From assembly GCF_019857185.1 (NCBI RefSeq), contig NZ_JAHWXP010000002.1, forward strand, positions 1 to 64,000: a DNA stretch of 64,000 nucleotides, written 5' to 3'. Shown one piece after another: positions 1-64,000 of the stretch (positions within the stretch are counted from its first letter, which is position 1; the number at the start of each line of letters is the position of its first letter). The stretch is from Alteriqipengyuania abyssalis. Its GTDB lineage: Bacteria > Pseudomonadota > Alphaproteobacteria > Sphingomonadales > Sphingomonadaceae. The position numbers were made by a program, and so were the translations under genes. A model generated the notes under the pieces. It did no database searches. It saw only the letters and a program-made list of their open reading frames with translations, and was not told the origin of the DNA.

Positions 1-2
1 GG

Positions 3-78
3 TGGTGCCGCTTACGTGACTCGAACACGTGACCCCATCATTACGAATGATGTGCTCTACCAACTGAGCTAAAGCGGC
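3..78 (-). tRNA. tRNA-Thr (anticodon CGT)
   Basis: The reverse complement folds as a full cloverleaf of 76 nt. The acceptor stem starts GCCGCTT and ends AAGCGGC, followed by discriminator A and an encoded CCA. The D arm contains AGCTCAGTTGGTAGAGC. The anticodon stem CATCA/TGATG encloses the loop TTCGTAA, giving anticodon CGT for Thr ACG codons. The T arm contains GTTCGAGTC. It lies 31 nt downstream of leuB on the same strand. Confidence 0.95.
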
Positions 79-109
79 ATGTCGCTTGGAGGGACGCCCC
101 TTATCCTCG

Positions 110-1189
110 CTATGCGGTGGCTGCAAGGGGGATGCTGGGGGCAGCTGCGCGAATCCTTTCGCATACGGCCTGCGCGACCTCCTGTGTGGTCGCGCTGCCG
201 CCGACATCGCCGGTGTTCACGCCATCGGCGAGACATTTGGAGACCGCGCGTTCGATCGTCGCTGCGGCCGCTTCCTCGCCCAGCGCGTGGCGCAGCAGCA
301 TCGCCGCGCTCAGGATCGCGCCGATCGGGTTGGCCTTGCCCTGCCCGGCTATATCGGGCGCGGAGCCATGAATGGGCTCGAACAGGCCGCCGTGGGTCAG
401 GCCGAGCGAGGCCGAGGGGGCGAGGCCGATCGAACCCGCGATCACCGAAGCCTCGTCGCTCAGGATGTCGCCGAACATGTTCTCGGTCAGGATCACGTCG
501 AAGGCGGACGGGCGCTCGATCAGCTTCATCGCCATCGCGTCGACCAGCACGTGGTCGAGTTCGACATCGGGGAACTCCGCGTCGCGAAGCGCAATCACGG
601 TCTTGCGCCACAGGCGGCTGGTCGCGAGCACGTTGGCCTTGTCGACTGAGGTCACCCGGCCATCACGGCCGCGCGCCGCTTCGAAGGCGATGCGGGCGAT
701 CCGCTCCACCTCACCGCGCGAATAGGCGCATTCGTCGGTCGCGTTCTCGTCGCCTTCCTGCCGGTTGCCGAAATAGATGCCTCCGGTCAGTTCGCGCACG
801 ATCAGCAGATCGGTGCCCGCGACCCGTTCCGGCTTAAGGGGGGAGAGGGCTTCGAGGCCTTCGAACAAGGTAATCGGGCGCAGGTTGGCGAAGGTGCCCA
901 GCTCGGTGCGCAGCGCCAGCAGGCCCGCTTCGGGCCGGGGGCCGCCGCCGTCCCACTTGGGTCCGCCGACCGCGCCGAGGAACACCGCATCGGCAGAGAG
1001 GCAGGCGGATTTCGTCTCTTCGGGAAAGGGATCGCCATGCGCGTCGATCGCGCAGCCGCCGAAATCGTGGCTGGAGAAGGCGAGCGAGAGCGCATGCTCC
1101 GCCGCGACCGCTTCGAGCGCGGCGCGCGCGGCGGCAGCGACTTCGGGGCCGATCCCGTCGCCGGGGAGGAGTACGATCTTATGGGTCAC
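110..1189 (-). CDS. leuB: 3-isopropylmalate dehydrogenase
   Basis: This enzyme oxidises and decarboxylates 3-isopropylmalate to 2-oxoisocaproate with NAD+, the third leucine-specific step, in the cytoplasm. The 359-residue product begins [17 protein letters not shown], the family's N-terminal signature, and has the metal/substrate region around DVILTENMFGDILSDEAS, plus GSAPDIAGQGKANPIG near the C terminus. I chose the GTG start at 1189 because it overlaps the leuD stop as GTGA and places the signature at the N terminus; a longer frame to 1330 only reads through leuD. It is the last gene of the ilv-leu operon. Confidence 0.95.
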   Translation of the reverse strand: MTHKIVLLPGDGIGPEVAAAARAALEAVAAEHALSLAFSSHDFGGCAIDAHGDPFPEETKSACLSADAVFLGAVGGPKWDGGGPRPEAGLLALRTELGTFANLRPITLFEGLEALSPLKPERVAGTDLLIVRELTGGIYFGNRQEGDENATDECAYSRGEVERIARIAFEAARGRDGRVTSVDKANVLATSRLWRKTVIALRDAEFPDVELDHVLVDAMAMKLIERPSAFDVILTENMFGDILSDEASVIAGSIGLAPSASLGLTHGGLFEPIHGSAPDIAGQGKANPIGAILSAAMLLRHALGEEAAAATIERAVSKCLADGVNTGDVGGSATTQEVAQAVCERIRAAAPSIPLAATA

Positions 1190-1764
1190 GCGGCGGCCTC
1201 GTATTCTGCGATCTGCGCGTCGTGCGCCAGGATGTGGCCCAGCGGATCGACCCCGTCGAGCAGGCAACGGCGCGCGAAAGGTTCGACCGCGAAGCGGGCT
1301 TCGATGCCGTCTTCGGTGGTCAGGGTGCACTCTTCCAGGTCGATGGCGATGGCAACGCCCGGTCGTTCGAGCAGGGCCGCGTGGGTTTCAGCGTCGACCT
1401 CGACCGGCAGCAGCCCGTTCTTGAGCGAGTTGCTCTTGAAGATGTCGGCGATGTCCGAGCTGACCACCGCGCGAAAGCCGTAGTCGAGCAGCGCCCACGG
1501 CGCGTGTTCGCGTGAGGAGCCGCAGCCGAAGTTCGGCCCCGCGACCAGTACCTGTCGATCGCCTGCGCCTGCGACCGGGAACGGCGAAGCGTTCTTGGGC
1601 TGATCGTCGGCGGTGTACCGCCAGTCGTAGAACGCATTCGCCCCCAGCCCCTCACGCGTGGTGGTGGTGAGGAAGCGCGCGGGGATGATCTGGTCGGTGT
1701 CGATATTGCTCTGGCGCACCACCAGCGTGCGCGCCTCCAGCCGCTTGAACGGATCAGGCTGCAT
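1186..1764 (-). CDS. leuD: 3-isopropylmalate dehydratase, small subunit
   Basis: LeuD pairs with LeuC to isomerise 2-isopropylmalate to 3-isopropylmalate in leucine synthesis. The product is 192 residues, usual for a bacterial LeuD. It shows [15 protein letters not shown] near the N terminus and the substrate-loop motif [13 protein letters not shown] in the middle (swivel domain of the aconitase superfamily). The start ATG overlaps the 3' end of leuC by 11 nt and the stop overlaps the leuB start by 4 nt, so translation is probably coupled through all three genes. Confidence 0.95.
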
Positions 1765-3178
1765 CGCGCGCCTCCGTGCTCATATATTGCGATGGGTCGG
1801 CGATATGGCCCGCGATGGCGCAGGCGGCCGCGGTTGCAGGCCCGGCGAGGACGGTGCGCACGCCCTTGCCCTGCCGACCGACGAAGTTGCGGTTGGAGGT
1901 CGAGACGACCAGCTCCCCCGGCGCGCCCTGGTCGCCGTTCATCGCGATGCACATCGAGCAGCCGGGCAGGCGCCACTCGGCCCCTGCTTGCGTGAACACG
2001 GCGTCGAGCCCCTCGGCTTCGGCCTGCTGGCGGATCGCTTCGGAGCCGGGCACGATCAGCGCGGTGACACCGTCTGCCACTGTGCGCCCGCGCATGACCT
2101 CAGCGGCTTCGCGCAGGTCGGACAGGCGCGAATTGGTGCAGCTGCCGATGAACACGCGGTCGACCTTCGCCTCGGCAAAGGGCCGGTCGGCGGCGAAGCG
2201 CATGTATTCCGCGGCTTCGCGCTCGGAATCGTTGGCGGGAGCAGGCGCGTTACCGGTAACGGGCGCGGCGGCATCGGGGGAGACGCCGTAGGTGATCATC
2301 GGGCGGATCGCGGCGGCGTCGACCGTGACTTCGGTGTCGAAGCTAGCCTCGGGATCGGAGGGCAGCTCGCGCCAGCGGGCGACTGCGGCATCCCAATCCT
2401 CGCCCTGAGGAGCGCGCTCGCGCCCTTCGAGATAGGCGAAGGTGGTTTCGTCCGGCGCGATCATGCCGACGCGCGCGCCAGCTTCGATCGCCATGTTGCA
2501 CAGGGTCATGCGGCCTTCCATCGACAGCGCCTCGACCGCTTCGCCGGCGAATTCGACCGCGTAGCCCTGCCCGCCGTCGGCACCGATCTGCGCAATCATG
2601 GCGAGCGCCATGTCCTTCGCGCCAACGCCGGGCGACAGTGCGCCTTCAAAGGTGATGCGCATCGACTTGGGCTTGCGCTGGAGCACGCATTGCGTGGCGA
2701 GCACGTGGCCGACCTCGGTCGTGCCGATCCCGAAGGCGAGCGCGCCGAAGGCTCCATGCGTCGAGGTGTGGCTGTCACCGCACACGATCGTCTTGCCGGG
2801 CTGGGTCAGGCCCATTTCCGGGCCGATCACGTGGACGATCCCGCGCCGCGCATCGTCGAGCCCGAGCAGGTCGATGCCGTACTTGGCGCAATTCGCCTCA
2901 AGCTGGTGAACCTGTTTCTCCGCCGCCTCGGTCGCGTAGGGCAGCCGCCCGTCCGCGCCCGCAGGCAGGGTCGGCGTCGAGTGGTCGAGCGTCGCCTGCG
3001 TCAGGTCGGGGCGGCGGACGGACAGCCCGCGTTCCTCCAGCACCGCAAAGGCCTGCGGCGAGGTGACTTCGTGCACCAGGTGCAGGTCGATGAAGAGGAT
3101 CGCGGGCGCATCCTCGCTTTCGGGGACGACGACATGTGTGTCCCACAGCTTGTCGAACAGTGATCGGGGGGCAGACAT
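1754..3178 (-). CDS. leuC: 3-isopropylmalate dehydratase, large subunit
   Basis: This is the Fe-S subunit of isopropylmalate isomerase, a homologue of aconitase. The 474-residue product starts [17 protein letters not shown]. It carries [14 protein letters not shown] and the three [4Fe-4S] cysteines in [11 protein letters not shown] and [12 protein letters not shown]. The ATG at 3178 gives the standard N terminus. It follows leuA by 11 nt and overlaps leuD by 11 nt. An open frame continues upstream to 3595 but only as an out-of-frame shadow inside leuA. Confidence 0.95.
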
Positions 3179-3189
3179 TGCGGATACCC

Positions 3190-4755
3190 TCACGCCGCGT
3201 CGGCGAAATTCGCGGCGTGCGACAGCCGCTCGTGATTGTTGAACGCCGCCAGCAGGGCTTCGGCGGCGGCGATGACCACGTCGGTGTGCTGGCTGCGGCC
3301 CGAGATCGCCACGCCATCGACCAGCAGGCCGACCTCGATCTCCATCTCGCGGCTGAGCTGGTGCGCATCGACGCTTTCCAGCGTGCCGTGCTTCACCTCG
3401 GCGGCAACGCAGAAGGCATCGGTCAGCGCCTCGAACGGACCGGTGCCGTGGCCGATCGTGGTCAGCCGCCCGCGCGTGCGGTGGTCGAGCGTGACCTTGG
3501 CGGTGGGCCGGTCGTTGGCCTTGGTTCCGGTGCGCATCTCGACCCGGACCAGCTCCCACGCGTGGCCGCGACCGTCTTCGGCGAGCAGATCGCACAGGTC
3601 GTTGTCGGTCACTTCGCGCCTGGTATCGGCCAGCCGCTTGAAATCGGCGTAGAGCTTTTCGAACCGGTTATCGCCCAGTTCGCCCTGGCCCAGCGCCTCC
3701 AGCCGCGCGCGCAGCGCATGCTTGCCAGAGTGCTTGCCCAGCACCAGCGCGTTGGAGGGCAGGCCGATGTCTTCCGGGCTCATGATCTCGTAGGTCCGCC
3801 GGTCGGCCAGCACGCCGTGCTGGTGGATGCCCGCCTCGTGGGCGAAGGCGTTGCGCCCGACGATCGCCTTGTTGCGCGGCGGAGCATTGCCGGTGACCTC
3901 GCCCAGCAGGCGGCTGACCGCGAAGATCTCGCGCGTCTCGACCCCGCTGGTCGCCCGGTAGTGATCGGGCCGCGTCTTGAGCGCCATCACTACTTCTTCC
4001 AGCGCGCAGTTGCCCGCTCGCTCGCCGATCCCGTTGATCGTGCATTCGACCTGCCCCGCACCGCCGCGCACTGCGGCCAGGCTGTTGGCCACCGCCATGC
4101 CCAGGTCGTTGTGGTTGTGGGTCGAGAACACGACATGATCGGGCCGCGCGACATTGGCGGTCAGATCCGCGAACAGCGCGTAAATCTCTTCCGGCGAGGT
4201 ATAGCCGACCGTGTCGGGCACGTTGAGCACGTCGGCCCCTGCGGCGGCGGCGCATTCGAGCGCTTCCTTCAGGAACGCGGGATCGGTGCGCAGCGCGTCT
4301 TCGGCGGAGAACTCGATCTCGGTGAAGCGGCCCTTGGCCATCCTGATCGCACGCTCGATCGTGGCGAGCGCTTCGGGCTTTTCCATCCGGTGCTTGGCCG
4401 CCAGATGCAGGTCGCTGGTGCCGAAGAACAGGTGCAGGCGGCTGCGCTTGGCCGGGCCCAGCGCCCGTTCGGCGGCGACGATGTCACCTTCCATCGCGCG
4501 CGAGAGCGAGCACAGCATCGGCGCATCGGGCAGATAGCCGATCTCGCTGGCGATCGCGTGGATCGCCTCGGCATCGCCGGGCGAGGCGGCGGCAAAGCCG
4601 ACCTCCATCACATCCACCTTCAGCTTGCGCAGCGCATGCGCCAGCTTCAGCTTCTGCGCGGTGTTCATCGAGAAGCCGGGCGCCTGTTCCCCATCGCGCA
4701 GCGACGTATCGAAAATTGCGATCTGGCGCGGCTGCGCCTCATCCGTGTGCGACAT
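3190..4755 (-). CDS. leuA: 2-isopropylmalate synthase
   Basis: LeuA condenses acetyl-CoA with 2-oxoisovalerate, the committed step to leucine. At 521 residues it is full length: an N-terminal TIM-barrel beginning [19 protein letters not shown], the metal ligands HNH in [11 protein letters not shown], a middle linker, and a C-terminal regulatory LeuA domain (from about residue 390) that usually confers leucine feedback inhibition. The start overlaps the end of the upstream ACT-domain gene by 17 nt. It is the first leu gene after the ilv genes, in one continuous minus-strand unit. Confidence 0.95.
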
Positions 4756-5032
4756 GGACGACCTCCGCTACGCGCGTGTCATTGCTCAGGTGGATGGCGT
4801 TCTCGACCGCGTAAACCCGGTCCAGCTGGCGCAGCAGCGTGTCGATCCTGCGCGAGGCGTCCATCGGCGCGAGCGCGAGGGTCATCACCGCGCGGTCCCC
4901 GTCGCTGCCCATCTGCATGGAGCGGACGGAGAAGCCGCGCGCCTCGATCACGCCGAGCGTCCGGCGAAGCGCGCCTTCCTCGCACGCGAATTCGATGCGG
5001 ATATGCTCAAGGCTCGGGGTGTTACGCGTCAT
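4739..5032 (-). CDS. ilvM: Acetolactate synthase small regulatory subunit, short IlvM-like ACT protein
   Basis: This 97-residue protein consists of little more than one ACT domain. The core LRRTLGVIEARGFSVRSMQM resembles the enterobacterial IlvM pattern of leucine-rich helix followed by RGF.V.SM. It sits directly between the catalytic subunit gene (11-nt overlap at its start) and leuA (17-nt overlap at its end), where a regulatory subunit is expected. The usual alphaproteobacterial IlvH is about 170 residues with a second domain, which is absent here. The function as small subunit of acetolactate synthase is inferred from the domain and position. Feedback properties cannot be read from the sequence. 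Confidence 0.8.
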   Translation of the reverse strand: MTRNTPSLEHIRIEFACEEGALRRTLGVIEARGFSVRSMQMGSDGDRAVMTLALAPMDASRRIDTLLRQLDRVYAVENAIHLSNDTRVAEVVHVAHG

Positions 5033-6731
5033 GGCGCTTCTCCATCATTTCTGCATTCGATTTGCCCGGCGGCACCAGCGGCCAGACGTTTTCTTCCGGG
5101 TCGATCCGGACATGGGCGAGGATCGGGCCGCGTGCGTTGATCAGGCGGTCGATCGCCCCGTCCACTTCCTCGCGACGCTCGATCCCGAAGGCTTCGATGC
5201 CGAAGGCGTTGGCGACTTCGACGAAGTCGGGATTGTCGGACAGGTCGACCTCGGAATAATTCCCGTCGAAGAACAGCTCCTGCCACTGGCGCACAAGGCC
5301 CAGCATCGCATTGTCGAGCAGCAGGATCTTCACCGGGATCTGGTACCGGCGCAAAGTCGCCAGTTCCTGGATGTTCATCTGGAAGCCCCCGTCTCCGCAC
5401 ACCGCGAAGACGTGGGCGTCGGGCTCGGCCAGCTTGGCGCCGATCGCTGCGGGCAGGCCGAAGCCCATCGCTCCCAGTCCGCCGCTGGTCAGATGCGCCT
5501 GCGGGCGCGAGAAGCGGCAGTGCTGGGCGACCCACATCTGGTGCTGGCCGACATCGCAGGCGACCACGAAATCGTCGCCGACCCGCTCCGACAGGGTCTT
5601 GAGCATCGCGGGCGCATAGACCCCGTTGCCCGGCGCATCATAGCGCGGAGCATGCTTCTCGCGGGTCTCGGCGGTGGAGCGGGTCCACGCGTCGATCTCG
5701 CCCTTCTCGAAGTCGATCGTGGCGAGGCTCGATTTGAGATTGCCGCACACCGCCGCATGGGCGAAGCGCAGCTTGCCCAGCTCGGCGGCGTCGACATCGA
5801 TGTGGACGACCGAGGCATGCGGGGCGAATTCGGCCAGCTTGCCGGTCGCCCGGTCATCGAACCGCGCGCCCAGCACGATCAGCAGGTCGCATTCCTGCAC
5901 CGCCATGTTCGCAGGCCGGTGGCCGTGCATGCCCAGCATGCCCAGCATCGCCGGATGCTCGGGCGGCAGCACGCCCAGACCCTGCAGCGTGGCGACCGCA
6001 GGGATGCCGCTTTCCTCCACGATCCGGCGGACCATTTCGCTGGCATTGGCGCGCGCGACGCCGCCGCCCAGATAGAACAGCGGCTTCTTCGCGCGGGCGA
6101 TCAGGCGCTCCGCCTCGGCAATCGATTCGGATGTCGGCGCAGGCAGGATGTCGGCTTCGGGCCGCCGCAGCGCCCCGGGTTCGCACACCGCCTGCTGCAC
6201 GTCCTTGGGCAGGTCGACCAGCACCGGGCCGGGGCGCCCCCCTTCTGCAATGGCGAAGGCTTCCGCCATGGCCGAGGGGATATCCTCGGGCCGGCGGACG
6301 ATGATCGAATGCTTCACGATCGGCATGGTCATGCCGAAGATGTCGGTTTCCTGAAACGCGTCGGTGCCCATCAGCGTCTGCGGCACCTGCCCGGTGATCG
6401 CCACCATCGGGACCGAGTCCAGATAGGCATTGGCGATTCCCGTGATCAGGTTGGTCGCGCCAGGGCCGGAGGTCGCCAGGCACACGCCCGCGCGGCCCGT
6501 AATCCGGCCATAGGCATCCGCAGCGAAGGCGGCGGCCTGTTCGTGCCGGACCAGGATGTGCCGCGTGGTGCCCTGCGGCAGCGCGTCATACACCGGCATG
6601 ATCGCGCCGCCGGGATAGCCGAACACGCAATCGACGCCGAGCGCGGCCAGCGTATCGACTACCAGCTGCGCACCCGTGCGGGTGGCAGGCTGGCTTTGCG
6701 GACTGTGCAGGGGCTGGGTCATGGTGTTCAT
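5022..6731 (-). CDS. ilvG: Acetolactate synthase, large catalytic subunit
   Basis: A thiamine-diphosphate enzyme that makes 2-acetolactate or 2-aceto-2-hydroxybutyrate, the first shared step for Val, Leu and Ile. The product shows FGYPGGAIMPVYDAL, the catalytic-Glu region RHEQAAAFAADAYGR, TSGPGATNLITGIANAYLDS, and the ThDP/Mg motif GDGGFQMNIQELATL. It is about 569 residues, normal for IlvB/IlvG/IlvI. The exact start is uncertain: in-frame GTG at 6740 and ATGs at 6731 and 6722 precede the conserved region, none with a strong Shine-Dalgarno. The symbol ilvG is chosen only because the partner is IlvM-like. Confidence 0.92.
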   Translation of the reverse strand: MNTMTQPLHSPQSQPATRTGAQLVVDTLAALGVDCVFGYPGGAIMPVYDALPQGTTRHILVRHEQAAAFAADAYGRITGRAGVCLATSGPGATNLITGIANAYLDSVPMVAITGQVPQTLMGTDAFQETDIFGMTMPIVKHSIIVRRPEDIPSAMAEAFAIAEGGRPGPVLVDLPKDVQQAVCEPGALRRPEADILPAPTSESIAEAERLIARAKKPLFYLGGGVARANASEMVRRIVEESGIPAVATLQGLGVLPPEHPAMLGMLGMHGHRPANMAVQECDLLIVLGARFDDRATGKLAEFAPHASVVHIDVDAAELGKLRFAHAAVCGNLKSSLATIDFEKGEIDAWTRSTAETREKHAPRYDAPGNGVYAPAMLKTLSERVGDDFVVACDVGQHQMWVAQHCRFSRPQAHLTSGGLGAMGFGLPAAIGAKLAEPDAHVFAVCGDGGFQMNIQELATLRRYQIPVKILLLDNAMLGLVRQWQELFFDGNYSEVDLSDNPDFVEVANAFGIEAFGIERREEVDGAIDRLINARGPILAHVRIDPEENVWPLVPPGKSNAEMMEKRHDA

Positions 6732-6756
6732 GGCTTTCACTTGGGCAAAGGCGCGC

Positions 6757-7788
6757 TTACGCGGCCTTTTGCTCCTTCTTCTTCTCGTCGGACTGCAGCC
6801 ACGACATCAGGCCGCGCAATTCCTTGCCGGTGGCTTCGATCGGGTGAGACAGATCGGCCGCCTGCATCTCGTCGTACTTCTTCTTTCCGGCCTCGTTCTC
6901 CGCGATCCAGTTGCGCGCGAAGGTGCCGTCCTGAATGTCGGTCAGCACGTCCTTCATCCGCGCGCGCGTCTCGTCGTTGATGACCCGCGGGCCGGAGACC
7001 AGGTCACCGTAGATCGCGGTTTCGGAGACGAACTCGTGCATCTTCTCGAACCCGCCTTCGTACAGCAGGTCGACGATCAGCTTGAGCTCGTGGAGACACT
7101 CGTAATAGGCGATCTCGGGCTGGTAGCCGGCGTTGACCAGCGTCTCGAACCCGGCAGCGACCAGCTCGGTCGCGCCGCCGCACAGCACCGCCTGTTCACC
7201 GAACAGATCGGTCTCGGTTTCCTCGCGGAAGCTGGTCTCGATCGCACCGGCAGTGGTCCCGCCGATCAGGCTGGCATAGGCCAGCGCCCGCTCGCGCGCT
7301 TCGCCGGTCGCATCCTGGCGCACCGCGAACAGGCAGGGCACGCCGGCGCCCCGCTCGTATTCGCGGCGCACCAGGTCTCCCGGTCCCTTGGGGGCGACCA
7401 GGATCACGTCGATTCCGGCGGCAGGCTGGATGCGTTCGTACAGCACGGTGAAACCGTGAGCGACCAGCACTGCGTCGCCCGGCTCCAGATTGGGCGCGAT
7501 TTCGGAGGCGAAGATCGTCTCGTGGCTCATGTCCGGGGTCAGCAGCGCGACCAGCGAGGCGGCCTTGGCCGCTTCGGCAACCGGCATCACGGTCAGGCCG
7601 TCGGCGCGCGCTTTCGCGGCGGTGGGCGAGCCATCGCGCAGGCCGACGATGACTTCGCAGCCGCTGTCCTTCAGGTTCATCGCGTGGGCGCGACCCTGGC
7701 TGCCATAGCCGATGATGGCGACGGGCTTGCCGCGCACCAGTTCGGGATTGGCATCTTCGTCGGTGTAGACCTTGATCGTCTTGGGCAT
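6757..7788 (-). CDS. ilvC: Ketol-acid reductoisomerase (NADP+), class I
   Basis: IlvC isomerises and reduces acetolactate to dihydroxyisovalerate using NADPH and Mg2+. The 343-residue product is class I by length. It has the Rossmann motif [20 protein letters not shown] near residue 24 and the C-terminal metal-site helix region [14 protein letters not shown]. The ATG at 7788 has a good ribosome-binding site (AAGGA, 9 nt upstream). It lies 12 nt after ilvD and 25 nt before the ATG chosen for the large acetolactate synthase subunit, within the same operon. Confidence 0.96.
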
Positions 7789-7800
7789 GGTATCAGTCCT

Positions 7801-9477
7801 TCACTCGGTAACAGGTGGAATGGTGGTTGCGCCGTAGGCGGCGGACGAGACGAGACGGGCGTATTTGTCGAACACCCCGCCCATGGAGTTTGGCGGTCTG
7901 GGAGTGTGCGCCGCGCGGCGGGCATCCCAGTCGATATCGGCGTCGATTCGGCGGGTTTCCGCGTCGATGCGGATGATGTCGCCTTCCTCGACCAGCGCGA
8001 TCGGGCCGCCCTTGGCCGCTTCGGGAGAGCAGTGGCCGATCACGAAACCGTGGCTCGCGCCGGAAAAGCGCCCGTCGGTAATCAGCGCGACCTTGCCGGC
8101 CAGACCCTGCCCGGCGAGCGCGGCGGTCACCGCCAGCATCTCGCGCATGCCGGGCCCGCCGGAAGGGCCTTCGTAGCGGATGATGACCACATCGCCCGCC
8201 TGGATCTGGTTGGCGTTGACGGCTGCAAAGCAGGCTTCCTCGCCCTCGAACACCTTGGCCGGGCCTTCGAACGAGGCTGCGCCGTAGCCGGCAGTCTTCA
8301 GCACCGCGCCTTCGGGGGCGATGTCGCCGTAGAGGATGCTGAGGCCACCGGTCGCCTTGACCGGGTCGGCAGGCGATTTGACCACCTGCTGCCCCGGCGT
8401 CTCTTCGGCGCGGGCCAGTTCGACAAACAGGCTGTCGCCCGTCACCGTGGGAGTGTCTTCCAGCATCCCGGCGTCCGCCAGCCGTTTCCCGAACAGCGGA
8501 ACGCCGCCCGCCGCGTAGAGATCGCGCGCCAGGAAGCGCCCGCCCGGCTTCAGGTCGGTGATGACCGGCACGCTGCGCGACAATTCGTCGAAGGTTTCGA
8601 TCGGGAAGGCAAAGCCCGCCTCCGCCGCGATCGCGGGCAGGTGGAGCACGGCATTGGTCGAGCCGCCGCTCGCGACGACCGCGGTCGCCGCGTTGCGGAT
8701 CGATGCGGGGGTCAGGAAGGTGCGTGCCGAAGTGCCTTCCTTGGCCAGCTTGGCCGCCAGCCGCCCGCAGCGCGCCGCCTCGACCCGCTTGGCAGAGTCG
8801 GTCGCGGGCGGATCGCCCGAACCCATCGGACTGATACCCATCATCGCCAGCGCCATCGCCATGGTGTTGGCGGTGAACTGCCCGCCGCACGCACCCGCGC
8901 CGGGGCATGCCGCACGCTCGACCTTGTCGAGCTCGGCATCGCTCATGTCGCCCTTGGCGTGCGCACCGACCGCCTCGAACACGTCCTGGATCGACAGGTC
9001 GCGACCATCCAGACGGCCGGGCATGATCGTCCCGCCGTAGAAGACCAGCCCCGGAATATCGAGCCGGGCCAGCGCCATCGCGGCGGCGGGGATGGTCTTG
9101 TCGCAGCCGACCAGAATGACCGCCGCGTCCAGAGAGTGCCCCTTCACCGCCAGTTCGATCGAGTCGGCGATGATCTCGCGGCTGATCAGCGAGGCACGCA
9201 TGCCCTCGCCGCCCATCGTGATCCCGTCCGAGACCACGATGGTGTTGAAGTCCACCGGCGTGGCACCGTTTTCGCGCAGGCCCTGCCGGATCGGCTCGGC
9301 CAGATCGGCCAGGTGCATGTTGCATGGCGTCACCGTCGACCAGGTGTTGACGACCGCGACCATGGGCTGCGCCATCTGTTCGTCGGTGAAGCCCGCACCG
9401 CGCAGCATGGCGCGTGCAGGTGCCTTGGCCGCACCCTTGGTGATCGCGTCGGAGCGTTTGGAAGTTATCTCAGTCAT
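7801..9477 (-). CDS. ilvD: Dihydroxy-acid dehydratase
   Basis: IlvD dehydrates dihydroxyisovalerate and dihydroxymethylvalerate to the 2-oxo acids of the valine and isoleucine branches. It uses an Fe-S cluster in the cytoplasm. The 558-residue product shows the three cysteine segments [34 protein letters not shown] and [18 protein letters not shown]. The ATG at 9477 ([20 protein letters not shown]) fits the family N terminus. The frame stays open upstream but that part is the attenuator region. It is the first structural gene of the operon, about 25 nt downstream of the attenuator U-tract. Confidence 0.95.
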
Positions 9478-9500
9478 CACGTTGATCCCTTGACGGACCC

Positions 9501-9538
9501 AATAAAAAACCCCGCTTTCCTGTTCGGAGAGCGGGGTT
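9501..9538 (-). terminator. Attenuator terminator of the ilv-leu operon
   Basis: On the minus strand a 9-bp perfect stem AACCCCGCT / AGCGGGGTT (9530-9538 with 9508-9516) is followed by a U-rich run (TTTTTATT). It lies between the leader peptide stop and ilvD. That position makes it an attenuator, not an end-of-operon terminator. An outer inverted repeat GACGGACC / GGTCCGTC (9492-9499 and 9544-9551) flanks it and could form an alternative structure. Confidence 0.88.
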
Positions 9539-9552
9539 CGAGAGGTCCGTCT

Positions 9553-9586
9553 GGCTAAGCCTAGCCGATGGGCACTCCCCCCCGCT
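9553..9586 (-). promoter_or_regulatory. Antiterminator segment and pause hairpin in the ilv leader
   Basis: The leader RNA contains AGCGGGG (plus-strand 9580-9586), which is complementary over 7 bases to CCCCGCT, the 5' arm of the downstream terminator. It overlaps leader codons 33-35, immediately after the Leu/Val/Ile run. A ribosome stalled in that run would therefore leave it free to pair and block the terminator. Right at the leader stop, GGCTA-GGCT-TAGCC (9553-9566) can form a small hairpin. The pairing is visible; the mechanism is inferred from classical attenuation. Confidence 0.7.
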
Positions 9587-9683
9587 GAATAAGAAGTACA
9601 AGGAAAATAACGAGGAGCAGCGCGAGACCCTGCGCAAACAGCACAGTCTCGTCGGCAGTACGGATGGCGGCCACGGCCTTCAT
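9561..9683 (-). CDS. ilv-leu operon leader peptide
   Basis: This 40-codon ORF starts at ATG 9683 with a GAGGAA ribosome-binding site about 7 nt upstream. It encodes a peptide with 17 Leu, Val or Ile residues out of 40. Residues 20-32 read [13 protein letters not shown], 11 of 13 branched-chain. It ends 22 nt before the attenuator hairpin. This is the arrangement of enterobacterial ilv leader peptides, where scarcity of charged Leu/Val/Ile tRNA stalls the ribosome. The product itself is probably not functional. It could be mistaken for a one-helix membrane peptide, but its position argues for a leader. Confidence 0.85.
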
Positions 9684-9730
9684 TCGTCGTTCCTCGCATG
9701 CGCAGCACGATTGCTGCGGTGGCGAGCGGT

Positions 9731-9759
9731 TTATAACATCAAAGCTTAATGGCAAGCAA
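9731..9759 (-). promoter_or_regulatory. Putative sigma-70 promoter of the ilv-leu operon
   Basis: Minus-strand TTGCTT (9754-9759), a 17-bp spacer and TTATAA (9731-9736) match housekeeping -35 and -10 elements. Transcription would start near 9724, about 40 nt before the leader peptide ATG. It is the only good promoter-like match in the proB-leader gap. Confidence 0.6.
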
Positions 9760-9784
9760 AAATGTTGCCGAACGGGGGGATTTT

Positions 9785-9814
9785 TCGGATCGTTTCGATC
9801 CGAGCGCCTTTTTT
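9785..9814 (+). terminator. Inverted repeat with U-tract on the plus strand
   Basis: A perfect 8-bp stem TCGGATCG-TTT-CGATCCGA (9785-9803) is followed on the plus strand by AGCGCC and six Ts. As a terminator it would act on plus-strand transcripts, yet the flanking genes (proB and the ilv leader) run on the minus strand. It could instead be an operator upstream of the ilv promoter, or stabilise the proB 3' end. Role unresolved. Confidence 0.4.
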
Positions 9815-9836
9815 GACGTAGTTTTTCTGTTTGGAA

Positions 9837-10649
9837 TCAGGACTTTGCCGGATCGAACAAAGTCGCCCGCGCGCCCTCTCGAAGCCCGCTGACCGGATGA
9901 TCGCTTCGGCCGCTCGCGATGATCGTCGCCCGGCCCTGCCCGGTCGCGTGGCGGGCTGCGGCAATCTTGGTCGCCATGCCGCCCGTACCGACACCTTCGT
10001 GACGCGTTCCGCCGGCCATCGCGGCAATCCCCTCGTCGATACGGGGCACGTGAGCGATGTGGCGCGCGGCGGGATCTGCCGGATCGCGGTCGTAAAGCCC
10101 GTCCACGTCGGACAGCAGCAGCAGCAGGTCCGCATCGGCCAGTTCCGCCACGCGGGCAGAGAGCCGGTCATTATCGCCCAGCTTCAGCTCTTCGGTCGCA
10201 ACGCTGTCATTCTCGTTGACCACCGGCACCGCGCCCGCATCCAGCAACACGCCCAGCGTGGCTCGCGCGTTGGCGGAGCGCTGAGGCGATTCGCTGTCGT
10301 CATAGGTCAGCAGCAGCTGCCCGACCGTGATCCCTTGCGTAGCGAAGGCGGCGCTCCACGCATTCATCAGCAGGCCCTGGCCAACTGCAGCGGCCGCCTG
10401 CCGCCGGTCGAGCTGCGGCGAACGCTCGATCCCCAACCGTTTCCAGCCGAGCGCCACCGCGCCCGAGCTGACCACGATCACCTGCGCCCCGCCGGCACGC
10501 AGCGCGGCGATATCCTGCGCCAGCGTCGCCAGCCAGGCGGTCCGCGCGATGCGGCTTTCGGGATCGATCATGAGCGAGGAGCCGACCTTGACGACGATCC
10601 TGCGAGCCTGCGCAAGGCTGGCGGCGACGGAGGAATCGGCACTGGTCAT
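9837..10649 (-). CDS. proB: Glutamate 5-kinase (short form, no PUA domain)
   Basis: ProB phosphorylates glutamate to glutamyl-5-phosphate, the first step of proline synthesis. The 270-residue product is a single amino-acid-kinase domain: RRIVVKVGSSLMID at the N terminus, VIVVSSGAVALGW, PVVNENDSVATEEL, the nucleotide region LLLLSDVDGLYDRDP and GTGGMATKIAAA. Enterobacterial ProB is about 370 residues with a C-terminal PUA domain; here the protein ends at the end of the kinase domain. It lies downstream of tRNA-Cys on the same strand. proA is not in this window. Confidence 0.93.
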   Translation of the reverse strand: MTSADSSVAASLAQARRIVVKVGSSLMIDPESRIARTAWLATLAQDIAALRAGGAQVIVVSSGAVALGWKRLGIERSPQLDRRQAAAAVGQGLLMNAWSAAFATQGITVGQLLLTYDDSESPQRSANARATLGVLLDAGAVPVVNENDSVATEELKLGDNDRLSARVAELADADLLLLLSDVDGLYDRDPADPAARHIAHVPRIDEGIAAMAGGTRHEGVGTGGMATKIAAARHATGQGRATIIASGRSDHPVSGLREGARATLFDPAKS

Positions 10650-10699
10650 GGGCGCACCTCAAGTCGGCCAATGCGGCCTTATCCTACCTTCGTGTCGCG

Positions 10700-10773
10700 T
10701 GGAGGCCCGAGCCGGAATCGAACCGGCGTGCAAGGATTTGCAGTCCTCTGCGTAACCACTCCGCCATCGGGCC
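10700..10773 (-). tRNA. tRNA-Cys (anticodon GCA)
   Basis: A 74-nt cloverleaf on the minus strand. Acceptor stem GGCCCGA/TCGGGCC, discriminator T and encoded CCA. Anticodon stem AGGAC..ATCCT region with loop CTGCAAA, giving anticodon GCA for Cys. T arm GCCGGTTCGATTCCGGC. It lies 50 nt upstream of proB and is transcribed toward it. Confidence 0.95.
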
Positions 10774-10924
10774 CCGCTGCTCACGGGCTTGGCGCGAAGC
10801 GGGCCATCTAGCGGGATGATCGCAGCAGTTCAATCGCCTTTCGGTCTCTAATGTCGCGCCCGCCCTTTCGATGGCCGCAGCCGGGTGTCTTCACATCGCC
10901 GCCCCCTTGTATAAGGAAGCCGCC

Positions 10925-11701
10925 ATGACGATCGCTGCCATGCTTGAACCGATCGCCGGCAACGGCGAGACCGTAACCCTTCCCGCCCACGAGTGGATGC
11001 AGGGGCGCACGCTTTATGGCGGGGCGAGCGCGCTGATTGCGTACACCGCCGCGATCCGCGCCTTCCCCGATCTGCCCCCGCTGCGCTCCGCCCAGGTGGC
11101 GTTCGTTGCCCCGGTCGGCGCCGAGGTGACCCCGCATGCGAGCATCATCCGGCAGGGGCGCAACGTCACGCAGGTGCGGGTCGACCTGCTGGTGGAGGAC
11201 AGCCCCGCGCTGACATCCTTCTGGCTGTTCGGTGCTTCGCGCGAGGCCAATGCGGTCCACCCCGCCGAGCCGATCGCCCCCGCGCCGATCCCGATCGACG
11301 AGGCCGAACGGCTGATGGAGGGCCAGGGCCCGGCCTTCATCCAGAACAATTACGAGTTGCGCCGCGCAGCCCCGTCGGGCGGCGAAGGCGGTCCGGTGGT
11401 CCGCCGCTGGCTTCGGCTGAAGGGCGGCGACGACCTCGACCCGACCAGCCGCCTGATCCTGATCGGCGACACCATGCCACCGGGCGCGATGCGCGCGATG
11501 CAGCGCCCCGGCCCGGTCAGCTCGATGAACTGGGCGATCAACCTGCTCGATCCGCTGGCGCAGACGCGCGACGGCTGGTGGATCGCGGAAGCCGCGAGCG
11601 ACCATGCCGACCACGGCTATTCGAGCGAACGCCTTCGCCTGTGGGACGCCGACGGGCGACTGGTGATGATCAGCCAGCAGGCGGCCGCGGTGTTCGGCTA
11701 G
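10925..11701 (+). CDS. Acyl-CoA thioesterase-like protein (double hotdog)
   Basis: The 258-residue product has the layout of TesB-type double-hotdog thioesterases. The first hotdog holds WMQGRTLYGGASALIAYTAA; the second ends with DHGYSSERLRLWDADGRLV and a C-terminal ISQQAAAVFG, close to the typical W...G.L....Q.. ending. Such proteins hydrolyse acyl-CoAs; the chain-length preference is not readable. I chose ATG 10925 because AAGGAAG lies 6 nt upstream. An in-frame ATG at 10871 would add 18 unlikely residues. It is divergent from tRNA-Cys. Confidence 0.8.
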   Translation: MTIAAMLEPIAGNGETVTLPAHEWMQGRTLYGGASALIAYTAAIRAFPDLPPLRSAQVAFVAPVGAEVTPHASIIRQGRNVTQVRVDLLVEDSPALTSFWLFGASREANAVHPAEPIAPAPIPIDEAERLMEGQGPAFIQNNYELRRAAPSGGEGGPVVRRWLRLKGGDDLDPTSRLILIGDTMPPGAMRAMQRPGPVSSMNWAINLLDPLAQTRDGWWIAEAASDHADHGYSSERLRLWDADGRLVMISQQAAAVFG

Positions 11702-11728
11702 CGAACTCGCCTCCCGATGGGGAGGGGG

Positions 11729-11816
11729 AGGAGCAGGTCACGCATCCCGGCGACGGGAATTTTCCTACTTCGTGCGCGCAGGCTAGCGTGGCGATGGCTC
11801 TTTCCCATCGTCGTCC
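11729..11816. repeat. Dispersed intergenic repeat, module 1, copy A
   Basis: This 88-bp segment aligns without gaps to 48303-48390 of this window. Both begin AGGAGCAGGT, share ATTTTCCTACTTCG in the middle and end GGCTCTTTCCCATCGTCGTCC. Both copies lie just downstream of a plus-strand gene, in the same orientation, and are followed about 100 bp later by module 2. No open reading frame with a start codon and ribosome-binding site explains it. Confidence 0.8.
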
Positions 11817-11916
11817 TCCCGGTTCGCAAACGCCGCCCAGCAGGCTCGCTCGGAGCAAAAATCCGCAATGCGTCACCCAACGCGCACCAAGCCCCTGAGA
11901 TAACGACGAATTCTCA

Positions 11917-11945
11917 GGGTGACACTCGGGTGACACGTGTCAACC
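11917..11945. repeat. Dispersed intergenic repeat, module 2, copy A
   Basis: GGGTGACACTC is followed by GGGTGACACGTGTCA, a tandem GGGTGACAC with an inverted half. The same unit occurs at 48502-48530, where the palindrome is complete. The gene-free stretch 11702-12013 otherwise holds G/C-rich inverted segments (CCCCTCCCCGTGGGGAGGGGG at about 11972-11990), which may act as a terminator for the thioesterase gene. Confidence 0.75.
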
Positions 11946-12013
11946 ACGTAACGCACCCGATTTACGCCCCCTCCCCGTGGGGAGGGGGCCGAGTTTTGGT
12001 GGAGGTGGGTGGC

Positions 12014-13210
12014 TCAGGCGGCGTCCGTGAAATTGGGCGCGCGCTTGGCCATTCCGGCCATCACCGCCTCGATCTGGTTGGGCTGGCGGATAACGCCCGC
12101 CTGCTCGACGCTTTCCGCCATCAGCATGTCCTCGCCCGTCTCGTCGTGCATTCGATTGTGGAGCCGCTTGGCTGCGCGCACTGCGTCCGGGTTGCGCTGG
12201 GCGATGGTTGCGGCGATTTCCTTGGCCTTGCCCAGCGGGTCGTCGGTGACATGCGTCGCAAGGCCCAGCACCTGCGCTTCCTCGCCCGAGAATTCGCGGT
12301 TGGTATAGACCAGCTCGCGCAGCACATCGTCGCGCACCAGCCCGCGCCATAGCTGATAACCGCCCATGTCGGGCACCAGACCCCACTTCATCTCCATGAT
12401 CGCCATTCGCGCATCGGGCGCGACCACGCGGATGTCGGCCCCGCTGGCGATCTGCATCCCTCCGCCGAAGCACACCCCGTGCACCGCAGCGATTACCGGC
12501 ATGGGCAGCTTGCGCCAAACGGTCGCAACCTGCTGAAACTTGTTCGAATCGCCATGCGTGCGGTCGGTCAGCTTGGGCTCGTCGGGGTCGGGGGCGCGGG
12601 CGAAGCTGGAGGTGTCGAGCCCGGCGCAGAAGCTGCGCCCCTCGCCCGACAGCACCACCACGCGTACGTCCTTGCGCTCCATCAGCGATTCGCCCGCCGC
12701 GATGATCGCCTCGAACATTGCCGGGTCGAGCGCGTTCATCTTGTCCGCCCGGTTGAGGCGGACATGCGCCACGCCATCCTCGCCGATCTCCACCGCGACC
12801 CGCTGTTCCTCGACCTGCGATGCCATGCCTGCGCTCTCCCGTTGTTCGTTCGTTTGAAACCGTCGGGATGGTTCGTTGCGCAAGGGCGCGGCGCTGTCCA
12901 GCCTGTATCCCGCCCCATCGGTGGCGATCATCGCCGCAAGGCCGACAGTCTCAAGCTTGCGCCGCAGCCGCGCGACATGGACCGCGACGCGATTGGTGCC
13001 CGGCTCGAAAGGGAGCCGCCAGACGTCCTGCAGAAGCGCGCGCTGGCTGACCGTGGCGTCCGGTGTCTCGGCGAGCCGCCAGAGCAGCGCAAACTCGCGC
13101 GGATGCAGCGCCAGCCAGCGTCCGTCGAGCGCAGCGTCGCGATGGAACAGGTCCAGCCGCAACGGGCCCGCTTCCATCCACCTCGCAATGAATTGCTGCG
13201 CTGCGTGCAC
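12014..13210 (-). CDS. Winged-helix (OmpR-type) / crotonase fusion protein
   Basis: One uninterrupted 398-codon frame encodes two domains. Residues about 15-105 match an OmpR/PhoB effector domain: ALHPREFALLWRLAETPDA, VSQRALLQDVWRL, RVAVHVARLRRKLE and a closing DGAGYRLD. After a linker of about 30 residues, residues 135-395 are a crotonase-fold enoyl-CoA hydratase/isomerase: RLNRADKMNALD, the oxyanion-hole segments FCAGLD and HGVCFGGGMQIASGAD, then GLVPDMGGYQLW. An internal ATG at 12826, with GGGAGA upstream, would yield a normal 270-residue crotonase alone. The sequence shows a fusion frame with no receiver domain. Whether both forms are made is open. Substrate unknown. Confidence 0.8.
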   Translation of the reverse strand: MHAAQQFIARWMEAGPLRLDLFHRDAALDGRWLALHPREFALLWRLAETPDATVSQRALLQDVWRLPFEPGTNRVAVHVARLRRKLETVGLAAMIATDGAGYRLDSAAPLRNEPSRRFQTNEQRESAGMASQVEEQRVAVEIGEDGVAHVRLNRADKMNALDPAMFEAIIAAGESLMERKDVRVVVLSGEGRSFCAGLDTSSFARAPDPDEPKLTDRTHGDSNKFQQVATVWRKLPMPVIAAVHGVCFGGGMQIASGADIRVVAPDARMAIMEMKWGLVPDMGGYQLWRGLVRDDVLRELVYTNREFSGEEAQVLGLATHVTDDPLGKAKEIAATIAQRNPDAVRAAKRLHNRMHDETGEDMLMAESVEQAGVIRQPNQIEAVMAGMAKRAPNFTDAA

Positions 13211-13327
13211 GCGCCCCCGCCGCCCGCTGCCTCCACAAGGACATGCACCGTGGCACGTAGTTTACCTTATTGGAAAACAGGAACACTCCGGAACGGATGT
13301 ATACCGGTTCAGGCTTGGGCGGCGGTC

Positions 13328-14515
13328 TTAGGCGTTCGATCGCTGCAGGAAGCGCTTGATATTGCGCGCGGCCTGCCGGATGCGCTGCTCGTTCTCGACC
13401 ATCGCAATACGGACATAGCCCTCACCCTCCTCGCCGTAGCCGATGCCTGCCGCGACCGCGACACCCGCCTGCTCGAGCAGCTGTTTGGAAAAGTCGAGGC
13501 TGCCCATATGCTCGAAGCCCGGCGGCAGCGGAGCCCACGCGAACATGCTCGCGGGCGGCGAGGGGATTTCCCACCCGGCGCGGGTGAAGCTCTCGACCAT
13601 CACGTCGCGCCGCCGCTGGTAACGCAGGCGGTTTTCCTCGACGATGTCCTGCGGGCCGTTCAATGCCGCGCAGGCTGCTGCTTGAATGGGCGTGAAAGCG
13701 CCGTAGTCGAGATAGGATTTCACCCGCGTCAGCGCCGCGATCAGCGTGGGGTTGCCAACCGCGAAGCCCATCCGCCACCCGGCCATCGAATAGGTCTTCG
13801 ACATCGAGGTGAACTCCACCGCGACTTCCTTCGCGCCGGGCACTTCGAGGATCGAGCGGGTCGGCTTGCCGTCGTAATACAGCTCGGAATAGGCGAGGTC
13901 GGACAGGACCCAAACCTCGTTCTCCCGCGCCCACTTCACCAGCCGCTCGTAGAAAGCGAGGTCGACCGTCTCGGCGGTCGGGTTACTGGGGTAATTGACC
14001 ACCAGCACGCTGGGCCGGGGCGAGGTGTAGGCCATCGCCTGATCCAGCGCGTCCCAATATTCCTCGTTTGGCGTGGTCGGCACAGAGCGGATCGTCGCGC
14101 CCGCTATGATGAAGCCATAGGTGTGGATCGGGTAGGACGGGCTCGGCGCCAGCACCACGTCGCCCGGCGCGACGATCGCGGTCGCCATCGACGAGAGGCC
14201 TTCCTTGGAGCCCATCGTCACCACCACCTCGCGCTCGGGGTCGAGCTCGACCCCGAATCGCCGCGCGTAGTAATTCGCCTGCGCCTTGCGCAGCCCGGGA
14301 ATGCCGCGCGACTGGCTGTAGCCGTGCGCGCTGGCCTTGCCCGCAACCTCGCACAGTTTGTCGATCACATGCTGCGGCGGGGGGTGATCGGGATTGCCCA
14401 TGCCCAGGTCGATGATGTCGCGGCCCGCCGCGCGCGCCGCATGGCGCATCGCGTTGACCTCGGCGATCACGTAGGGCGGCAGGCGCCGCATCCGGTAAAA
14501 CTGCTCGTCGCTCAA
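13328..14515 (-). CDS. alaC: Alanine/LL-DAP-type aminotransferase (AlaC-like, PLP class I)
   Basis: The product closely follows E. coli AlaC (glutamate-pyruvate aminotransferase): RLPPYVIAEVN, IDLGMGNPDHPPPQHV, HGYSQSRGIPGLRKA, VTMGSKEGLSS, VLVVNYPSNPTAETV, and the PLP-lysine segment EFTSMSKTYSMAGWRMGF. I chose a TTG start at 14515 (395 residues) because GGGAG lies 6 nt upstream and the protein then starts LSDEQFYRMRRLPP, as in relatives. A 432-residue form from ATG 14626 overlaps the divergent promoter region of phaC. The physiological role is pyruvate/alanine transamination by homology. Confidence 0.85.
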   Translation of the reverse strand: MSDEQFYRMRRLPPYVIAEVNAMRHAARAAGRDIIDLGMGNPDHPPPQHVIDKLCEVAGKASAHGYSQSRGIPGLRKAQANYYARRFGVELDPEREVVVTMGSKEGLSSMATAIVAPGDVVLAPSPSYPIHTYGFIIAGATIRSVPTTPNEEYWDALDQAMAYTSPRPSVLVVNYPSNPTAETVDLAFYERLVKWARENEVWVLSDLAYSELYYDGKPTRSILEVPGAKEVAVEFTSMSKTYSMAGWRMGFAVGNPTLIAALTRVKSYLDYGAFTPIQAAACAALNGPQDIVEENRLRYQRRRDVMVESFTRAGWEIPSPPASMFAWAPLPPGFEHMGSLDFSKQLLEQAGVAVAAGIGYGEEGEGYVRIAMVENEQRIRQAARNIKRFLQRSNA

Positions 14516-14662
14516 GCTGTGCTCCCGCTCGCTCGGTTCGTTTCGTCCTTTCTGGAACGCCGCGCGCTTCTGTGCAATTGAAGCTTGAGAGAGGACGCCC
14601 AGAAATTTCTTTGCACGCACAAGCATGCGGTTGGCGGGAAATTGACCAGAAGGACCGATGCG

Positions 14663-16579
14663 ATGGCCAAGGATTCATCCGATCCAGCCGAGGGGAACAT
14701 GTTCTCCGCGATGCTGGATGCGCAGGCGCGCTGGACGCAGATGATGCTCGCGCCGCTCGCCACCACGGGCCAGAGGGATGCGGATAAGGGTGCGGATGAC
14801 GCACCGCCCGCGCTCGCCGACCTTCAGAAATGGGCAGAGAACGCGACCCGGCTGCAGAGCATGTGGCTCGAATTCTGCCAGACCCACGCGATCGAGGCGA
14901 CCAGCGATATGATGGCGGGGGACCCCGCCCAGTGGCCCGCCAAGTGGTTCGCAATGTTCGAAAGCTGGACCCAGCAGCTCCCCTTCGCGGACCCTGCCGA
15001 ACAGCAGCGCTGGTGGGCGGAAAGCGCGCAGCTGTGGCAGGCGCTGATGCTCCCGCCAGGAGATCAGGGCGGCGAGGCCGGGGCGACCAGCCCGAAGCTG
15101 CCCCGCGAAGACCGCCGCTTCGCCGATCCGCGGTGGCGCGAACAGCCGGTCTATGCGCTGATCCACCAGACCTATCTGCTGCTGAGCGAGCGGGTGGAAG
15201 CGATGGTCGAGCAGCTGGACAACATCGATCCGGCCAAGCGCGAACAGCTCAAATTCGCGACCCAGGCGATGGCCGAAGCGCTCAGCCCCGCGAACTTCCC
15301 CGCGACCAATCCGATCGTGCTCGACCGGATCATGGAGACCCGCGGCGACAGTCTGGTCAAGGGTATGCAGAACCTGCTGCAGGATCTGCAGAAGGGCCAG
15401 CTGACCCATTCCGATCCGCAGGCTTTCGTGGTGGGCGAGAATATCGCGACCACGCCGGGCAAGGTGATCTACGAGACGCCGCTGTTCCAGCTGATCCAGT
15501 ACGACCCGAGCACGGAAAAGGTGCTGTCGGTGCCGCTGGTGATCTTCCCGCCGTGGATCAACCGGTTCTACATCCTCGATCTCAACGAGAAGAAGAGCTT
15601 CGTAAAGTGGGCGGTCGACCAGGGGTTGACCGTCTTCATGGTCAGCTGGAAATCAGCCGACGCTTCGATGAAGGACGTGGTGTGGGACGATTACATCGCC
15701 GCCCAGATCGAGGCGATCGACCATGTCCGCAAGCGTCTGCGCCAGCCCGCCGTCCACACGATCGGCTATTGCGTCGCGGGGACCACGCTGGCCGCGACGC
15801 TCGCGGTGATGGCCGCGAAGGGTGAGGCCGACAAGGTCAAGAGCGCGACCTTCTTCACCGCGCAGGTCGATTTCGACGATGCGGGCGATCTGCTCCACTT
15901 CATCGACGACCAGCAGCTGACCACGATCAAGGGGCTGGAGCGCGACGGCTATGTCGACGGGCGCTACATGGCGGCGACCTTCAACCTGCTGCGCGGCAAC
16001 GACCTGATCTGGAACTACGTCGTGCGCAATTACCTGCTGGGCGAGGATCACACCGCGTTCGACCTGCTCCACTGGAACGGCGACGTCACCAACCTGCCCG
16101 CCAAGTGGCACCGCAATTATCTGCAGGATCTCTATCGCGACAACCTGCTGGTGGAACCGGGCAGGCTAGAGGCGCTGGGCGAAGCGATCGACCTGACCAG
16201 GGTCGACGTGCCGACCTACATCCAGGCAGGCAAGGACGACCATATCGCGCCCGTGACCAGCGTCTGGAAGCTGACCGAGCATTTCACCGGCCCAACCCGC
16301 TTCGTGCTGGCAGGATCGGGCCACATCGCCGGGGTCGTCAATCCACCCGCGGCGGGCAAGTACCAGTACTGGATCAACGAGGACGAAAGGGTGGGCAGCC
16401 TCGAAGAGTTTCGCAAGGGTGCGACGGAGCATCCGGGCAGCTGGTGGCCCGACTGGATCGAGTGGATCCGCAGCCATGACGACAGGGAAATCCCCGCGCG
16501 CGGCAAGCGCAAGCCTGGCAGCGGCAAGACCGACACGGTGATCGAACCGGCCCCGGGGCGCTACGTAAAAACCCGGTAG
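14663..16579 (+). CDS. phaC: Class I poly(3-hydroxyalkanoate) synthase
   Basis: PhaC polymerises (R)-3-hydroxyacyl-CoA into PHA storage granules. The 638-residue product has an N-terminal PhaC_N region and an alpha/beta-hydrolase catalytic half. The lipase-like box is GYCVAGT with nucleophile Cys370; the catalytic Asp lies in QAGKDDHIAP and the His in GSGHIAGVVNPP, all in the expected order. ATG 14663 has AAGGA 8 nt upstream. It is divergent from the aminotransferase gene and followed by the phasin gene, which fits a PHA cluster. phaA, phaB and phaR are not in this window. Confidence 0.95.
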   Translation: MAKDSSDPAEGNMFSAMLDAQARWTQMMLAPLATTGQRDADKGADDAPPALADLQKWAENATRLQSMWLEFCQTHAIEATSDMMAGDPAQWPAKWFAMFESWTQQLPFADPAEQQRWWAESAQLWQALMLPPGDQGGEAGATSPKLPREDRRFADPRWREQPVYALIHQTYLLLSERVEAMVEQLDNIDPAKREQLKFATQAMAEALSPANFPATNPIVLDRIMETRGDSLVKGMQNLLQDLQKGQLTHSDPQAFVVGENIATTPGKVIYETPLFQLIQYDPSTEKVLSVPLVIFPPWINRFYILDLNEKKSFVKWAVDQGLTVFMVSWKSADASMKDVVWDDYIAAQIEAIDHVRKRLRQPAVHTIGYCVAGTTLAATLAVMAAKGEADKVKSATFFTAQVDFDDAGDLLHFIDDQQLTTIKGLERDGYVDGRYMAATFNLLRGNDLIWNYVVRNYLLGEDHTAFDLLHWNGDVTNLPAKWHRNYLQDLYRDNLLVEPGRLEALGEAIDLTRVDVPTYIQAGKDDHIAPVTSVWKLTEHFTGPTRFVLAGSGHIAGVVNPPAAGKYQYWINEDERVGSLEEFRKGATEHPGSWWPDWIEWIRSHDDREIPARGKRKPGSGKTDTVIEPAPGRYVKTR

Positions 16580-16607
16580 AGGGCCCATTTCCCTCGGTAA
16601 ACTGCGA

Positions 16608-16624
16608 TTTGTGCACTGCACAAA
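16608..16624. promoter_or_regulatory. PhaR-like palindrome 1
   Basis: TTTGTGCA-C-TGCACAAA is a perfect 17-bp palindrome around a central C in the phaC-phasin gap. TGC-rich palindromes are the type of site bound by the PHA-responsive repressor PhaR upstream of phasin genes in other alphaproteobacteria. A weaker element, ATTGCACAAT, lies between the two palindromes at 16641-16650. Confidence 0.6.
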
Positions 16625-16656
16625 AACTGCTTGAATTCGCATTGCACAATCGCTAT

Positions 16657-16672
16657 TTGTGCAGTGCAGCAA
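16657..16672. promoter_or_regulatory. PhaR-like palindrome 2
   Basis: TTGTGCA-G-TGCAGCAA, a near copy of the palindrome 48 bp upstream, ends 22 nt before the phasin ATG. Its position over or downstream of the likely promoter suits a repressor that is released when PHA is present. PhaR itself is not encoded in this window. Confidence 0.6.
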
Positions 16673-16694
16673 GTAGTAAGAGGTGTCCGTTCAA

Positions 16695-17498
16695 ATGGCT
16701 GACCAGACCACCGACAAGGGCGACGCTGCGGCGCAGAAGGCTTACGAGTCCGCCGTTGCCGCGAAGTCCGACAGCGAGCGCAAGCCCGCGACCGAATCGG
16801 TCAAGGCGCCTGAAGCGCCCGCCCCGACCGTCACGGCGAAGGAACCTGCGAAAAAGGCAACCACCAAGCCTGCGACCGCCAAGACAGCGGCGCAGGCCAA
16901 GAAAACCGCGCCGGCGAAGCCTGCCGTGAAGGCTCCCGTCGCGAAGAAGAAGGCCGGCCCCGCCAAGCGCAAGCAGGCCACCTCCACCAAATCGAAGGCG
17001 GCCCCCAAGACCGCCGCCTCCCCCAAGACGAAGGACACCACCATGGCTACCAAGACCGAAACCAAGACCCCCAATTTCGCCCCCAATTTCGCGAACGACA
17101 TGGCCGCCGAAATGCAAACCCGCCTCGCGGGCATGTATGAAAAGGGCACCGAAATGACCGGCGAAATGGTCACCTTCCAGCGCGCCAACGCCGAAGCGAT
17201 GGCCGAAGCCGGCAAGATCCTCTTCACCGGCATGCAGGACCTGACCCGCGGCGCCGTGGAAGAAACCCGCAAGGCTGCCGATCAGATGAGCGAAGACGTG
17301 CGCCTGATGGCCGCCGCCAAGTCACCGACCGAACTGGTCAAGCTGCAGGGCGACATCATGCGCCGCTCGTTCGACCACGCGGTCGCCACCGGTTCGAAGA
17401 ACACCGAAGCGTGGATCAAGCTGACCAACGACGCTTTCGCGCCGCTGACCAGCCGTGTCAGCGAAGCGGTCGACAAGATGAACAAGCTCGCCGCCTGA
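16695..17498 (+). CDS. phaP: Phasin with Ala/Lys/Pro-rich histone-H1-like N-terminal region
   Basis: Residues about 130-267 are a phasin domain (MAAEMQTRLAGMYEKG, FQRANAEAMAEAGKILFTGM, ending in an amphipathic helix), which coats PHA granules. Residues 1-115 are low-complexity Ala, Lys, Pro and Thr with repeated KKA/AKKTAP units, like the nucleoid-binding tail of Pseudomonas PhaF but placed at the N terminus. ATG 16695 follows GAGG at 16679. A second in-frame ATG at 17043 has AAGGA 7 nt upstream and would give a phasin-only form of 151 residues. A strong terminator follows at 17575. Confidence 0.88.
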   Translation: MADQTTDKGDAAAQKAYESAVAAKSDSERKPATESVKAPEAPAPTVTAKEPAKKATTKPATAKTAAQAKKTAPAKPAVKAPVAKKKAGPAKRKQATSTKSKAAPKTAASPKTKDTTMATKTETKTPNFAPNFANDMAAEMQTRLAGMYEKGTEMTGEMVTFQRANAEAMAEAGKILFTGMQDLTRGAVEETRKAADQMSEDVRLMAAAKSPTELVKLQGDIMRRSFDHAVATGSKNTEAWIKLTNDAFAPLTSRVSEAVDKMNKLAA

Positions 17499-17574
17499 GC
17501 TTGCGATTCTAGCGGGCCCGCCTTCGGCAACGACCCGCCAGTCCGGTAACGGACCAGATCACGACAAGTCACGA

Positions 17575-17607
17575 GGGGTCGGGCGCAGATATCGCCCGGC
17601 CCCTTTT
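17575..17607 (+). terminator. Rho-independent terminator after the phasin gene
   Basis: GGGGTCGGGCG pairs with CGCCCGGCCCC (one T-G pair) around a 7-nt loop and is followed by TTTT. It lies 76 nt past the phasin stop and before clpS. Confidence 0.8.
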
Positions 17608-17671
17608 GCATTCCCCCCTCGCCACCGCCGGTCCCTTGCAGATCGGCCCGGCGTTACGATATTGTTTTGCC

Positions 17672-18094
17672 ATGCACGATCCCGCCACACTCCGCGCGCC
17701 TGACGCCAGCCTTCGCCCGCGCGATGCTGCGCCCCTCCCCTCGCGCGCACCGACCGCAGCCGGTAGCGAGGACGAAGGCGATGACGGTCGCCCGGCCGAT
17801 CCCAATGTCGGGATCGCGACCAAGACCCGCGCCAAGCCGAAGAAGCCGAGCCAGTACAAGGTGCTGATGCTCAACGACGATTACACCCCGATGGAATTCG
17901 TGGTCATCGTACTCAAGCGGTTCTTCCGGATGGATATGGACGAGGCGACGCGGGTGATGCTGCAGGTCCACCAGCGCGGCGTCGGCGTGTGCGGGATCTT
18001 CCCCTACGAGGTCGCCGAGACCAAGGTGAACCAGGTGATGGACTTCGCCCGGCAGAACCAGCACCCGCTCCAGTGCACGCTGGAGAAAGCCTGA
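17672..18094 (+). CDS. clpS: ATP-dependent Clp protease adaptor ClpS
   Basis: ClpS delivers N-degron substrates to ClpAP. The 140-residue product has a disordered N-terminal 55 residues and a ClpS domain: [55 protein letters not shown]. The N-degron pocket residues ([10 protein letters not shown]) are intact. ATG 17672 is preferred; an upstream in-frame ATG at 17606 lies within the preceding terminator region. clpA, often adjacent, is not here. Confidence 0.95.
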
Positions 18095-18186
18095 ACCGGG
18101 CAACGTGCGACAAGCCACATGACGTTTGCGCGCATTGCCGCTAGGGCAGCGCGACCACGACCGTCCAATTAGCCGCGGGACCACGC

Positions 18187-19410
18187 TTGCCCTTCTCTTC
18201 GCGTCTCGACAGATACATCTTTCGTCTGACCATCGTCCCGATGATCGGCGTGTTCGCGCTCGCCGCGACGCTGTTGATGCTGGAGCAGATGCTCAAGCTG
18301 TTCCGCTTCGTCTCGACCGAGGGTGGCCCGGTGGGCGTGGTGTTCCAGATGCTCGGCACGCTGCTGCCCGATTATGCGGTGCTGGCGATCCCACTCGGCC
18401 TGCTGCTGGGTACCCTGTTCGCCTTTCGCCAGCTTGCGCTGTCGAGCGAGCTGGACGTGATGCGCGCGGTCGGCCTTGGCTACGGACGGCTGCTGAGGGT
18501 GCCGTTCGCGATCACCCTGACGCTGATGGCGATCAACGCCGCGATCGTGTTCTACGTCCAGCCGGTCTCCAAATATTACTACGAAGAACTCAATTTCGAC
18601 CTGCGCTCGGGCGCGCTGGGTGCCTCGATCAAGGTCGGCGAGTTCACCACGCTGGCCGACCGGATGGCGCTGCGGGTCGAAGAGAGCGAGGATTCGGGCC
18701 GCAAGCTCAAGGGCATTTTCGCGCGGATCAATGCCGAGGACGGGCAGACCCTTTCGATCAGTGCGCGCGAGGGACGGTTCCTTTCGACCAGCGACAATCC
18801 CGACACGGTCATCCTGCGCCTGTCCGACGGCACGATCGTGCAGGACCCGCCGGGCGAGACCCCGCGCGTGCTCAGCTTTACCGAACACGACCTGCCGATC
18901 GACCTGCCCGCGATCGAGCAGTTCCGCGCCCGGGGCGAGGCGGAGCGCGAGTATATCCTGCCCGAACTGCTGCGCATGGGGTGGAGCGATACGACCACCG
19001 AGGCCCAGCGCCTCGGCAGCCAGGCAAGCTTCAACTACCGGATGGTGGAGCTGGCGATGATGCTGTTCATGCCGTTACTGGCGGTCGCACTGGCTATTCC
19101 GCCCAAGCGGTCGACCAGCGCGCTGGGTGTGTTCGTCGCGGTGATCCTCGTGGTCGCCTATCACAAGGTCAATCAGTACATGCAGGATTTCGCCGCGCTT
19201 GGCCGGGTCGATCCGACGCTGGGCCTGTGGGGCCCGTTTGCGATTTTCGCCGGACTGATCCTGTGGTGGTACTGGCAGATCGCCCATGTCCCCGGCGGCC
19301 AGCCGATCGGTGCGCTGGAAAGCGCTTTCGCCAAGATCCTCAAACGGATCGGCAAGCTGCTGCGTCCCAAACGCCGGGCCGACGCCTTCCGCGTCGAACA
19401 GGCTAGCTGA
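18187..19410 (+). CDS. lptF: LPS export ABC transporter permease LptF
   Basis: LptF and LptG form the inner-membrane channel that extracts lipopolysaccharide for transport to the outer membrane. The 407-residue product has the YjgP/YjgQ layout: DRYIFRLTIVPMIGVFALAA and two more N-terminal membrane helices, a periplasmic beta-jellyroll region (about residues 135-275), and three C-terminal helices including LAVALAIPPKRSTSALGVF. The start used is TTG 18187, giving a typical N terminus. It is followed 11 nt later by lptG. Confidence 0.93.
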   Translation: MPFSSRLDRYIFRLTIVPMIGVFALAATLLMLEQMLKLFRFVSTEGGPVGVVFQMLGTLLPDYAVLAIPLGLLLGTLFAFRQLALSSELDVMRAVGLGYGRLLRVPFAITLTLMAINAAIVFYVQPVSKYYYEELNFDLRSGALGASIKVGEFTTLADRMALRVEESEDSGRKLKGIFARINAEDGQTLSISAREGRFLSTSDNPDTVILRLSDGTIVQDPPGETPRVLSFTEHDLPIDLPAIEQFRARGEAEREYILPELLRMGWSDTTTEAQRLGSQASFNYRMVELAMMLFMPLLAVALAIPPKRSTSALGVFVAVILVVAYHKVNQYMQDFAALGRVDPTLGLWGPFAIFAGLILWWYWQIAHVPGGQPIGALESAFAKILKRIGKLLRPKRRADAFRVEQAS

Positions 19411-19421
19411 GCGGTCGGGAT

Positions 19422-20519
19422 ATGACGTTCGACTTCTTCCCGTCGCGCACGCTGACGCTGTACCTCGCCAAGATGTTCAGCCTGCGGATCTTCGCGGTGC
19501 TGGTGATGCTGGTGCTGGTGCTGATGATGCTCGACCTGCTGTCCAACAGCGGCCAGATTCTGGAGGTGCCGGGCAATACCGAGGCGGACCTGTGGCTCTA
19601 TGCCTCGCTGCGGGTACCGATGCTGATCCAGCGGTTTCTGCCCTATTCGGTGTTGCTGGCGACGATCATCACACTGGTCACGCTCAACCAGAACAGCGAG
19701 GTTATCGCGATGAAGGCGGCGGGCCTGTCCGCGCATCAGGTGCTCGCCCCGCTGATCGTGACCGCGCTGCTGGTGGCGGGGATCAGTTTCGCCTTCAACG
19801 AACGCGTGGTGACCCGCGCGACCGCGCAGCTGACCGCGTGGGAGGCGACCGAATTCGGCGCGCAGCCCGACAAGCCCAAGAGCAAGGGCAGCATCTATCT
19901 TGAGGACGGGCAGAACATCCTCACCGCCCGCAGCTATTCCGGTGGCGGCCCCGCCCCGACCCTGCGTGATGTGACCTATTACCGGCGCAGTCCGTCGGCC
20001 GAGATCACCCAGAAGATCGACGCGCCGATGGCGGTTCGCGGGCCCGATGGCTGGGCGATGCAGAACCCGAGCGTGTTCACCGTCGGCACGGCAAGCCTGG
20101 CGCAACCGACCCAGCTGACCGTCGCCCCCGGCATCACCCCTGCGACGATCGAGCTGCAGGAGATCGACCCGACCACCCAGCCGTTCTGGCAGCTGGGCAG
20201 CTCGATCGAGGCCTATCGGCAGGCGGGCCGCGATACGGACGAGCTGGAAGCGAATTACTGGCACAAGATTTCAGGCCCCCTCGCCGCGGTGCTGATGCCC
20301 ATTCTGGGCGCCGTCGCGGGCTTCGGTCTCGCCCGTTCGGGGCAGCTGTTCATGCGCGCGCTGATCGGCATGGCGCTGGGCTTTGCCTATTTCGTGATCG
20401 ACAATGCCGCGCTCGCAATGGGCGATTTCGGCGGCTATCCGCCCTTCCTCGCCGCGTGGGCACCGTTCCTGCTGTTCCTGATGATCGGCGAGACCGTGCT
20501 CGTTCGCACCGAAGAGTGA
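19422..20519 (+). CDS. lptG: LPS export ABC transporter permease LptG
   Basis: The partner permease of LptF, 365 residues with the same plan of three N-terminal helices (RTLTLYLAKMFSLRIFAVLV start), a periplasmic domain, and three C-terminal helices ending LFLMIGETVLV. It contains SEVIAMKAAGLSAHQVLAPL, the coupling-helix region typical of this family. Gene order and 11-nt spacing from lptF indicate one operon. Its stop overlaps the next gene's GTG start by four bases (GTGA). Confidence 0.93.
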   Translation: MTFDFFPSRTLTLYLAKMFSLRIFAVLVMLVLVLMMLDLLSNSGQILEVPGNTEADLWLYASLRVPMLIQRFLPYSVLLATIITLVTLNQNSEVIAMKAAGLSAHQVLAPLIVTALLVAGISFAFNERVVTRATAQLTAWEATEFGAQPDKPKSKGSIYLEDGQNILTARSYSGGGPAPTLRDVTYYRRSPSAEITQKIDAPMAVRGPDGWAMQNPSVFTVGTASLAQPTQLTVAPGITPATIELQEIDPTTQPFWQLGSSIEAYRQAGRDTDELEANYWHKISGPLAAVLMPILGAVAGFGLARSGQLFMRALIGMALGFAYFVIDNAALAMGDFGGYPPFLAAWAPFLLFLMIGETVLVRTEE

Positions 20520-21046
20520 ACAGCGCACAGACCGACGACTGGCACATCCGCCTTGCGCGGCGCGGCGATGCGGCGGCGATGCCCGCGATCGAACGTGAAG
20601 CGGGCAGGATGTTCGAGCGCCTCGATGGGTTGGCATGGGTCTCCTGGCAGGAACCCGTGGCGGTCGACCGGCTGGAGCGCTATATCGCGCGCGGCCATTG
20701 CCTTGTGGCGCAGGCCGGCGAGCACCTTGTGGGATTTCTGGTGACCGAACCCTTCGGGCGCGAGCTGCATGCATACGAATTCAGCGTGCATCCCGACTGG
20801 CAGGGCCGCGGGATCGGTTCGGCGCTGCTGCGCGGATGCATGATCGACGCGCGCAATTCGGGCTTCACCGCGATCACGCTTACGACGTTCGCGGAGGTCC
20901 CGTGGAATGCGCCGTTCTATCGCCGGATGGGCTTCGTCGACATCGCCGCAGCGGACAACCCGCGTCTGGCAGGCGAACTCGCGGCCGAGGCGGAGCGGGG
21001 CATGCCCGCCGAAGCGCGCATCGCTATGACCTGCGCGCTTGGTTGA
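20516..21046 (+). CDS. GNAT-family N-acetyltransferase
   Basis: A 176-residue acetyltransferase with the acetyl-CoA loop FSVHPDWQGRGIGSALLRGCM and a following ARNSGFTAITLTTF-NAPFYRRMGFV block typical of GNAT motif A and B. The substrate is not recognisable. The GTG start at 20516 overlaps the lptG stop (GTGA), so it is translationally coupled to the LPS-export operon, though a shared role need not follow. Longer in-frame starts lie inside lptG and look spurious. Confidence 0.85.
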   Translation: MNSAQTDDWHIRLARRGDAAAMPAIEREAGRMFERLDGLAWVSWQEPVAVDRLERYIARGHCLVAQAGEHLVGFLVTEPFGRELHAYEFSVHPDWQGRGIGSALLRGCMIDARNSGFTAITLTTFAEVPWNAPFYRRMGFVDIAAADNPRLAGELAAEAERGMPAEARIAMTCALG

Positions 21047-21088
21047 CTGGTTTGCAACAATGTCTAAATGCACCGCGCATTCAGAGGG

Positions 21089-21117
21089 TTGCCCCCAACT
21101 GCCTTCTGTCGTGCTAA
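21089..21117 (+). promoter_or_regulatory. Putative sigma-70 promoter
   Basis: TTGCCC, a 17-bp spacer and TGCTAA (21112-21117) lie in the gap downstream of the acetyltransferase gene. They would drive the 52-codon ORF at 21207 and the gene at 21381. The rest of the stretch 21047-21206 shows nothing else I can support. Confidence 0.4.
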
Positions 21118-21206
21118 ACGCGGGGTTCGGGCCGTTTGTGTTGGTGTTGCAACCTTCTCGCAAAAGCGTAGAAACACCCAAGGGGACGCAAGACAGGAAT
21201 TTGCCC

Positions 21207-21365
21207 GTGTCGGGACCGCACACCGCGAAAGCCCAAGCCGATCTGCCGTTCCGCAAGCCCAGCCACGATCTCGATCGCATGACCTTGCGTGAGCCGATCG
21301 TCAGCGCTTTCCAGCACCACACCATCATGGCCCATCTTGCGCTCACCAGCAGGCCGGCCGGCTGA
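21207..21365 (+). CDS. Small protein of unknown function (52 residues)
   Basis: A GTG-initiated ORF with AGGA about 8 nt upstream (21195-21199 region) and a TGA at 21363. The product is mostly soluble, with a charged first half (LPFRKPSHDLDRMTLREP) and a hydrophobic C-terminal half (IVSAFQHHTIMAHLALTS). It shows no family I recognise. It sits 15 nt before the next gene in the same direction and downstream of a promoter-like sequence, so it may be translated or be part of a leader. The ribosome-binding site is its main support. Confidence 0.45.
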   Translation: MSGPHTAKAQADLPFRKPSHDLDRMTLREPIVSAFQHHTIMAHLALTSRPAG

Positions 21366-21380
21366 AATGCCCAGAGATTT

Positions 21381-22538
21381 ATGACCGACATCACCGTCTC
21401 GCCGCTCGATGCGACGAAAAGCCGCGACCGTGCGGCCTTCGTCGACCTGGGCCGCCGCTTCGCCGCGCAGCTGCCGCACTCGGTTCCGCAACTGCGGGCC
21501 GAACAGCTCGAACTCATCAATCCGGGCAAGAACCCGTTCTTCGGCCATGCCGAAGCGCAGCTGTTCATCGCCTATCGCGACGGCAAGCCGGTAGGCCGGA
21601 TCAGCGCGCATATCGACCGGCTGGCGCTGGAGGTGCCCGCCGAACAGGGCATGGGCCCCGGCACCGGCATGTTCGGCTATTTCGACGCCGAGGATGAAGC
21701 GGTCGCCAGCGCGCTGCTCGTGGCGGCAGAAGACTGGCTGCGCACGCAGGGGATGAACCGGGTGCTCGGCCCGATCTCCATGTCCATCTGGGAAGAGCCC
21801 GGCCTGCTCGTGCGCGGGCAGGATCATGCGCCGATGATCATGATGGGCCACCATCCCGAACGCTACGCCGGCTACATCGCGGGCGCGGGCTATGCGCCTG
21901 CCAAGCACCTTTATACCTACGATCTGCCGGTCGGCCGGGAATTCCCACCGCTGGTGCAGCGGATCGTCAAGTCGGGAGAGCGCAACAGCCGGATCCGGGT
22001 GCGCCCGATCGACCTCGACCATTACGAGAGCGAGATCGAAATCGTTCTCGAAATCCTCAACGATGCATGGTCGCAGAACTGGGGCTTCGTCCCGCTGACC
22101 GAGGCGGAGGTCGCCTATACCGGCAAGAAGCTGCGCCCGCTGATCCATCCGGAAATCAACCGGATCGCGGAACTGGACGGCGAACCGGTCGCCTTCATGA
22201 TGACGCTGCCCAACGTCAACGATCTGTTCGCGCGCACGCGCGGCAAGCTGTTCCCGTTCGGCTGGCTTGCAACCCTGCGCTGGCTGCGCAAGCCGATGCA
22301 CGCAGGGATGCGGGTGCCGCTGATGGGTGTGCGCAAGCGGCTGCATAACTCCCGCCTCGCCAGCCAGCTCGCCTTCATGATGATCAGCCAGATCAGGCAT
22401 TCGGCGAGCAGCGTGTTCCACTCGGACCGCGGCGAGGTCGGCTGGATCCTCGAAGACAATCAGGGAATGGTCGCCATCGCCGACGCGATCGACAGCAGCA
22501 TCAACCGCGAATACGTGATCTACGAGAAGGATTTGTAA
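21381..22538 (+). CDS. GNAT-superfamily protein of the YghO-like type
   Basis: This 385-residue protein belongs to a family found widely in proteobacteria and sometimes misnamed as a dATP pyrophosphohydrolase. Seen in sequence are FFGHAEAQLFIAYRDGKPVGRISAHID, a GFFDAE-like segment (GMFGYFDAEDE), LGPISMSIWEEPGLLV, and a C-terminal GNAT-like part with EIVLEILNDAWSQNWGFVPLT and VGWILEDNQGM. The substrate is unknown. ATG 21381 is the first start after the 52-codon ORF. Confidence 0.7.
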   Translation: MTDITVSPLDATKSRDRAAFVDLGRRFAAQLPHSVPQLRAEQLELINPGKNPFFGHAEAQLFIAYRDGKPVGRISAHIDRLALEVPAEQGMGPGTGMFGYFDAEDEAVASALLVAAEDWLRTQGMNRVLGPISMSIWEEPGLLVRGQDHAPMIMMGHHPERYAGYIAGAGYAPAKHLYTYDLPVGREFPPLVQRIVKSGERNSRIRVRPIDLDHYESEIEIVLEILNDAWSQNWGFVPLTEAEVAYTGKKLRPLIHPEINRIAELDGEPVAFMMTLPNVNDLFARTRGKLFPFGWLATLRWLRKPMHAGMRVPLMGVRKRLHNSRLASQLAFMMISQIRHSASSVFHSDRGEVGWILEDNQGMVAIADAIDSSINREYVIYEKDL

Positions 22539-22555
22539 GCGCGCGCATGCGCTCC

Positions 22556-22581
22556 GGAACGCGAGGGACACCCGCGGCGTT
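22556..22581 (+). promoter_or_regulatory. EcfG-type general stress promoter of the receiver gene
   Basis: GGAAC (22556-22560), a 17-bp spacer and CGTT (22578-22581) match the alphaproteobacterial EcfG consensus GGAAC-N16/17-CGTT. It lies about 50 nt before the ATG of the receiver-domain gene at 22633, near the general stress locus. Confidence 0.75.
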
Positions 22582-22632
22582 TGCTGCATATCCCCACTTG
22601 CCGACCCCGGCCCTCGCGAAGGATACCTACGA

Positions 22633-23058
22633 ATGCCGCCGGACGGCGCCAGCCCCCGAAAGACCCGCAATTACGGGCCTGTCCTGATTGTCGAAGACGA
22701 TGCCGTCCTTGCCCTCGCGGTGGAAGACGCGCTGATCGAGGCGGGCGCGCGCGACATCGCGATCGCTGCGACGACATCGCAGGCGATCGAGCGGCTGCGC
22801 GATGGCGACGTGGAAACCGTAATCCTCGACGTTCACCTGGCCGACCGCGGCGATGGCTGGGCGATTGCGGAAGTGCTGCGGGCGCTCGGCCCCAATGCAC
22901 CCAAGGTCATTTTCGCGACCGGATCGCCCGACGAAATACCCGCCCATGTCGCGGATCTGGGCCCGGTGCTGGGCAAGCCGTACGATTTCGACGACCTGCT
23001 GGCGCATGTCGGCAAGCCCGAGCGGCCCTCCTTCCTCTCCCGCCTCAAGCGCGACTGA
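22633..23058 (+). CDS. Single-domain response regulator
   Basis: A 141-residue stand-alone receiver (REC) domain with no output domain. It has VLIVEDDAVLALAVEDALIE (acidic pocket), the phospho-acceptor Asp in VILDVHLADRGDG, FATGSPDEIP (Thr/Ser switch), and the conserved Lys in GKPYDFDDLL. Single-domain receivers often shuttle phosphate in general stress networks. The EcfG-type promoter upstream and the position before phyR suggest it feeds into or is controlled by the same response. The cognate kinase is not identifiable. Confidence 0.85.
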   Translation: MPPDGASPRKTRNYGPVLIVEDDAVLALAVEDALIEAGARDIAIAATTSQAIERLRDGDVETVILDVHLADRGDGWAIAEVLRALGPNAPKVIFATGSPDEIPAHVADLGPVLGKPYDFDDLLAHVGKPERPSFLSRLKRD

Positions 23059-23121
23059 GCGCTCCTCCGCGCGCCTCTCGGCACGTCCGGATTGCGCCTT
23101 TCGCGCACCGCCATCAGGCAC

Positions 23122-23162
23122 AAAAAAAGGCCTTCGATCCGCATGGTGCGGAACGAAGGCCT
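23122..23162 (-). terminator. Strong hairpin with U-tract on the minus strand
   Basis: AGGCCTTCG (23128-23136) pairs with CGAAGGCCT (23154-23162), with an inner CCGCA/TGCGG stem. On the minus strand it is followed by seven Ts. It would terminate minus-strand transcription, although no minus-strand gene lies just upstream. For the plus-strand receiver gene it is a stable 3' hairpin without a U-tract. The remaining gap 23163-23334 has no other recognisable feature. Confidence 0.55.
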
Positions 23163-23334
23163 TCGGGATCGTATCACCAGCCGCTTGGACGGGAGGGGGG
23201 TCTCGGCGGTGACATAGGGAGAATGCCCCGGCCCGAAGCCGGTTCCTCGCCCCGCGAATTTTTTTTCGGCCCTTTCACTACCACGTCATCGAAACCACCT
23301 TGCAGGCGCTTTACAAGCGAACTTGCGCAGGCTT

Positions 23335-23359
23335 GGAACCTGCCTCGACGCCGGACGTT
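23335..23359 (+). promoter_or_regulatory. EcfG-type promoter of phyR
   Basis: GGAAC (23335-23339), a 16-bp spacer and CGTT (23356-23359) lie 30 nt upstream of the phyR ATG. This is an exact match to the EcfG consensus and implies positive autoregulation of the stress response, as known in other alphaproteobacteria. Confidence 0.85.
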
Positions 23360-23389
23360 GGCGAGAGGTTCAGACGGGAAAGATACTAC

Positions 23390-24193
23390 ATGTCCATTGG
23401 AGAAAATGTCGCTGCAAACCTGCCCTATCTGCGTCGCTACGCGCGCGCGCTGACGGGATCGCAGCAGACCGGTGACGCCTTCGTGCGCGCCACGCTCGAA
23501 GCGGCGCTGGCCGACGACGAGCTCAAGTCCTCGCTCGAAGGCGGCCGCGTGCCGCTGTACCGGGCGTTCAACAAGGTGTGGTCGAGCGCCTATCTCGAAG
23601 TGTCGGACCGGGGGGCGGACAATGCCGACCTGCCCGACCAGATCAGCGCCGACAGGCTGCAAACCGTCACGCCGCTCAACCGGCAGGCGCTGCTGCTGAC
23701 CACGCTGGAAGATTTCACGATCGAGCAGTCGGCGGAGATCATGGAGATCGCGCCGCAGGACGTCGAGAAAATGGTCCAGGATGCGATCGCCGAGATCGAT
23801 CGCGAATCGGCCACCAGCGTGCTCATCATCGAAGACGAGCCGCTGATCTCGATGCAGCTGGAAGACCTCGTGCGCGGCCTTGGCCACGACATCTGCGGCA
23901 CCGCCGCCACGCGCACTCAGGCGCAGCAGGTGGTCGCGGAGAAGACCCCGGGTCTGGTGCTGGCCGATATCCAGCTCGCCGATGGCTCCTCGGGCCTCGA
24001 CGCGGTGGACGATATCCTGAGTATCGGCAGCGTGCCGGTGATCTTCATCACCGCCTATCCCGAGCGACTGCTGACCGGCGACCGGCCTGAGCCGACCTAT
24101 CTGGTCACCAAGCCGTTCCAGGAAGCCACGGTGCGCGCGGCGATCAGCCAGGCGCTGTTCTTCAACGCCAGCCACGAGAACGCCTCCGCCTGA
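23390..24193 (+). CDS. phyR: General stress response anti-anti-sigma regulator PhyR
   Basis: PhyR has a sigma-factor-like N-terminal domain that, after phosphorylation, binds NepR and frees EcfG. The 267-residue product shows the sigma-like part (LPYLRRYARALTGSQQTGDAF, then TPLNRQALLLTTLEDFTIEQ) and a C-terminal receiver with VLIIEDEPLISMQLEDLV, phospho-acceptor Asp193 in LADIQLADGSSG and the Lys in VTKPFQE. ATG 23390 follows an EcfG promoter by 30 nt. It converges with the kinase gene across a bidirectional terminator; nepR-ecfG lie beyond the kinase. Confidence 0.96.
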   Translation: MSIGENVAANLPYLRRYARALTGSQQTGDAFVRATLEAALADDELKSSLEGGRVPLYRAFNKVWSSAYLEVSDRGADNADLPDQISADRLQTVTPLNRQALLLTTLEDFTIEQSAEIMEIAPQDVEKMVQDAIAEIDRESATSVLIIEDEPLISMQLEDLVRGLGHDICGTAATRTQAQQVVAEKTPGLVLADIQLADGSSGLDAVDDILSIGSVPVIFITAYPERLLTGDRPEPTYLVTKPFQEATVRAAISQALFFNASHENASA

Positions 24194-24220
24194 GGCAACG
24201 TCTCACCGAACAAAAGAAAA

Positions 24221-24247
24221 GGGCGTCGCGATTGCGGCGCCCTTTTT
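24221..24247. terminator. Bidirectional terminator between phyR and the kinase gene
   Basis: GGGCGTCGC-GATT-GCGGCGCCC is followed by TTTTT on the plus strand and, read on the minus strand, by TTTTCTTTTG. It serves both convergent genes. Confidence 0.85.
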
Positions 24248-24296
24248 GTGTCTCGTCTGAAGGCGGCCCGGCGGCCCGGGGCATTAGCTCCCCAGA

Positions 24297-26000
24297 TCAG
24301 CCCCTGCTCGTAGCCCCTGCTTCGCGCGCCTGCACGCCGGTGGGCCGGTTGCGCGCCCGCATCCTGAACTCGGTCGGCTTGCGCACCGGCACCCGCAGCA
24401 CGCAGCGCACGCCCTGCGGCGCAAAGTCCAGTTCGACCGGGTGCTTGAGCTCGTGCGCGACGATCTTCTCGATCAGTTCGGTGCCGAAGCCGCGCGGGCG
24501 CTCGCTCGCCACCGTCGGCCCGCCGCGCTCCTGCCACAGCACCTCGACCAGATTTTCGCGCAGCTGGTGCCAGGTGACATCGAGCTGCCCGCCTTCGACC
24601 GAGAGCGAGCCATATTTGGACGCATTGGTCGCCAGCTCGTGAATCGCGAGGCCGAAGGACAGAGCGTCATTGGGCGCAAGATCGACCTCGGGCCCGTCGA
24701 GTTTCAGGATCGATTCGGCGGAATTGGCATAGGGTGCCAACTCCGCTTCCAGCACCGCACGCAGCGGCGTGGTGCCCCATTCGGACTGGGTCAGCAGATC
24801 GTGCGTGGCGGACAGGGCGCGGATCCGCCCGTCGAGCCCGCTGGCGAAATCCTCCAGCGAATGCGCCCGCCGCCGGGTCAGCGCGACGATCGACAGCACA
24901 TTGGCAAGCGTGTTTTTGACCCGGTGGTTAAGCTCGCGGGTCAGCGAATTGCGGATCGAGTTCTGCTCGGCATAGAAATCGAGCGCCGCCTGGTCCTCAT
25001 GCGCCTGCTGGGTCAGCAGTCGTGCGACCAGCATCGAAAGGCTGGCGACCGCGATCCCGAACAGCAGGGTAATCATCGAGAGCAGCGAGAGCGCATCGCC
25101 ACGCGCCGATTCGACCTCCACCGTCATCGGCCGATCGGCCAGATCGACCTCGATCCGCGTCACCCGCCCGGTCCGCCGTGCAGGCGCGTGCGCCGCGACC
25201 AGATTGGCGGCAACCGGCTCGCCATCATACAGCCGCACGCCCCGCTGGCCGACCAGTTCGCGCGTCAGCACCGAATCGAGGAACACCTGCGAATTGAACG
25301 GGCCATAGACGAAGCCACGGATCAGCTCGTCGCGCGTGCCCGGCTCGAACACGGGCATGTAGATGATGAAGCCCGAGTCGCGCCCCTGGCCTTCCTGCAC
25401 CAGCACGATCCGTCCGCTCGCGGTCGGGCGCCCAGTCTCGATCGCCTTCTGCATTGCGCTGCGGCGGACGGCCTCGGAATACATGTCGAAGCCGATCGCG
25501 CGGGCGTTGCGTTCGCTCATCGGCTCGAGAAAGGTCACCGGGACGGCGAAGTTGCTGCCTGCCTCGGGTCGCGGCGTGATGCGGAACGGCTCTCCTGTAT
25601 CGGCCTGAACCATGCGTTCGAAGCTGCCGATCTGCCCGCTCGGCACGATCGGCGCCCAGCCGATCCCCTCCGCCCCGCGATAATCCGCGTCCAGCCGCAA
25701 TTCGGTGGCGAAGCGGCGGAACAGGTCGGCGGGCACCCGGTCGAGCGTGGTGATCAGCGCCGCGCCCGCGATCAGGTACGATCCGCTGGTATTGACCCGC
25801 CGGTCCAGCGAGGACGCGATCACCTGCGCGGTTTCGTTGAGCTGCGCCTGCTCGCGCCGGCGCTCGCCGCGTTCGATCGCATAGACGCTCAGCGCGGTGA
25901 TTGCGGTGATCAGCAGGAAGATCACCACCGGCACGGCACGGGGGTAATGGACCAGCCATCGCCTGAATCGCCGTGTCGGAAGTGTCGGATCGGACGCCAC
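24297..26000 (-). CDS. CHASE-domain HWE/HisKA_2 sensor histidine kinase of the general stress locus
   Basis: The product (about 567 residues) has an N-terminal membrane helix (VPVVIFLLITAITALSVYAI), a periplasmic CHASE sensor domain with EGIGWAPIVPSG, a second membrane helix (LSLLSMITLLFGIAVASLSML), and a HWE/HisKA_2 kinase core. The phospho-acceptor is His359 in LNHRVKNTLANVLS; the ATP-binding part has IHELATNASKYGSLS and GFGTELIEKIV. HWE/HisKA_2 kinases at phyR loci phosphorylate PhyR; that role is inferred here. I chose GTG 26000, which has GGAG 6 nt upstream. A longer start at 26075 lies inside the promoter region. Confidence 0.88.
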   Translation of the reverse strand: MASDPTLPTRRFRRWLVHYPRAVPVVIFLLITAITALSVYAIERGERRREQAQLNETAQVIASSLDRRVNTSGSYLIAGAALITTLDRVPADLFRRFATELRLDADYRGAEGIGWAPIVPSGQIGSFERMVQADTGEPFRITPRPEAGSNFAVPVTFLEPMSERNARAIGFDMYSEAVRRSAMQKAIETGRPTASGRIVLVQEGQGRDSGFIIYMPVFEPGTRDELIRGFVYGPFNSQVFLDSVLTRELVGQRGVRLYDGEPVAANLVAAHAPARRTGRVTRIEVDLADRPMTVEVESARGDALSLLSMITLLFGIAVASLSMLVARLLTQQAHEDQAALDFYAEQNSIRNSLTRELNHRVKNTLANVLSIVALTRRRAHSLEDFASGLDGRIRALSATHDLLTQSEWGTTPLRAVLEAELAPYANSAESILKLDGPEVDLAPNDALSFGLAIHELATNASKYGSLSVEGGQLDVTWHQLRENLVEVLWQERGGPTVASERPRGFGTELIEKIVAHELKHPVELDFAPQGVRCVLRVPVRKPTEFRMRARNRPTGVQAREAGATSRG

Positions 26001-26067
26001 TATTGCTCCGCTAGAATATCGTTCGGGCCGCGCGTCCGGCGGCCTGGTGAATGCTGGATTTAGCAAG

Positions 26068-26094
26068 GGAACCACGCGCGGGCAGCAACGTTCC
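26068..26094. promoter_or_regulatory. Face-to-face EcfG-type promoters for nepR-ecfG and the kinase
   Basis: On the plus strand GGAAC (26068-26072), a 16-bp spacer and CGTT (26089-26092) precede nepR by 76 nt. On the minus strand GGAAC (26094-26090), 16 bp and GGTT (26073-26070) precede the kinase gene and differ from consensus by one base. The two motifs occupy the same 27 bp in opposite directions, so one site may serve both genes. Confidence 0.75.
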
Positions 26095-26167
26095 TGTTGT
26101 CTTGGATCGATTATGGGAAGGGCAGGCTTGGGTTTCGGCTACCGATACCCCATGTAAGCCGACAGGC

Positions 26168-26380
26168 ATGAACGAAAAACACACACCGGATACGCAGGGC
26201 CAGCACGTCAAGGGCGCTGGCAAGGATGGCGCGAGCATGGAAGAGCCTCGCTGGGCGGACAGCCTGCGAAGCCTTTACGACTCCGTGGTCGACGAACCGA
26301 TCCCCGACAGCTTCAAGGATTTGCTCGCTCAGTTCGACGATCCTGAAAAGGACGCCGGCAAGGGCGGTGGCAAGTCATGA
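26168..26380 (+). CDS. nepR: Anti-sigma factor NepR
   Basis: A 70-residue protein with the NepR signature: RWADSLRSLYDSVVDEPIPD followed by FKDLLAQFDDPEKD, the two helices that clamp EcfG. NepR holds the stress sigma factor inactive until PhyR-P binds it. ATG 26168 gives the usual short disordered N terminus. Its stop overlaps the ecfG start by 4 nt (ATGA), so anti-sigma and sigma factor are translationally coupled. Confidence 0.93.
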   Translation: MNEKHTPDTQGQHVKGAGKDGASMEEPRWADSLRSLYDSVVDEPIPDSFKDLLAQFDDPEKDAGKGGGKS

Positions 26381-26997
26381 GCGGGCACCCCGCACCAGCC
26401 GCCGATCCGGTCGAGTTCAAGCGTGAACTGACCGGCGTGGTTCCGCACCTGCGCGCCTTCGCGCGCGGACTGTGCGGCAGGCCCGACATGGCCGACGACC
26501 TCGTGCAGGAAACGCTGATGAAGGCCTGGGCCGCGCAGGAGCGGTTCGAGCCGGGCACCAGCATGCGCGCGTGGACTTTCGTGATCCTGCGCAATGCCTA
26601 CCTCACCGATATGCGCCGCAACCGCTTTCGCGGAGAATATGACGAGAATGTCGCCGAACGCATTCTGACCGCACCCGCTGGGCAGGAGGAGCCGATCCAC
26701 CTGTCCGACATGCACCGTGCGCTACTGACCCTCCCGCCCGAAAGGCGCGAGGCGCTGCTGCTGGTGGGCGCGGGCGGCTTCTCCTACGAAGAAGCGGCCA
26801 ATATCTGTGGCTGCGCGGTCGGCACGATCAAGAGCCGCGTGGGCCGCGCCCGCGCCGCGCTCAATGCGATGCTTGCCGATGGCGATATTCCCCGGCGCTC
26901 GATCGACGACGACACCGCCCACCGCGCGATCCTGGAAGAGCTGGACGATGTCGCGGCGGGCAATGGTCTGGCCGAACCGACCAATGGGCGCAGCTGA
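26377..26997 (+). CDS. ecfG: General stress ECF sigma factor EcfG
   Basis: A 206-residue ECF sigma factor of the EcfG (ECF15) type. Region 2 holds PHLRAFARGLCGRPDMADDLVQ and MRAWTFVILRNAYLTDMRRN; region 4 holds LPPERREALLLVGAGGFSYEEA and GTIKSRVGRARAALNAM. It directs RNA polymerase to GGAAC-N16/17-CGTT promoters, several of which are visible in this window. It is co-transcribed with nepR, next to phyR and a kinase, which is the canonical alphaproteobacterial locus. Confidence 0.95.
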   Translation: MSGHPAPAADPVEFKRELTGVVPHLRAFARGLCGRPDMADDLVQETLMKAWAAQERFEPGTSMRAWTFVILRNAYLTDMRRNRFRGEYDENVAERILTAPAGQEEPIHLSDMHRALLTLPPERREALLLVGAGGFSYEEAANICGCAVGTIKSRVGRARAALNAMLADGDIPRRSIDDDTAHRAILEELDDVAAGNGLAEPTNGRS

Positions 26998-27057
26998 TGG
27001 CATCCGCGCCCTGTCTGGGCGCGCCCTGACCGCACGCCGCACCGCCGGATCGCCGCG

Positions 27058-28254
27058 ATGAGCGAGCCGGGGGGCGAAGCGGAACGTCGGCCTGACAAGC
27101 CGCCACGTTCCACCGGCGGTTCCAAAAAACGCACACTGCTGGCCGAGCAGGAACTGCGCCTGCTGAGCACGCTGGTGCTGCTGCTGGGCGTGGGCCTGTT
27201 CCTCGCCCTGCCCTTCGTCCTGTCGATAGGCTCGGTGGTGTTCCTGCCGGTTACCGCCGCCGTCCTCCTGACCGTATTGCTCGCCCCGCTGGCCGATCGC
27301 CTGTCGTCATGGGGCGTGCCCAACACGCTTGCTTCGGTGCTCGCGTTGATCATTTTCGTCGCAATCGTGGTGCTCGCCTTCAGCGCGATCCTGCAACCGG
27401 CGTTTTCACTGTTCGACCGGCTGCCCGAACTGATCGAGCAGATCGGATCGCGGTACCGTGAAATGCAGGAGGAGTTTGCCTGGCTCGCCAACGCCAACGA
27501 GCGGCTGACCGACCTGGTCGGTGAATCGGGCGCGACCGAGGTGGTGCTGGCCGGGCCTTCGGTGTTCCAGCAGGTCGCGATCAGCGCGCCGGTGCTGCTG
27601 CTGGAAGTGATGCTGACCTTCCTGATGGCCTTCTTCATGGTCGAAGCGCGCGGACGGCTGCGGCGCAACATCCTGTTCGGGCGAACCAGCTTCGGCACCA
27701 GCGTCAAGGCGGCGCGCGTGCTGCGCGAAGTGCAGGACCGGGTGGCCGCCTACATCCTGACGGTGGCCTGGATCAATCTGGGCGTCGGCATCGTCGTCGC
27801 GCTGGGCGCATGGGCGATGGGCCTGCCCGCACCGATCATGTGGGGCGGCCTCGCAATGCTGCTCAACTTCATTCCCTATGTGGGCCCGCTGGCGATGACC
27901 GGGCTGCTGGTGCTGTTCGGCCTGGGCACGGCGGATTCGGTGTTCCTCGGCATGATCCCCGCGGTCGCCTACATCACGCTGCACGTGTTCGAGGCGAATG
28001 CGATCACGCCCGCGATCCTCGGCCGCCGGTTCACCATGAACCCGGTCATGATCCTGCTCGCCTTTTCCTATTTCACCTGGATCTGGGGCGCGATCGGGGC
28101 GCTGCTGTCGGTCCCGCTGCTGCTGATGCTGACCGCGTTCTTCGACCACGTCGGGCGGCCCAACCTGCTCGGCTTCATCTTCGGCGAACCACTGTTCCAG
28201 ACCCCGCTGATCGAAGAGGCGGACGAGTCCCTCACGCCTTCGCCCAACGGCTGA
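27058..28254 (+). CDS. AI-2E family transporter (PerM/TqsA-like)
   Basis: A 398-residue membrane protein with about eight hydrophobic segments. It has the family C-terminal block INLGVGIVVALGAWAMGLPAP, MLLNFIPYVGPLAMTG and a final SYFTWIWGAIGALLSVPLLL. AI-2E-family proteins export diverse small molecules or ions; the AI-2 name is historical and the substrate is unknown. The N-terminal 25 residues are charged and probably cytoplasmic. It starts 60 nt after ecfG in the same direction and could be co-transcribed. Confidence 0.85.
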   Translation: MSEPGGEAERRPDKPPRSTGGSKKRTLLAEQELRLLSTLVLLLGVGLFLALPFVLSIGSVVFLPVTAAVLLTVLLAPLADRLSSWGVPNTLASVLALIIFVAIVVLAFSAILQPAFSLFDRLPELIEQIGSRYREMQEEFAWLANANERLTDLVGESGATEVVLAGPSVFQQVAISAPVLLLEVMLTFLMAFFMVEARGRLRRNILFGRTSFGTSVKAARVLREVQDRVAAYILTVAWINLGVGIVVALGAWAMGLPAPIMWGGLAMLLNFIPYVGPLAMTGLLVLFGLGTADSVFLGMIPAVAYITLHVFEANAITPAILGRRFTMNPVMILLAFSYFTWIWGAIGALLSVPLLLMLTAFFDHVGRPNLLGFIFGEPLFQTPLIEEADESLTPSPNG

Positions 28255-28269
28255 CACCCGACCTCACAA

Positions 28270-28306
28270 AAAAGGGGCCGGACCGCAGCGCGGCCCGACC
28301 CCTTTT
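28270..28306. terminator. Bidirectional terminator
   Basis: AAAAGGGG pairs with CCCCTTTT across a G/C-rich stem between the convergent transporter gene and sodB. Both strands present a T-run after the stem. Confidence 0.85.
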
Positions 28307-28331
28307 CAATCATTGACGATATCTCGTCCGA

Positions 28332-28946
28332 TCAGCTGGAATATTTCCAGGTTTCACCGCGCGCGAGGTTCTCGCTCGCGAAGCCCCAGTTCAGCTTCTC
28401 GGTCGTCAGCGCCTTGAGATAGGCCGGACGCGCATTCTGGTGGTCGAGGTAGTAGGCGTGTTCCCACAGGTCGATCACGAGCAGCGGGTTGACGCCATCC
28501 TTGTCGGCCAGCGTATCGCCGTCATGGGTTTCCTCGATCGTCAGCTTGCCGCCCTTTTCGGCGAGCCAGACCCAGCCGCTGGCGAAGTGACCGGCACCGC
28601 GTTCCTGCAGTTTTTCCTTGAGCGCATCGACCGAGCCGAAGGCGCTTTCGATCATGCTCTTGAGCTCGTCCGAGGCGGCGGTTTCTTCGCCCGCCATCGA
28701 GTTCCAGTAGAACCCGTGGTTCCAGCTCTGCGCCGAATTGTTGAACAGGCCCTGGTCGCTGCCACGCGCGGCGGCGATGATTTCCTCAAGCGACTTGTTC
28801 GCGTGATCGGTGCCTTCGATCGCCGCGTTGGTCTTGTCGATATAGGCCTTGTGGTGCTTGCCGTGGTGGTAGCTGAGCGTCTCGGCGGAGACCGCCGGGG
28901 CCAGCACGTTATCGGGATAGGGCAGCGGGGTAACTTCGAAAGCCAT
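28332..28946 (-). CDS. sodB: Superoxide dismutase (Fe type)
   Basis: SodB converts superoxide to hydrogen peroxide and oxygen in the cytoplasm. The 204-residue product shows His27 in TLSYHHGKHHKAY, the second His in SWNHGFYWNSM, and the Asp/His pair in DLWEHAYYLDH. AQSWNHGFYW and GSGWVWL-like spacing (FASGWVWLAEKGG) favour the iron or cambialistic type. ATG 28946 follows GGGAGA at about 10 nt. A longer open frame upstream is a shadow of the symporter gene. Confidence 0.96.
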   Translation of the reverse strand: MAFEVTPLPYPDNVLAPAVSAETLSYHHGKHHKAYIDKTNAAIEGTDHANKSLEEIIAAARGSDQGLFNNSAQSWNHGFYWNSMAGEETAASDELKSMIESAFGSVDALKEKLQERGAGHFASGWVWLAEKGGKLTIEETHDGDTLADKDGVNPLLVIDLWEHAYYLDHQNARPAYLKALTTEKLNWGFASENLARGETWKYSS

Positions 28947-28978
28947 GTGAGTTGTCTCCCATTCTTTGGGTTTGTGGT

Positions 28979-30274
28979 TCAGCTGTCGGTAAGTGAACGC
29001 GCGGGCGCGGCATCCGTTGCAAGATTTTCGTCCTTTTGCCGATCGGTCGCACTGGCGAGCGCGACGTCTGCGGTGACGTTGGCCAGCGTGCGCATGATAT
29101 CGGGGATCATCTCCACCGCGACCAGCAGCGCAAGCGGCTCGACCGGCACGCCCATCGCCAGCGCGATCGGCCCGATCGAGACGACGAAGCTGATCGTGCC
29201 GGGCAGGCTGACCGACCCGATCGAGATCACGAAGGCGACCGCGAGCCCCGCGAGCATGGCGGTCAGCCCCAGCTCGATCCCGAACAGGTGCGCGACGTAG
29301 ATCGCCACCGCGAGGTTCATCGCCGGGCTGGTCGCGCGGAAGATCGCGACCGACAGCGGCAAGACGAAATCTGCGACATTCTCGCTGATGTCGAGCCGCC
29401 GCGCGCTCGCCAGCATCGCGGGCAGGCTGGCGAGCGAGCTCTGGGTGGAGATGGCAACCGCCTGTGCAGGCAGCAGCGCGCGTGCGAAGCGCAGCGGCCC
29501 GTGCCGCACCGCACCGACCACGAAGGCGGCGACCAGCACGATCCCGCCCATCGCCGCGACGGTAGCGATATAGTGGATCAGCGTCAGGAACGCCGCGTCC
29601 CCGCCCGCGCGCACCGCGACCCCGAGCGCCAGCGCGAAGACCCCGACCGGCGCAACCCACAGCACCCAGCCGATCACCATCAGCATCGCATTCGCGACAG
29701 CTTCGAAAAAGCTGCGCAGGATTGCGGACTGCTCGGGCGCCAGGCGGGTGATCGCGACCGCGAACAGCGCGAAGAAGATCGTTAGCGGCAGCATCGCGGT
29801 CTCGGCCGCGGCGGCGATAATGTTGGGCGCGATCAGCGAGAGGATGAATTCGCTTAAGCCCGGCACCTCCTGCGGCTCGACATTCGCAGCCAGCAGGCTC
29901 TGCGCGCCTGCGGGCGGCGGCACGGCGTCCAGCAGCAGCGGCATCGCGATCAGTGTGGCGACCCCGCCGAAGACCAGCGCCGCCGCGACGAACACCAGCA
30001 TCCGTCGCGCGGTCGCCCCGGCGCGCGCGGCACTCGCGAGCTGGGTGATGCCCAGCACCAGCAGTGCGGCGACCAGCGGGATGATCGTCATCTGCAAGGC
30101 GCGCAGCCACAGCGCGCCCGCCGGTGCGGTGACCGGCAGAATGCTGTCCGCAACCGGCCGCCCGGCGATCAGCGATCCGGCGATCAGCCCGGCGACGAGC
30201 CCGCCGAAGGTCCACCAGACCGGCAGGCGCAACGTCACCAGCCGTGCGGGACGGGTTGTCTCAGGTGCCGACAA
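28979..30274 (-). CDS. Dicarboxylate/amino acid:cation symporter (DAACS family)
   Basis: A membrane protein of about 430 residues with the DAACS/GltP plan: about eight helices, [19 protein letters not shown], the serine-rich re-entrant loop [39 protein letters not shown], and a C-terminal [19 protein letters not shown]. It probably imports dicarboxylates or acidic amino acids with Na+ or H+. The start is uncertain: TTG 30274 and GTG 30238 are both possible, and the annotated start is tentative. It is divergent from glmM, with only about 100 bp between. Confidence 0.82.
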
Positions 30275-30375
30275 GCGCGATTGCCCCCTTCCATCGCCGT
30301 GCCTGCGCGTCCACAAGCGCGCTCCACGGGATCGCCTCGGTACAGACGACAAGCAAGGGTGTGAAGACCTCGATC

Positions 30376-31713
30376 ATGGCACGCAAATACTTCGGCACCG
30401 ACGGAATTCGCGGAGAGACCAACAAGGGCGCGATGACCGCCGCCATGGCGATGCGCGTCGCGCAGGCCGCGGGCGCGCATTTCCGGCGGGGCGACCATCG
30501 CCACCGGGTGGTGATCGGCAAGGACACGCGCCTGTCGGGCTACATGGTCGAGAACGCGCTGGTCGCAGGCTTCACCAGCATGGGCGTGAACGTGATCCAG
30601 ACCGGTCCGCTGCCCACCCCCGCGATCGCGATGCTGACGCGCGAGATGCGCGCCGATCTGGGGGTGATGATTTCGGCCAGCCACAATCCCTATCAGGACA
30701 ACGGCATCAAGCTGTTCGGCCCCGACGGTTTCAAGCTGTCCGACGAGGACGAGGCCGCGATCGAGGCGCTGATCGATCAGGAACCCGAGTTGGTCCCCGC
30801 CAGCGAGATCGGACGCGCGCGCCGGATCGAGGATTCGCGCGGGCGCTATATTCACGCGGTCAAGCAGTCGGTCAGCGACAAGACCCGGTTCGACGATCTG
30901 AAAGTGGTGGTCGATTGCGCCAATGGCGCGGCCTATCAGGTCGCCCCCAGCGCGATCTGGGAACTGGGCGCGGAGGTCATCACGCTCGGTGTCGATCCCA
31001 ACGGCACCAATATCAACGACGGGGTCGGCTCGACCTCTCTCGACGCGGTCAAGGCCAAGGTCGTGGAGACCGGCGCCGATATCGGCATTGCGCTGGATGG
31101 CGATGCGGATCGGCTGATCGTGATCGACGAGAAGGGCGAGGCGATCGACGGCGACCAGATCATGGCCTCGATCGCGACCCGCATGGCGGAAAAGGGCCAG
31201 CTGCGCGGTGGCGGCGTGGTCGCGACGGTGATGAGCAACCTCGGCCTCGAACGCTATTTGGAAGGCAAGGGTCTGACGCTGGAGCGGACCAAGGTCGGCG
31301 ATCGCTATGTTCTGGGCCGGATGCGCAGCGGCGGCTTCAATGTCGGCGGCGAACAGTCGGGCCACATGATCCTGCTCGACCATGCGACCACCGGCGACGG
31401 TACGGTTGCGGCGATGCGCGTGCTCGCCAGCCTGGTCCGCTCCAACCGCCCCGCGTCGGAAGAGCTGCGGATGTTCGAGCCCGTGCCCCAGCTGCTCAAG
31501 AACGTGCGCTACGACGGGGCGAGCCCGCTCGACGCGGAAACGGTCAAGGCCGCGATCAAGGATGCGGAGCGGGCGCTGGCGGGCAAGGGCCGGCTGGTGA
31601 TCCGCGCTTCGGGCACCGAACCGCTGATCCGCGTGATGGCGGAGGGCGACGATGCGTGCGAGGTGGAACAGGTGGTCGACGCGGTGTGCGACGCGGTCAG
31701 GGCGGCCGGCTGA
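30376..31713 (+). CDS. glmM: Phosphoglucosamine mutase
   Basis: GlmM converts glucosamine-6-phosphate to glucosamine-1-phosphate for peptidoglycan and LPS precursors. The 445-residue product starts [16 protein letters not shown]. It has the phosphoserine motif [13 protein letters not shown] with Ser102 (as in E. coli), the metal loop [14 protein letters not shown], the sugar loop [13 protein letters not shown] and the phosphate-binding end [16 protein letters not shown] 30376 is set by the conserved N terminus. Its TGA shares bases with the next ATG (TGATG). Confidence 0.97.
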
Positions 31714-31937
31714 TGCTCGACATGCGGCCCGATTGCGAACGCTGCGGTGCGGATCTGCCCGCGCCCCGGCCGGGCGCCTTCATCTGCAGCTTCGAATGCA
31801 CCTTCTGCGCGCAGTGCGCGGAGGCGCTGGACGATCTGTGCCCCAATTGCGGAGGCGAACTGATGGACCGACCCACGCGAACGGGCGACCTGCTCGAGAG
31901 ATTCCCAGCCAGCACCGAGCGCAAGTTCAAGGGATGA
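31713..31937 (+). CDS. DUF1272 small cysteine-rich protein
   Basis: A 74-residue protein with eight cysteines in four pairs at residues 8/11, 25/29, 32/35 and 43/46 (CERC, CSFEC, CAQC, CPNC), consistent with two zinc sites. This is the DUF1272 arrangement, of unknown function. The start overlaps the glmM stop (TGATG) and the stop overlaps the thiD start (ATGA), so it is tightly coupled to both. The C-terminal 25 residues are charged and probably flexible. Confidence 0.85.
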   Translation: MLDMRPDCERCGADLPAPRPGAFICSFECTFCAQCAEALDDLCPNCGGELMDRPTRTGDLLERFPASTERKFKG

Positions 31938-32749
31938 GCGACAAGCCCCCTCCCCGCATTCTCTCCATCGCCGGGTCCGATTCGGGCGGCGGTGCCGGCA
32001 TCCAGGCCGACATCAAGACGATCACGATGCTCGGCGGCTATGCGATGACCGCGATCACCGCGATCACCGCGCAGAATTCGCGCGGTGTGCAGGGGATCAC
32101 TCCGCTGAGCGGCGATTTCGTGGTCGAACAGATCGATTCCTGCCTGACCGATTTCGGCGCAGACGCGATCAAGATCGGGATGCTCCACGATGCGGGGATC
32201 ATCGCCGAGGTCGCCAAGGGCCTCGCGACCCTGCCCGAGGCGCAGGGTGTACCGCTGATCCTCGACCCGGTGATGGTCGCCACGTCGGGCGCGCGGCTGC
32301 TGCGCGAAGATGCGGTAGAGATTATGCGTGAGCAGCTGTTCCCGCTGGCGACGCTGCTCACACCCAATCTGCCCGAACTCGAAATCCTCGCCGGCCAATC
32401 GCTCACCGATACCGGGCAGATCGTGGAGGCGTCGATCGCGCTGGCCGAGGCGAATGACTGCCACGTGCTCGCCAAGGGCGGGCACACGGATGATGCGCGG
32501 GTGATCGACATCCTGTGTTCGCCCGAAGGCTTCCTGATGCAGTTCGACGATGCGAAGATCGATTCGCGCCACACGCATGGCACGGGCTGCACTCTGTCCG
32601 CCGCCATCGCCACGCTGGTCGGCCACGGGCAACCGCTGCATCACGCGATCCGGCTGGCGCGGCAATTCACCCGCGCAGCGATCGAAAACGCGCCGGGCTT
32701 CGGCGACGGCCACGGCCCGATGGGCCATCAGGCGGTGCGCAAACTTTAG
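31934..32749 (+). CDS. thiD: Hydroxymethylpyrimidine/phosphomethylpyrimidine kinase
   Basis: ThiD phosphorylates HMP and HMP-phosphate in thiamine synthesis. The 271-residue ribokinase-fold product has ILSIAGSDSGGGAGIQADIK at the N terminus, GYAMTAITAITAQNS, DAIKIGMLHD, LDPVMVATSGARLL, and the ATP/anion-hole motif THGTGCTLSAAIAT. It overlaps the DUF1272 gene by 4 nt and closes a glmM-DUF1272-thiD unit. There is no TPP riboswitch upstream. Confidence 0.94.
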   Translation: MSDKPPPRILSIAGSDSGGGAGIQADIKTITMLGGYAMTAITAITAQNSRGVQGITPLSGDFVVEQIDSCLTDFGADAIKIGMLHDAGIIAEVAKGLATLPEAQGVPLILDPVMVATSGARLLREDAVEIMREQLFPLATLLTPNLPELEILAGQSLTDTGQIVEASIALAEANDCHVLAKGGHTDDARVIDILCSPEGFLMQFDDAKIDSRHTHGTGCTLSAAIATLVGHGQPLHHAIRLARQFTRAAIENAPGFGDGHGPMGHQAVRKL

Positions 32750-32793
32750 GGGTGAAGCCCGGGCGTCCTCGCGACGAGAGCCGCCCGCGCCCG

Positions 32794-33681
32794 CTACACC
32801 TTCAGGTCGTAGAACTTGGCGATCGCCGCCCACGCCTCGTCGGCGGTCTCGCACCAGGTTATCAGGTCGAGATCGCGCGCGGAGATCGTCCCTTCCTCGG
32901 CCAGCGCCTCGAAATTGATCACCCGGCTCCAGAAATCCTCGCCGAACAGCAGGATCGGCATGGGCTTCATCTTGCCGGTCTGGATCAGCGTCAGCAGTTC
33001 GAAGAACTCGTCGAACGTGCCGAACCCGCCGGGGAACACCGCAACCGCCTTCGCGCGCAGCAGGAAGTGCATCTTGCGCAGCGCGAAGTAGTGAAACTGG
33101 AAGCTGAGGTAGGGCGTGACGTAGGTATTGGGCGCCTGCTCGTGCGGCAGCACGATGTTGAGGCCGATGCTCTCGCCACCCGCGTCGCTTGCGCCGCGAT
33201 TGCCCGCTTCCATGATCGACGGGCCGCCACCGGTGGTGACCACGAACTGCCGCTCGCCATTCTCGATGATCGCCTTTTCGGTGACCATCCGTGCAAGGTT
33301 GTAGGCTTCCTGATAATACTTGGCCTTGCCGATCAGGCTCCGGGTGACCTTGGCTTCATCCTCGGGCTCACTTTCGGCGCGCTTTTCCATCGCCTCGACA
33401 TCTTCGGTCGAGGGGATTCGCGCAGAGCCGTACATCACCAGCGTGCTGCCCACGCCCGCCTGATCCAGCAGCATTTCCGGCTTGAGCAGCTCAAGCTGGA
33501 AACGGACCGGGCGCAGCTCTGGCTTGAGGAGGAACTCCTCGTCGCTGAACGCCAGCTTGTAGGCCGGGTGCCGCGTCTGCGGCGTATCGAAGCTGCTGGC
33601 GCCCTCGGCGAAACCCGCCTCTTCCTGCGCCCCGTAAAACCGGCGATCATAGAGATCGCGCACACCACCATCTTTGCTCAT
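32794..33681 (-). CDS. LOG-family nucleotide 5'-monophosphate phosphoribohydrolase-like protein
   Basis: The 295-residue product has the LOG signature: VVTTGGGPSIMEAGNRGA and FPGGFGTFDEFFELLTLIQ. LOG proteins release a base (cytokinin or another purine) from nucleoside monophosphates; older annotations call them lysine decarboxylases. The first 90 residues are an extension seen in the longer bacterial group. ATG 33681 is preferred over an upstream ATG at 33717. It converges with thiD. Confidence 0.85.
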   Translation of the reverse strand: MSKDGGVRDLYDRRFYGAQEEAGFAEGASSFDTPQTRHPAYKLAFSDEEFLLKPELRPVRFQLELLKPEMLLDQAGVGSTLVMYGSARIPSTEDVEAMEKRAESEPEDEAKVTRSLIGKAKYYQEAYNLARMVTEKAIIENGERQFVVTTGGGPSIMEAGNRGASDAGGESIGLNIVLPHEQAPNTYVTPYLSFQFHYFALRKMHFLLRAKAVAVFPGGFGTFDEFFELLTLIQTGKMKPMPILLFGEDFWSRVINFEALAEEGTISARDLDLITWCETADEAWAAIAKFYDLKV

Positions 33682-33786
33682 TGAAGCGGCGATAGGCGGC
33701 AATCGCGCGCCCGGCAAGGACCGAGCGCACCGGCGCGCACGTTGCCGGGTGACGTAGGCCGAATTGCGGCCTAAGGCCCCGCCCCG

Positions 33787-34272
33787 ATGCCAGCGTTACA
33801 GCACATTCGGCGGTCGCCGCCCTGGAGGATGATATCCATCCTGCTGCTGGCCTTCGGCCTCAATGCGCTGGCTCCCTCCGGCTACATGATCGCGCGGACG
33901 CAGGGCGGCTTGCCCGGCGTGGTGGTCTGCCCCGAAACGCATCCGCTGGCCCGCGCTATCGAGGCTTCGCGCGAGCGGCACGAGATGCACGATGGCATGG
34001 CGATGGATCATGCCGCGATGGGTCACGCGGTCGTCGATCACGCCGCGATGGGCCACGCCAGCGACGATGGCACCGCCCCGACGGCGACCGACAAGGGGCA
34101 CTGCGCGCTGGCCAGCGCTGCGAAGCTCGCGCTCCATTCTCCCGGCGAAGCCCTGCTGGCGGCAGAGATGGCCTATGCCGTCCTGCTCGGTCTCAGAGCG
34201 ATCCGTCCGCTGGCGCTTCGTGCGCCACCGCATCTGCGCCCACCATTGCGCGGGCCCCCGCCGGCGATCTGA
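33787..34272 (+). CDS. DUF2946-like His/Met-rich membrane-anchored protein
   Basis: A 161-residue protein with one N-terminal hydrophobic segment (MISILLLAFGLNALAPSGYM) and a His/Met-rich stretch with HEMHDGMAMDHAAMGH and a second DHAAMGH unit. A single Cys pair (VVCPE, GHCAL) flanks it. The C-terminal helix EALLAAEMAYAVLLGLRAI precedes a Pro-rich tail. The layout resembles DUF2946 proteins, often found beside TonB-dependent copper receptors. Metal binding is inferred from the motif composition. A start at ATG 33829 is also possible. Confidence 0.65.
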   Translation: MPALQHIRRSPPWRMISILLLAFGLNALAPSGYMIARTQGGLPGVVVCPETHPLARAIEASRERHEMHDGMAMDHAAMGHAVVDHAAMGHASDDGTAPTATDKGHCALASAAKLALHSPGEALLAAEMAYAVLLGLRAIRPLALRAPPHLRPPLRGPPPAI

Positions 34273-34350
34273 CACCGACAATCCATTCAGATCACGCGCG
34301 CCGCGCACCGGGCAGTCCAGCCCCGTCGCGCCGCGCATCGGAGAATTTTT

Positions 34351-36393
34351 GTGAAGATTTCCCATCTTGCGCTGGGCGCAGCCATGCTGGCTGCCGCCTC
34401 GCCTGCACTTGCCAATACCGACGCTGCCGACACCGAAGACACGATTGCCGACAAAGCGTCCGACAGCTCCGACGCGGACAGCACGGAACGAGCCATCATC
34501 GTGACGGGGCAGCGCGCCGCGAACGAAGCGGAGGAACGCGCTGCGAAGACGCCCGGCGGCACCGATGTCGTCACCTACGACGAGTATGCGGACAAGTCGC
34601 TCGTCTCGCTGCGCGATGCGCTTGCCCTGTCGCCCGGCGTCTACCTCCAGCCGCGTTACGGGCAGGAGGTGCGCATCTCGATCCGCGGGTCGGGCCTGTC
34701 GCGCGGATATCACATGCGCGGCATCACGCTGTTGCAGGACGGCGTGCCGATCAACCTCGCCGACGACAATGGCGACTTCCAGGAGCTGGAGCCGATCTTC
34801 TTCGAGTATCTCGAAGTCTATCGCGGCGCCAACGCGCTGCGCTTCGGCTCGGGCACGCTGGGCGGCGCGATCAATGGCGTGACGCCCACGGGCGCGACCG
34901 CCGGCGGGCTCTATCTGCGCGGCGATGCGGGCAGCTTCGAGACTTTTCGCGGCCTTGCCTCCTACGGCGTCCAGAGCGGCCCCGGCGATGCCTGGGCGGC
35001 GATCAGCTACGACAGCTCCAATGGCGACCGCGACCATGCGCAGCGCACCTCGCTGCGCTTCCACGGGAATGTCGGGCTTCAGATCACCGACAATATCGAG
35101 AACCGCTTCTACGCCAGCGTCAACTCGATCGATCAGGCGCTTCCGGGCGCGCTCGACCAGGCCACGGCACTGACCGCGCCGGAGACGGGCAATTTCGCAG
35201 GCGACCAGGGGCGCGACATCGATTCGATCCGCCTGCAGAACCGCACGCGGTTCTCGTTCGACGGGGGCCAGCTCGATGTCGGCGGGTTCGTCAACGCGAA
35301 GTCGCTCTACCACCCGATCTTCCAGGTGCTCGATTACAAATCGACCGATCGCGGCGTCTATGCGCGGTTCGACTATGCCACGGGTCCGTTCGAGCTGACG
35401 CTGGGCGGCGAGACGCGGCATGGCGACACCGATGCGAAGCGCTTCGTGAACGTCAGCGGGCAACGCGGCGCACCGACCTACACCGCGGAGCAGCGCGCTG
35501 CGACGTCCAACATCTATGGCGAAATCCGCTTCCGTCCGATCGAGCCGCTGCAACTGATCGCAGGCGCGATCTATGCCGATGGCTTCCGCGAGCAGCACCT
35601 GTTGTTCGACGGCTTTGCCGGGGGGACGGTCGATGTCACCGGGCGCGCCGATTTCGACGGGTTCTCGCCCAAGTTCGGCGTGCTGTTCGAGGCGAACGAG
35701 AACATCCAGCTGTTCGCCAACTACAGCCGCTCGGTCGAATTCCCGGGCTTTGCCGAGGTGGCGCAGGTCGCCAGCTTCGTGAACCTCGACCCGCAGCGCG
35801 CGTGGACGGCGGAGATCGGCACGCGTGGGCGTGCGGGCATCCTCGAATGGGATCTTGCAGCCTATCGCGCGGACATCGAAGGCGAGCTGTTGCAGTTCAA
35901 TGTGGGCCCGGACATTCCCGCGTCGACCTTCAATGCAGGCAAGACCCGCCATCAAGGCATCGAAGCGGCGCTGTCGATCGATCTCACCCCATGGGCACGC
36001 CTCCGGCAGATCTACACCTACAGCGACTTCCACTTCGAGGACGATCCGCAATACGGCGACAACCGCCTGCCGGTGGTGCCCGAACATCTCTATCGTGCAG
36101 AACTGCGTCTTGGCACCGATGCCCTCCACATCGCGCCCAATGTCGAGTGGATGCCCGACGGGCCCTTCGCGGACTACGACAACAGCCTGCAGGTCGATGG
36201 CTATGCGCTGGTCGGGATTACCGCCGGTGCCACGCTGACCGACGGGATCGATCTGTTCGTGGATGCGCGCAACGTCTTCGACAAGAAGGCGGTAGGCGAC
36301 ATCAGCGCGGCAATCGCCGCAACGCCGACCTCGGCGATCTTCTACCCTGTCGAGCGTCGCGCCGTCTTCGGCGGCGTGCGCGCGCGCTTCTAA
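34351..36393 (+). CDS. TonB-dependent outer-membrane receptor
   Basis: A 680-residue receptor with an N-terminal signal peptide (LGAAMLAAASPALA), a TonB-box-like AIIVTGQR, a plug domain (SLRDALALSPGVYLQPRYGQ, SIRGSGLSRGYHMRGITLLQ, VYRGANALRFGSGTLGGAIN), and a 22-strand barrel region ending in the aromatic RRAVFGGVRARF. GTG 34351 has GGAG 7 nt upstream. Flanking His/Met-rich genes suggest metal uptake, perhaps copper; a ferric siderophore is the alternative. It starts 78 nt after the DUF2946-like gene. Confidence 0.88.
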   Translation: MKISHLALGAAMLAAASPALANTDAADTEDTIADKASDSSDADSTERAIIVTGQRAANEAEERAAKTPGGTDVVTYDEYADKSLVSLRDALALSPGVYLQPRYGQEVRISIRGSGLSRGYHMRGITLLQDGVPINLADDNGDFQELEPIFFEYLEVYRGANALRFGSGTLGGAINGVTPTGATAGGLYLRGDAGSFETFRGLASYGVQSGPGDAWAAISYDSSNGDRDHAQRTSLRFHGNVGLQITDNIENRFYASVNSIDQALPGALDQATALTAPETGNFAGDQGRDIDSIRLQNRTRFSFDGGQLDVGGFVNAKSLYHPIFQVLDYKSTDRGVYARFDYATGPFELTLGGETRHGDTDAKRFVNVSGQRGAPTYTAEQRAATSNIYGEIRFRPIEPLQLIAGAIYADGFREQHLLFDGFAGGTVDVTGRADFDGFSPKFGVLFEANENIQLFANYSRSVEFPGFAEVAQVASFVNLDPQRAWTAEIGTRGRAGILEWDLAAYRADIEGELLQFNVGPDIPASTFNAGKTRHQGIEAALSIDLTPWARLRQIYTYSDFHFEDDPQYGDNRLPVVPEHLYRAELRLGTDALHIAPNVEWMPDGPFADYDNSLQVDGYALVGITAGATLTDGIDLFVDARNVFDKKAVGDISAAIAATPTSAIFYPVERRAVFGGVRARF

Positions 36394-36406
36394 GGGAGGG
36401 ATGACG

Positions 36407-37708
36407 ATGGCCGATACCGCGACCTATCGCACGATCTGGCGCTGGCATTTCTATGCCGGACTGTTCGTGCTCCCCTTCGTCCTGCTGCTGTCGGTCAGCG
36501 GGGCAATCTATCTGTTCAAGCCGCAGATCGACCGGTGGGAGGAACGCGATTATCGCGGCCTCTCGCTGGAGGGCGCGGTGTCGGCCGACCGGCAGCTGGA
36601 GGCGGTGAAGACGGCCTTCCCGGGTGGATCGTTCAACCATTACCGCCTGCCCGAACACCCCGGCGATGCGGCCATGGTGCAGATGACCCTGCCCGATGGC
36701 GCATTGAGAGAGATCTATGTCTCCCCGCAGGGGCAGGTTCTCGGCACGCTCGACCCGGCTAAGCGGATTTCCAACACGGTCTCGCGTTTCCACGGCTCGC
36801 TGATGATGGGCGACTGGGGCGACCGGCTGGTCGAACTGGCCGCAAGCTGGACGATCGTGATGATCCTGAGCGGGCTCTACCTGTGGTGGCCGAGACCGTT
36901 TCGCGCCGCCGGGACTTTCTGGCCGCGCCGGTCGCTCAAGGGTCGCCCCCTGATGAAGGACCTCCATCGGGTGATCGGTTTCTGGCTGGCGGGGTTCGTG
37001 CTGGTAATGCTGGCAAGCGGCCTGCCCTGGGCGGGCACCTGGGGCAGTACGTTCAAATGGGCGCGCGGCGAGCTGGGCCTGATCGAAGGGCCGCAGGAGT
37101 GGAAGATCGGCGCGGAAAAGCCCGTGGCTCACGACCATGGGGCGATGGCCCACTCCTCGCCTTCCCGACCGCAGGCACCCGCGGAGTCCCTCCCGCTGTC
37201 CGCTTTCGTCGCACGCGCCGAGGCGGAGCGCATGGCCTTCCCCGTGCTGGTCCTGCCACCCCATGCCCCGCAACGCTTCGGCCCGCCGACCGGCGAAGTC
37301 TGGACGGTAAAATCCGAAGCACAGAACCGGCCGCTGATGCGCACGGTTACCTACGATCCGCAGACCGGCGAAGAACGCTCGCGCAGCACCTTTGCGGACA
37401 AGCATCCGATCGACCGGGCGATCAATGTCGGGATCGCGTGGCACGAAGGGGCCCTGTTCGGCCCCGCCAACCAGATCATGGGCCTGATCATTGCGCTGGC
37501 ACTGATCGCCTTGTCCGTGCTCGGTGTGCTCATGTGGCTGAAGCGCAGGCCGACGGGGAAGCTGGCAGCGCCGCCGCACGGTGGTCGCCTGCCACGCGGG
37601 TTGATCGCTGTAGTCGCCGTGCTCGCGATCCTCTTGCCGCTGTTCGGCGCTTCGCTGGTCGCAATCCTGCTAGCCGAAAAGGCCGGAGCGATGCTCGCAC
37701 GCCGCTAG
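36407..37708 (+). CDS. PepSY-associated membrane protein
   Basis: A protein of about 433 residues with four to five membrane helices and periplasmic PepSY-type regions. The N terminus has WRWHFYAGLFVLPFVLLLSV, followed by RFHGSLMMGDWGDRLVELAA, DLHRVIGFWLAGFVLVML, and a C-terminal ALIALSVLGVLMWLKRRP. Conserved His residues in WHFYAG, RFHGSL and DLHR suggest haem binding, as in PepSY iron-reductase-like proteins beside siderophore receptors. A HDHGAMAH motif in the periplasmic loop echoes the neighbouring DUF2946-like protein. ATG 36407 is better spaced from GGGAGGG than ATG 36401. Confidence 0.82.
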   Translation: MADTATYRTIWRWHFYAGLFVLPFVLLLSVSGAIYLFKPQIDRWEERDYRGLSLEGAVSADRQLEAVKTAFPGGSFNHYRLPEHPGDAAMVQMTLPDGALREIYVSPQGQVLGTLDPAKRISNTVSRFHGSLMMGDWGDRLVELAASWTIVMILSGLYLWWPRPFRAAGTFWPRRSLKGRPLMKDLHRVIGFWLAGFVLVMLASGLPWAGTWGSTFKWARGELGLIEGPQEWKIGAEKPVAHDHGAMAHSSPSRPQAPAESLPLSAFVARAEAERMAFPVLVLPPHAPQRFGPPTGEVWTVKSEAQNRPLMRTVTYDPQTGEERSRSTFADKHPIDRAINVGIAWHEGALFGPANQIMGLIIALALIALSVLGVLMWLKRRPTGKLAAPPHGGRLPRGLIAVVAVLAILLPLFGASLVAILLAEKAGAMLARR

Positions 37709-37867
37709 TGCGGGCATCAATCGCCGATAATCCGAAATCCTGACGTTCCGACAGAGCCGATTCGCGTTGCGCGCATTCGGCGTGAAGCACCGTGCCTGGC
37801 GGGAATGTGCGCAGACCGGGCGTCGCTGCGGACCCGGCCAGACCGGTGCGCGTTTTCGGTAAAAAGC

Positions 37868-37941
37868 TGGATGCCCCGTGAGGATTCGAACCTCAATTGA
37901 CGGAGTCAGAGTCCGTAGTCTTACCATTAGACGACGGGGCA
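37868..37941 (-). tRNA. tRNA-Gln (anticodon CTG)
   Basis: A 74-nt cloverleaf on the minus strand. Acceptor TGCCCCG/CGGGGCA with the U1-A72 pair typical of tRNA-Gln, discriminator T and encoded CCA. Anticodon stem ACGGA/TCCGT with loop CTCTGAC, giving CTG for Gln CAG codons. T arm TGAGGTTCGAATCCTCA. Confidence 0.95.
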
Positions 37942-38182
37942 ATAGCATTGCGACGGGCCCGCAGAGCGGGCGGAACACGTTCGCGAAGCGGCGCATCTAG
38001 AAAGCCGGGACCGCAGCGTCAAGCACTCATCCGCTCAGGCCAGCCTTGCTCAAATGCGCCCGGGCGTTTAGCGTCCGCGTCAGGTGCCCGCGGGATCTCG
38101 CTGCGGGTGGATTGGAAAAGTACTTATGGCGGACTTCGCGCCGCCGGACGACAGCAAAGGGGCTTACCCGACGGAGGGCAAA

Positions 38183-39322
38183 ATGTCCGGCGAGGTAGCA
38201 GACAAAGGCTACCACCAACCTCCGAAGCCCACGAATTCTCCCAAACGCCACCGCAAGTCCGATGGCAGGCGACGCAATCCCGCTGCCAAGCGCACGTCCG
38301 CACCGGGCCAGAAGGGCCCGCGTGGCGGGCGGCAGGCCTATGCCGCGCTCGACCTGGGGACCAATAATTGCCGCCTGCTGATCGCGCGGCCATCGGGGCA
38401 GGATTTCACCGTGATCGACGCGTTCAGCCGCGTGGTACGCCTTGGCGAAGGGCTCGCCCTGTCGGGCCGCCTGTCCGACGAGGCAATGGACCGCGCGCTG
38501 GGTGCGCTGCATGTGTGCGCCGAGAAACTGCGCCGCCGCAACGTCTTCCTCGCCCGATCGGTCGCCACCGAAGCCTGCCGCAGGGCAGTGAACGGCGCGC
38601 AGTTCATCGATCGTGTGCGCGAGGAGACGGGCATCGTGCTCGACATCATCTCCGCGCAGGAAGAGGCGCGGCTGGCGGTGCTGGGATGCCACGTCCTGCT
38701 CGAACAGGGGGACGGCCCCGCGCTGATCTTCGATATCGGCGGCGGATCGACCGAGCTGATTCTGGTCGGCCCGGGCGAAGGCGCGATCCCGCGCATTCTC
38801 GACTGGCAGAGCGTACCATGGGGCGTCGTCTCGCTGACCGACACGGTGATGGGCGGCATGACCGCGGGCCAGGCCGATGACGAGCAGGGCCGGTTGGACC
38901 TCTACGCCGCGATGCGCCGGACGGTGGACGAAAGCTTCGCGCCTTTTGCCAGGCGAATCGGCGATGCTCCGTCGGCCGAGGATATTCGCCTGCTGGGCAC
39001 CAGCGGCACGGTGACCACGCTCGCCAGCCTGCATCTGCAACTGCCGCATTACGATCGCCGCGCGGTCGACGGGCTGATCGTGCCGTCGCGCTCCATGCGC
39101 GACATTTCCGCCAATCTCTCCCGCCTCAGCCTGGCGGACCGGGCCAAGGTGCCGTGCATCGGCACCGACCGGGCCGAACTGGTCGTGGCGGGATGCGCCA
39201 TTCTCGAATCGATCCTCGACCTGTGGCCAGCCGAACGTCTGGGCGTTGCCGATCGCGGCATTCGCGAAGGCATTCTGCGCAGCCTCATGTCGGGCGACCT
39301 GGACCGTGGGACACGAACATAA
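38183..39322 (+). CDS. Ppx/GppA family phosphatase
   Basis: An exopolyphosphatase/pppGpp phosphohydrolase-family enzyme of 379 residues. It has the actin-like ATPase motifs [30 protein letters not shown], and [16 protein letters not shown]. It lacks the C-terminal HD-type domains of E. coli Ppx and GppA, which is usual for alphaproteobacteria. I chose ATG 38183 because GGAGGG lies 4 nt upstream; an in-frame ATG at 38126 lacks a site. The first 60 residues are basic and disordered. The stop overlaps the rlmE start (TAATG). Confidence 0.9.
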
Positions 39323-39987
39323 TGAGCCGTAGCCGGGGCGACCCGCAAAAGCGCGTCAAGACCGCCCGTGGGCGCACCGCATCCTCCAACCGCTGGCTGG
39401 AGCGGCAGCTGAACGACCCCTACGTGCGCGAGGCGAAGGCAGCGGGCTATCGCAGCCGCGCCGCGTTCAAGCTGATCGAGCTGGACGAGAAGTTCGGTAT
39501 CCTGCGAGGGAGCGAGCGGATCGTCGACCTCGGTATCGCGCCGGGCGGCTGGTCGCAGATCGCGCAGAAGAAGCGCCCGCAGGCGACGATCGTGGGGATC
39601 GACCTGCTGCCGACCGAGCCGCTGGACGGGGTGACGATCCTGGAAATGGATTTCATGGCGGACGAAGCGCCCGAGACGATCATGGGCCACCTGGGCGGAC
39701 CGCCCGACCTGGTGATGTCGGACATGGCGGCCAACACCGTGGGCCACAAGCAGACCGACCACCTGCGCACGATGGGGCTGGTCGAAACCGCGGCGGACTT
39801 CGCGATCCAGACGCTGGCGCCCGGCGGGCAATTCCTCGCCAAGGTGCTCGCCGGCGGCACCGACGCGCAGCTGCTCGCGCTGCTCAAGAAGAACTTCAGG
39901 ACGGTCAAGCACGCCAAACCGCCGGCGAGCCGCAAGGGCTCGTCGGAATGGTATGTCGTTGCTCAGGGGTTCAAGGGCCGCGACTAG
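39322..39987 (+). CDS. rlmE: 23S rRNA (uridine-2'-O-)-methyltransferase RlmE (FtsJ)
   Basis: RlmE methylates U2552 of 23S rRNA at a late step of 50S assembly. The 221-residue product has [18 protein letters not shown], the SAM motif [35 protein letters not shown], and the catalytic K-D-K-E tetrad (Lys in RAAFK, Asp in MSDMA, Lys in FLAKVLAGG, Glu in SSEWYVVA). It is coupled to the Ppx/GppA gene by a one-base overlap (TAATG), a common alphaproteobacterial pair. Confidence 0.95.
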
Positions 39988-40041
39988 CGGCCCTCATCCG
40001 GGGGATTGCTCCGGGGCGACCGAGCGCCGCCCCGTCGGCCC

Positions 40042-40737
40042 TCAGCCTTCGGGATTGGTCGCGGGTGCGTCTTCCGGCACCGGCTGATCGGCACCCATCG
40101 CGCTCGCCGCTTCGGCTTCGCCGGTTTCCGCACCTTCGACCGCACCGGGGCCTTCGCCCGGCGAATCGGCGTCTTCTTCACCCTCGGCAGCGTCTTCGGC
40201 AACCGGCGCGGGCAGCGGCGGGCCGCCACCATTTTCGAGCAGATAGAGGATCACGTTGGCGCGATCTTCCGCCTTGGAAAGCCCGGCGAAGCTCATCTTG
40301 GTGCCGTTGGCGAAGGCCTTCGGGCTGGTCAGCCAGGCGTCCATGTTCTCGTAAGTCCAGTCGCCGCCGTGGCCCGACAGCGCCGAGCTGTAGGCGAAAC
40401 CGGCGGCGTGCTTGCCGATCGGCTTGCCCAGAACGCCCCACAGGTTCGGGCCGATGCCGTTCGCGCCGCCCTGGGCGATCGTGTGGCATGCGGTGCACTT
40501 GGCGAAGATCGCTTCGCCCGCAGATGCGCTGCCCGCAGCCAGCAGGTTGGCAAACGGCGGGCCTGCATCGGCGGCGCCTTCTTCCTCGTCCGCCTGGATG
40601 AAGAAGCCCGGCTCCGCCCCTTCGGGCAGCTCGTTATCGTCGGCGTGGAAGTACATCGAGCTGATGCTCGACGCGCCAAGCGCGATGACGCCGGAAAACA
40701 GGATCCACCCGAATGCGGTGTTGCGATTGTCTTTCAT
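40042..40737 (-). CDS. Membrane-anchored c-type cytochrome (CycM-like)
   Basis: A 231-residue protein with an uncleaved N-terminal helix (AFGWILFSGVIALGASSI), a linker, a class I cytochrome c domain, and an acidic, Ala/Glu/Pro-rich C-terminal tail of about 65 residues. Haem binds at CTACH (Cys81, Cys84, His85); the axial Met is in GTKMSFAGLS. Such cytochromes carry electrons from the bc1 complex to the oxidase at the inner membrane. The long acidic tail is unusual but common in this lineage. Confidence 0.9.
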   Translation of the reverse strand: MKDNRNTAFGWILFSGVIALGASSISSMYFHADDNELPEGAEPGFFIQADEEEGAADAGPPFANLLAAGSASAGEAIFAKCTACHTIAQGGANGIGPNLWGVLGKPIGKHAAGFAYSSALSGHGGDWTYENMDAWLTSPKAFANGTKMSFAGLSKAEDRANVILYLLENGGGPPLPAPVAEDAAEGEEDADSPGEGPGAVEGAETGEAEAASAMGADQPVPEDAPATNPEG

Positions 40738-40935
40738 CGAAATGTGCCTGGCCGTTTCTGGAATGGGAGACTGCAGGAAGGGTGCGCGCGCGATCTAGCC
40801 AGAGCGCCCGATATGCGCAAGTGCCACGCTGGCGTTGCGAAACGAACCATTCGCGAACGCGACGGCTTGCGGCCCCGTGTAGGCCATGCCAAGCCCGCCC
40901 GCGTGACGACAGGGGCAGCGACCAGTGAGGGGGCA

Positions 40936-41535
40936 GTGGACGCCTGGCGCGCGGTGCGCAGCGATTCGGACATCCAGTTCGCGCCCATCGCCCAGCCCGA
41001 TCCACCCCAGACGCCCGAATGGCTGCGCGCGCTCGGCGAATTCCTGGTCGACCTGCTGGGGCCGGTGGCGCGACTGTTCGTCGCCGCGTGGCCGGTGCTG
41101 ATGTGGGTGCTGATCGCGATCGGCGTTGCGCTGCTGGTGCTGCTGATCGTGCGGATTTTCGATATTCCGGTGCTCAAACGGCGCAGCAAGGCGTCCGACC
41201 AGGCCGAGGATGCCCTGCCAGATCGCGCCGAGGCCGAGGCGCTGCTGAGCGATGCCGACGCGCTCGCCGCGCAGGGCCGCTATGGCGAGGCGGTGCGCCT
41301 GCTGCTCGCCCGCAGCATCGGGCAGATCGCCAATCGCCGACCCGATCTGGTCCATCCGTCCAGCACCGCGCGCGAATTGTCCCGGCTCGACGCCCTGCCC
41401 GACGCCGGCCGGCGCGCCTTCGCCGCAATCGCGCGCAGCGTGGAACGCGCGCTTTTCGCGCTGGAAGACCTGACCGAACGCGACTGGACCGAGGCGCGCG
41501 CCGCCTATGCCGACTTCGCGCTGGAGCGCGGCTGA
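40936..41535 (+). CDS. DUF4129 domain membrane protein
   Basis: About 199 residues with one membrane helix (VLMWVLIAIGVALLVLLIVRI) and a C-terminal cytoplasmic DUF4129 region (RYGEAVRLLLARSIGQIANR and SVERALFALEDLTERDW). DUF4129 resembles the tail of transglutaminase-like proteins and is found beside MoxR and DUF58 genes. The GTG at 40936 follows GAGGGGG; GTG 40903 and ATG 40813 are also possible. It is the first gene of a six-gene run in which each gene overlaps or nearly touches the next. Confidence 0.72.
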   Translation: MDAWRAVRSDSDIQFAPIAQPDPPQTPEWLRALGEFLVDLLGPVARLFVAAWPVLMWVLIAIGVALLVLLIVRIFDIPVLKRRSKASDQAEDALPDRAEAEALLSDADALAAQGRYGEAVRLLLARSIGQIANRRPDLVHPSSTARELSRLDALPDAGRRAFAAIARSVERALFALEDLTERDWTEARAAYADFALERG

Positions 41536-41536
41536 G

Positions 41537-42829
41537 ATGGCCGGCGCACAGGCATCCGCATTCGGCAAGCGCGGCACCTTCGCGCTGGTGCTGTTCGCGG
41601 TGCTCGCCTTCGTCGCCTTCCTGTTCCTGATCGGGCGGGGCGGGCTGGAAGGCAGCGGCAATAATGGCCAGGCCCACGCGGCGGGCACCGGGCTCGCCGG
41701 GTTTGCCGGGCTCACCCGCCTGCTGGAAGAGGACGGCGTGTGGGTCGAGCGTTCGCGCGATCGCGGTGCGCTGAACGATCCCGGCCTGTTGGTCCTCACC
41801 CCCCCGGCGAATATTGACGACGAGGAATTCGCCGAGATCATCGAGCGCCGCCGGACCATCGGCCCGACAATGATCATCGCGCCCAAGTGGTTCGCGATGC
41901 CCGCGCAGGGGGACAGGAACAGCAAGCCCGGCTGGGTTCATCTGCTGGGCGCGGGCGAAAACTGGGCGATGACGATCGATGGCCGCACGCTCTCCTTCCC
42001 GCATATCGAGCTGAAGGACCGCGCCGCGCGCTGGCGCGGCCTCGGCCTGAGCGGAACCCTGCCGAGCAAGGACGCGCTGGCGGCGGTCGAAATCGGAGCG
42101 GATGACGCCGGGAACAGCGCGGGCAGCGAGAGCGGTTTCCTCGCCCCGCTGGTGGAGGATGGTAAGGGGCGGATGCTCGCCGCCTACCTCGCCGACGATG
42201 GCAGCTATCTCGACGGCGACCTCTATCTTGATCCCGAACGCGGCGACAGCGCGCCGGTCTATGGCGTGATGCTGGTCGCCGAACCCGATCTCATGAACAA
42301 CTGGGGCATGGCCGAGCGAGAGCGCGCGCTGCTGGCGCTCGGTCTGATCGACATTGCCCGGCAGGGGACCGACGGGCCGGTCCGCTTCGACCTGACCCTG
42401 AACGGCATGGGCGGATCGCGCAATCTTTTGACCCTCGCGTTCGAGCCGCCCTTCCTCGCCGCCACGCTGACGCTGCTGCTGGCGCTGGCCATCGCGATGT
42501 GGCGCGCCTTCACCCGTTTCGGCCCCGCGCTGCGGCCTGCCCCCGCGATCGCCCCGGGCAAGAGCCAGCTGGTCGCCAATGGCGCGCAGGTGATCGCCCG
42601 CAGCGGCCGCATACGCCTGCTGCGCGAGCCTTACGCATCGCTGATGCGCGCGCGGATCGCCCATCGGCTCGGCCTGCAACCGGGCGATGACGAGGGGATA
42701 GAGCGTGCACTCTCGGCGCGCGGCGCACCCGCGCTCGCCCCTGCGCTGGAGGCGCTCGCCTCGGCCAGCAACCGCAAAGACCTGCTGCGCGCCGCCCGCG
42801 CGCTCCGCGATCTCGAAAGGACCCTATGA
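41537..42829 (+). CDS. DUF4350 domain membrane protein
   Basis: A 430-residue protein with an N-terminal helix ([19 protein letters not shown]), a large extracytoplasmic DUF4350 domain ([35 protein letters not shown]), a second helix ([16 protein letters not shown]) and a cytoplasmic helical tail. DUF4350 is related to glutamine-amidotransferase/flavodoxin-like ABC-linked domains. Function unknown. ATG 41537 lies one base after the DUF4129 stop. It overlaps the MoxR gene by 4 nt (ATGA). Confidence 0.82.
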
Positions 42830-43788
42830 CCCAGGAACTCGAACCGCTCCGCACGCTGGCCGCCGATGTGAAGGCAGAGGTCGGCAAGGCGATCATCGGG
42901 CAGGAGGCGATGGTCGATCACCTGCTGATCGCCCTGATCGCGCAGGGCCACGTGCTGATGGAAGGCCCGCCGGGGACCGCGAAGACCTTCCTCGCGCAGT
43001 GCTTCGCGCGCGCGACGGGCCTCGATTACGGGCGCATCCAGTTCACGCCCGACCTGCTGCCGGGCGACATCCTGGGCTCCAACCTGTTCAATTTCCAGAC
43101 CAGCCAGTTCACCCTGACGCGCGGCGCGATCTTTACCGAGCTGCTGCTGGCGGACGAGATCAACCGCACCCCGCCCAAGACGCAGGCTGCGCTGCTGGAG
43201 GCGATGCAGGAACGGCGCGTGACGCTGGATGGGGAGACCCACCTCCTACCCGACCGCTTCATGGTCGTCGCGACGCAGAACCCGATCGAGAGCCAGGGCG
43301 TCTACCCCCTGCCCGAGGCGCAGCTCGACCGCTTCCTGTTCAAGCTGCTCGCCGAATATCCCAGCGAGGAGGAAGAGGCGCGGATCGTCGCGCGATTCGG
43401 CGCAGAGCAGGGCCCGCCCCGGCCCGAGGCCTTCGGGATCGAACCGGTGACGGGGCGTGACGCGCTGCAGCAGGCCATTGCCGCGGTGAAGGCGGTCACG
43501 CTCGCGCCGGAGAATGTCGACTACGTGGTCCGGCTGGTCCGCGCGACGCGCAGCCATGCCGACCTCGCCACGGGCGCTAGCCCGCGTGCCGCCGTGCTGC
43601 TGGGCAATGCCGCGCGCGTGCGCGCCGCGCTCGACGGGCGCGACTATGTGGTGCCCGACGATATCAAGGCGCTCGCCACGGCCGTGCTGCGCCACCGCCT
43701 GATCCTCTCCGCCGCCGCCGAGATCGAGGGGCGCGAGGTCGAGGGAATCGTCGACGATCTGATCGAAAGCACCGAGGCGCCGCGGTGA
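42826..43788 (+). CDS. MoxR-family AAA+ ATPase
   Basis: A 320-residue AAA+ ATPase with Walker A GPPGTAKT (about residue 47), [17 protein letters not shown], Walker B in [22 protein letters not shown], and sensor 1 [20 protein letters not shown]. MoxR ATPases are thought to act as chaperones that assemble or activate partner proteins with VWA-like domains, here probably the DUF58 protein encoded next. It starts inside the DUF4350 stop. Its own stop is followed by a 152-bp palindromic repeat before the next gene. Confidence 0.92.
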
Positions 43789-43803
43789 ACCTTCGCCGCC
43801 AGA

Positions 43804-43955
43804 TCCTCCCCGCCTTGCCGCAGGCCAGGCGGGGAGGGGGACCGCGACACCGCAGGTGTCGTGGTGGAGGGGTATGGCACGTCACCACCCCTCCGACCCG
43901 ATGCCTGACGGCATCGGCCCACCTCCCCATTTGCGTTTCACGAAAACGGGGAGGA
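43804..43955. repeat. Palindromic intergenic repeat inserted between moxR and DUF58
   Basis: The segment starts TCCTCCCCG and ends CGGGGAGGA, with inner inverted parts (GGTGGAGGGG / CCCCTCCG and GATGCC-TGACGGCATC). Repeats of this make (TCCTCCCC ... GGGGAGGA) are scattered between genes in many sphingomonad-type genomes. It separates two genes that are expected to abut, and its 3' edge GGGGAGGA supplies a Shine-Dalgarno-like sequence for the DUF58 gene. Confidence 0.75.
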
Positions 43956-43963
43956 ATGTCGGC

Positions 43964-45283
43964 GTGACCGCACTGCTCCCCACTATCCGCACCGCGCGGA
44001 TCGTCGCGCTGGCCGCGCCGCTGGCGCTGGCGGTCGCGCTGCTCGCGCCGCAAGCGTGGCTCGCGGTGCCGGTCGCGGCGGGGGTGCTGCTGGTGCTGGT
44101 GCTGATCGACGCCGCGCGGGCAGGCACGCTCGGGGAGTGGACAATCGCGCATGATGGCGATGTCGAGATCGGCCAGCCTGCCCCGCTGAGCGTGTCGGCA
44201 GACATAACAGGCAGTCCGGGAGCGGCGCGCGCCGCTGTGTCGCTCGACCCACGGCTCGCGCCGGGCGGGCGCGCCGATCTGGCTCTGCAACGTAAACAGG
44301 AGGTGTGGACCGCGCAGACGCAGCTGGTGCCGCAGCGTCGCGGCACCGCGCCGGTCGACACGCTGTGGCTCGCCTGGGACGGCCCCTGGGGCCTCGGCAG
44401 CCGCCAGCAGCGGATCGCACTGGAGCGCGAAATCCGCGTGTGGCCCGACCTCTCGCCGATCCGCTCGCGCCCATTGCAGGCGTTGCTGCGCGATGCGGAG
44501 CTGGGCCTGATCGCCCGGCGGCGGCGCGGCGAAGGCACCCAGTTCGAGGCGCTGACCGAATACGAGGCGGGAATGGACAAGCGCCGGATCGACTGGAACG
44601 CGAGCGCTCGCCACGCCGCGCTCTATGCGCGCGAGAACGAGACCGAGCGCAACAACCAGATCGTGTTCGCCTTCGACTGCGGGCAGGCGATGTGCGAGCC
44701 GATCGACGGCGTCCCCCGGCTCGACCGGGCGATCAGCGCGGGGCTGACCGCCGCCTATGTCGCGCTCAAGGGCGGCGATCGCGCGATGCTGTTCGGCTTT
44801 GCCCGGCGCCCCGTGCTCGCCAGCCCCTTCGTCGGCGAGACGCGCGCCTTCGCGCGGTTGCAGCAGGCGGCGGCGGGGCTCGACTACCGGCAGGGGGAGG
44901 AGGCGAACTACACCCTCGCGCTCGCCACCCTGTCCGCCCGGCTCAAGCGCCGCTCGCTGGTGGTGCTGTTCTCCGACTTCAGCGACACCACCGCAGCGGA
45001 GCTGATGATCGAGAGCCTCGGGCGACTGAGCCAGCGCCACGCGGTGGTGTTCGTCACGCTGGAGGATCGAGAGTTGGCGCAGTTCACCAATGCCGCGCCC
45101 GACAGCGTCGACGACGTCGCCCGCGCGGTCACCGCGGACGCGCTTTCGCGCCAGCGCCAGCTGGTGCTCACCCGGCTGCGGCGGATGGGCGTGGACGTGA
45201 TCGAGGCACCTTACGACAAGCTCGGCTTCGCGGTGATCGACCGCTATCTGTCGTTGCGCACGCAGGAGGCGATCGCAGGATGA
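43964..45283 (+). CDS. DUF58 (VWA-like) protein
   Basis: About 439 residues with two N-terminal membrane helices (IVALAAPLALAVALLAP and LAVPVAAGVLLVLVLIDAA) and a VWA-like domain. It shows the DUF58 signature EYEAGMDKRRIDWNASAR. Its metal-site loop reads FDCGQAM, not the full DxSxS, so metal binding may be altered or absent. It is the usual partner of MoxR ATPases. The GTG at 43964 follows GGAGG about 10 nt upstream, within the repeat edge. It overlaps the SpoIIM-like gene by 4 nt. Confidence 0.85.
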   Translation: MTALLPTIRTARIVALAAPLALAVALLAPQAWLAVPVAAGVLLVLVLIDAARAGTLGEWTIAHDGDVEIGQPAPLSVSADITGSPGAARAAVSLDPRLAPGGRADLALQRKQEVWTAQTQLVPQRRGTAPVDTLWLAWDGPWGLGSRQQRIALEREIRVWPDLSPIRSRPLQALLRDAELGLIARRRRGEGTQFEALTEYEAGMDKRRIDWNASARHAALYARENETERNNQIVFAFDCGQAMCEPIDGVPRLDRAISAGLTAAYVALKGGDRAMLFGFARRPVLASPFVGETRAFARLQQAAAGLDYRQGEEANYTLALATLSARLKRRSLVVLFSDFSDTTAAELMIESLGRLSQRHAVVFVTLEDRELAQFTNAAPDSVDDVARAVTADALSRQRQLVLTRLRRMGVDVIEAPYDKLGFAVIDRYLSLRTQEAIAG

Positions 45284-46344
45284 AGGCCCCCACCATCCGC
45301 AACCCCTTTGCGGCGCAGCCCCTGCCCGAACAGCCCGATATCGAGGCGGCGGCGCTCCGTTCCGACCGTTTCCGGCTGGAGCGGGAGGGCGACTGGCGGC
45401 GGCTCGAACAGATTGTCCGGCGGCTCGAACGCGGCTTCGCCTTCCGCCTGTCGGACGAGGATATCATGGACCTGCCCGTGCTCTACCGGCAGGCCGCATC
45501 GAGCCTGGCGGTCGCGCGCGAAACCTCGCTCGACGCGGCGACGCTGCGCTTCCTGGAGGATCTGGTCCAGCGCGCCTGGTATCAGGTCTATGGCCCGCGC
45601 AGCGGCCTGCTGCGCTGGCTCGGCGGGTTCTTCCGGGGTGGGTGGAGCCGCGCGGTGCGGGCGATCTGGCTCGACATCCTGCTCGCCTTTGCGGCGATGG
45701 CTGCCGGGGTTGCGGCAGGCTGGGTGCTGGTTGCGCGCAATGTCGAATGGTATTTCGCGCTGGTCCCCGGCTCGATGGCGGACGCCCGCGTTCCCGGTGC
45801 CAGCCGCGCGCAGCTGGCCGAAACACTGGCGATTGCCGATGGCGCGGGCGGCCTCTCCGCCTTCGCCGCGCAGCTGTTCTACAACAATGCGAGCGTGTGT
45901 ATCCTCGCCTTCGCGCTGGGCTTCGCCTTCGGCGTCCCCACGCTGCTGCTGCTGATCTACAACATGGCGCTGCTGGGCGCGATGGCGTGGCTGTACAACT
46001 CGGTCGGCCTGCTGCCCGACTTCCTTGCCTGGCTGAGCGTGCATGGCACCACCGAGCTGACCGCGATCCTGCTGGCGGGCGCGGCGGGCGTGCATGTGGG
46101 GCGGCGGATGGCCTTCCCCGGCGATGCCAGCATCCTCTCCGCGACGGCGGAGGCCGGCCGCCGCGCCGCGCTGGTGATGCTGGGCTGCGTGTTCATGCTG
46201 ATCTTCGCCGCGATCCTCGAAGCCTTCCCGCGCCAGCTCGCCGGGCCGGAGGCGCGCGCGATCATCGGCGCGTTCATGGCGATCGCGTGGACCGCGCTGT
46301 TCGTGCTGGTCGGCCGCGAGCGCAAGGGAGCGAGCGCGCCATGA
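45280..46344 (+). CDS. Stage II sporulation protein M (SpoIIM)-like membrane protein
   Basis: A 354-residue protein. A charged cytoplasmic N-terminal third (RRLEQIVRRLERGFAFRLSD) is followed by five or so membrane helices, with LFYNNASVCILAFALGFAFG, YNMALLGAMAWLYNSVG and WLSVHGTTELTAILLAGAAG, the SpoIIM/DUF95 hallmarks including NN, HG and TE. The organism is not a spore former. In Bacillus SpoIIM helps remodel peptidoglycan in engulfment; in MoxR loci its role is unknown. It starts inside the DUF58 stop (ATGA) and overlaps the RDD gene by 4 nt. Confidence 0.88.
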   Translation: MKAPTIRNPFAAQPLPEQPDIEAAALRSDRFRLEREGDWRRLEQIVRRLERGFAFRLSDEDIMDLPVLYRQAASSLAVARETSLDAATLRFLEDLVQRAWYQVYGPRSGLLRWLGGFFRGGWSRAVRAIWLDILLAFAAMAAGVAAGWVLVARNVEWYFALVPGSMADARVPGASRAQLAETLAIADGAGGLSAFAAQLFYNNASVCILAFALGFAFGVPTLLLLIYNMALLGAMAWLYNSVGLLPDFLAWLSVHGTTELTAILLAGAAGVHVGRRMAFPGDASILSATAEAGRRAALVMLGCVFMLIFAAILEAFPRQLAGPEARAIIGAFMAIAWTALFVLVGRERKGASAP

Positions 46345-47270
46345 GCGCCGCGCGCAAATCCCTCGATGCCAAGCGGCAGCGGCAGATCGTCACGCCCGAA
46401 GGCGTGCCGCTGGGGGTGACGCTGGCCACACGCGGCTCGCGCCTGATCGCGCTGATCCTCGACTATGTGATCATGTTCGTCGGCCTGTTCCTGATCGCGC
46501 TCGCGCTGCTGCTGGTCGGGATCAATCTCGGCCAGCTCGACGCGCTGGGCACGGGCGCGGGTGAGTTCCTGGTGGTCGTGTTCTTCATCGTGCTGTTCCT
46601 GGCGTTCAACGGCTATTTCATCTTCTTCGAGATGGGCCCGCGCGGCGCCACGCTGGGCAAGCGGGCGGTGGGCATCCGGGTCGCTGCAAGGCCGCAGGGC
46701 CAGTCGGGCGAGCGGCTGACCGCCGAAGCGATCATCGCGCGCAACCTGCTGCGCCAGATCGAGATCTTCCTGCCGCTGACCTTCTTCAGCACTGCGGGCG
46801 AGGCCGGATCGGGCCCCGCATGGCTGGTCGGGTCGCTGTGGTTCGCGGTGTTCATGCTGTTCCCCTTCTTCAACCGCGACGCGCTGCGTGCGGGCGACGT
46901 GGTCGCGGGCACCTGGGTGGTCGAGGCCCCGCGCCGCAAGCTGGCCGAGGCACTGTCGCTGCGGCAGGAGAGCGCGCCTGCGGCCGAGGCGGCCTACCGC
47001 TTCGGCCCGGAAGAGCTGGAGGTCTACGGCGAGTACGAGTTGCAATCGCTCGAACGCGTGCTGCGCGATGGCGATGACGAGACGCTGGCCGCAGTGCACG
47101 CCGCGATCGTCCGCAAAATCGGCTGGCAGGCCGGATCGGGCGACGAGCGTGCCTTCCTCGAATCCTTCTACACCGCGCTGCGCGCCAAGCTGGAGGGCGA
47201 CATGCGCTTCGGCAAGCGCAAGGCGGACAAGCACGCCGAGGTCGACCGGGGCGGGCCTCCCCTGCGCTGA
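46341..47270 (+). CDS. RDD-family membrane protein
   Basis: A 309-residue protein. The RDD domain (about residues 20-200) has ATRGSRLIALILDYVIMF with the Arg and Asp of the family name, GPRGATLGKRAVGIRV, and FNRDALRAGDVVAGTWVV. A cytoplasmic C-terminal region of about 100 residues follows with LEVYGEYELQSLERVLR. RDD proteins may transport small molecules or ions. It is the last gene of the six-gene run and is followed by a promoter for the desaturase gene. Confidence 0.85.
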   Translation: MSAARKSLDAKRQRQIVTPEGVPLGVTLATRGSRLIALILDYVIMFVGLFLIALALLLVGINLGQLDALGTGAGEFLVVVFFIVLFLAFNGYFIFFEMGPRGATLGKRAVGIRVAARPQGQSGERLTAEAIIARNLLRQIEIFLPLTFFSTAGEAGSGPAWLVGSLWFAVFMLFPFFNRDALRAGDVVAGTWVVEAPRRKLAEALSLRQESAPAAEAAYRFGPEELEVYGEYELQSLERVLRDGDDETLAAVHAAIVRKIGWQAGSGDERAFLESFYTALRAKLEGDMRFGKRKADKHAEVDRGGPPLR

Positions 47271-47299
47271 TTGCCTGATCCTCGTCGATCCGGTATTAT
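47271..47299 (+). promoter_or_regulatory. Putative sigma-70 promoter of the desaturase gene
   Basis: TTGCCT, a 17-bp spacer and TATTAT (47294-47299) begin one base after the RDD stop codon. GGAGAG follows at 47308 and the ATG at 47318, leaving a very short 5' leader. Confidence 0.55.
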
Positions 47300-47317
47300 C
47301 TGTGATCGGAGAGACTT

Positions 47318-48211
47318 ATGCGACACGCCCCCGCGATCAACGATTACATCACACGCGATGAAGTCGCCGCGCTCAGCGCCAAATCGGATGCGCGCGCGGC
47401 GGCGACCGTGCTGTTTCAGGCGGGCCTCGCCGTGGCCGCCTTCGCGGTCGCGATCCTCTGGCCCAACCCGCTGACGATCCTTGCCGCGATCATCATTCTG
47501 GGCGGGCGCATCCAGGCCTTCGGGATCATCACCCACGACTGCGCGCACGGCGCGTTCTTCCGCACGCCCCGGCTGAATGTCCTGGTAGGCAAGTGGATCA
47601 GCGGAGCGGCGGCGCATGTTCCGCTCGATCTCTATCGCCGCTACCACCTCGACCATCACAAGTTCGCCGGCACGCCCGATGATCCGGACAAGTGGATGGT
47701 GAAGGCCTATCCGGTCACCCGCGCTTCGCTGAAGCGCAAGCTGATCCGCGACATCACCGGCCAGACCGGCTTTCGCGACCTTGTGGGCGAGATCAAGCGC
47801 TTCAAATGGAGCGAGACCGGGCCTTCGGTGCTGTTCCACACGCTGCTGTTCATGGCGCTGCTCGCGGTGGGTGCGCCGTGGGCGTACCTGATGTGGTGGG
47901 CGGCGCGGATCTTCGTCTACCCGCTGACCATGCGGCTGCGGCAGATTTCCGAGCATGGCGTCGCGAGGGACCGCGATGCGATGGACGCCCGGATCAACAC
48001 GGGCACCACGATCCCGCGCTGGTGGGAGGCGCTGCTGCTCTCGCCCTGCAACGTGAACTACCATCTGGAGCATCACATCTTCGCAGGCGTGCCGCCCTAT
48101 CGCCTCGCGCGGTTGCACCACCTGCTCAAAGAGCGCGGCTATTACCGCGACCACGACTGCATTGCCTACGGCTTCGGCGACGTTTTGCGCAAGGCGACGC
48201 GGCCGGCATAA
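47318..48211 (+). CDS. Membrane fatty acid desaturase/hydroxylase-type protein
   Basis: A 297-residue di-iron membrane protein with the three His boxes in order: HDCAHG (about residue 73), HLDHHK (about 110) and HLEHH (about 249). Four hydrophobic helices lie between. This fits acyl-lipid desaturases (FA_desaturase family); hydroxylase or ketolase activity is possible and the substrate is unclear. ATG 47318 has GGAGAG 4 nt upstream. It faces the isoaspartyl peptidase gene across a repeat-rich gap. Confidence 0.88.
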   Translation: MRHAPAINDYITRDEVAALSAKSDARAAATVLFQAGLAVAAFAVAILWPNPLTILAAIIILGGRIQAFGIITHDCAHGAFFRTPRLNVLVGKWISGAAAHVPLDLYRRYHLDHHKFAGTPDDPDKWMVKAYPVTRASLKRKLIRDITGQTGFRDLVGEIKRFKWSETGPSVLFHTLLFMALLAVGAPWAYLMWWAARIFVYPLTMRLRQISEHGVARDRDAMDARINTGTTIPRWWEALLLSPCNVNYHLEHHIFAGVPPYRLARLHHLLKERGYYRDHDCIAYGFGDVLRKATRPA

Positions 48212-48302
48212 GCTCCCCTCCCCGACGGGAGGGGCCGGGGGTGGGGGTTCCCTGCCATCGGCGGAGGCACCACCCCCTCCCAACCTCCCCCTTGGAAGAG
48301 GG

Positions 48303-48390
48303 AGGAGCAGGTTGCGTCAGACGTCGGCGGGCATTTTCCTACTTCGAATGCAAAGGCTAGAATGGCGACGGCTCTTTCCCATCGTCGTCC
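48303..48390. repeat. Dispersed intergenic repeat, module 1, copy B
   Basis: The gap-free partner of 11729-11816. The last 21 bp are identical and the middle ATTTTCCTACTTCG is identical; the differences cluster elsewhere. It is preceded by G/C-rich inverted segments (CTCCCCTCCCCGACGGGAGGGG at about 48212-48230) and follows the desaturase gene. The gene-free stretch 48212-48567 consists mainly of these elements plus an AT-rich part at about 48420-48490. Confidence 0.8.
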
Positions 48391-48501
48391 ATGCGTATCC
48401 CTTCCGCGCGCCTCATAACGAAAAAAGCTGCGCAAACCGGCAAAGTGTCACTCGGCAGGAAATATGTCCTTGTAAAATAATGGTTTTCCGAGGTTCTTCG
48501 A

Positions 48502-48530
48502 GGGTGACACTCGGGTGACACGTGTCACCC
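48502..48530. repeat. Dispersed intergenic repeat, module 2, copy B (with 18-bp palindrome)
   Basis: GGGTGACACTC followed by the perfect palindrome GGGTGACACGTGTCACCC (48513-48530). Copy A at 11917 has the same tandem unit with one change in the second half of the palindrome. Its end lies 38 bp past the stop codon of the isoaspartyl peptidase gene. Confidence 0.78.
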
Positions 48531-48567
48531 TCGTCACCTCTGTCCGACCGGGAAGAAAGGCAGGCGG

Positions 48568-49647
48568 CTATTCGCCTTCGCCGAAAATCGCGATCTCGCG
48601 CATCCCTTCGCTGGTCGAGCGGGCGCGATACATGCCGGGCGTATTAAAGCTGAACAATGGCGAACCGAATCGCGTGACAACGATCACACCGCCATCACCG
48701 CCAAGTTGTTTCACTTCGTCCAGAACTTGGTCGATGGCATTCTGCTCCTCCTCTATAGTCAATGCCTGTCCTGTTGGGATTATTATTCCATTGCGCGAAG
48801 GCTCTCGGCGCATATTCATATTTTTGATGATCATTTCTTCACGTAGACTACTGCAAATCGCCTGCGCCACACCGACGCGGATGAAGTACTCGCCAGCGCC
48901 CGTTGCCGAGACCGCGCAGCTGCGGTTGTCGGCATAGGTGCCCGCGCCGATCACCGGCGCATCGCCGATCCTGCCCCAGCGCTTGCCGGTCAGCCCGCCG
49001 GTCGAGGTGCCCGCCGCCATATTGCCATCAAGGTCCAACGCGACCGCACCCACGGTGCCATATTTGTAATCGACATCGATTGCGGAAAGCTTTTCAGCTT
49101 TCAGCCGTTCGAGAGAGCGCAACCGGCTCTCGGTCCGAAACCATTCATTGGGCACCCGCTCCAGATCTGTGCCGTCGGCGAAGGTCTCCGCCCCGGCACC
49201 GCTCAGGAAGACATGCCGCCCGTCGCGCATTACTTCCTGCGCGAGCAGGATCGGGTGGCGCACCGTGCCGATGCCGGTGACCGCGCCAGCGGAGCGGTCG
49301 CGCCCGTCCATCAGCGCGGCGTCGTGCTCGATCGTGCCATCCCAGGTGAACACCGCACCGCGCCCTGCGTTGAACTTGGGGTCGTCTTCCATGAGGGTGA
49401 TCGCGGCGGTCACCGCGTCCATCGCGCTGCCGCCATCGCGCAGGATGGCCGAGCCTGCCTCCAGCGCCGCATCCAGCGCGGCGCGATACTCCGCCTCCTG
49501 CTCGGGCGTCATATTGGCCCGCTCGATCGTGCCCGCGCCGCCGTGGATCGCGAAGGACCAGCGCGGCTCGCCCGGCTCGTAGTCCTCCTGCGCCAGCGCC
49601 GGAGCGGTCAGAAAGCTTGCGAGTGCGAGTGCGATGATGGCGCGCAT
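48568..49647 (-). CDS. Isoaspartyl peptidase / L-asparaginase (Ntn hydrolase), secreted
   Basis: A 359-residue precursor with a signal peptide (MRAIIALALASFLTAPALAQ). The Ntn-hydrolase fold has FAIHGGAGTI, GGSAMDAVTAAI, DPKFNAGRGAVF, and the autoprocessing site with nucleophile Thr198 in KYGTVGAVALD, then AAGTSTGGLTGKRWGRIGDA. Autocleavage would give alpha and beta chains in the periplasm. ATG 49647 has GGAGAG upstream. The segment encoding residues about 255-325 is visibly AT-richer than the rest and reads IIKNMNMRREPSRNG, suggesting a divergent insert. Confidence 0.9.
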   Translation of the reverse strand: MRAIIALALASFLTAPALAQEDYEPGEPRWSFAIHGGAGTIERANMTPEQEAEYRAALDAALEAGSAILRDGGSAMDAVTAAITLMEDDPKFNAGRGAVFTWDGTIEHDAALMDGRDRSAGAVTGIGTVRHPILLAQEVMRDGRHVFLSGAGAETFADGTDLERVPNEWFRTESRLRSLERLKAEKLSAIDVDYKYGTVGAVALDLDGNMAAGTSTGGLTGKRWGRIGDAPVIGAGTYADNRSCAVSATGAGEYFIRVGVAQAICSSLREEMIIKNMNMRREPSRNGIIIPTGQALTIEEEQNAIDQVLDEVKQLGGDGGVIVVTRFGSPLFSFNTPGMYRARSTSEGMREIAIFGEGE

Positions 49648-49740
49648 GAAAATCTCTCCTGATGCGGGCGAGACAATGCCGCGCTTGCCTCGCCCGGTCC
49701 AGCGCTTCCCCTGCGTGGTGGTGCGCGCTAGGCCCGCGCC

Positions 49741-50253
49741 ATGATCCTGCGCCCCGCCACACCCGAAGATGCACCCGCACTCGCCACACTCGGGCGGGAG
49801 AGTTTCTGCGCGGCTTTCGAGCATCTCTACCGGCCCGAAGATCTCGCCGCCTTCCTCGAAGATGCCTATGCGGAAAACGCCGTTGCCGCCGAAATCGCCG
49901 ATGATTGGCATATCCACCGCCTCGCCGATGATGGCGAACGGCTGCTCGGCTACGTCAAGCTGCGCACGCCCAGCGGGTATGCCGGGTATTCGGACGCGGC
50001 GAACCCGATCGCGCTGGGCCAGCTCTACACCCAGCCGGACTGCACCGGACAGGGGATCGGCGCCGCACTGATGGACTGGGCGATGGCCGAGGCGCGGGAG
50101 CGCGGCCACGATGCGGTCCAGCTATCGGTGTGGAGCGAGAATTTCGGCGCCCAGCGGTTCTACCAGCGCTACGGCTTCGCCAAGATTGCAGACATAGACT
50201 TCTGGGTCGGCAATCACCGCGATGATGAATTTCTCTACGAACTCAGGCTTTAG
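49741..50253 (+). CDS. GNAT-family N-acetyltransferase
   Basis: A 170-residue acetyltransferase starting ILRPATPEDAPALATLGRE, with the acetyl-CoA motif QLYTQPDCTGQGIGAALMDW and the GNAT C-terminal block VWSENFGAQRFYQRYGF. The substrate cannot be named. It is divergent from the isoaspartyl peptidase gene, 93 nt away. Confidence 0.88.
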   Translation: MILRPATPEDAPALATLGRESFCAAFEHLYRPEDLAAFLEDAYAENAVAAEIADDWHIHRLADDGERLLGYVKLRTPSGYAGYSDAANPIALGQLYTQPDCTGQGIGAALMDWAMAEARERGHDAVQLSVWSENFGAQRFYQRYGFAKIADIDFWVGNHRDDEFLYELRL

Positions 50254-50364
50254 CGACCCGTCCGGCTGTCCGCCCCGGCCTGTCGTTCGTCGAGCGCACC
50301 CTTGCCAATCCCGGCCCGCAGGCGCACGCCTCGCCCGCAGAAAATCCAGGGGGAATACCTGACC

Positions 50365-52146
50365 ATGAAGACCTTCGCCGCCGCCATCGCACTCGTCGCG
50401 CTGCTGCCCGCCGCGCCCGCTTTTGCCCAGGCCGAAACCACGCAGAGCGCGCCCGCCCAGCCCGAGTGGGTCGAGACCAGCAATGCCTACACGCAGAAGC
50501 TGATCGACTTCGAAGCGCAGTTCTATCCCGAAGGTGCCTCCTCCTCCGGCTACGACCAGTACGACGGGCTGACCTTCGACTATTCGCTCGACGCAGACGA
50601 GCGTTACGTGGCCGGGGCGAAGGCGCTGAAGGCCGAATTCACCGCCGCGATGGCGCGCGAGAGCAATCCCTTCGTCAAGCAGGACCTCGCGATCCTGATC
50701 GACAATCTCGACCGCAGCATCGCGTCGAGCGAGTTGAGCGACAAGTACATGCTCGAATGGAACGAGCTGCCGCAGAGCATTTTCTATTCGATCGGCGCGA
50801 TCCTGTCCGACCAGACGGCAGAAAACCGCCGCGCCTCCGCGGTCGATCTGCTGCGCAAATATACCGGCGTCGAAGACGGTTACGAGCCTTATACCGAGCA
50901 GGCCAAGGCGCATTTCGAAGCCAGCCGGGGCGACGGGAAGATCGGGCCGTACCGGGTCGAGGTCGAGGAATCGATCGGCAAGATCCCGACCTTCGTCGCT
51001 GGGATCCGCGAGCTGTTCGACAAGTACGAGATCGACGGGGCGGAAGAAGCGCTCGACGCGATGGAAACCCAGTTCACCGATTACGGCGAATGGACGCGCG
51101 AAACCGTGCTGCCCGAAACTCGGGACACCGCGCGGCTGCCCGAAGAACTCTACGCGCTCAACCTGCGCAATGTCGGGATCGACATGGACCCGCGCGAAGC
51201 GATGAGCCAGGCGCGCCGCGGTTTCTATGAAATCCGCGCGCAGATGGAGGCCCTCGCGCCGCAGATCGCGGAGAAGAACGGCTGGCCCGAGACCGACATG
51301 GCCGGGGTGATGAAGCGCCTGAAGGCGCAGACCATCCCCAATGATCAGATCGAGGACTTCTATCGCGGCATCAACCGCCAGCTCGAAGCCAAGGTGCGCG
51401 AGAACGACATCGTCAGCCTGCCGGACACCGAGTTGCAGATGCGCGTCGCAAGCGAGGCGGAGAGCGCCGCCCAGCCCGCCCCGCATATGCGCCCGCCCCG
51501 GCTGATCGGCAACACCGGCGAACAGGGCACCTTCGTGCTCACCGTCGGCAATCCCACCGCCGGCGAAGGCGATGCCTACGACGATTTCAACTTCCCCGCT
51601 GCCGCCTGGACGCTGAGCGCGCACGAGGCACGCCCGGGGCACGAAATGCAGTTCGCCGCGCTGGTGGAGCAGGGCGTTTCGCTCGCCCGCATGCTCTACG
51701 CCTTCAACAGCGTGAACGTGGAAGGCTGGGCGCTCTATGCCGAAGCCGAGATGATGCCGCACGAGCCGATCGAAGGCCAGTTCATCGCCCAGCAGTTCCG
51801 CCTGCTGCGCGCAGCCCGTGCCTTCCTCGACCCCGCGCTCAACCTTGGCCTGATGACCCGCGACGAAGCCGAATACGTGCTGCGCGACGAAGCCCTGTTC
51901 TCGCCCGGCATGACCAAGCAGGAACTTGATCGCTACCAGTTCCGCATGCCCGGGCAGGCGGGCGCGTATTACTACGGCTACCGCAAGCTGATCGATCTGC
52001 GGGTGGAGACCGAGCTGGCACTGGGCAAAGACTTCGACGAGAAGGAATTCAACGACTTCCTGCTCGCGCAGGGGATCATCCCGCTCGAACTGATCGCCAA
52101 GGCGGTGCGCGAGGAATTCATCCCCGCGCACAAGCAGGCGTCCTAG
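50365..52146 (+). CDS. DUF885 family, secreted metallopeptidase-like protein
   Basis: A 593-residue precursor with a signal peptide (MKTFAAAIALVALLPAAPAFA). The DUF885 region spans most of the protein. The motif SAHEARPGHEMQFAAL (an HExxxGH zinc-site pattern) and a downstream Glu in EGWALYAEAEMM form a plausible zinc centre. Related proteins include actinobacterial putative carboxypeptidases. ATG 50365 is the start that yields a proper signal peptide; GGGGGAAT lies upstream. Confidence 0.85.
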   Translation: MKTFAAAIALVALLPAAPAFAQAETTQSAPAQPEWVETSNAYTQKLIDFEAQFYPEGASSSGYDQYDGLTFDYSLDADERYVAGAKALKAEFTAAMARESNPFVKQDLAILIDNLDRSIASSELSDKYMLEWNELPQSIFYSIGAILSDQTAENRRASAVDLLRKYTGVEDGYEPYTEQAKAHFEASRGDGKIGPYRVEVEESIGKIPTFVAGIRELFDKYEIDGAEEALDAMETQFTDYGEWTRETVLPETRDTARLPEELYALNLRNVGIDMDPREAMSQARRGFYEIRAQMEALAPQIAEKNGWPETDMAGVMKRLKAQTIPNDQIEDFYRGINRQLEAKVRENDIVSLPDTELQMRVASEAESAAQPAPHMRPPRLIGNTGEQGTFVLTVGNPTAGEGDAYDDFNFPAAAWTLSAHEARPGHEMQFAALVEQGVSLARMLYAFNSVNVEGWALYAEAEMMPHEPIEGQFIAQQFRLLRAARAFLDPALNLGLMTRDEAEYVLRDEALFSPGMTKQELDRYQFRMPGQAGAYYYGYRKLIDLRVETELALGKDFDEKEFNDFLLAQGIIPLELIAKAVREEFIPAHKQAS

Positions 52147-52162
52147 GGCTGGACGGCGATCT

Positions 52163-53176
52163 TCACAGCCACTTCAACCGCTTGAAGATCGCCATCAGCA
52201 CCGCGATGATCGCCAGGCAGATGCCGGTCACCCACCAGAAGGCATGGCCGTCGTTCACGCCGGGCATGCCGCCGACATTGATGCCGAGCAGGCCGGTCAG
52301 GAAACCGAGCGGAAGGAAGATGCCCGCAACGATGGTGAGCATGTAGGTTGCGCGTTCATTGCTCGCGAGCGCGCGGGTGCGCAGCTCGTCCATCAGCACC
52401 ACCGCGCTTTCCTTGCTCACGTCGATATCGTCGAGATAGCGGCGCAGGCGGTCGATCGTCTCGGCGATCTCGCGCCGGTCGTGCTCCTCGAACCATTCGG
52501 GCGCATCGCGGCTGATCGCCTCCAGCGCGACGTGTTGCGGGCCCATATGCCGTTTCAGACCCAGGCAATTGCGGCGGATGGTCGCGATCTTGGTCAGCAT
52601 GTCCTCCGGATCGTCGTCCATGTTCATGTCTTCGAGCAGGTCGATATGCTCGTTCATGTCGACGATCGACTGGCTCATCCGGGTGACCATCGACTCGGTC
52701 AGCGCGGTGACGATCGCGCCGACATCGCCGGGGCCCGCCCCGCGATCGATCTGCGCGAGAATTTCGCGGGGAGTCTGCAAGGGATGGCGGCGCAGCGTGA
52801 TCAGCCGGACGCCGTCGCTCCACACCTGCATCGAGATCATGTCCTCGGGCTCTGCCCCGGGGTTGAAGTTGATCCCCCGCAACGTGGCGACCAGCGTGTT
52901 CCCTTCGCGAAAAGCGCGCGGCCGGGTGTCGTCGCTGGTGAGCAGTTCGGCGGTCGGCTCGGGAATGCCGATCCGCTCCTGCAACCACTCGTAGACGCCG
53001 GGCGTGTTGCGGCACAGGTGCATCCACAGCACCTGATCGCCCGGCCCCGCCCCTGCCGGTGCAGGCTCCCACTCCTGAATGCCCGCCCAGTCGATCGCGC
53101 GGCCGCCGCCCGTACCGTCCAGCACGCGTGCAAACAGTAATGGCGTGCCGGATTCGGTGTCTGTCGCTTCACTCAT
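52163..53176 (-). CDS. CorA-family zinc/magnesium transporter (ZntB-like)
   Basis: A 337-residue CorA-superfamily channel: a large cytoplasmic N-terminal domain (RAFREGNTLVATLRGINFNP), a long stalk helix with MNEHIDLLEDMNMDDDPEDM, and two C-terminal membrane helices, the first ending in the signature GIN (LLGINVGGMPG). The GIN in place of GMN, and the absence of a Mg-type F-G-M-N, places it with ZntB-like zinc transporters. It is divergent from the FadL gene. Confidence 0.88.
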   Translation of the reverse strand: MSEATDTESGTPLLFARVLDGTGGGRAIDWAGIQEWEPAPAGAGPGDQVLWMHLCRNTPGVYEWLQERIGIPEPTAELLTSDDTRPRAFREGNTLVATLRGINFNPGAEPEDMISMQVWSDGVRLITLRRHPLQTPREILAQIDRGAGPGDVGAIVTALTESMVTRMSQSIVDMNEHIDLLEDMNMDDDPEDMLTKIATIRRNCLGLKRHMGPQHVALEAISRDAPEWFEEHDRREIAETIDRLRRYLDDIDVSKESAVVLMDELRTRALASNERATYMLTIVAGIFLPLGFLTGLLGINVGGMPGVNDGHAFWWVTGICLAIIAVLMAIFKRLKWL

Positions 53177-53319
53177 GCTGCATCCTGTGCCCCAGATCCG
53201 ACCCGATTCCTACGCCCGGCAGGATCGCGCGGGCACACCCCAGTGCCAAATCGTTCAATTTTATCGATAACTGCGCCAATTCCCTTGATCCGCATTCCAA
53301 ACGGGGCAACAGGCGCGGC

Positions 53320-54630
53320 ATGACAAAACCCCTCACTTACGGCCTTCGCGCCCTCCCCGCCCTCGCCATCCTGTGCTCCGCCAATCCGGCATTCGCAGGC
53401 GCGTTTCTCATCCAGGAACAATCTGCCAAGGAAACCGGTCGCGCTCTCTCCGGCGCGGCTGTGGCGGCCGACGGCCCTGCGTCGATCTATTTCAACCCCG
53501 CATCGATGACCAAGCTGGACGGCGTCCAGGTCGAAGCAGCCTCGCAGTTCCTGTTCCTCACCGCCTCGCAGGAAGATCAGGGCAGCACGCGCGGCGTGCC
53601 GGGTCTGCCCGTCTCGGTTCCGACCGGCGGCAGCAATGGCGGCAATCCCTTCCCCCAGCCACTCCTGGTTCCCTCGGGCGCGATCAGCGCGCAGCTGAGC
53701 GACAACGTGTGGGCCGGCCTTGCGGTCAACGCACCGTTCGGCCTGATCGCGCAGTATGATGACGACTTCTTCGGCCGCTACGATACGCTGCGCGCCGACG
53801 TCTTCACGCTGAATGTGCAGCCCAGCCTCGCGGTAAAGATCGGCGACAATGTCTCCGTCGGCGCGGGCGTCGACGTGCAGTATATCGACGTCGAGCTGAC
53901 CAATGCGGTGCCCAATCTTTCCCCCACCGCGCCCGACGGTTTCGCCCGGGTGAAGGGTGACGACATCTCGATCGGCTGGAACGCGGGCATCATGGTCGAT
54001 CTCGCCCCCGTGCGGATCGGCGCGCACTATCGCTCGCAGGTGAAGCAGAACCTCGAAGGCACCTTCGAGCTTTCCGGTCTGCTCGGCCCGCTGGCGGGCA
54101 ATAACGCGACGGTCGACGCGACCGCGCCGCTGACCCTGCCCGATATCGCGACCCTCAGCATCCAGCTCGGCACGGATACCCCGTGGCGCGTCTTCGGTAC
54201 CTGGCGCTATTACGACTGGAGCGATTTCAAGGAGATCGCGATCTACCCCGAAGGCGGGGTGCCGCCGCAGATCTCCGAACAGAACTACAAGGACAGCTGG
54301 TCGATGTCGCTCGGCGGCGAATATGACGTGTCCGACAAGCTGACGCTGCGTGCCGGTACGGCTTTCGACGAATCGCCGATCACCGATGCGTACCGCTCCG
54401 CCCGCGTGCCCGATGCCGACCGTGTGTGGGCTTCGGTTGGCCTGACCTACCAGATGAGCGACCGGTTCTCTGCCAACCTCGGCTATTCGCACGTGTTCGT
54501 GAACGACGCGCCGCTCAACCGCACGGACGCCTTTTTCGAAGGCACTCCGGCGGAAATCGCGACCACGATCCGCTCCGACAGCTCGGGCAACGCGGATATC
54601 CTCGCGGTCTCGCTCGGCGCGCGTTTCTGA
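53320..54630 (+). CDS. OmpP1/FadL-family outer-membrane porin
   Basis: A 436-residue outer-membrane protein with a signal peptide (ALPALAILCSANPAFAG). It has the FadL N-terminal block AFLIQEQSAKETGRALSGAA and the plug motif YFNPASMTKLDGVQ, followed by a barrel ending in aromatic F. FadL proteins take up long-chain fatty acids or hydrophobic compounds. ATG 53320 lies just before the signal peptide. It is divergent from the CorA gene. Confidence 0.9.
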   Translation: MTKPLTYGLRALPALAILCSANPAFAGAFLIQEQSAKETGRALSGAAVAADGPASIYFNPASMTKLDGVQVEAASQFLFLTASQEDQGSTRGVPGLPVSVPTGGSNGGNPFPQPLLVPSGAISAQLSDNVWAGLAVNAPFGLIAQYDDDFFGRYDTLRADVFTLNVQPSLAVKIGDNVSVGAGVDVQYIDVELTNAVPNLSPTAPDGFARVKGDDISIGWNAGIMVDLAPVRIGAHYRSQVKQNLEGTFELSGLLGPLAGNNATVDATAPLTLPDIATLSIQLGTDTPWRVFGTWRYYDWSDFKEIAIYPEGGVPPQISEQNYKDSWSMSLGGEYDVSDKLTLRAGTAFDESPITDAYRSARVPDADRVWASVGLTYQMSDRFSANLGYSHVFVNDAPLNRTDAFFEGTPAEIATTIRSDSSGNADILAVSLGARF

Positions 54631-54674
54631 CGCGCTGACGCATCAAAGGGGCCATTCGGCTTTTCCCGGCGGAC

Positions 54675-55844
54675 ATGAGTGCCTATACAGGCCTCATGTC
54701 CGTTCGCCCCTGGAGAGATATCGAACGCCGCCAGTCGCGGCAGATCATGGTCGGCAATGTGCCGATTGGCGGCGACGCGCCGATCAGCGTGCAGACCATG
54801 ACCAACACGCCGACCGAAGATGTCGGCGCGACGCTCGACCAGATTCGCCGGTGCGAGGATGCGGGCGCGGATATCATCCGCGTCTCCTGCCCCACCGAAG
54901 AGGCCACCCGCCACTTCGACAAGATCACCCGCGCCGCGAATGTCCCGATCGTCGCGGACATCCACTTCCACTACAAGCGCGCGCTCGAAGCAGCCGACAA
55001 GGGCGCGGCCTGCCTTCGGATCAATCCGGGCAATATCGGCTCCAGCGAGCGGGTTGCCGAGGTCGTGCGCGCGGCAAAGGCCAATGGCTGCGCGATCCGC
55101 ATCGGTGTGAACGCCGGCAGCCTCGAGAAGGACCTGCTGGAAAAATACGGCGAGCCCTGCCCCGAGGCGCTGATCGAAAGCGCGCTCGACCATATCAAGC
55201 TGCTGCAGGATCACGACTTCCACGAATACAAGGTGGCGGTGAAGGCCTCCGACGTGTTCCTCGCGGTCGCCGCCTATCACGGGCTGGCCGAAGCGGTGGA
55301 CTGCCCGCTGCACCTCGGCATCACCGAGGCGGGCGGATTGATCGGCGGGACGGTAAAGTCCTCGATCGGCCTTGGCAGCCTGCTGTGGGCGGGGATCGGC
55401 GACACGATCCGCGTCTCGCTCTCCGCCGAGCCGGAACAGGAAGTGCGCGTCGGCTACGAGATTCTCAAGTCGCTGGGCCTACGCACCCGCGGCGTGCGCG
55501 TGGTCTCCTGCCCCAGTTGCTCGCGTCAGGGGTTCGACGTGATCCGCACGGTCGAGGCGCTGGAGAAGCGGCTCGAGCATATTAAGACGCCGATGAGCCT
55601 CTCGGTCCTCGGCTGCGTGGTCAACGGCCCGGGCGAAGCGCGCGAGACCGACATCGGCATCACCGGCGGCGGCAAGGGCAAGCACATGGTGTATCTGAGC
55701 GGCGTTACCGACCACCATGTCGAAGACGAGAGCATGCTCGATCACATCGTGCGGCTGGTCGAAGAGAAAGCCGCCCGGATCGAGGCGGGCGAGGATGTCG
55801 CCTTCGACCCGCATGCCGCCCCGGCGGTAGAAGCCGCGGAGTAG
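54675..55844 (+). CDS. ispG: (E)-4-hydroxy-3-methylbut-2-enyl-diphosphate synthase (IspG/GcpE)
   Basis: IspG carries out the penultimate step of the MEP isoprenoid pathway with a [4Fe-4S] cluster. The 389-residue product has [43 protein letters not shown], and the Fe-S cysteines in [14 protein letters not shown], with [18 protein letters not shown]. It follows FadL by 45 nt. The stop codon is 1 nt before the next gene's TTG start. ATG 54696 is an alternative start. Confidence 0.95.
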
Positions 55845-55845
55845 C

Positions 55846-56760
55846 TTGCTCCACGTCGTTCATCACGTCGACTACATGGCGCCTGCGCCGACGCGCGGCA
55901 GCTTCCGGTTCGACAAGTATCAGCTGGTAATGGTCGCCCTGCGCGAGAGCGGCCATCCGATCACCGAACATGCGCCCGATCCCTGCCCGCGCGAATGGCT
56001 GGAGGCGGTCCACTGCCCCGACTATGTCGAGCAGGTGTTCACCGCGCAGGTTCCCTACGAGAAGGAACGGCGGATCGGGTTTCCGGTCACGCCGCACATC
56101 GCGCAGCGGGTGGCGCACACCAATGGCGGCACCTGGCTCGCCGCGCAGCTCGCGATGCGGCATGGCTACGCCGCCAACAGCGCGGCGGGGAGTCACCACG
56201 CGCTCTACGATACCGGTGCGGGTTTCTGCGTGTTCAACGATCTGGCGGTGTGCGCCAACCGCCTCATCGCGCAAGGTGACGCGCGCCGTGTGCTGATCGT
56301 CGATTGCGATGTCCATCAGGGCGACGGCACCGCCGCGCTGACTGCAGGGCGCGAGGATGTGTTCACCCTCTCGCTCCATGCGGAGAAGAATTTCCCGGTT
56401 CGCAAGGCACGCTCCAGCCTCGACGTCGCGCTGCCCGATGGGACGAGCGACGCCGACTATCTGGATGTTCTGGGGACGCACCTGCCGCGCGTGCTGGATG
56501 ATTTCGCGCCAGATATCGTGCTCTACCAGGCAGGGGTCGACCCGCACGAGAACGACAAGCTGGGCCGGCTTGCGCTGACCGACGAAGGGCTTGAGCGGCG
56601 CGATCGCTATGTTGTCGAAACCGTGCGCGGGCGCGGTCTGCCGATCGCGAGCGCGCTGGGCGGTGGCTACGGCATCGACCCGCGGGTGGTGGCAGAGCGG
56701 CACGCGCGATCGATGATCGCAATGGCGCGGGAGAATGCAGCGTTCACGCGCGCTTCCTGA
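55846..56760 (+). CDS. Histone deacetylase-like amidohydrolase
   Basis: A 304-residue zinc hydrolase of the histone deacetylase/acetylpolyamine amidohydrolase family. Seen are [18 protein letters not shown], the zinc-ligand strand [32 protein letters not shown], and a closing LGGGYGID. The bacterial substrate may be acetylated polyamines or proteins. The TTG start at 55846 has GCGGAG upstream and abuts ispG, so the two are probably co-transcribed. Downstream 56761-56931 is a short gap with nothing I can support. Confidence 0.88.
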
Positions 56761-56931
56761 CGGCTGACCAAGCGCGAGCGTTCCGGCAATGGCAGAGCCG
56801 CCCGAGTTGGTAGAGTGCGTGGCGACCAGTCGGTCCTAAACCAGTGCATCAACTCTTGCTTGCGCATCTATAGCCGCGGGTACTGACGTTCTGAGGGAGT
56901 GGCCGGCCTCACACACTCACACCGCCGCACT

Positions 56932-57414
56932 TCAGAAATAGATATCGACGTAGTCGGTCAGGCGATCGCACCACTCGAATTCGCGTAGCCGGTAATAGCG
57001 GCGGTTCTGCGTGATCGCGAAATGCCAGGTCTTGTTCGCGCGGCATTCGCGCCCGGTATCGGGAGTGTCGGTGATCGCAATCGTTCCGCGCAAGGTGAAG
57101 TATCCCTCGCCGATCTCCAGAATGGTGCCGTCGACCTCCAGTTCGCCGCCGTCGTTACCAGTCTGGTGGCCAGAGACGTGCCACACCCCGCGCTCGTCCG
57201 GGGCGATGGAAACCGGCCCGCGATCGTCCCACCCGATCCATTGCAGCGTGATCCCACCCGGCGAAAGCAGGCGATCCGCATCGCGCTGGCTCAGGATTTC
57301 GGTCGGATCCTCCAGAAAGGCCGGGTCCGATACGCTCGACTGCGCCTCCAGTCCCACGGGCATCGCCGCCCAGATTGCTGCAGCAATCATCCCCCACAGC
57401 GCGACTTGTCGCAT
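56932..57414 (-). CDS. Secreted protein of unknown function
   Basis: A 160-residue precursor with a signal peptide (LWGMIAAAIWAAMPVGLEAQ). The mature part has a beta-rich look, with GGITLQWIGWDDRGPVSIAP, GELEVDGTILEIGEGYFTLRG, and one Cys pair (RECRANK, EWCDRL) that could form a disulfide. It matches no family I recognise. It is divergent from an L,D-transpeptidase gene (76 nt apart), so an envelope role is possible. The good signal peptide and codon pattern support a real gene. Confidence 0.75.
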   Translation of the reverse strand: MRQVALWGMIAAAIWAAMPVGLEAQSSVSDPAFLEDPTEILSQRDADRLLSPGGITLQWIGWDDRGPVSIAPDERGVWHVSGHQTGNDGGELEVDGTILEIGEGYFTLRGTIAITDTPDTGRECRANKTWHFAITQNRRYYRLREFEWCDRLTDYVDIYF

Positions 57415-57490
57415 CCTGGCACCTCCTCAAGGGCGAAACCGCGAAACGGCTTCAAGCAAGCATTAAGCTCGGTTATAGCACATAGCCGAT

Positions 57491-58231
57491 ATGCAACGTC
57501 GCGATCTGATCAAGACCGGGCTGGGTGCCGGCATCGCGCTGGGCGCTGGTGTGACCCTGCCGAACCGGGTGTTCGCCCAACCAATGGCCGGAAATGCGCG
57601 CGACCGCCAGCTTTTCGATATCGCCAAGCGCGAGCTGGACAAGGCGGGCGACGTGATCTGGCGCAAGGATATCGTCGGCATCGCCGATTTCGGGCTCCAT
57701 TCGGCCCATCGCCGGTTCCACTTCGTCAATCTGGACCGGCAGGAAGTGAAGAGCTTCCATGTCAGCCACGGCACCGGCTCCGACCCGGAGCATGACGGCT
57801 GGCTCAACACCTTCTCCAATGTCGAGGGCTCCAATGCGACCAGTCGCGGGGCGTACATTACGTGGGAATGGTACACCGGCAAGTTCGGCACTTCGGTGCG
57901 GCTGGGCGGGCTCGACCCGACCAACAACCACGCGCTGCAGCGCTATATCGTGATGCACCGGGCCAGCTATGCGGAGCCCGAGCATGTCGAGCGCTGGGGC
58001 CGGCTGGGCCGCTCCAACGGCTGCTTCGCGCTGGGCGAAGAGCAGTTCAAGATTGCGCTGCTCAACCTGTCGGGCGGGCGGCTGCTCTACGCCGAGGCGC
58101 TGGGCCTGCAGGAAGACGGCACGCAGGCCTATCCGCCCCTGCCGATCGTGGGCGAGCCCGAAAACGGCTATCACATCCTGCGTCAGCCGAGGCAGGAGAC
58201 GTTTGAGCAGACCAACCCGGGCGTTTACTAG
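57491..58231 (+). CDS. L,D-transpeptidase catalytic-domain protein (YkuD_2 type)
   Basis: A 246-residue exported protein with a Tat-like signal (RRDLIKTGLGAGIALGAGV). It has a YkuD_2-type catalytic domain with HFVNLDRQEVKSFHVSHGTG, MHRASY, and the nucleophile Cys178 in GRSNGCFALGEEQF. Such proteins cross-link or anchor peptidoglycan. It converges with a second, larger L,D-transpeptidase gene that ends 60 nt away. Confidence 0.85.
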   Translation: MQRRDLIKTGLGAGIALGAGVTLPNRVFAQPMAGNARDRQLFDIAKRELDKAGDVIWRKDIVGIADFGLHSAHRRFHFVNLDRQEVKSFHVSHGTGSDPEHDGWLNTFSNVEGSNATSRGAYITWEWYTGKFGTSVRLGGLDPTNNHALQRYIVMHRASYAEPEHVERWGRLGRSNGCFALGEEQFKIALLNLSGGRLLYAEALGLQEDGTQAYPPLPIVGEPENGYHILRQPRQETFEQTNPGVY

Positions 58232-58291
58232 CGGCCAGCCCGCTCACCGGTTCGAAGGTGTCGAGGGGCGGCGGACCGCCCCTCTCGACTA

Positions 58292-59698
58292 TCACGCGAT
58301 ATCGCGCGGATCGTTGACGATCTCGATGATTTCCTCGTCGGTCACGCGGCTACGGTTCGCCTTGCGCGGAGCCTCGAACGCGGCGAGCACCGGCGCGTCG
58401 CGGTCGTAGATATCCTTGAAGGTCGCCATCTCGCCGTCGATCGTCGTGCCCATCGTGAAATAGGTGATGTAGGCGGGCATCTTGCTGTTGAATTCGACCC
58501 GGGTGTACTCGCCCGAGGCAAGCTTCTCGACACCCTCGTCCGCGGTCAGGCCCGCCTGCAGGATGGCGAGCGTCAGTGCCAGTTCGGTCGCACGTTCGGT
58601 GCGAATGCAGCCGTGGCTGAGCGCACGGTCGGCCTGGCTGAACAGCCCGCGCGACGGCGTATCGTGGAAGAAGATCGCATGCCGGTTGGGCATGTCGAGC
58701 TTCATCCGGCCCAGCGCATTGCCCGGTCCGGGGCCCTGCACCACGCTGATATAGCCGTTTGCGCCGCGCGTCGCCTTGTAGCCTTTCGAGGCGGCCCAGG
58801 AGGGATTGCCGAGCACACGTTCGCCCAGCCCTTCGCCCTTCACGATCGACTGCGGCACGGTCCAGTTCGGGTTGAGGATCACGCCCTCGACGCTCTCGGC
58901 CAGCTGCGGGGTCGCGGTGCGCCCCGGCTTGCCCACAATCGTGCGGTAGGTGCGCATGATCTTGTCGTTCACCGTCAGGCGCAGCTGATATTCGGGCACG
59001 TTGGTGATCAGGTACTGATGGCCCAGATCGCGCGGCAGCCAGCGCCAGCGATCCATGTTGGCCTGCACCAGCTTGTAGCGCTTGCTGCCGGGCTTGGCCT
59101 TGGCCAGCTCGCTGCGCAGGGCTTCGTAGTCGGGATGCAGCGGAGCCACACCCTCGATCGCGCCCATGATATCGCCCGACTCAAGCGCCTGCTTGAGTAC
59201 CGCGCCGCTGCGATAGCGGTCCGCATCCGGGTCCATCACGAACCACTGGGTGCGGTGGTCCATTGGCGTGCGCCCGTCGCGCATGTCTTCCACCAGCCAC
59301 ACGAACCGACGGCTGGCCTCTTCATCCAGCATTGCGCCCGGGCCGGCGGCGATCGCCGCACGCAGGCCGGGAAGATCGTAATCCGCCGGGATCAGGCCGT
59401 GCGTGCCGATCCCCTCGATCGCGGCGACAAGCGCCTCTGCCTGCGCCACGTTCCACTGCTGCACCACCGGGTCGAACTTCTGGACCACCGGCTCGCTCGC
59501 CATCTCGACCGGACCGGTTGCGGTGGAAGGGGCCATGGGGCTGGAGGTCACCGCGTCATCGGCATCCCCGTCAGCCCTGTCATCCTCGTCCTGACCGCCC
59601 GGCAGCAGGTTGGTCGGCGCGTTTTGCGCGGCCAGCGCGGTCGGCCCGGCGAGCGTGGCGGTGGCAAGGACAAAAAGCGAAGTGGCAAGCGTTTTCAT
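58292..59698 (-). CDS. L,D-transpeptidase (YcbB/LdtD-like)
   Basis: A 468-residue precursor with a signal peptide (SLFVLATATLAGPTALAAQ), an acidic linker, a central scaffold region and a YkuD catalytic domain. The catalytic motif is HDTPSRGLFSQADRALSHGCIR, with nucleophile Cys364 in SHGCIR. YcbB-type enzymes form 3-3 peptidoglycan cross-links. The C-terminal extension after the catalytic domain is about 90 residues. It converges with the smaller L,D-transpeptidase. Confidence 0.9.
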   Translation of the reverse strand: MKTLATSLFVLATATLAGPTALAAQNAPTNLLPGGQDEDDRADGDADDAVTSSPMAPSTATGPVEMASEPVVQKFDPVVQQWNVAQAEALVAAIEGIGTHGLIPADYDLPGLRAAIAAGPGAMLDEEASRRFVWLVEDMRDGRTPMDHRTQWFVMDPDADRYRSGAVLKQALESGDIMGAIEGVAPLHPDYEALRSELAKAKPGSKRYKLVQANMDRWRWLPRDLGHQYLITNVPEYQLRLTVNDKIMRTYRTIVGKPGRTATPQLAESVEGVILNPNWTVPQSIVKGEGLGERVLGNPSWAASKGYKATRGANGYISVVQGPGPGNALGRMKLDMPNRHAIFFHDTPSRGLFSQADRALSHGCIRTERATELALTLAILQAGLTADEGVEKLASGEYTRVEFNSKMPAYITYFTMGTTIDGEMATFKDIYDRDAPVLAAFEAPRKANRSRVTDEEIIEIVNDPRDIA

Positions 59699-59877
59699 GT
59701 CGTAGGATAGACCCTGTTATCGAGCGCGTCGCCCTATATAGCGACGGATCTTTGCGGGCAGAAGCCTCGCGAATTTATGGGCAATCATCAAGCTGCAAGC
59801 ATTTATCCAACCTGAATTTACGCACGATCTGCGGCACATCGGTGACGGTCGGCAGAGCTTGGGATAGGGCATGAGCA

Positions 59878-60786
59878 ATGTCCCGGTCCGCCACCCTTGC
59901 CCCATTCGCGGTCGCGCTTGCAGGCGTCGCGATGCTCTCGCTGATGGATGCCTTCATGAAGGACGCATCGCTGGCGATCGGGGCCTATTCCGCCGCACTG
60001 ATACGCGCCAGTCTGTCTACCGCCATCGCGATGCCGTTATGGCTGGCCCGACGCACCCGCTGGCCGGACGCAGGGACCATACGCCTGCACGTGCTGCGCG
60101 GCGTGTGCTCTGCCTTCATGGGGCTGAGCTTCTTCTTCGCGCTGACCAGGCTGCCGATCGCCGAGACCATCGCGATTTCCTTCATCGCCCCGCTGATCGC
60201 GCTGTACCTTGCGGCAATCCTGCTCGGCGAGACAGTCACCCGCCGTGCGGTGCTGGCCTCGCTGATCAGTTTTGCCGGCGCGCTGGTGATCGTGGGCGGG
60301 CAGTTCGGGCGCGGCAGACTGGATGAGGAGGCGCTGGTCGGCCTTGGCGCGATCCTGATCTCGACGGTGCTCTACGCGCTCAACTTCATCATCATCCGCC
60401 AGCAGTCGCAGCGCGCCGGGCCGCTGGAGGTCGCCGCGTTTCACGGGGGCGTATCGACGCTGGTGCTGGGTCTTGCCGCCCCTTGGCTGCTGGTCGCCCC
60501 GCCCGTATCCGTCCAGCCGAGCCTGCTGGCCGCAGGACTGCTCACCGTGGGCGGCGCGATGACGATTGCCTGGGCCTACGCCCGGGCAGAGGCGCAGGCC
60601 CTGTTGCCGGTCGAATATTCCGGCTTCTGCTGGGCCGCGCTGTTCGGCTGGCTGTTCTTCGGCGAAAGAGTGAGTGCGGGCACGCTAGCGGGCGTGGCGA
60701 TGATCGTGATCGGCACCTATATCGCGGTCACCAGAGGCCGCGCGCCTGCCCGTCCGTTGGGCGGAGCGGAGACCGCGGCACCCTGA
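59878..60786 (+). CDS. DMT superfamily transporter (EamA)
   Basis: A 302-residue membrane protein with ten predicted helices in two EamA repeats (FMGLSFFFALTRLPIAETIA, then AEAQALLPVEYSGFCWAALF). DMT proteins export amino acids or other metabolites; the substrate is unknown. ATG 59878 is used; the nearby ATG 59871 is out of frame. It is divergent from the L,D-transpeptidase gene. Confidence 0.87.
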   Translation: MSRSATLAPFAVALAGVAMLSLMDAFMKDASLAIGAYSAALIRASLSTAIAMPLWLARRTRWPDAGTIRLHVLRGVCSAFMGLSFFFALTRLPIAETIAISFIAPLIALYLAAILLGETVTRRAVLASLISFAGALVIVGGQFGRGRLDEEALVGLGAILISTVLYALNFIIIRQQSQRAGPLEVAAFHGGVSTLVLGLAAPWLLVAPPVSVQPSLLAAGLLTVGGAMTIAWAYARAEAQALLPVEYSGFCWAALFGWLFFGERVSAGTLAGVAMIVIGTYIAVTRGRAPARPLGGAETAAP

Positions 60787-60934
60787 GCCGGCAGCCCTCT
60801 TTCGCGGGGACGCTTGATTTTCGCACCCGTACGGGCCAAGCGCGCGGCACATATTCCCGGCACATACCGGCGTCCCGCCCGTTAGTCGCAAGACAGGCCG
60901 CCACCAGAAGCAACATGAAAGGACCGCCCACGCT

Positions 60935-63610
<2,676 letters not shown>

Positions 63611-63632
63611 GCATCAGGCTCAACGGCAAACG

Positions 63633-63662
63633 AAAGGCCCGGCCAATTTGGCCGGGCCTTTT
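63633..63662 (+). terminator. Rho-independent terminator after acnA
   Basis: AAAGGCCCGGCCAA-T-TTGGCCGGGCCTTTT is a nearly perfect stem-loop with flanking A and T runs, starting 23 nt past the stop. The A-run makes it likely to work in both directions, also for the minus-strand gene that ends at 63780. Confidence 0.92.
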
Positions 63663-63779
63663 CGTATGTGCTGCGAAAATCAAAGGGCGGAGGCTGCTCC
63701 TGGCAAGCCGCCCCCGCCCAGGTCACGGCGCAAGAATGCGCCGTCCCGTTCGTTTGTCGACACGGCGCCGGAGCGCGGT

Positions 63780-64000
63780 TCAGTCGTTGGTCTTGGAAGC
63801 CCACTTGCGGCGGGTGATGACCGCCAGCGCGGCGGCACCGAACAGCAGGCCGACCGGCGGCGCCGGGACCGGATGCCCGCTGCTGCCACCCGATCCGCCG
63901 GTGCTGCTCCAGCCGGAGGAGCTGGGTGGGTGACCCGAACTGCTCGGCGGATGCCCGCTGCTCGAATTGCCCGAACTGGTGCTGACGTCACCCGAGGTCG
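63780..64000 (-). CDS. PEP-CTERM-like secreted protein, C-terminal part only
   Basis: The last 73 codons of a minus-strand gene that begins beyond the window. The tail is low-complexity Ser/Gly/His/Pro with SSGHPPSSSGHPP units, then a sorting-signal-like end: VPAPPV, a hydrophobic helix (GLLFGAAALAVI) and TRRK, followed by seven further residues. This fits PEP-CTERM proteins of sphingomonads, in which VPAP replaces VPEP and EpsH/exosortase handles the tail. The helix is short, so export with anchoring is the main alternative. No more of the protein is visible. Confidence 0.75.
   Translation of the reverse strand, partial: TSGDVSTSSGNSSSGHPPSSSGHPPSSSGWSSTGGSGGSSGHPVPAPPVGLLFGAAALAVITRRKWASKTND

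Follow-up and report, generated by a model that had tools for sequence, protein, structure and literature searches.

Leader-peptide attenuation is a well-known kind of switch, and a further instance is not new in kind, since attenuation of Caulobacter ilvBN is established and comparative surveys exist. The host group treated here is one of little-described marine bacteria. The account given in PMC4117421 of the Caulobacter crescentus ilvBN (ilvL) attenuator (Tarleton, Malakooti and Ely 1994) describes an alphaproteobacterial leader in which tandem branched-chain codons and then a Rho-independent terminator precede the ilv genes, and in which ribosome stalling leads to read-through. Compared by that description only, it controls ilvBN through Ile and Val codons, whereas the leader reported here carries Leu, Val and Ile codons and precedes one operon that unites ilvDCBM with leuACDB. 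The ilvGMEDA, ilvBN and leuABCD operons of E. coli and Salmonella likewise have a short, branched-chain-rich leader peptide and a terminator/antiterminator switch (PMC6123439), with the difference that our locus joins ilv and leu genes in a single operon. Leader-peptide attenuation of branched-chain operons is also described for Staphylococcus, Listeria and Corynebacterium (PMC5794164, PMC5864092, PMC11857589); according to these accounts, those systems belong to other phyla and the Staphylococcus and Listeria ones work with CodY. Vitreschak et al. 2004, as cited in PMC6123439, are credited with predicting branched-chain leader attenuators, similar in kind to ours, by comparison across Proteobacteria. 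In a literature search run largely without subscription journals, no publication dealing with this operon in Sphingomonadales came up.

Here we describe a leader that very probably acts as a ribosome-mediated transcription attenuator for a single branched-chain operon, a reading built from sequence comparison and folding. It lies in a 64-kb stretch of DNA (the window) from a 3.10-Mb genome that is Citromicrobium-like by its nearest named relatives. Family matches give the gene order ilvD-C-B(G)-M-leuA-C-D-B, with every gene on the minus strand and neighbours slightly overlapping or separated by short gaps: ilvD, dihydroxy-acid dehydratase and first gene of the operon (7801–9477; NF002068, 724.9 bits, and Pfam); ilvC, ketol-acid reductoisomerase (6757–7788), the only ilvC copy found in the genome; ilvB/ilvG, the large subunit of an AHAS II-type acetolactate synthase (5022–6740; NF006524, 858 bits, cut-off 738); an ilvM-like small subunit (4739–5032), whose best match, NF008362 (AHAS II), scores 33 bits, below its cut-off of 68; leuA, 2-isopropylmalate synthase (3190–4755); leuC, with an inferred start (1754–3178; TIGR00170); leuD (1186–1764; TIGR00171); and leuB (110–1189; TIGR00169). 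The ilvGMEDA operon carries AHAS II genes, and the acetolactate synthase of the window operon is of this same IlvG/IlvM type. The proB gene lies upstream of the leader on the same strand. A long plus-strand open reading frame opposite ilvD and ilvC (6676–9558) was taken for a mirror frame, the DNA being 66% G+C, and left aside.

Between proB and ilvD, on the minus strand, a predicted open reading frame (ORF) of 40 codons plus stop (9683–9561), kept in relatives, is preceded by a Shine–Dalgarno-like GAGGA (9691–9695) 7 nt before its ATG. Codons 20–32 (9588–9626) read CTC GCG CTG CTC CTC GTT ATT TTC CTT GTA CTT CTT ATT, so that 11 of 13 specify Leu, Val or Ile, amino acids whose pathway enzymes are encoded directly downstream. 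Over all six frames, the 64 kb contain 105,427 stretches of 13 codons free of stops, and this control run alone among them has at least 11 Leu/Ile/Val. A candidate promoter, recognized as a motif pair, lies upstream on the same strand (9730–9759): TTGCTT (9759–9754) and TATAAA (9735–9730), 18 nt apart. The pair and its spacing recur in all eight Citromicrobium-group leaders tested and are absent from the more distant leaders tested; a consensus promoter scan did not report the site. Two further hairpins were seen in this region. One (CGCAGCA/TGCTGCG, 9701–9718, minus strand) sits ahead of the Shine–Dalgarno element, probably where the leader RNA starts, is retained in most Citromicrobium-group leaders and is absent in G035. 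The other, terminator-like with a T tract, lies on the plus strand between proB and the leader promoter (9784–9804), with no obvious plus-strand gene.

Between the leader ORF and ilvD stands an intrinsic terminator (9504–9538, minus strand) of the form AACCCCGCT-C-TCC-gaaca-GGA-A-AGCGGGGTT plus T tract; its sequence, AACCCCGCTcTCCgaacaGGAaAGCGGGGTT followed by T6, folds at −21.2 kcal/mol. The 3′ arm AGCGGGG occupies 9516–9510 and T6 9509–9504, leaving 26 nt to the ilvD start at 9477. A terminator scan did not report the hairpin (9538–9508), probably because of the mismatch inside its stem. The 5′ arm CCCCGCT (9536–9530, minus strand; segment 3) has a second possible partner in AGCGGGG (9586–9580, minus strand; segment 2), which lies inside the ORF right behind the control codons and whose pairing reaches into GGGAG. 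As a whole, the 221-nt leader region folds better than 200 of 200 dinucleotide shuffles (z = −3.5). Most of what the first-pass annotation had read at this locus was thus recovered: the 40-codon ORF with its ribosome-binding site, the 11 of 13 Leu/Val/Ile codons, the complementarity of AGCGGGG to the terminator arm, the U-tract and the combined ilv–leu operon.

At 29 of 31 distinct loci (28 that we modelled, plus L092), ilvD of this type has the same anatomy in front of it, in Citromicrobium, Novosphingopyxis, Parvularculaceae, Euryhalocaulis, Brevundimonas and other lineages. Each of the 28 modelled loci combines a short ORF, in which 13 codons hold 8–13 Leu/Ile/Val, with a hairpin and T tract behind it; some start codons in relatives are uncertain, and the ORF lengths reported for them are upper limits. 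From family to family, the control run, segment 2 and the terminator follow one another in the same order and at roughly the same distances. When 387 genomes of the class, among them that of the window, were drawn later, a single further one had this IlvD above threshold; its locus, L092, has the leader DLLSLVVLVLIIIPSKGAEPEPAS and a hairpin and T tract, GCCCCGTTCC...GAGGAGCGGGGC-T5. Loss of the leader ORF and complementary segments in close relatives had been named as grounds for abandoning the attenuator reading, and instead both recur in the 28 loci and the additional one. At 20 control loci with other types of ilvD, the upstream regions hold at most 8 of 13 Leu/Ile/Val, a maximum that overlaps the weakest leaders (8 in L017, L040 and L046) and not the typical ones. 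Two loci of this ilvD type, which group together in the tree, are without the leader (L016/L076 and L050); at L076, ilvD does not head the operon, ilvC is divergent and the region read holds at most 6 of 13 Leu/Ile/Val. Complete or nearly complete gene order like that of the window follows the leader in G035, G032, G062, Novosphingopyxis, Marinicaulis, Euryhalocaulis, two Parvularcula and Brevundimonas, and also in members of another family of the same order, some single genes (ilvM, leuC/leuD, or ilvB in L079) being unmatched by tblastn.

Codon choice in the control runs departs strongly from that in the ilvD genes of the same loci and favours rare codons: GTA is enriched 18-fold, CTA 8-fold, CTT 4.4-fold and ATT 3.6-fold, and TTA, TTG and GTT are avoided. 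Together GTA, CTA, CTT and ATT make up 146 of 295 control codons against 26.2 expected, with a maximum of 44 in 20,000 simulations; without Citromicrobium the count is 98 of 201 against 23.7 expected. Codon bias in E. coli attenuator leaders has been explained by selective charging of isoacceptors (PMC1183508), and by analogy the same cause may underlie the bias here.

The complementarity of segments 2 and 3 exceeds that of shuffled sequences (mean −14.4 versus −10.0 kcal/mol), with a Fisher combined p of about 6e-10 over 20 non-Citromicrobium leaders that are not fully independent and whose relatedness is uncorrected; taken singly, L013, L014, L015 and L017 pair no significantly better than their shuffles. 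Marinicaulis, Parvularcula, Brevundimonas, Euryhalocaulis and G062 share a register of eight pairs, two of which are exchanged on both sides, G-C giving way to A-U: at pair 3 five rows have G-C and two have A-U, and pair 7 is G-C or A-U. The underlying alignment was put together manually from the paired segments, a procedure biased towards pairing. The covariation score was matched by 2 of 500 shuffles, and sliding the partner destroys the pairing. Covarying pairs among relatives, proposed earlier as a check, are therefore present across lineages but not within Citromicrobium, where the 2:3 core is 100% paired and invariant in the eight group sequences and gives no covariation.

These data bear on two competing explanations, both of which we regard as very improbable. 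The ORF might be a gene for a functional small hydrophobic (membrane) protein with its own terminator, ilvD being expressed from elsewhere; the peptide is indeed very hydrophobic, and its C-terminal RGGVPIG is kept within Citromicrobium. In other lineages, however, N-terminus, length and C-terminus differ, and what persists is the Leu/Val/Ile run and a GGAGC-type RNA segment. The codon bias of the run is seen at the nucleotide level, the RNA complementarity to the terminator covaries, the peptide matches no protein family, and the ORF occurs where this ilvD heads its operon and is missing at L076, where it does not. On the second explanation, to which we assign the same slight chance, the leader peptide would be incidental to a constitutive terminator that sets basal expression or ends the proB transcript. 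The position of proB upstream on the same strand and a hairpin intrinsically strong at −21 kcal/mol speak for this, but it leaves the Leu/Val/Ile run, its codon bias and segment 2 unexplained; run, segment 2 and terminator moreover keep their order, and roughly their distances, from family to family. Least probable of all is a ligand- or tRNA-sensing RNA (riboswitch or T-box) in place of a ribosome-sensing leader, for although the Bacillus ilv–leu operon is under T-box control (PMC6123439), the conserved element here is a translatable Leu/Val/Ile run and the leader matches no T-box or riboswitch model of Rfam at gathering thresholds or at E up to 10. Among Rfam leader families none scored above gathering (Trp_leader, 16 bits against a gathering threshold of 41), and searches at a permissive threshold gave weak, incoherent matches that we discarded; no Rfam family covers this leader.

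For the favoured attenuator, of which the comparisons above show the anatomy, its conservation and the complementary segments, we infer the kinetic outcome, the starvation response and the amino acid or acids sensed along the following lines. A ribosome would translate the 40-codon peptide while RNA polymerase transcribes the leader. With ample charged Leu-, Val- and Ile-tRNA, it would pass codons 20–32 and reach the stop, where it would cover or have displaced segment 2, so that segments 3 and 4 could form the terminator and transcription would end before ilvD. Were charged tRNA short, the ribosome would be expected to stall at codons 20–29 and leave AGCGGGG free to pair with CCCCGCU once transcribed, blocking the terminator and allowing expression of the operon.

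Folding with the ribosome at successive positions, its leading edge assumed to lie 16 nt from the P site, is consistent with this scheme: the modelled alternative antiterminator excludes the terminator and is exposed by a stalled ribosome. With polymerase at the end of segment 3 and the A site at codons 18–29, the mean pairing probability of segments 2 and 3 is 0.96–0.98 in the model; from codon 30 onward, segment 2 of the window leader is predicted to be partly or wholly occluded. Across the 28 leaders, pairing between the terminator 5′ arm and the leader persists with the ribosome in the run and drops near the run's end, and in nearly all of them the modelled switch point falls at or just past that end. 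L014, with segment 2 further downstream, stays paired without a drop within the positions modelled. At equilibrium the terminator wins whatever the ribosome position (P34 about 0.99), and the switch must therefore be kinetic. With no ribosome on the leader, the modelled antiterminator probability at the decision point is 0.81. The control run and segment 2 of the window leader can fold together (1:2), but in most leaders such folds do not beat their shuffles in energy, and this comparison across leaders brought out no conserved 1:2 protector hairpin. Taken together, the 0.81 value and the lack of a conserved protector do not support the textbook arrangement in which an untranslated leader is off by default. 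The earlier likening to enterobacterial ilv leaders needs the qualification that the geometry does not quite match the E. coli textbook case, because segment 2 lies wholly inside the ORF, before the stop, and the 1:2 protector is weak or absent.

The first-pass annotation also raised the possibility that an additional inverted repeat bracketing the terminator forms a third structure. The repeat is present on the minus strand: its 5′ arm, GACGGACC (9544–9551), contains a GGACCTC core, and its 3′ arm, GGTCCGTC (9492–9499), lies just upstream of the ilvD ribosome-binding site. Within Citromicrobium it is paired, nearly invariant and not covarying; outside that group it reaches significance in just three leaders, L043, L045 and L049, and most others, Parvularcula and Brevundimonas among them, lack it. 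We therefore rejected it as a conserved third state, its occurrence being lineage-specific and patchy. It also spans the T tract and could form only once polymerase has read through the terminator, too late to take part in the decision. Separately, a GGACCT(C/T)-like motif is found between stop codon and terminator in the window (9543–9551) and in the L012, L038, L039, L043, L045 and L049 leaders, and it is kept even where the downstream partner in the repeat is missing.

In the IlvD tree, a supported group nested in Parvularculaceae unites the window sequence with those of other Citromicrobium, G035 and Novosphingopyxis; Citromicrobium, Novosphingopyxis and Parvularculaceae share the leader as well. 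In G004, a genome of the same genus as that of the window, this IlvD is missing and the sole ilvC, located elsewhere, is a divergent one (53%). On the simplest reading, operon and leader were probably transferred together from a Parvularculales-like donor. As a side observation, the native-type ilvB of G004 (L091, ~8120–8250) sits behind a strong terminator-like hairpin, CCCGGC...GCCGGG plus T tract, with no Leu/Val/Ile-rich ORF, an arrangement that reads as a leader terminator lacking its leader peptide.

The attenuator would make one leader control the genome's only found ilvC and its surrounding operon, and the joint transfer would be a case of a regulatory RNA moving between bacterial orders along with the operon under its control. 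More tentatively, and with the odds in our judgement against it, operon and attenuator may constitute a self-contained, horizontally mobile unit in which a single leader senses three amino acids simultaneously, is tuned by synonymous codons under strong selection (GTA, CTA, CTT, ATT) and dispenses with a 1:2 protector. If so, with segment 2 in the coding region and no protector required, an untranslated leader would leave the operon on. These leaders may serve as a clean, conserved set for testing codon choice against attenuation sensitivity.
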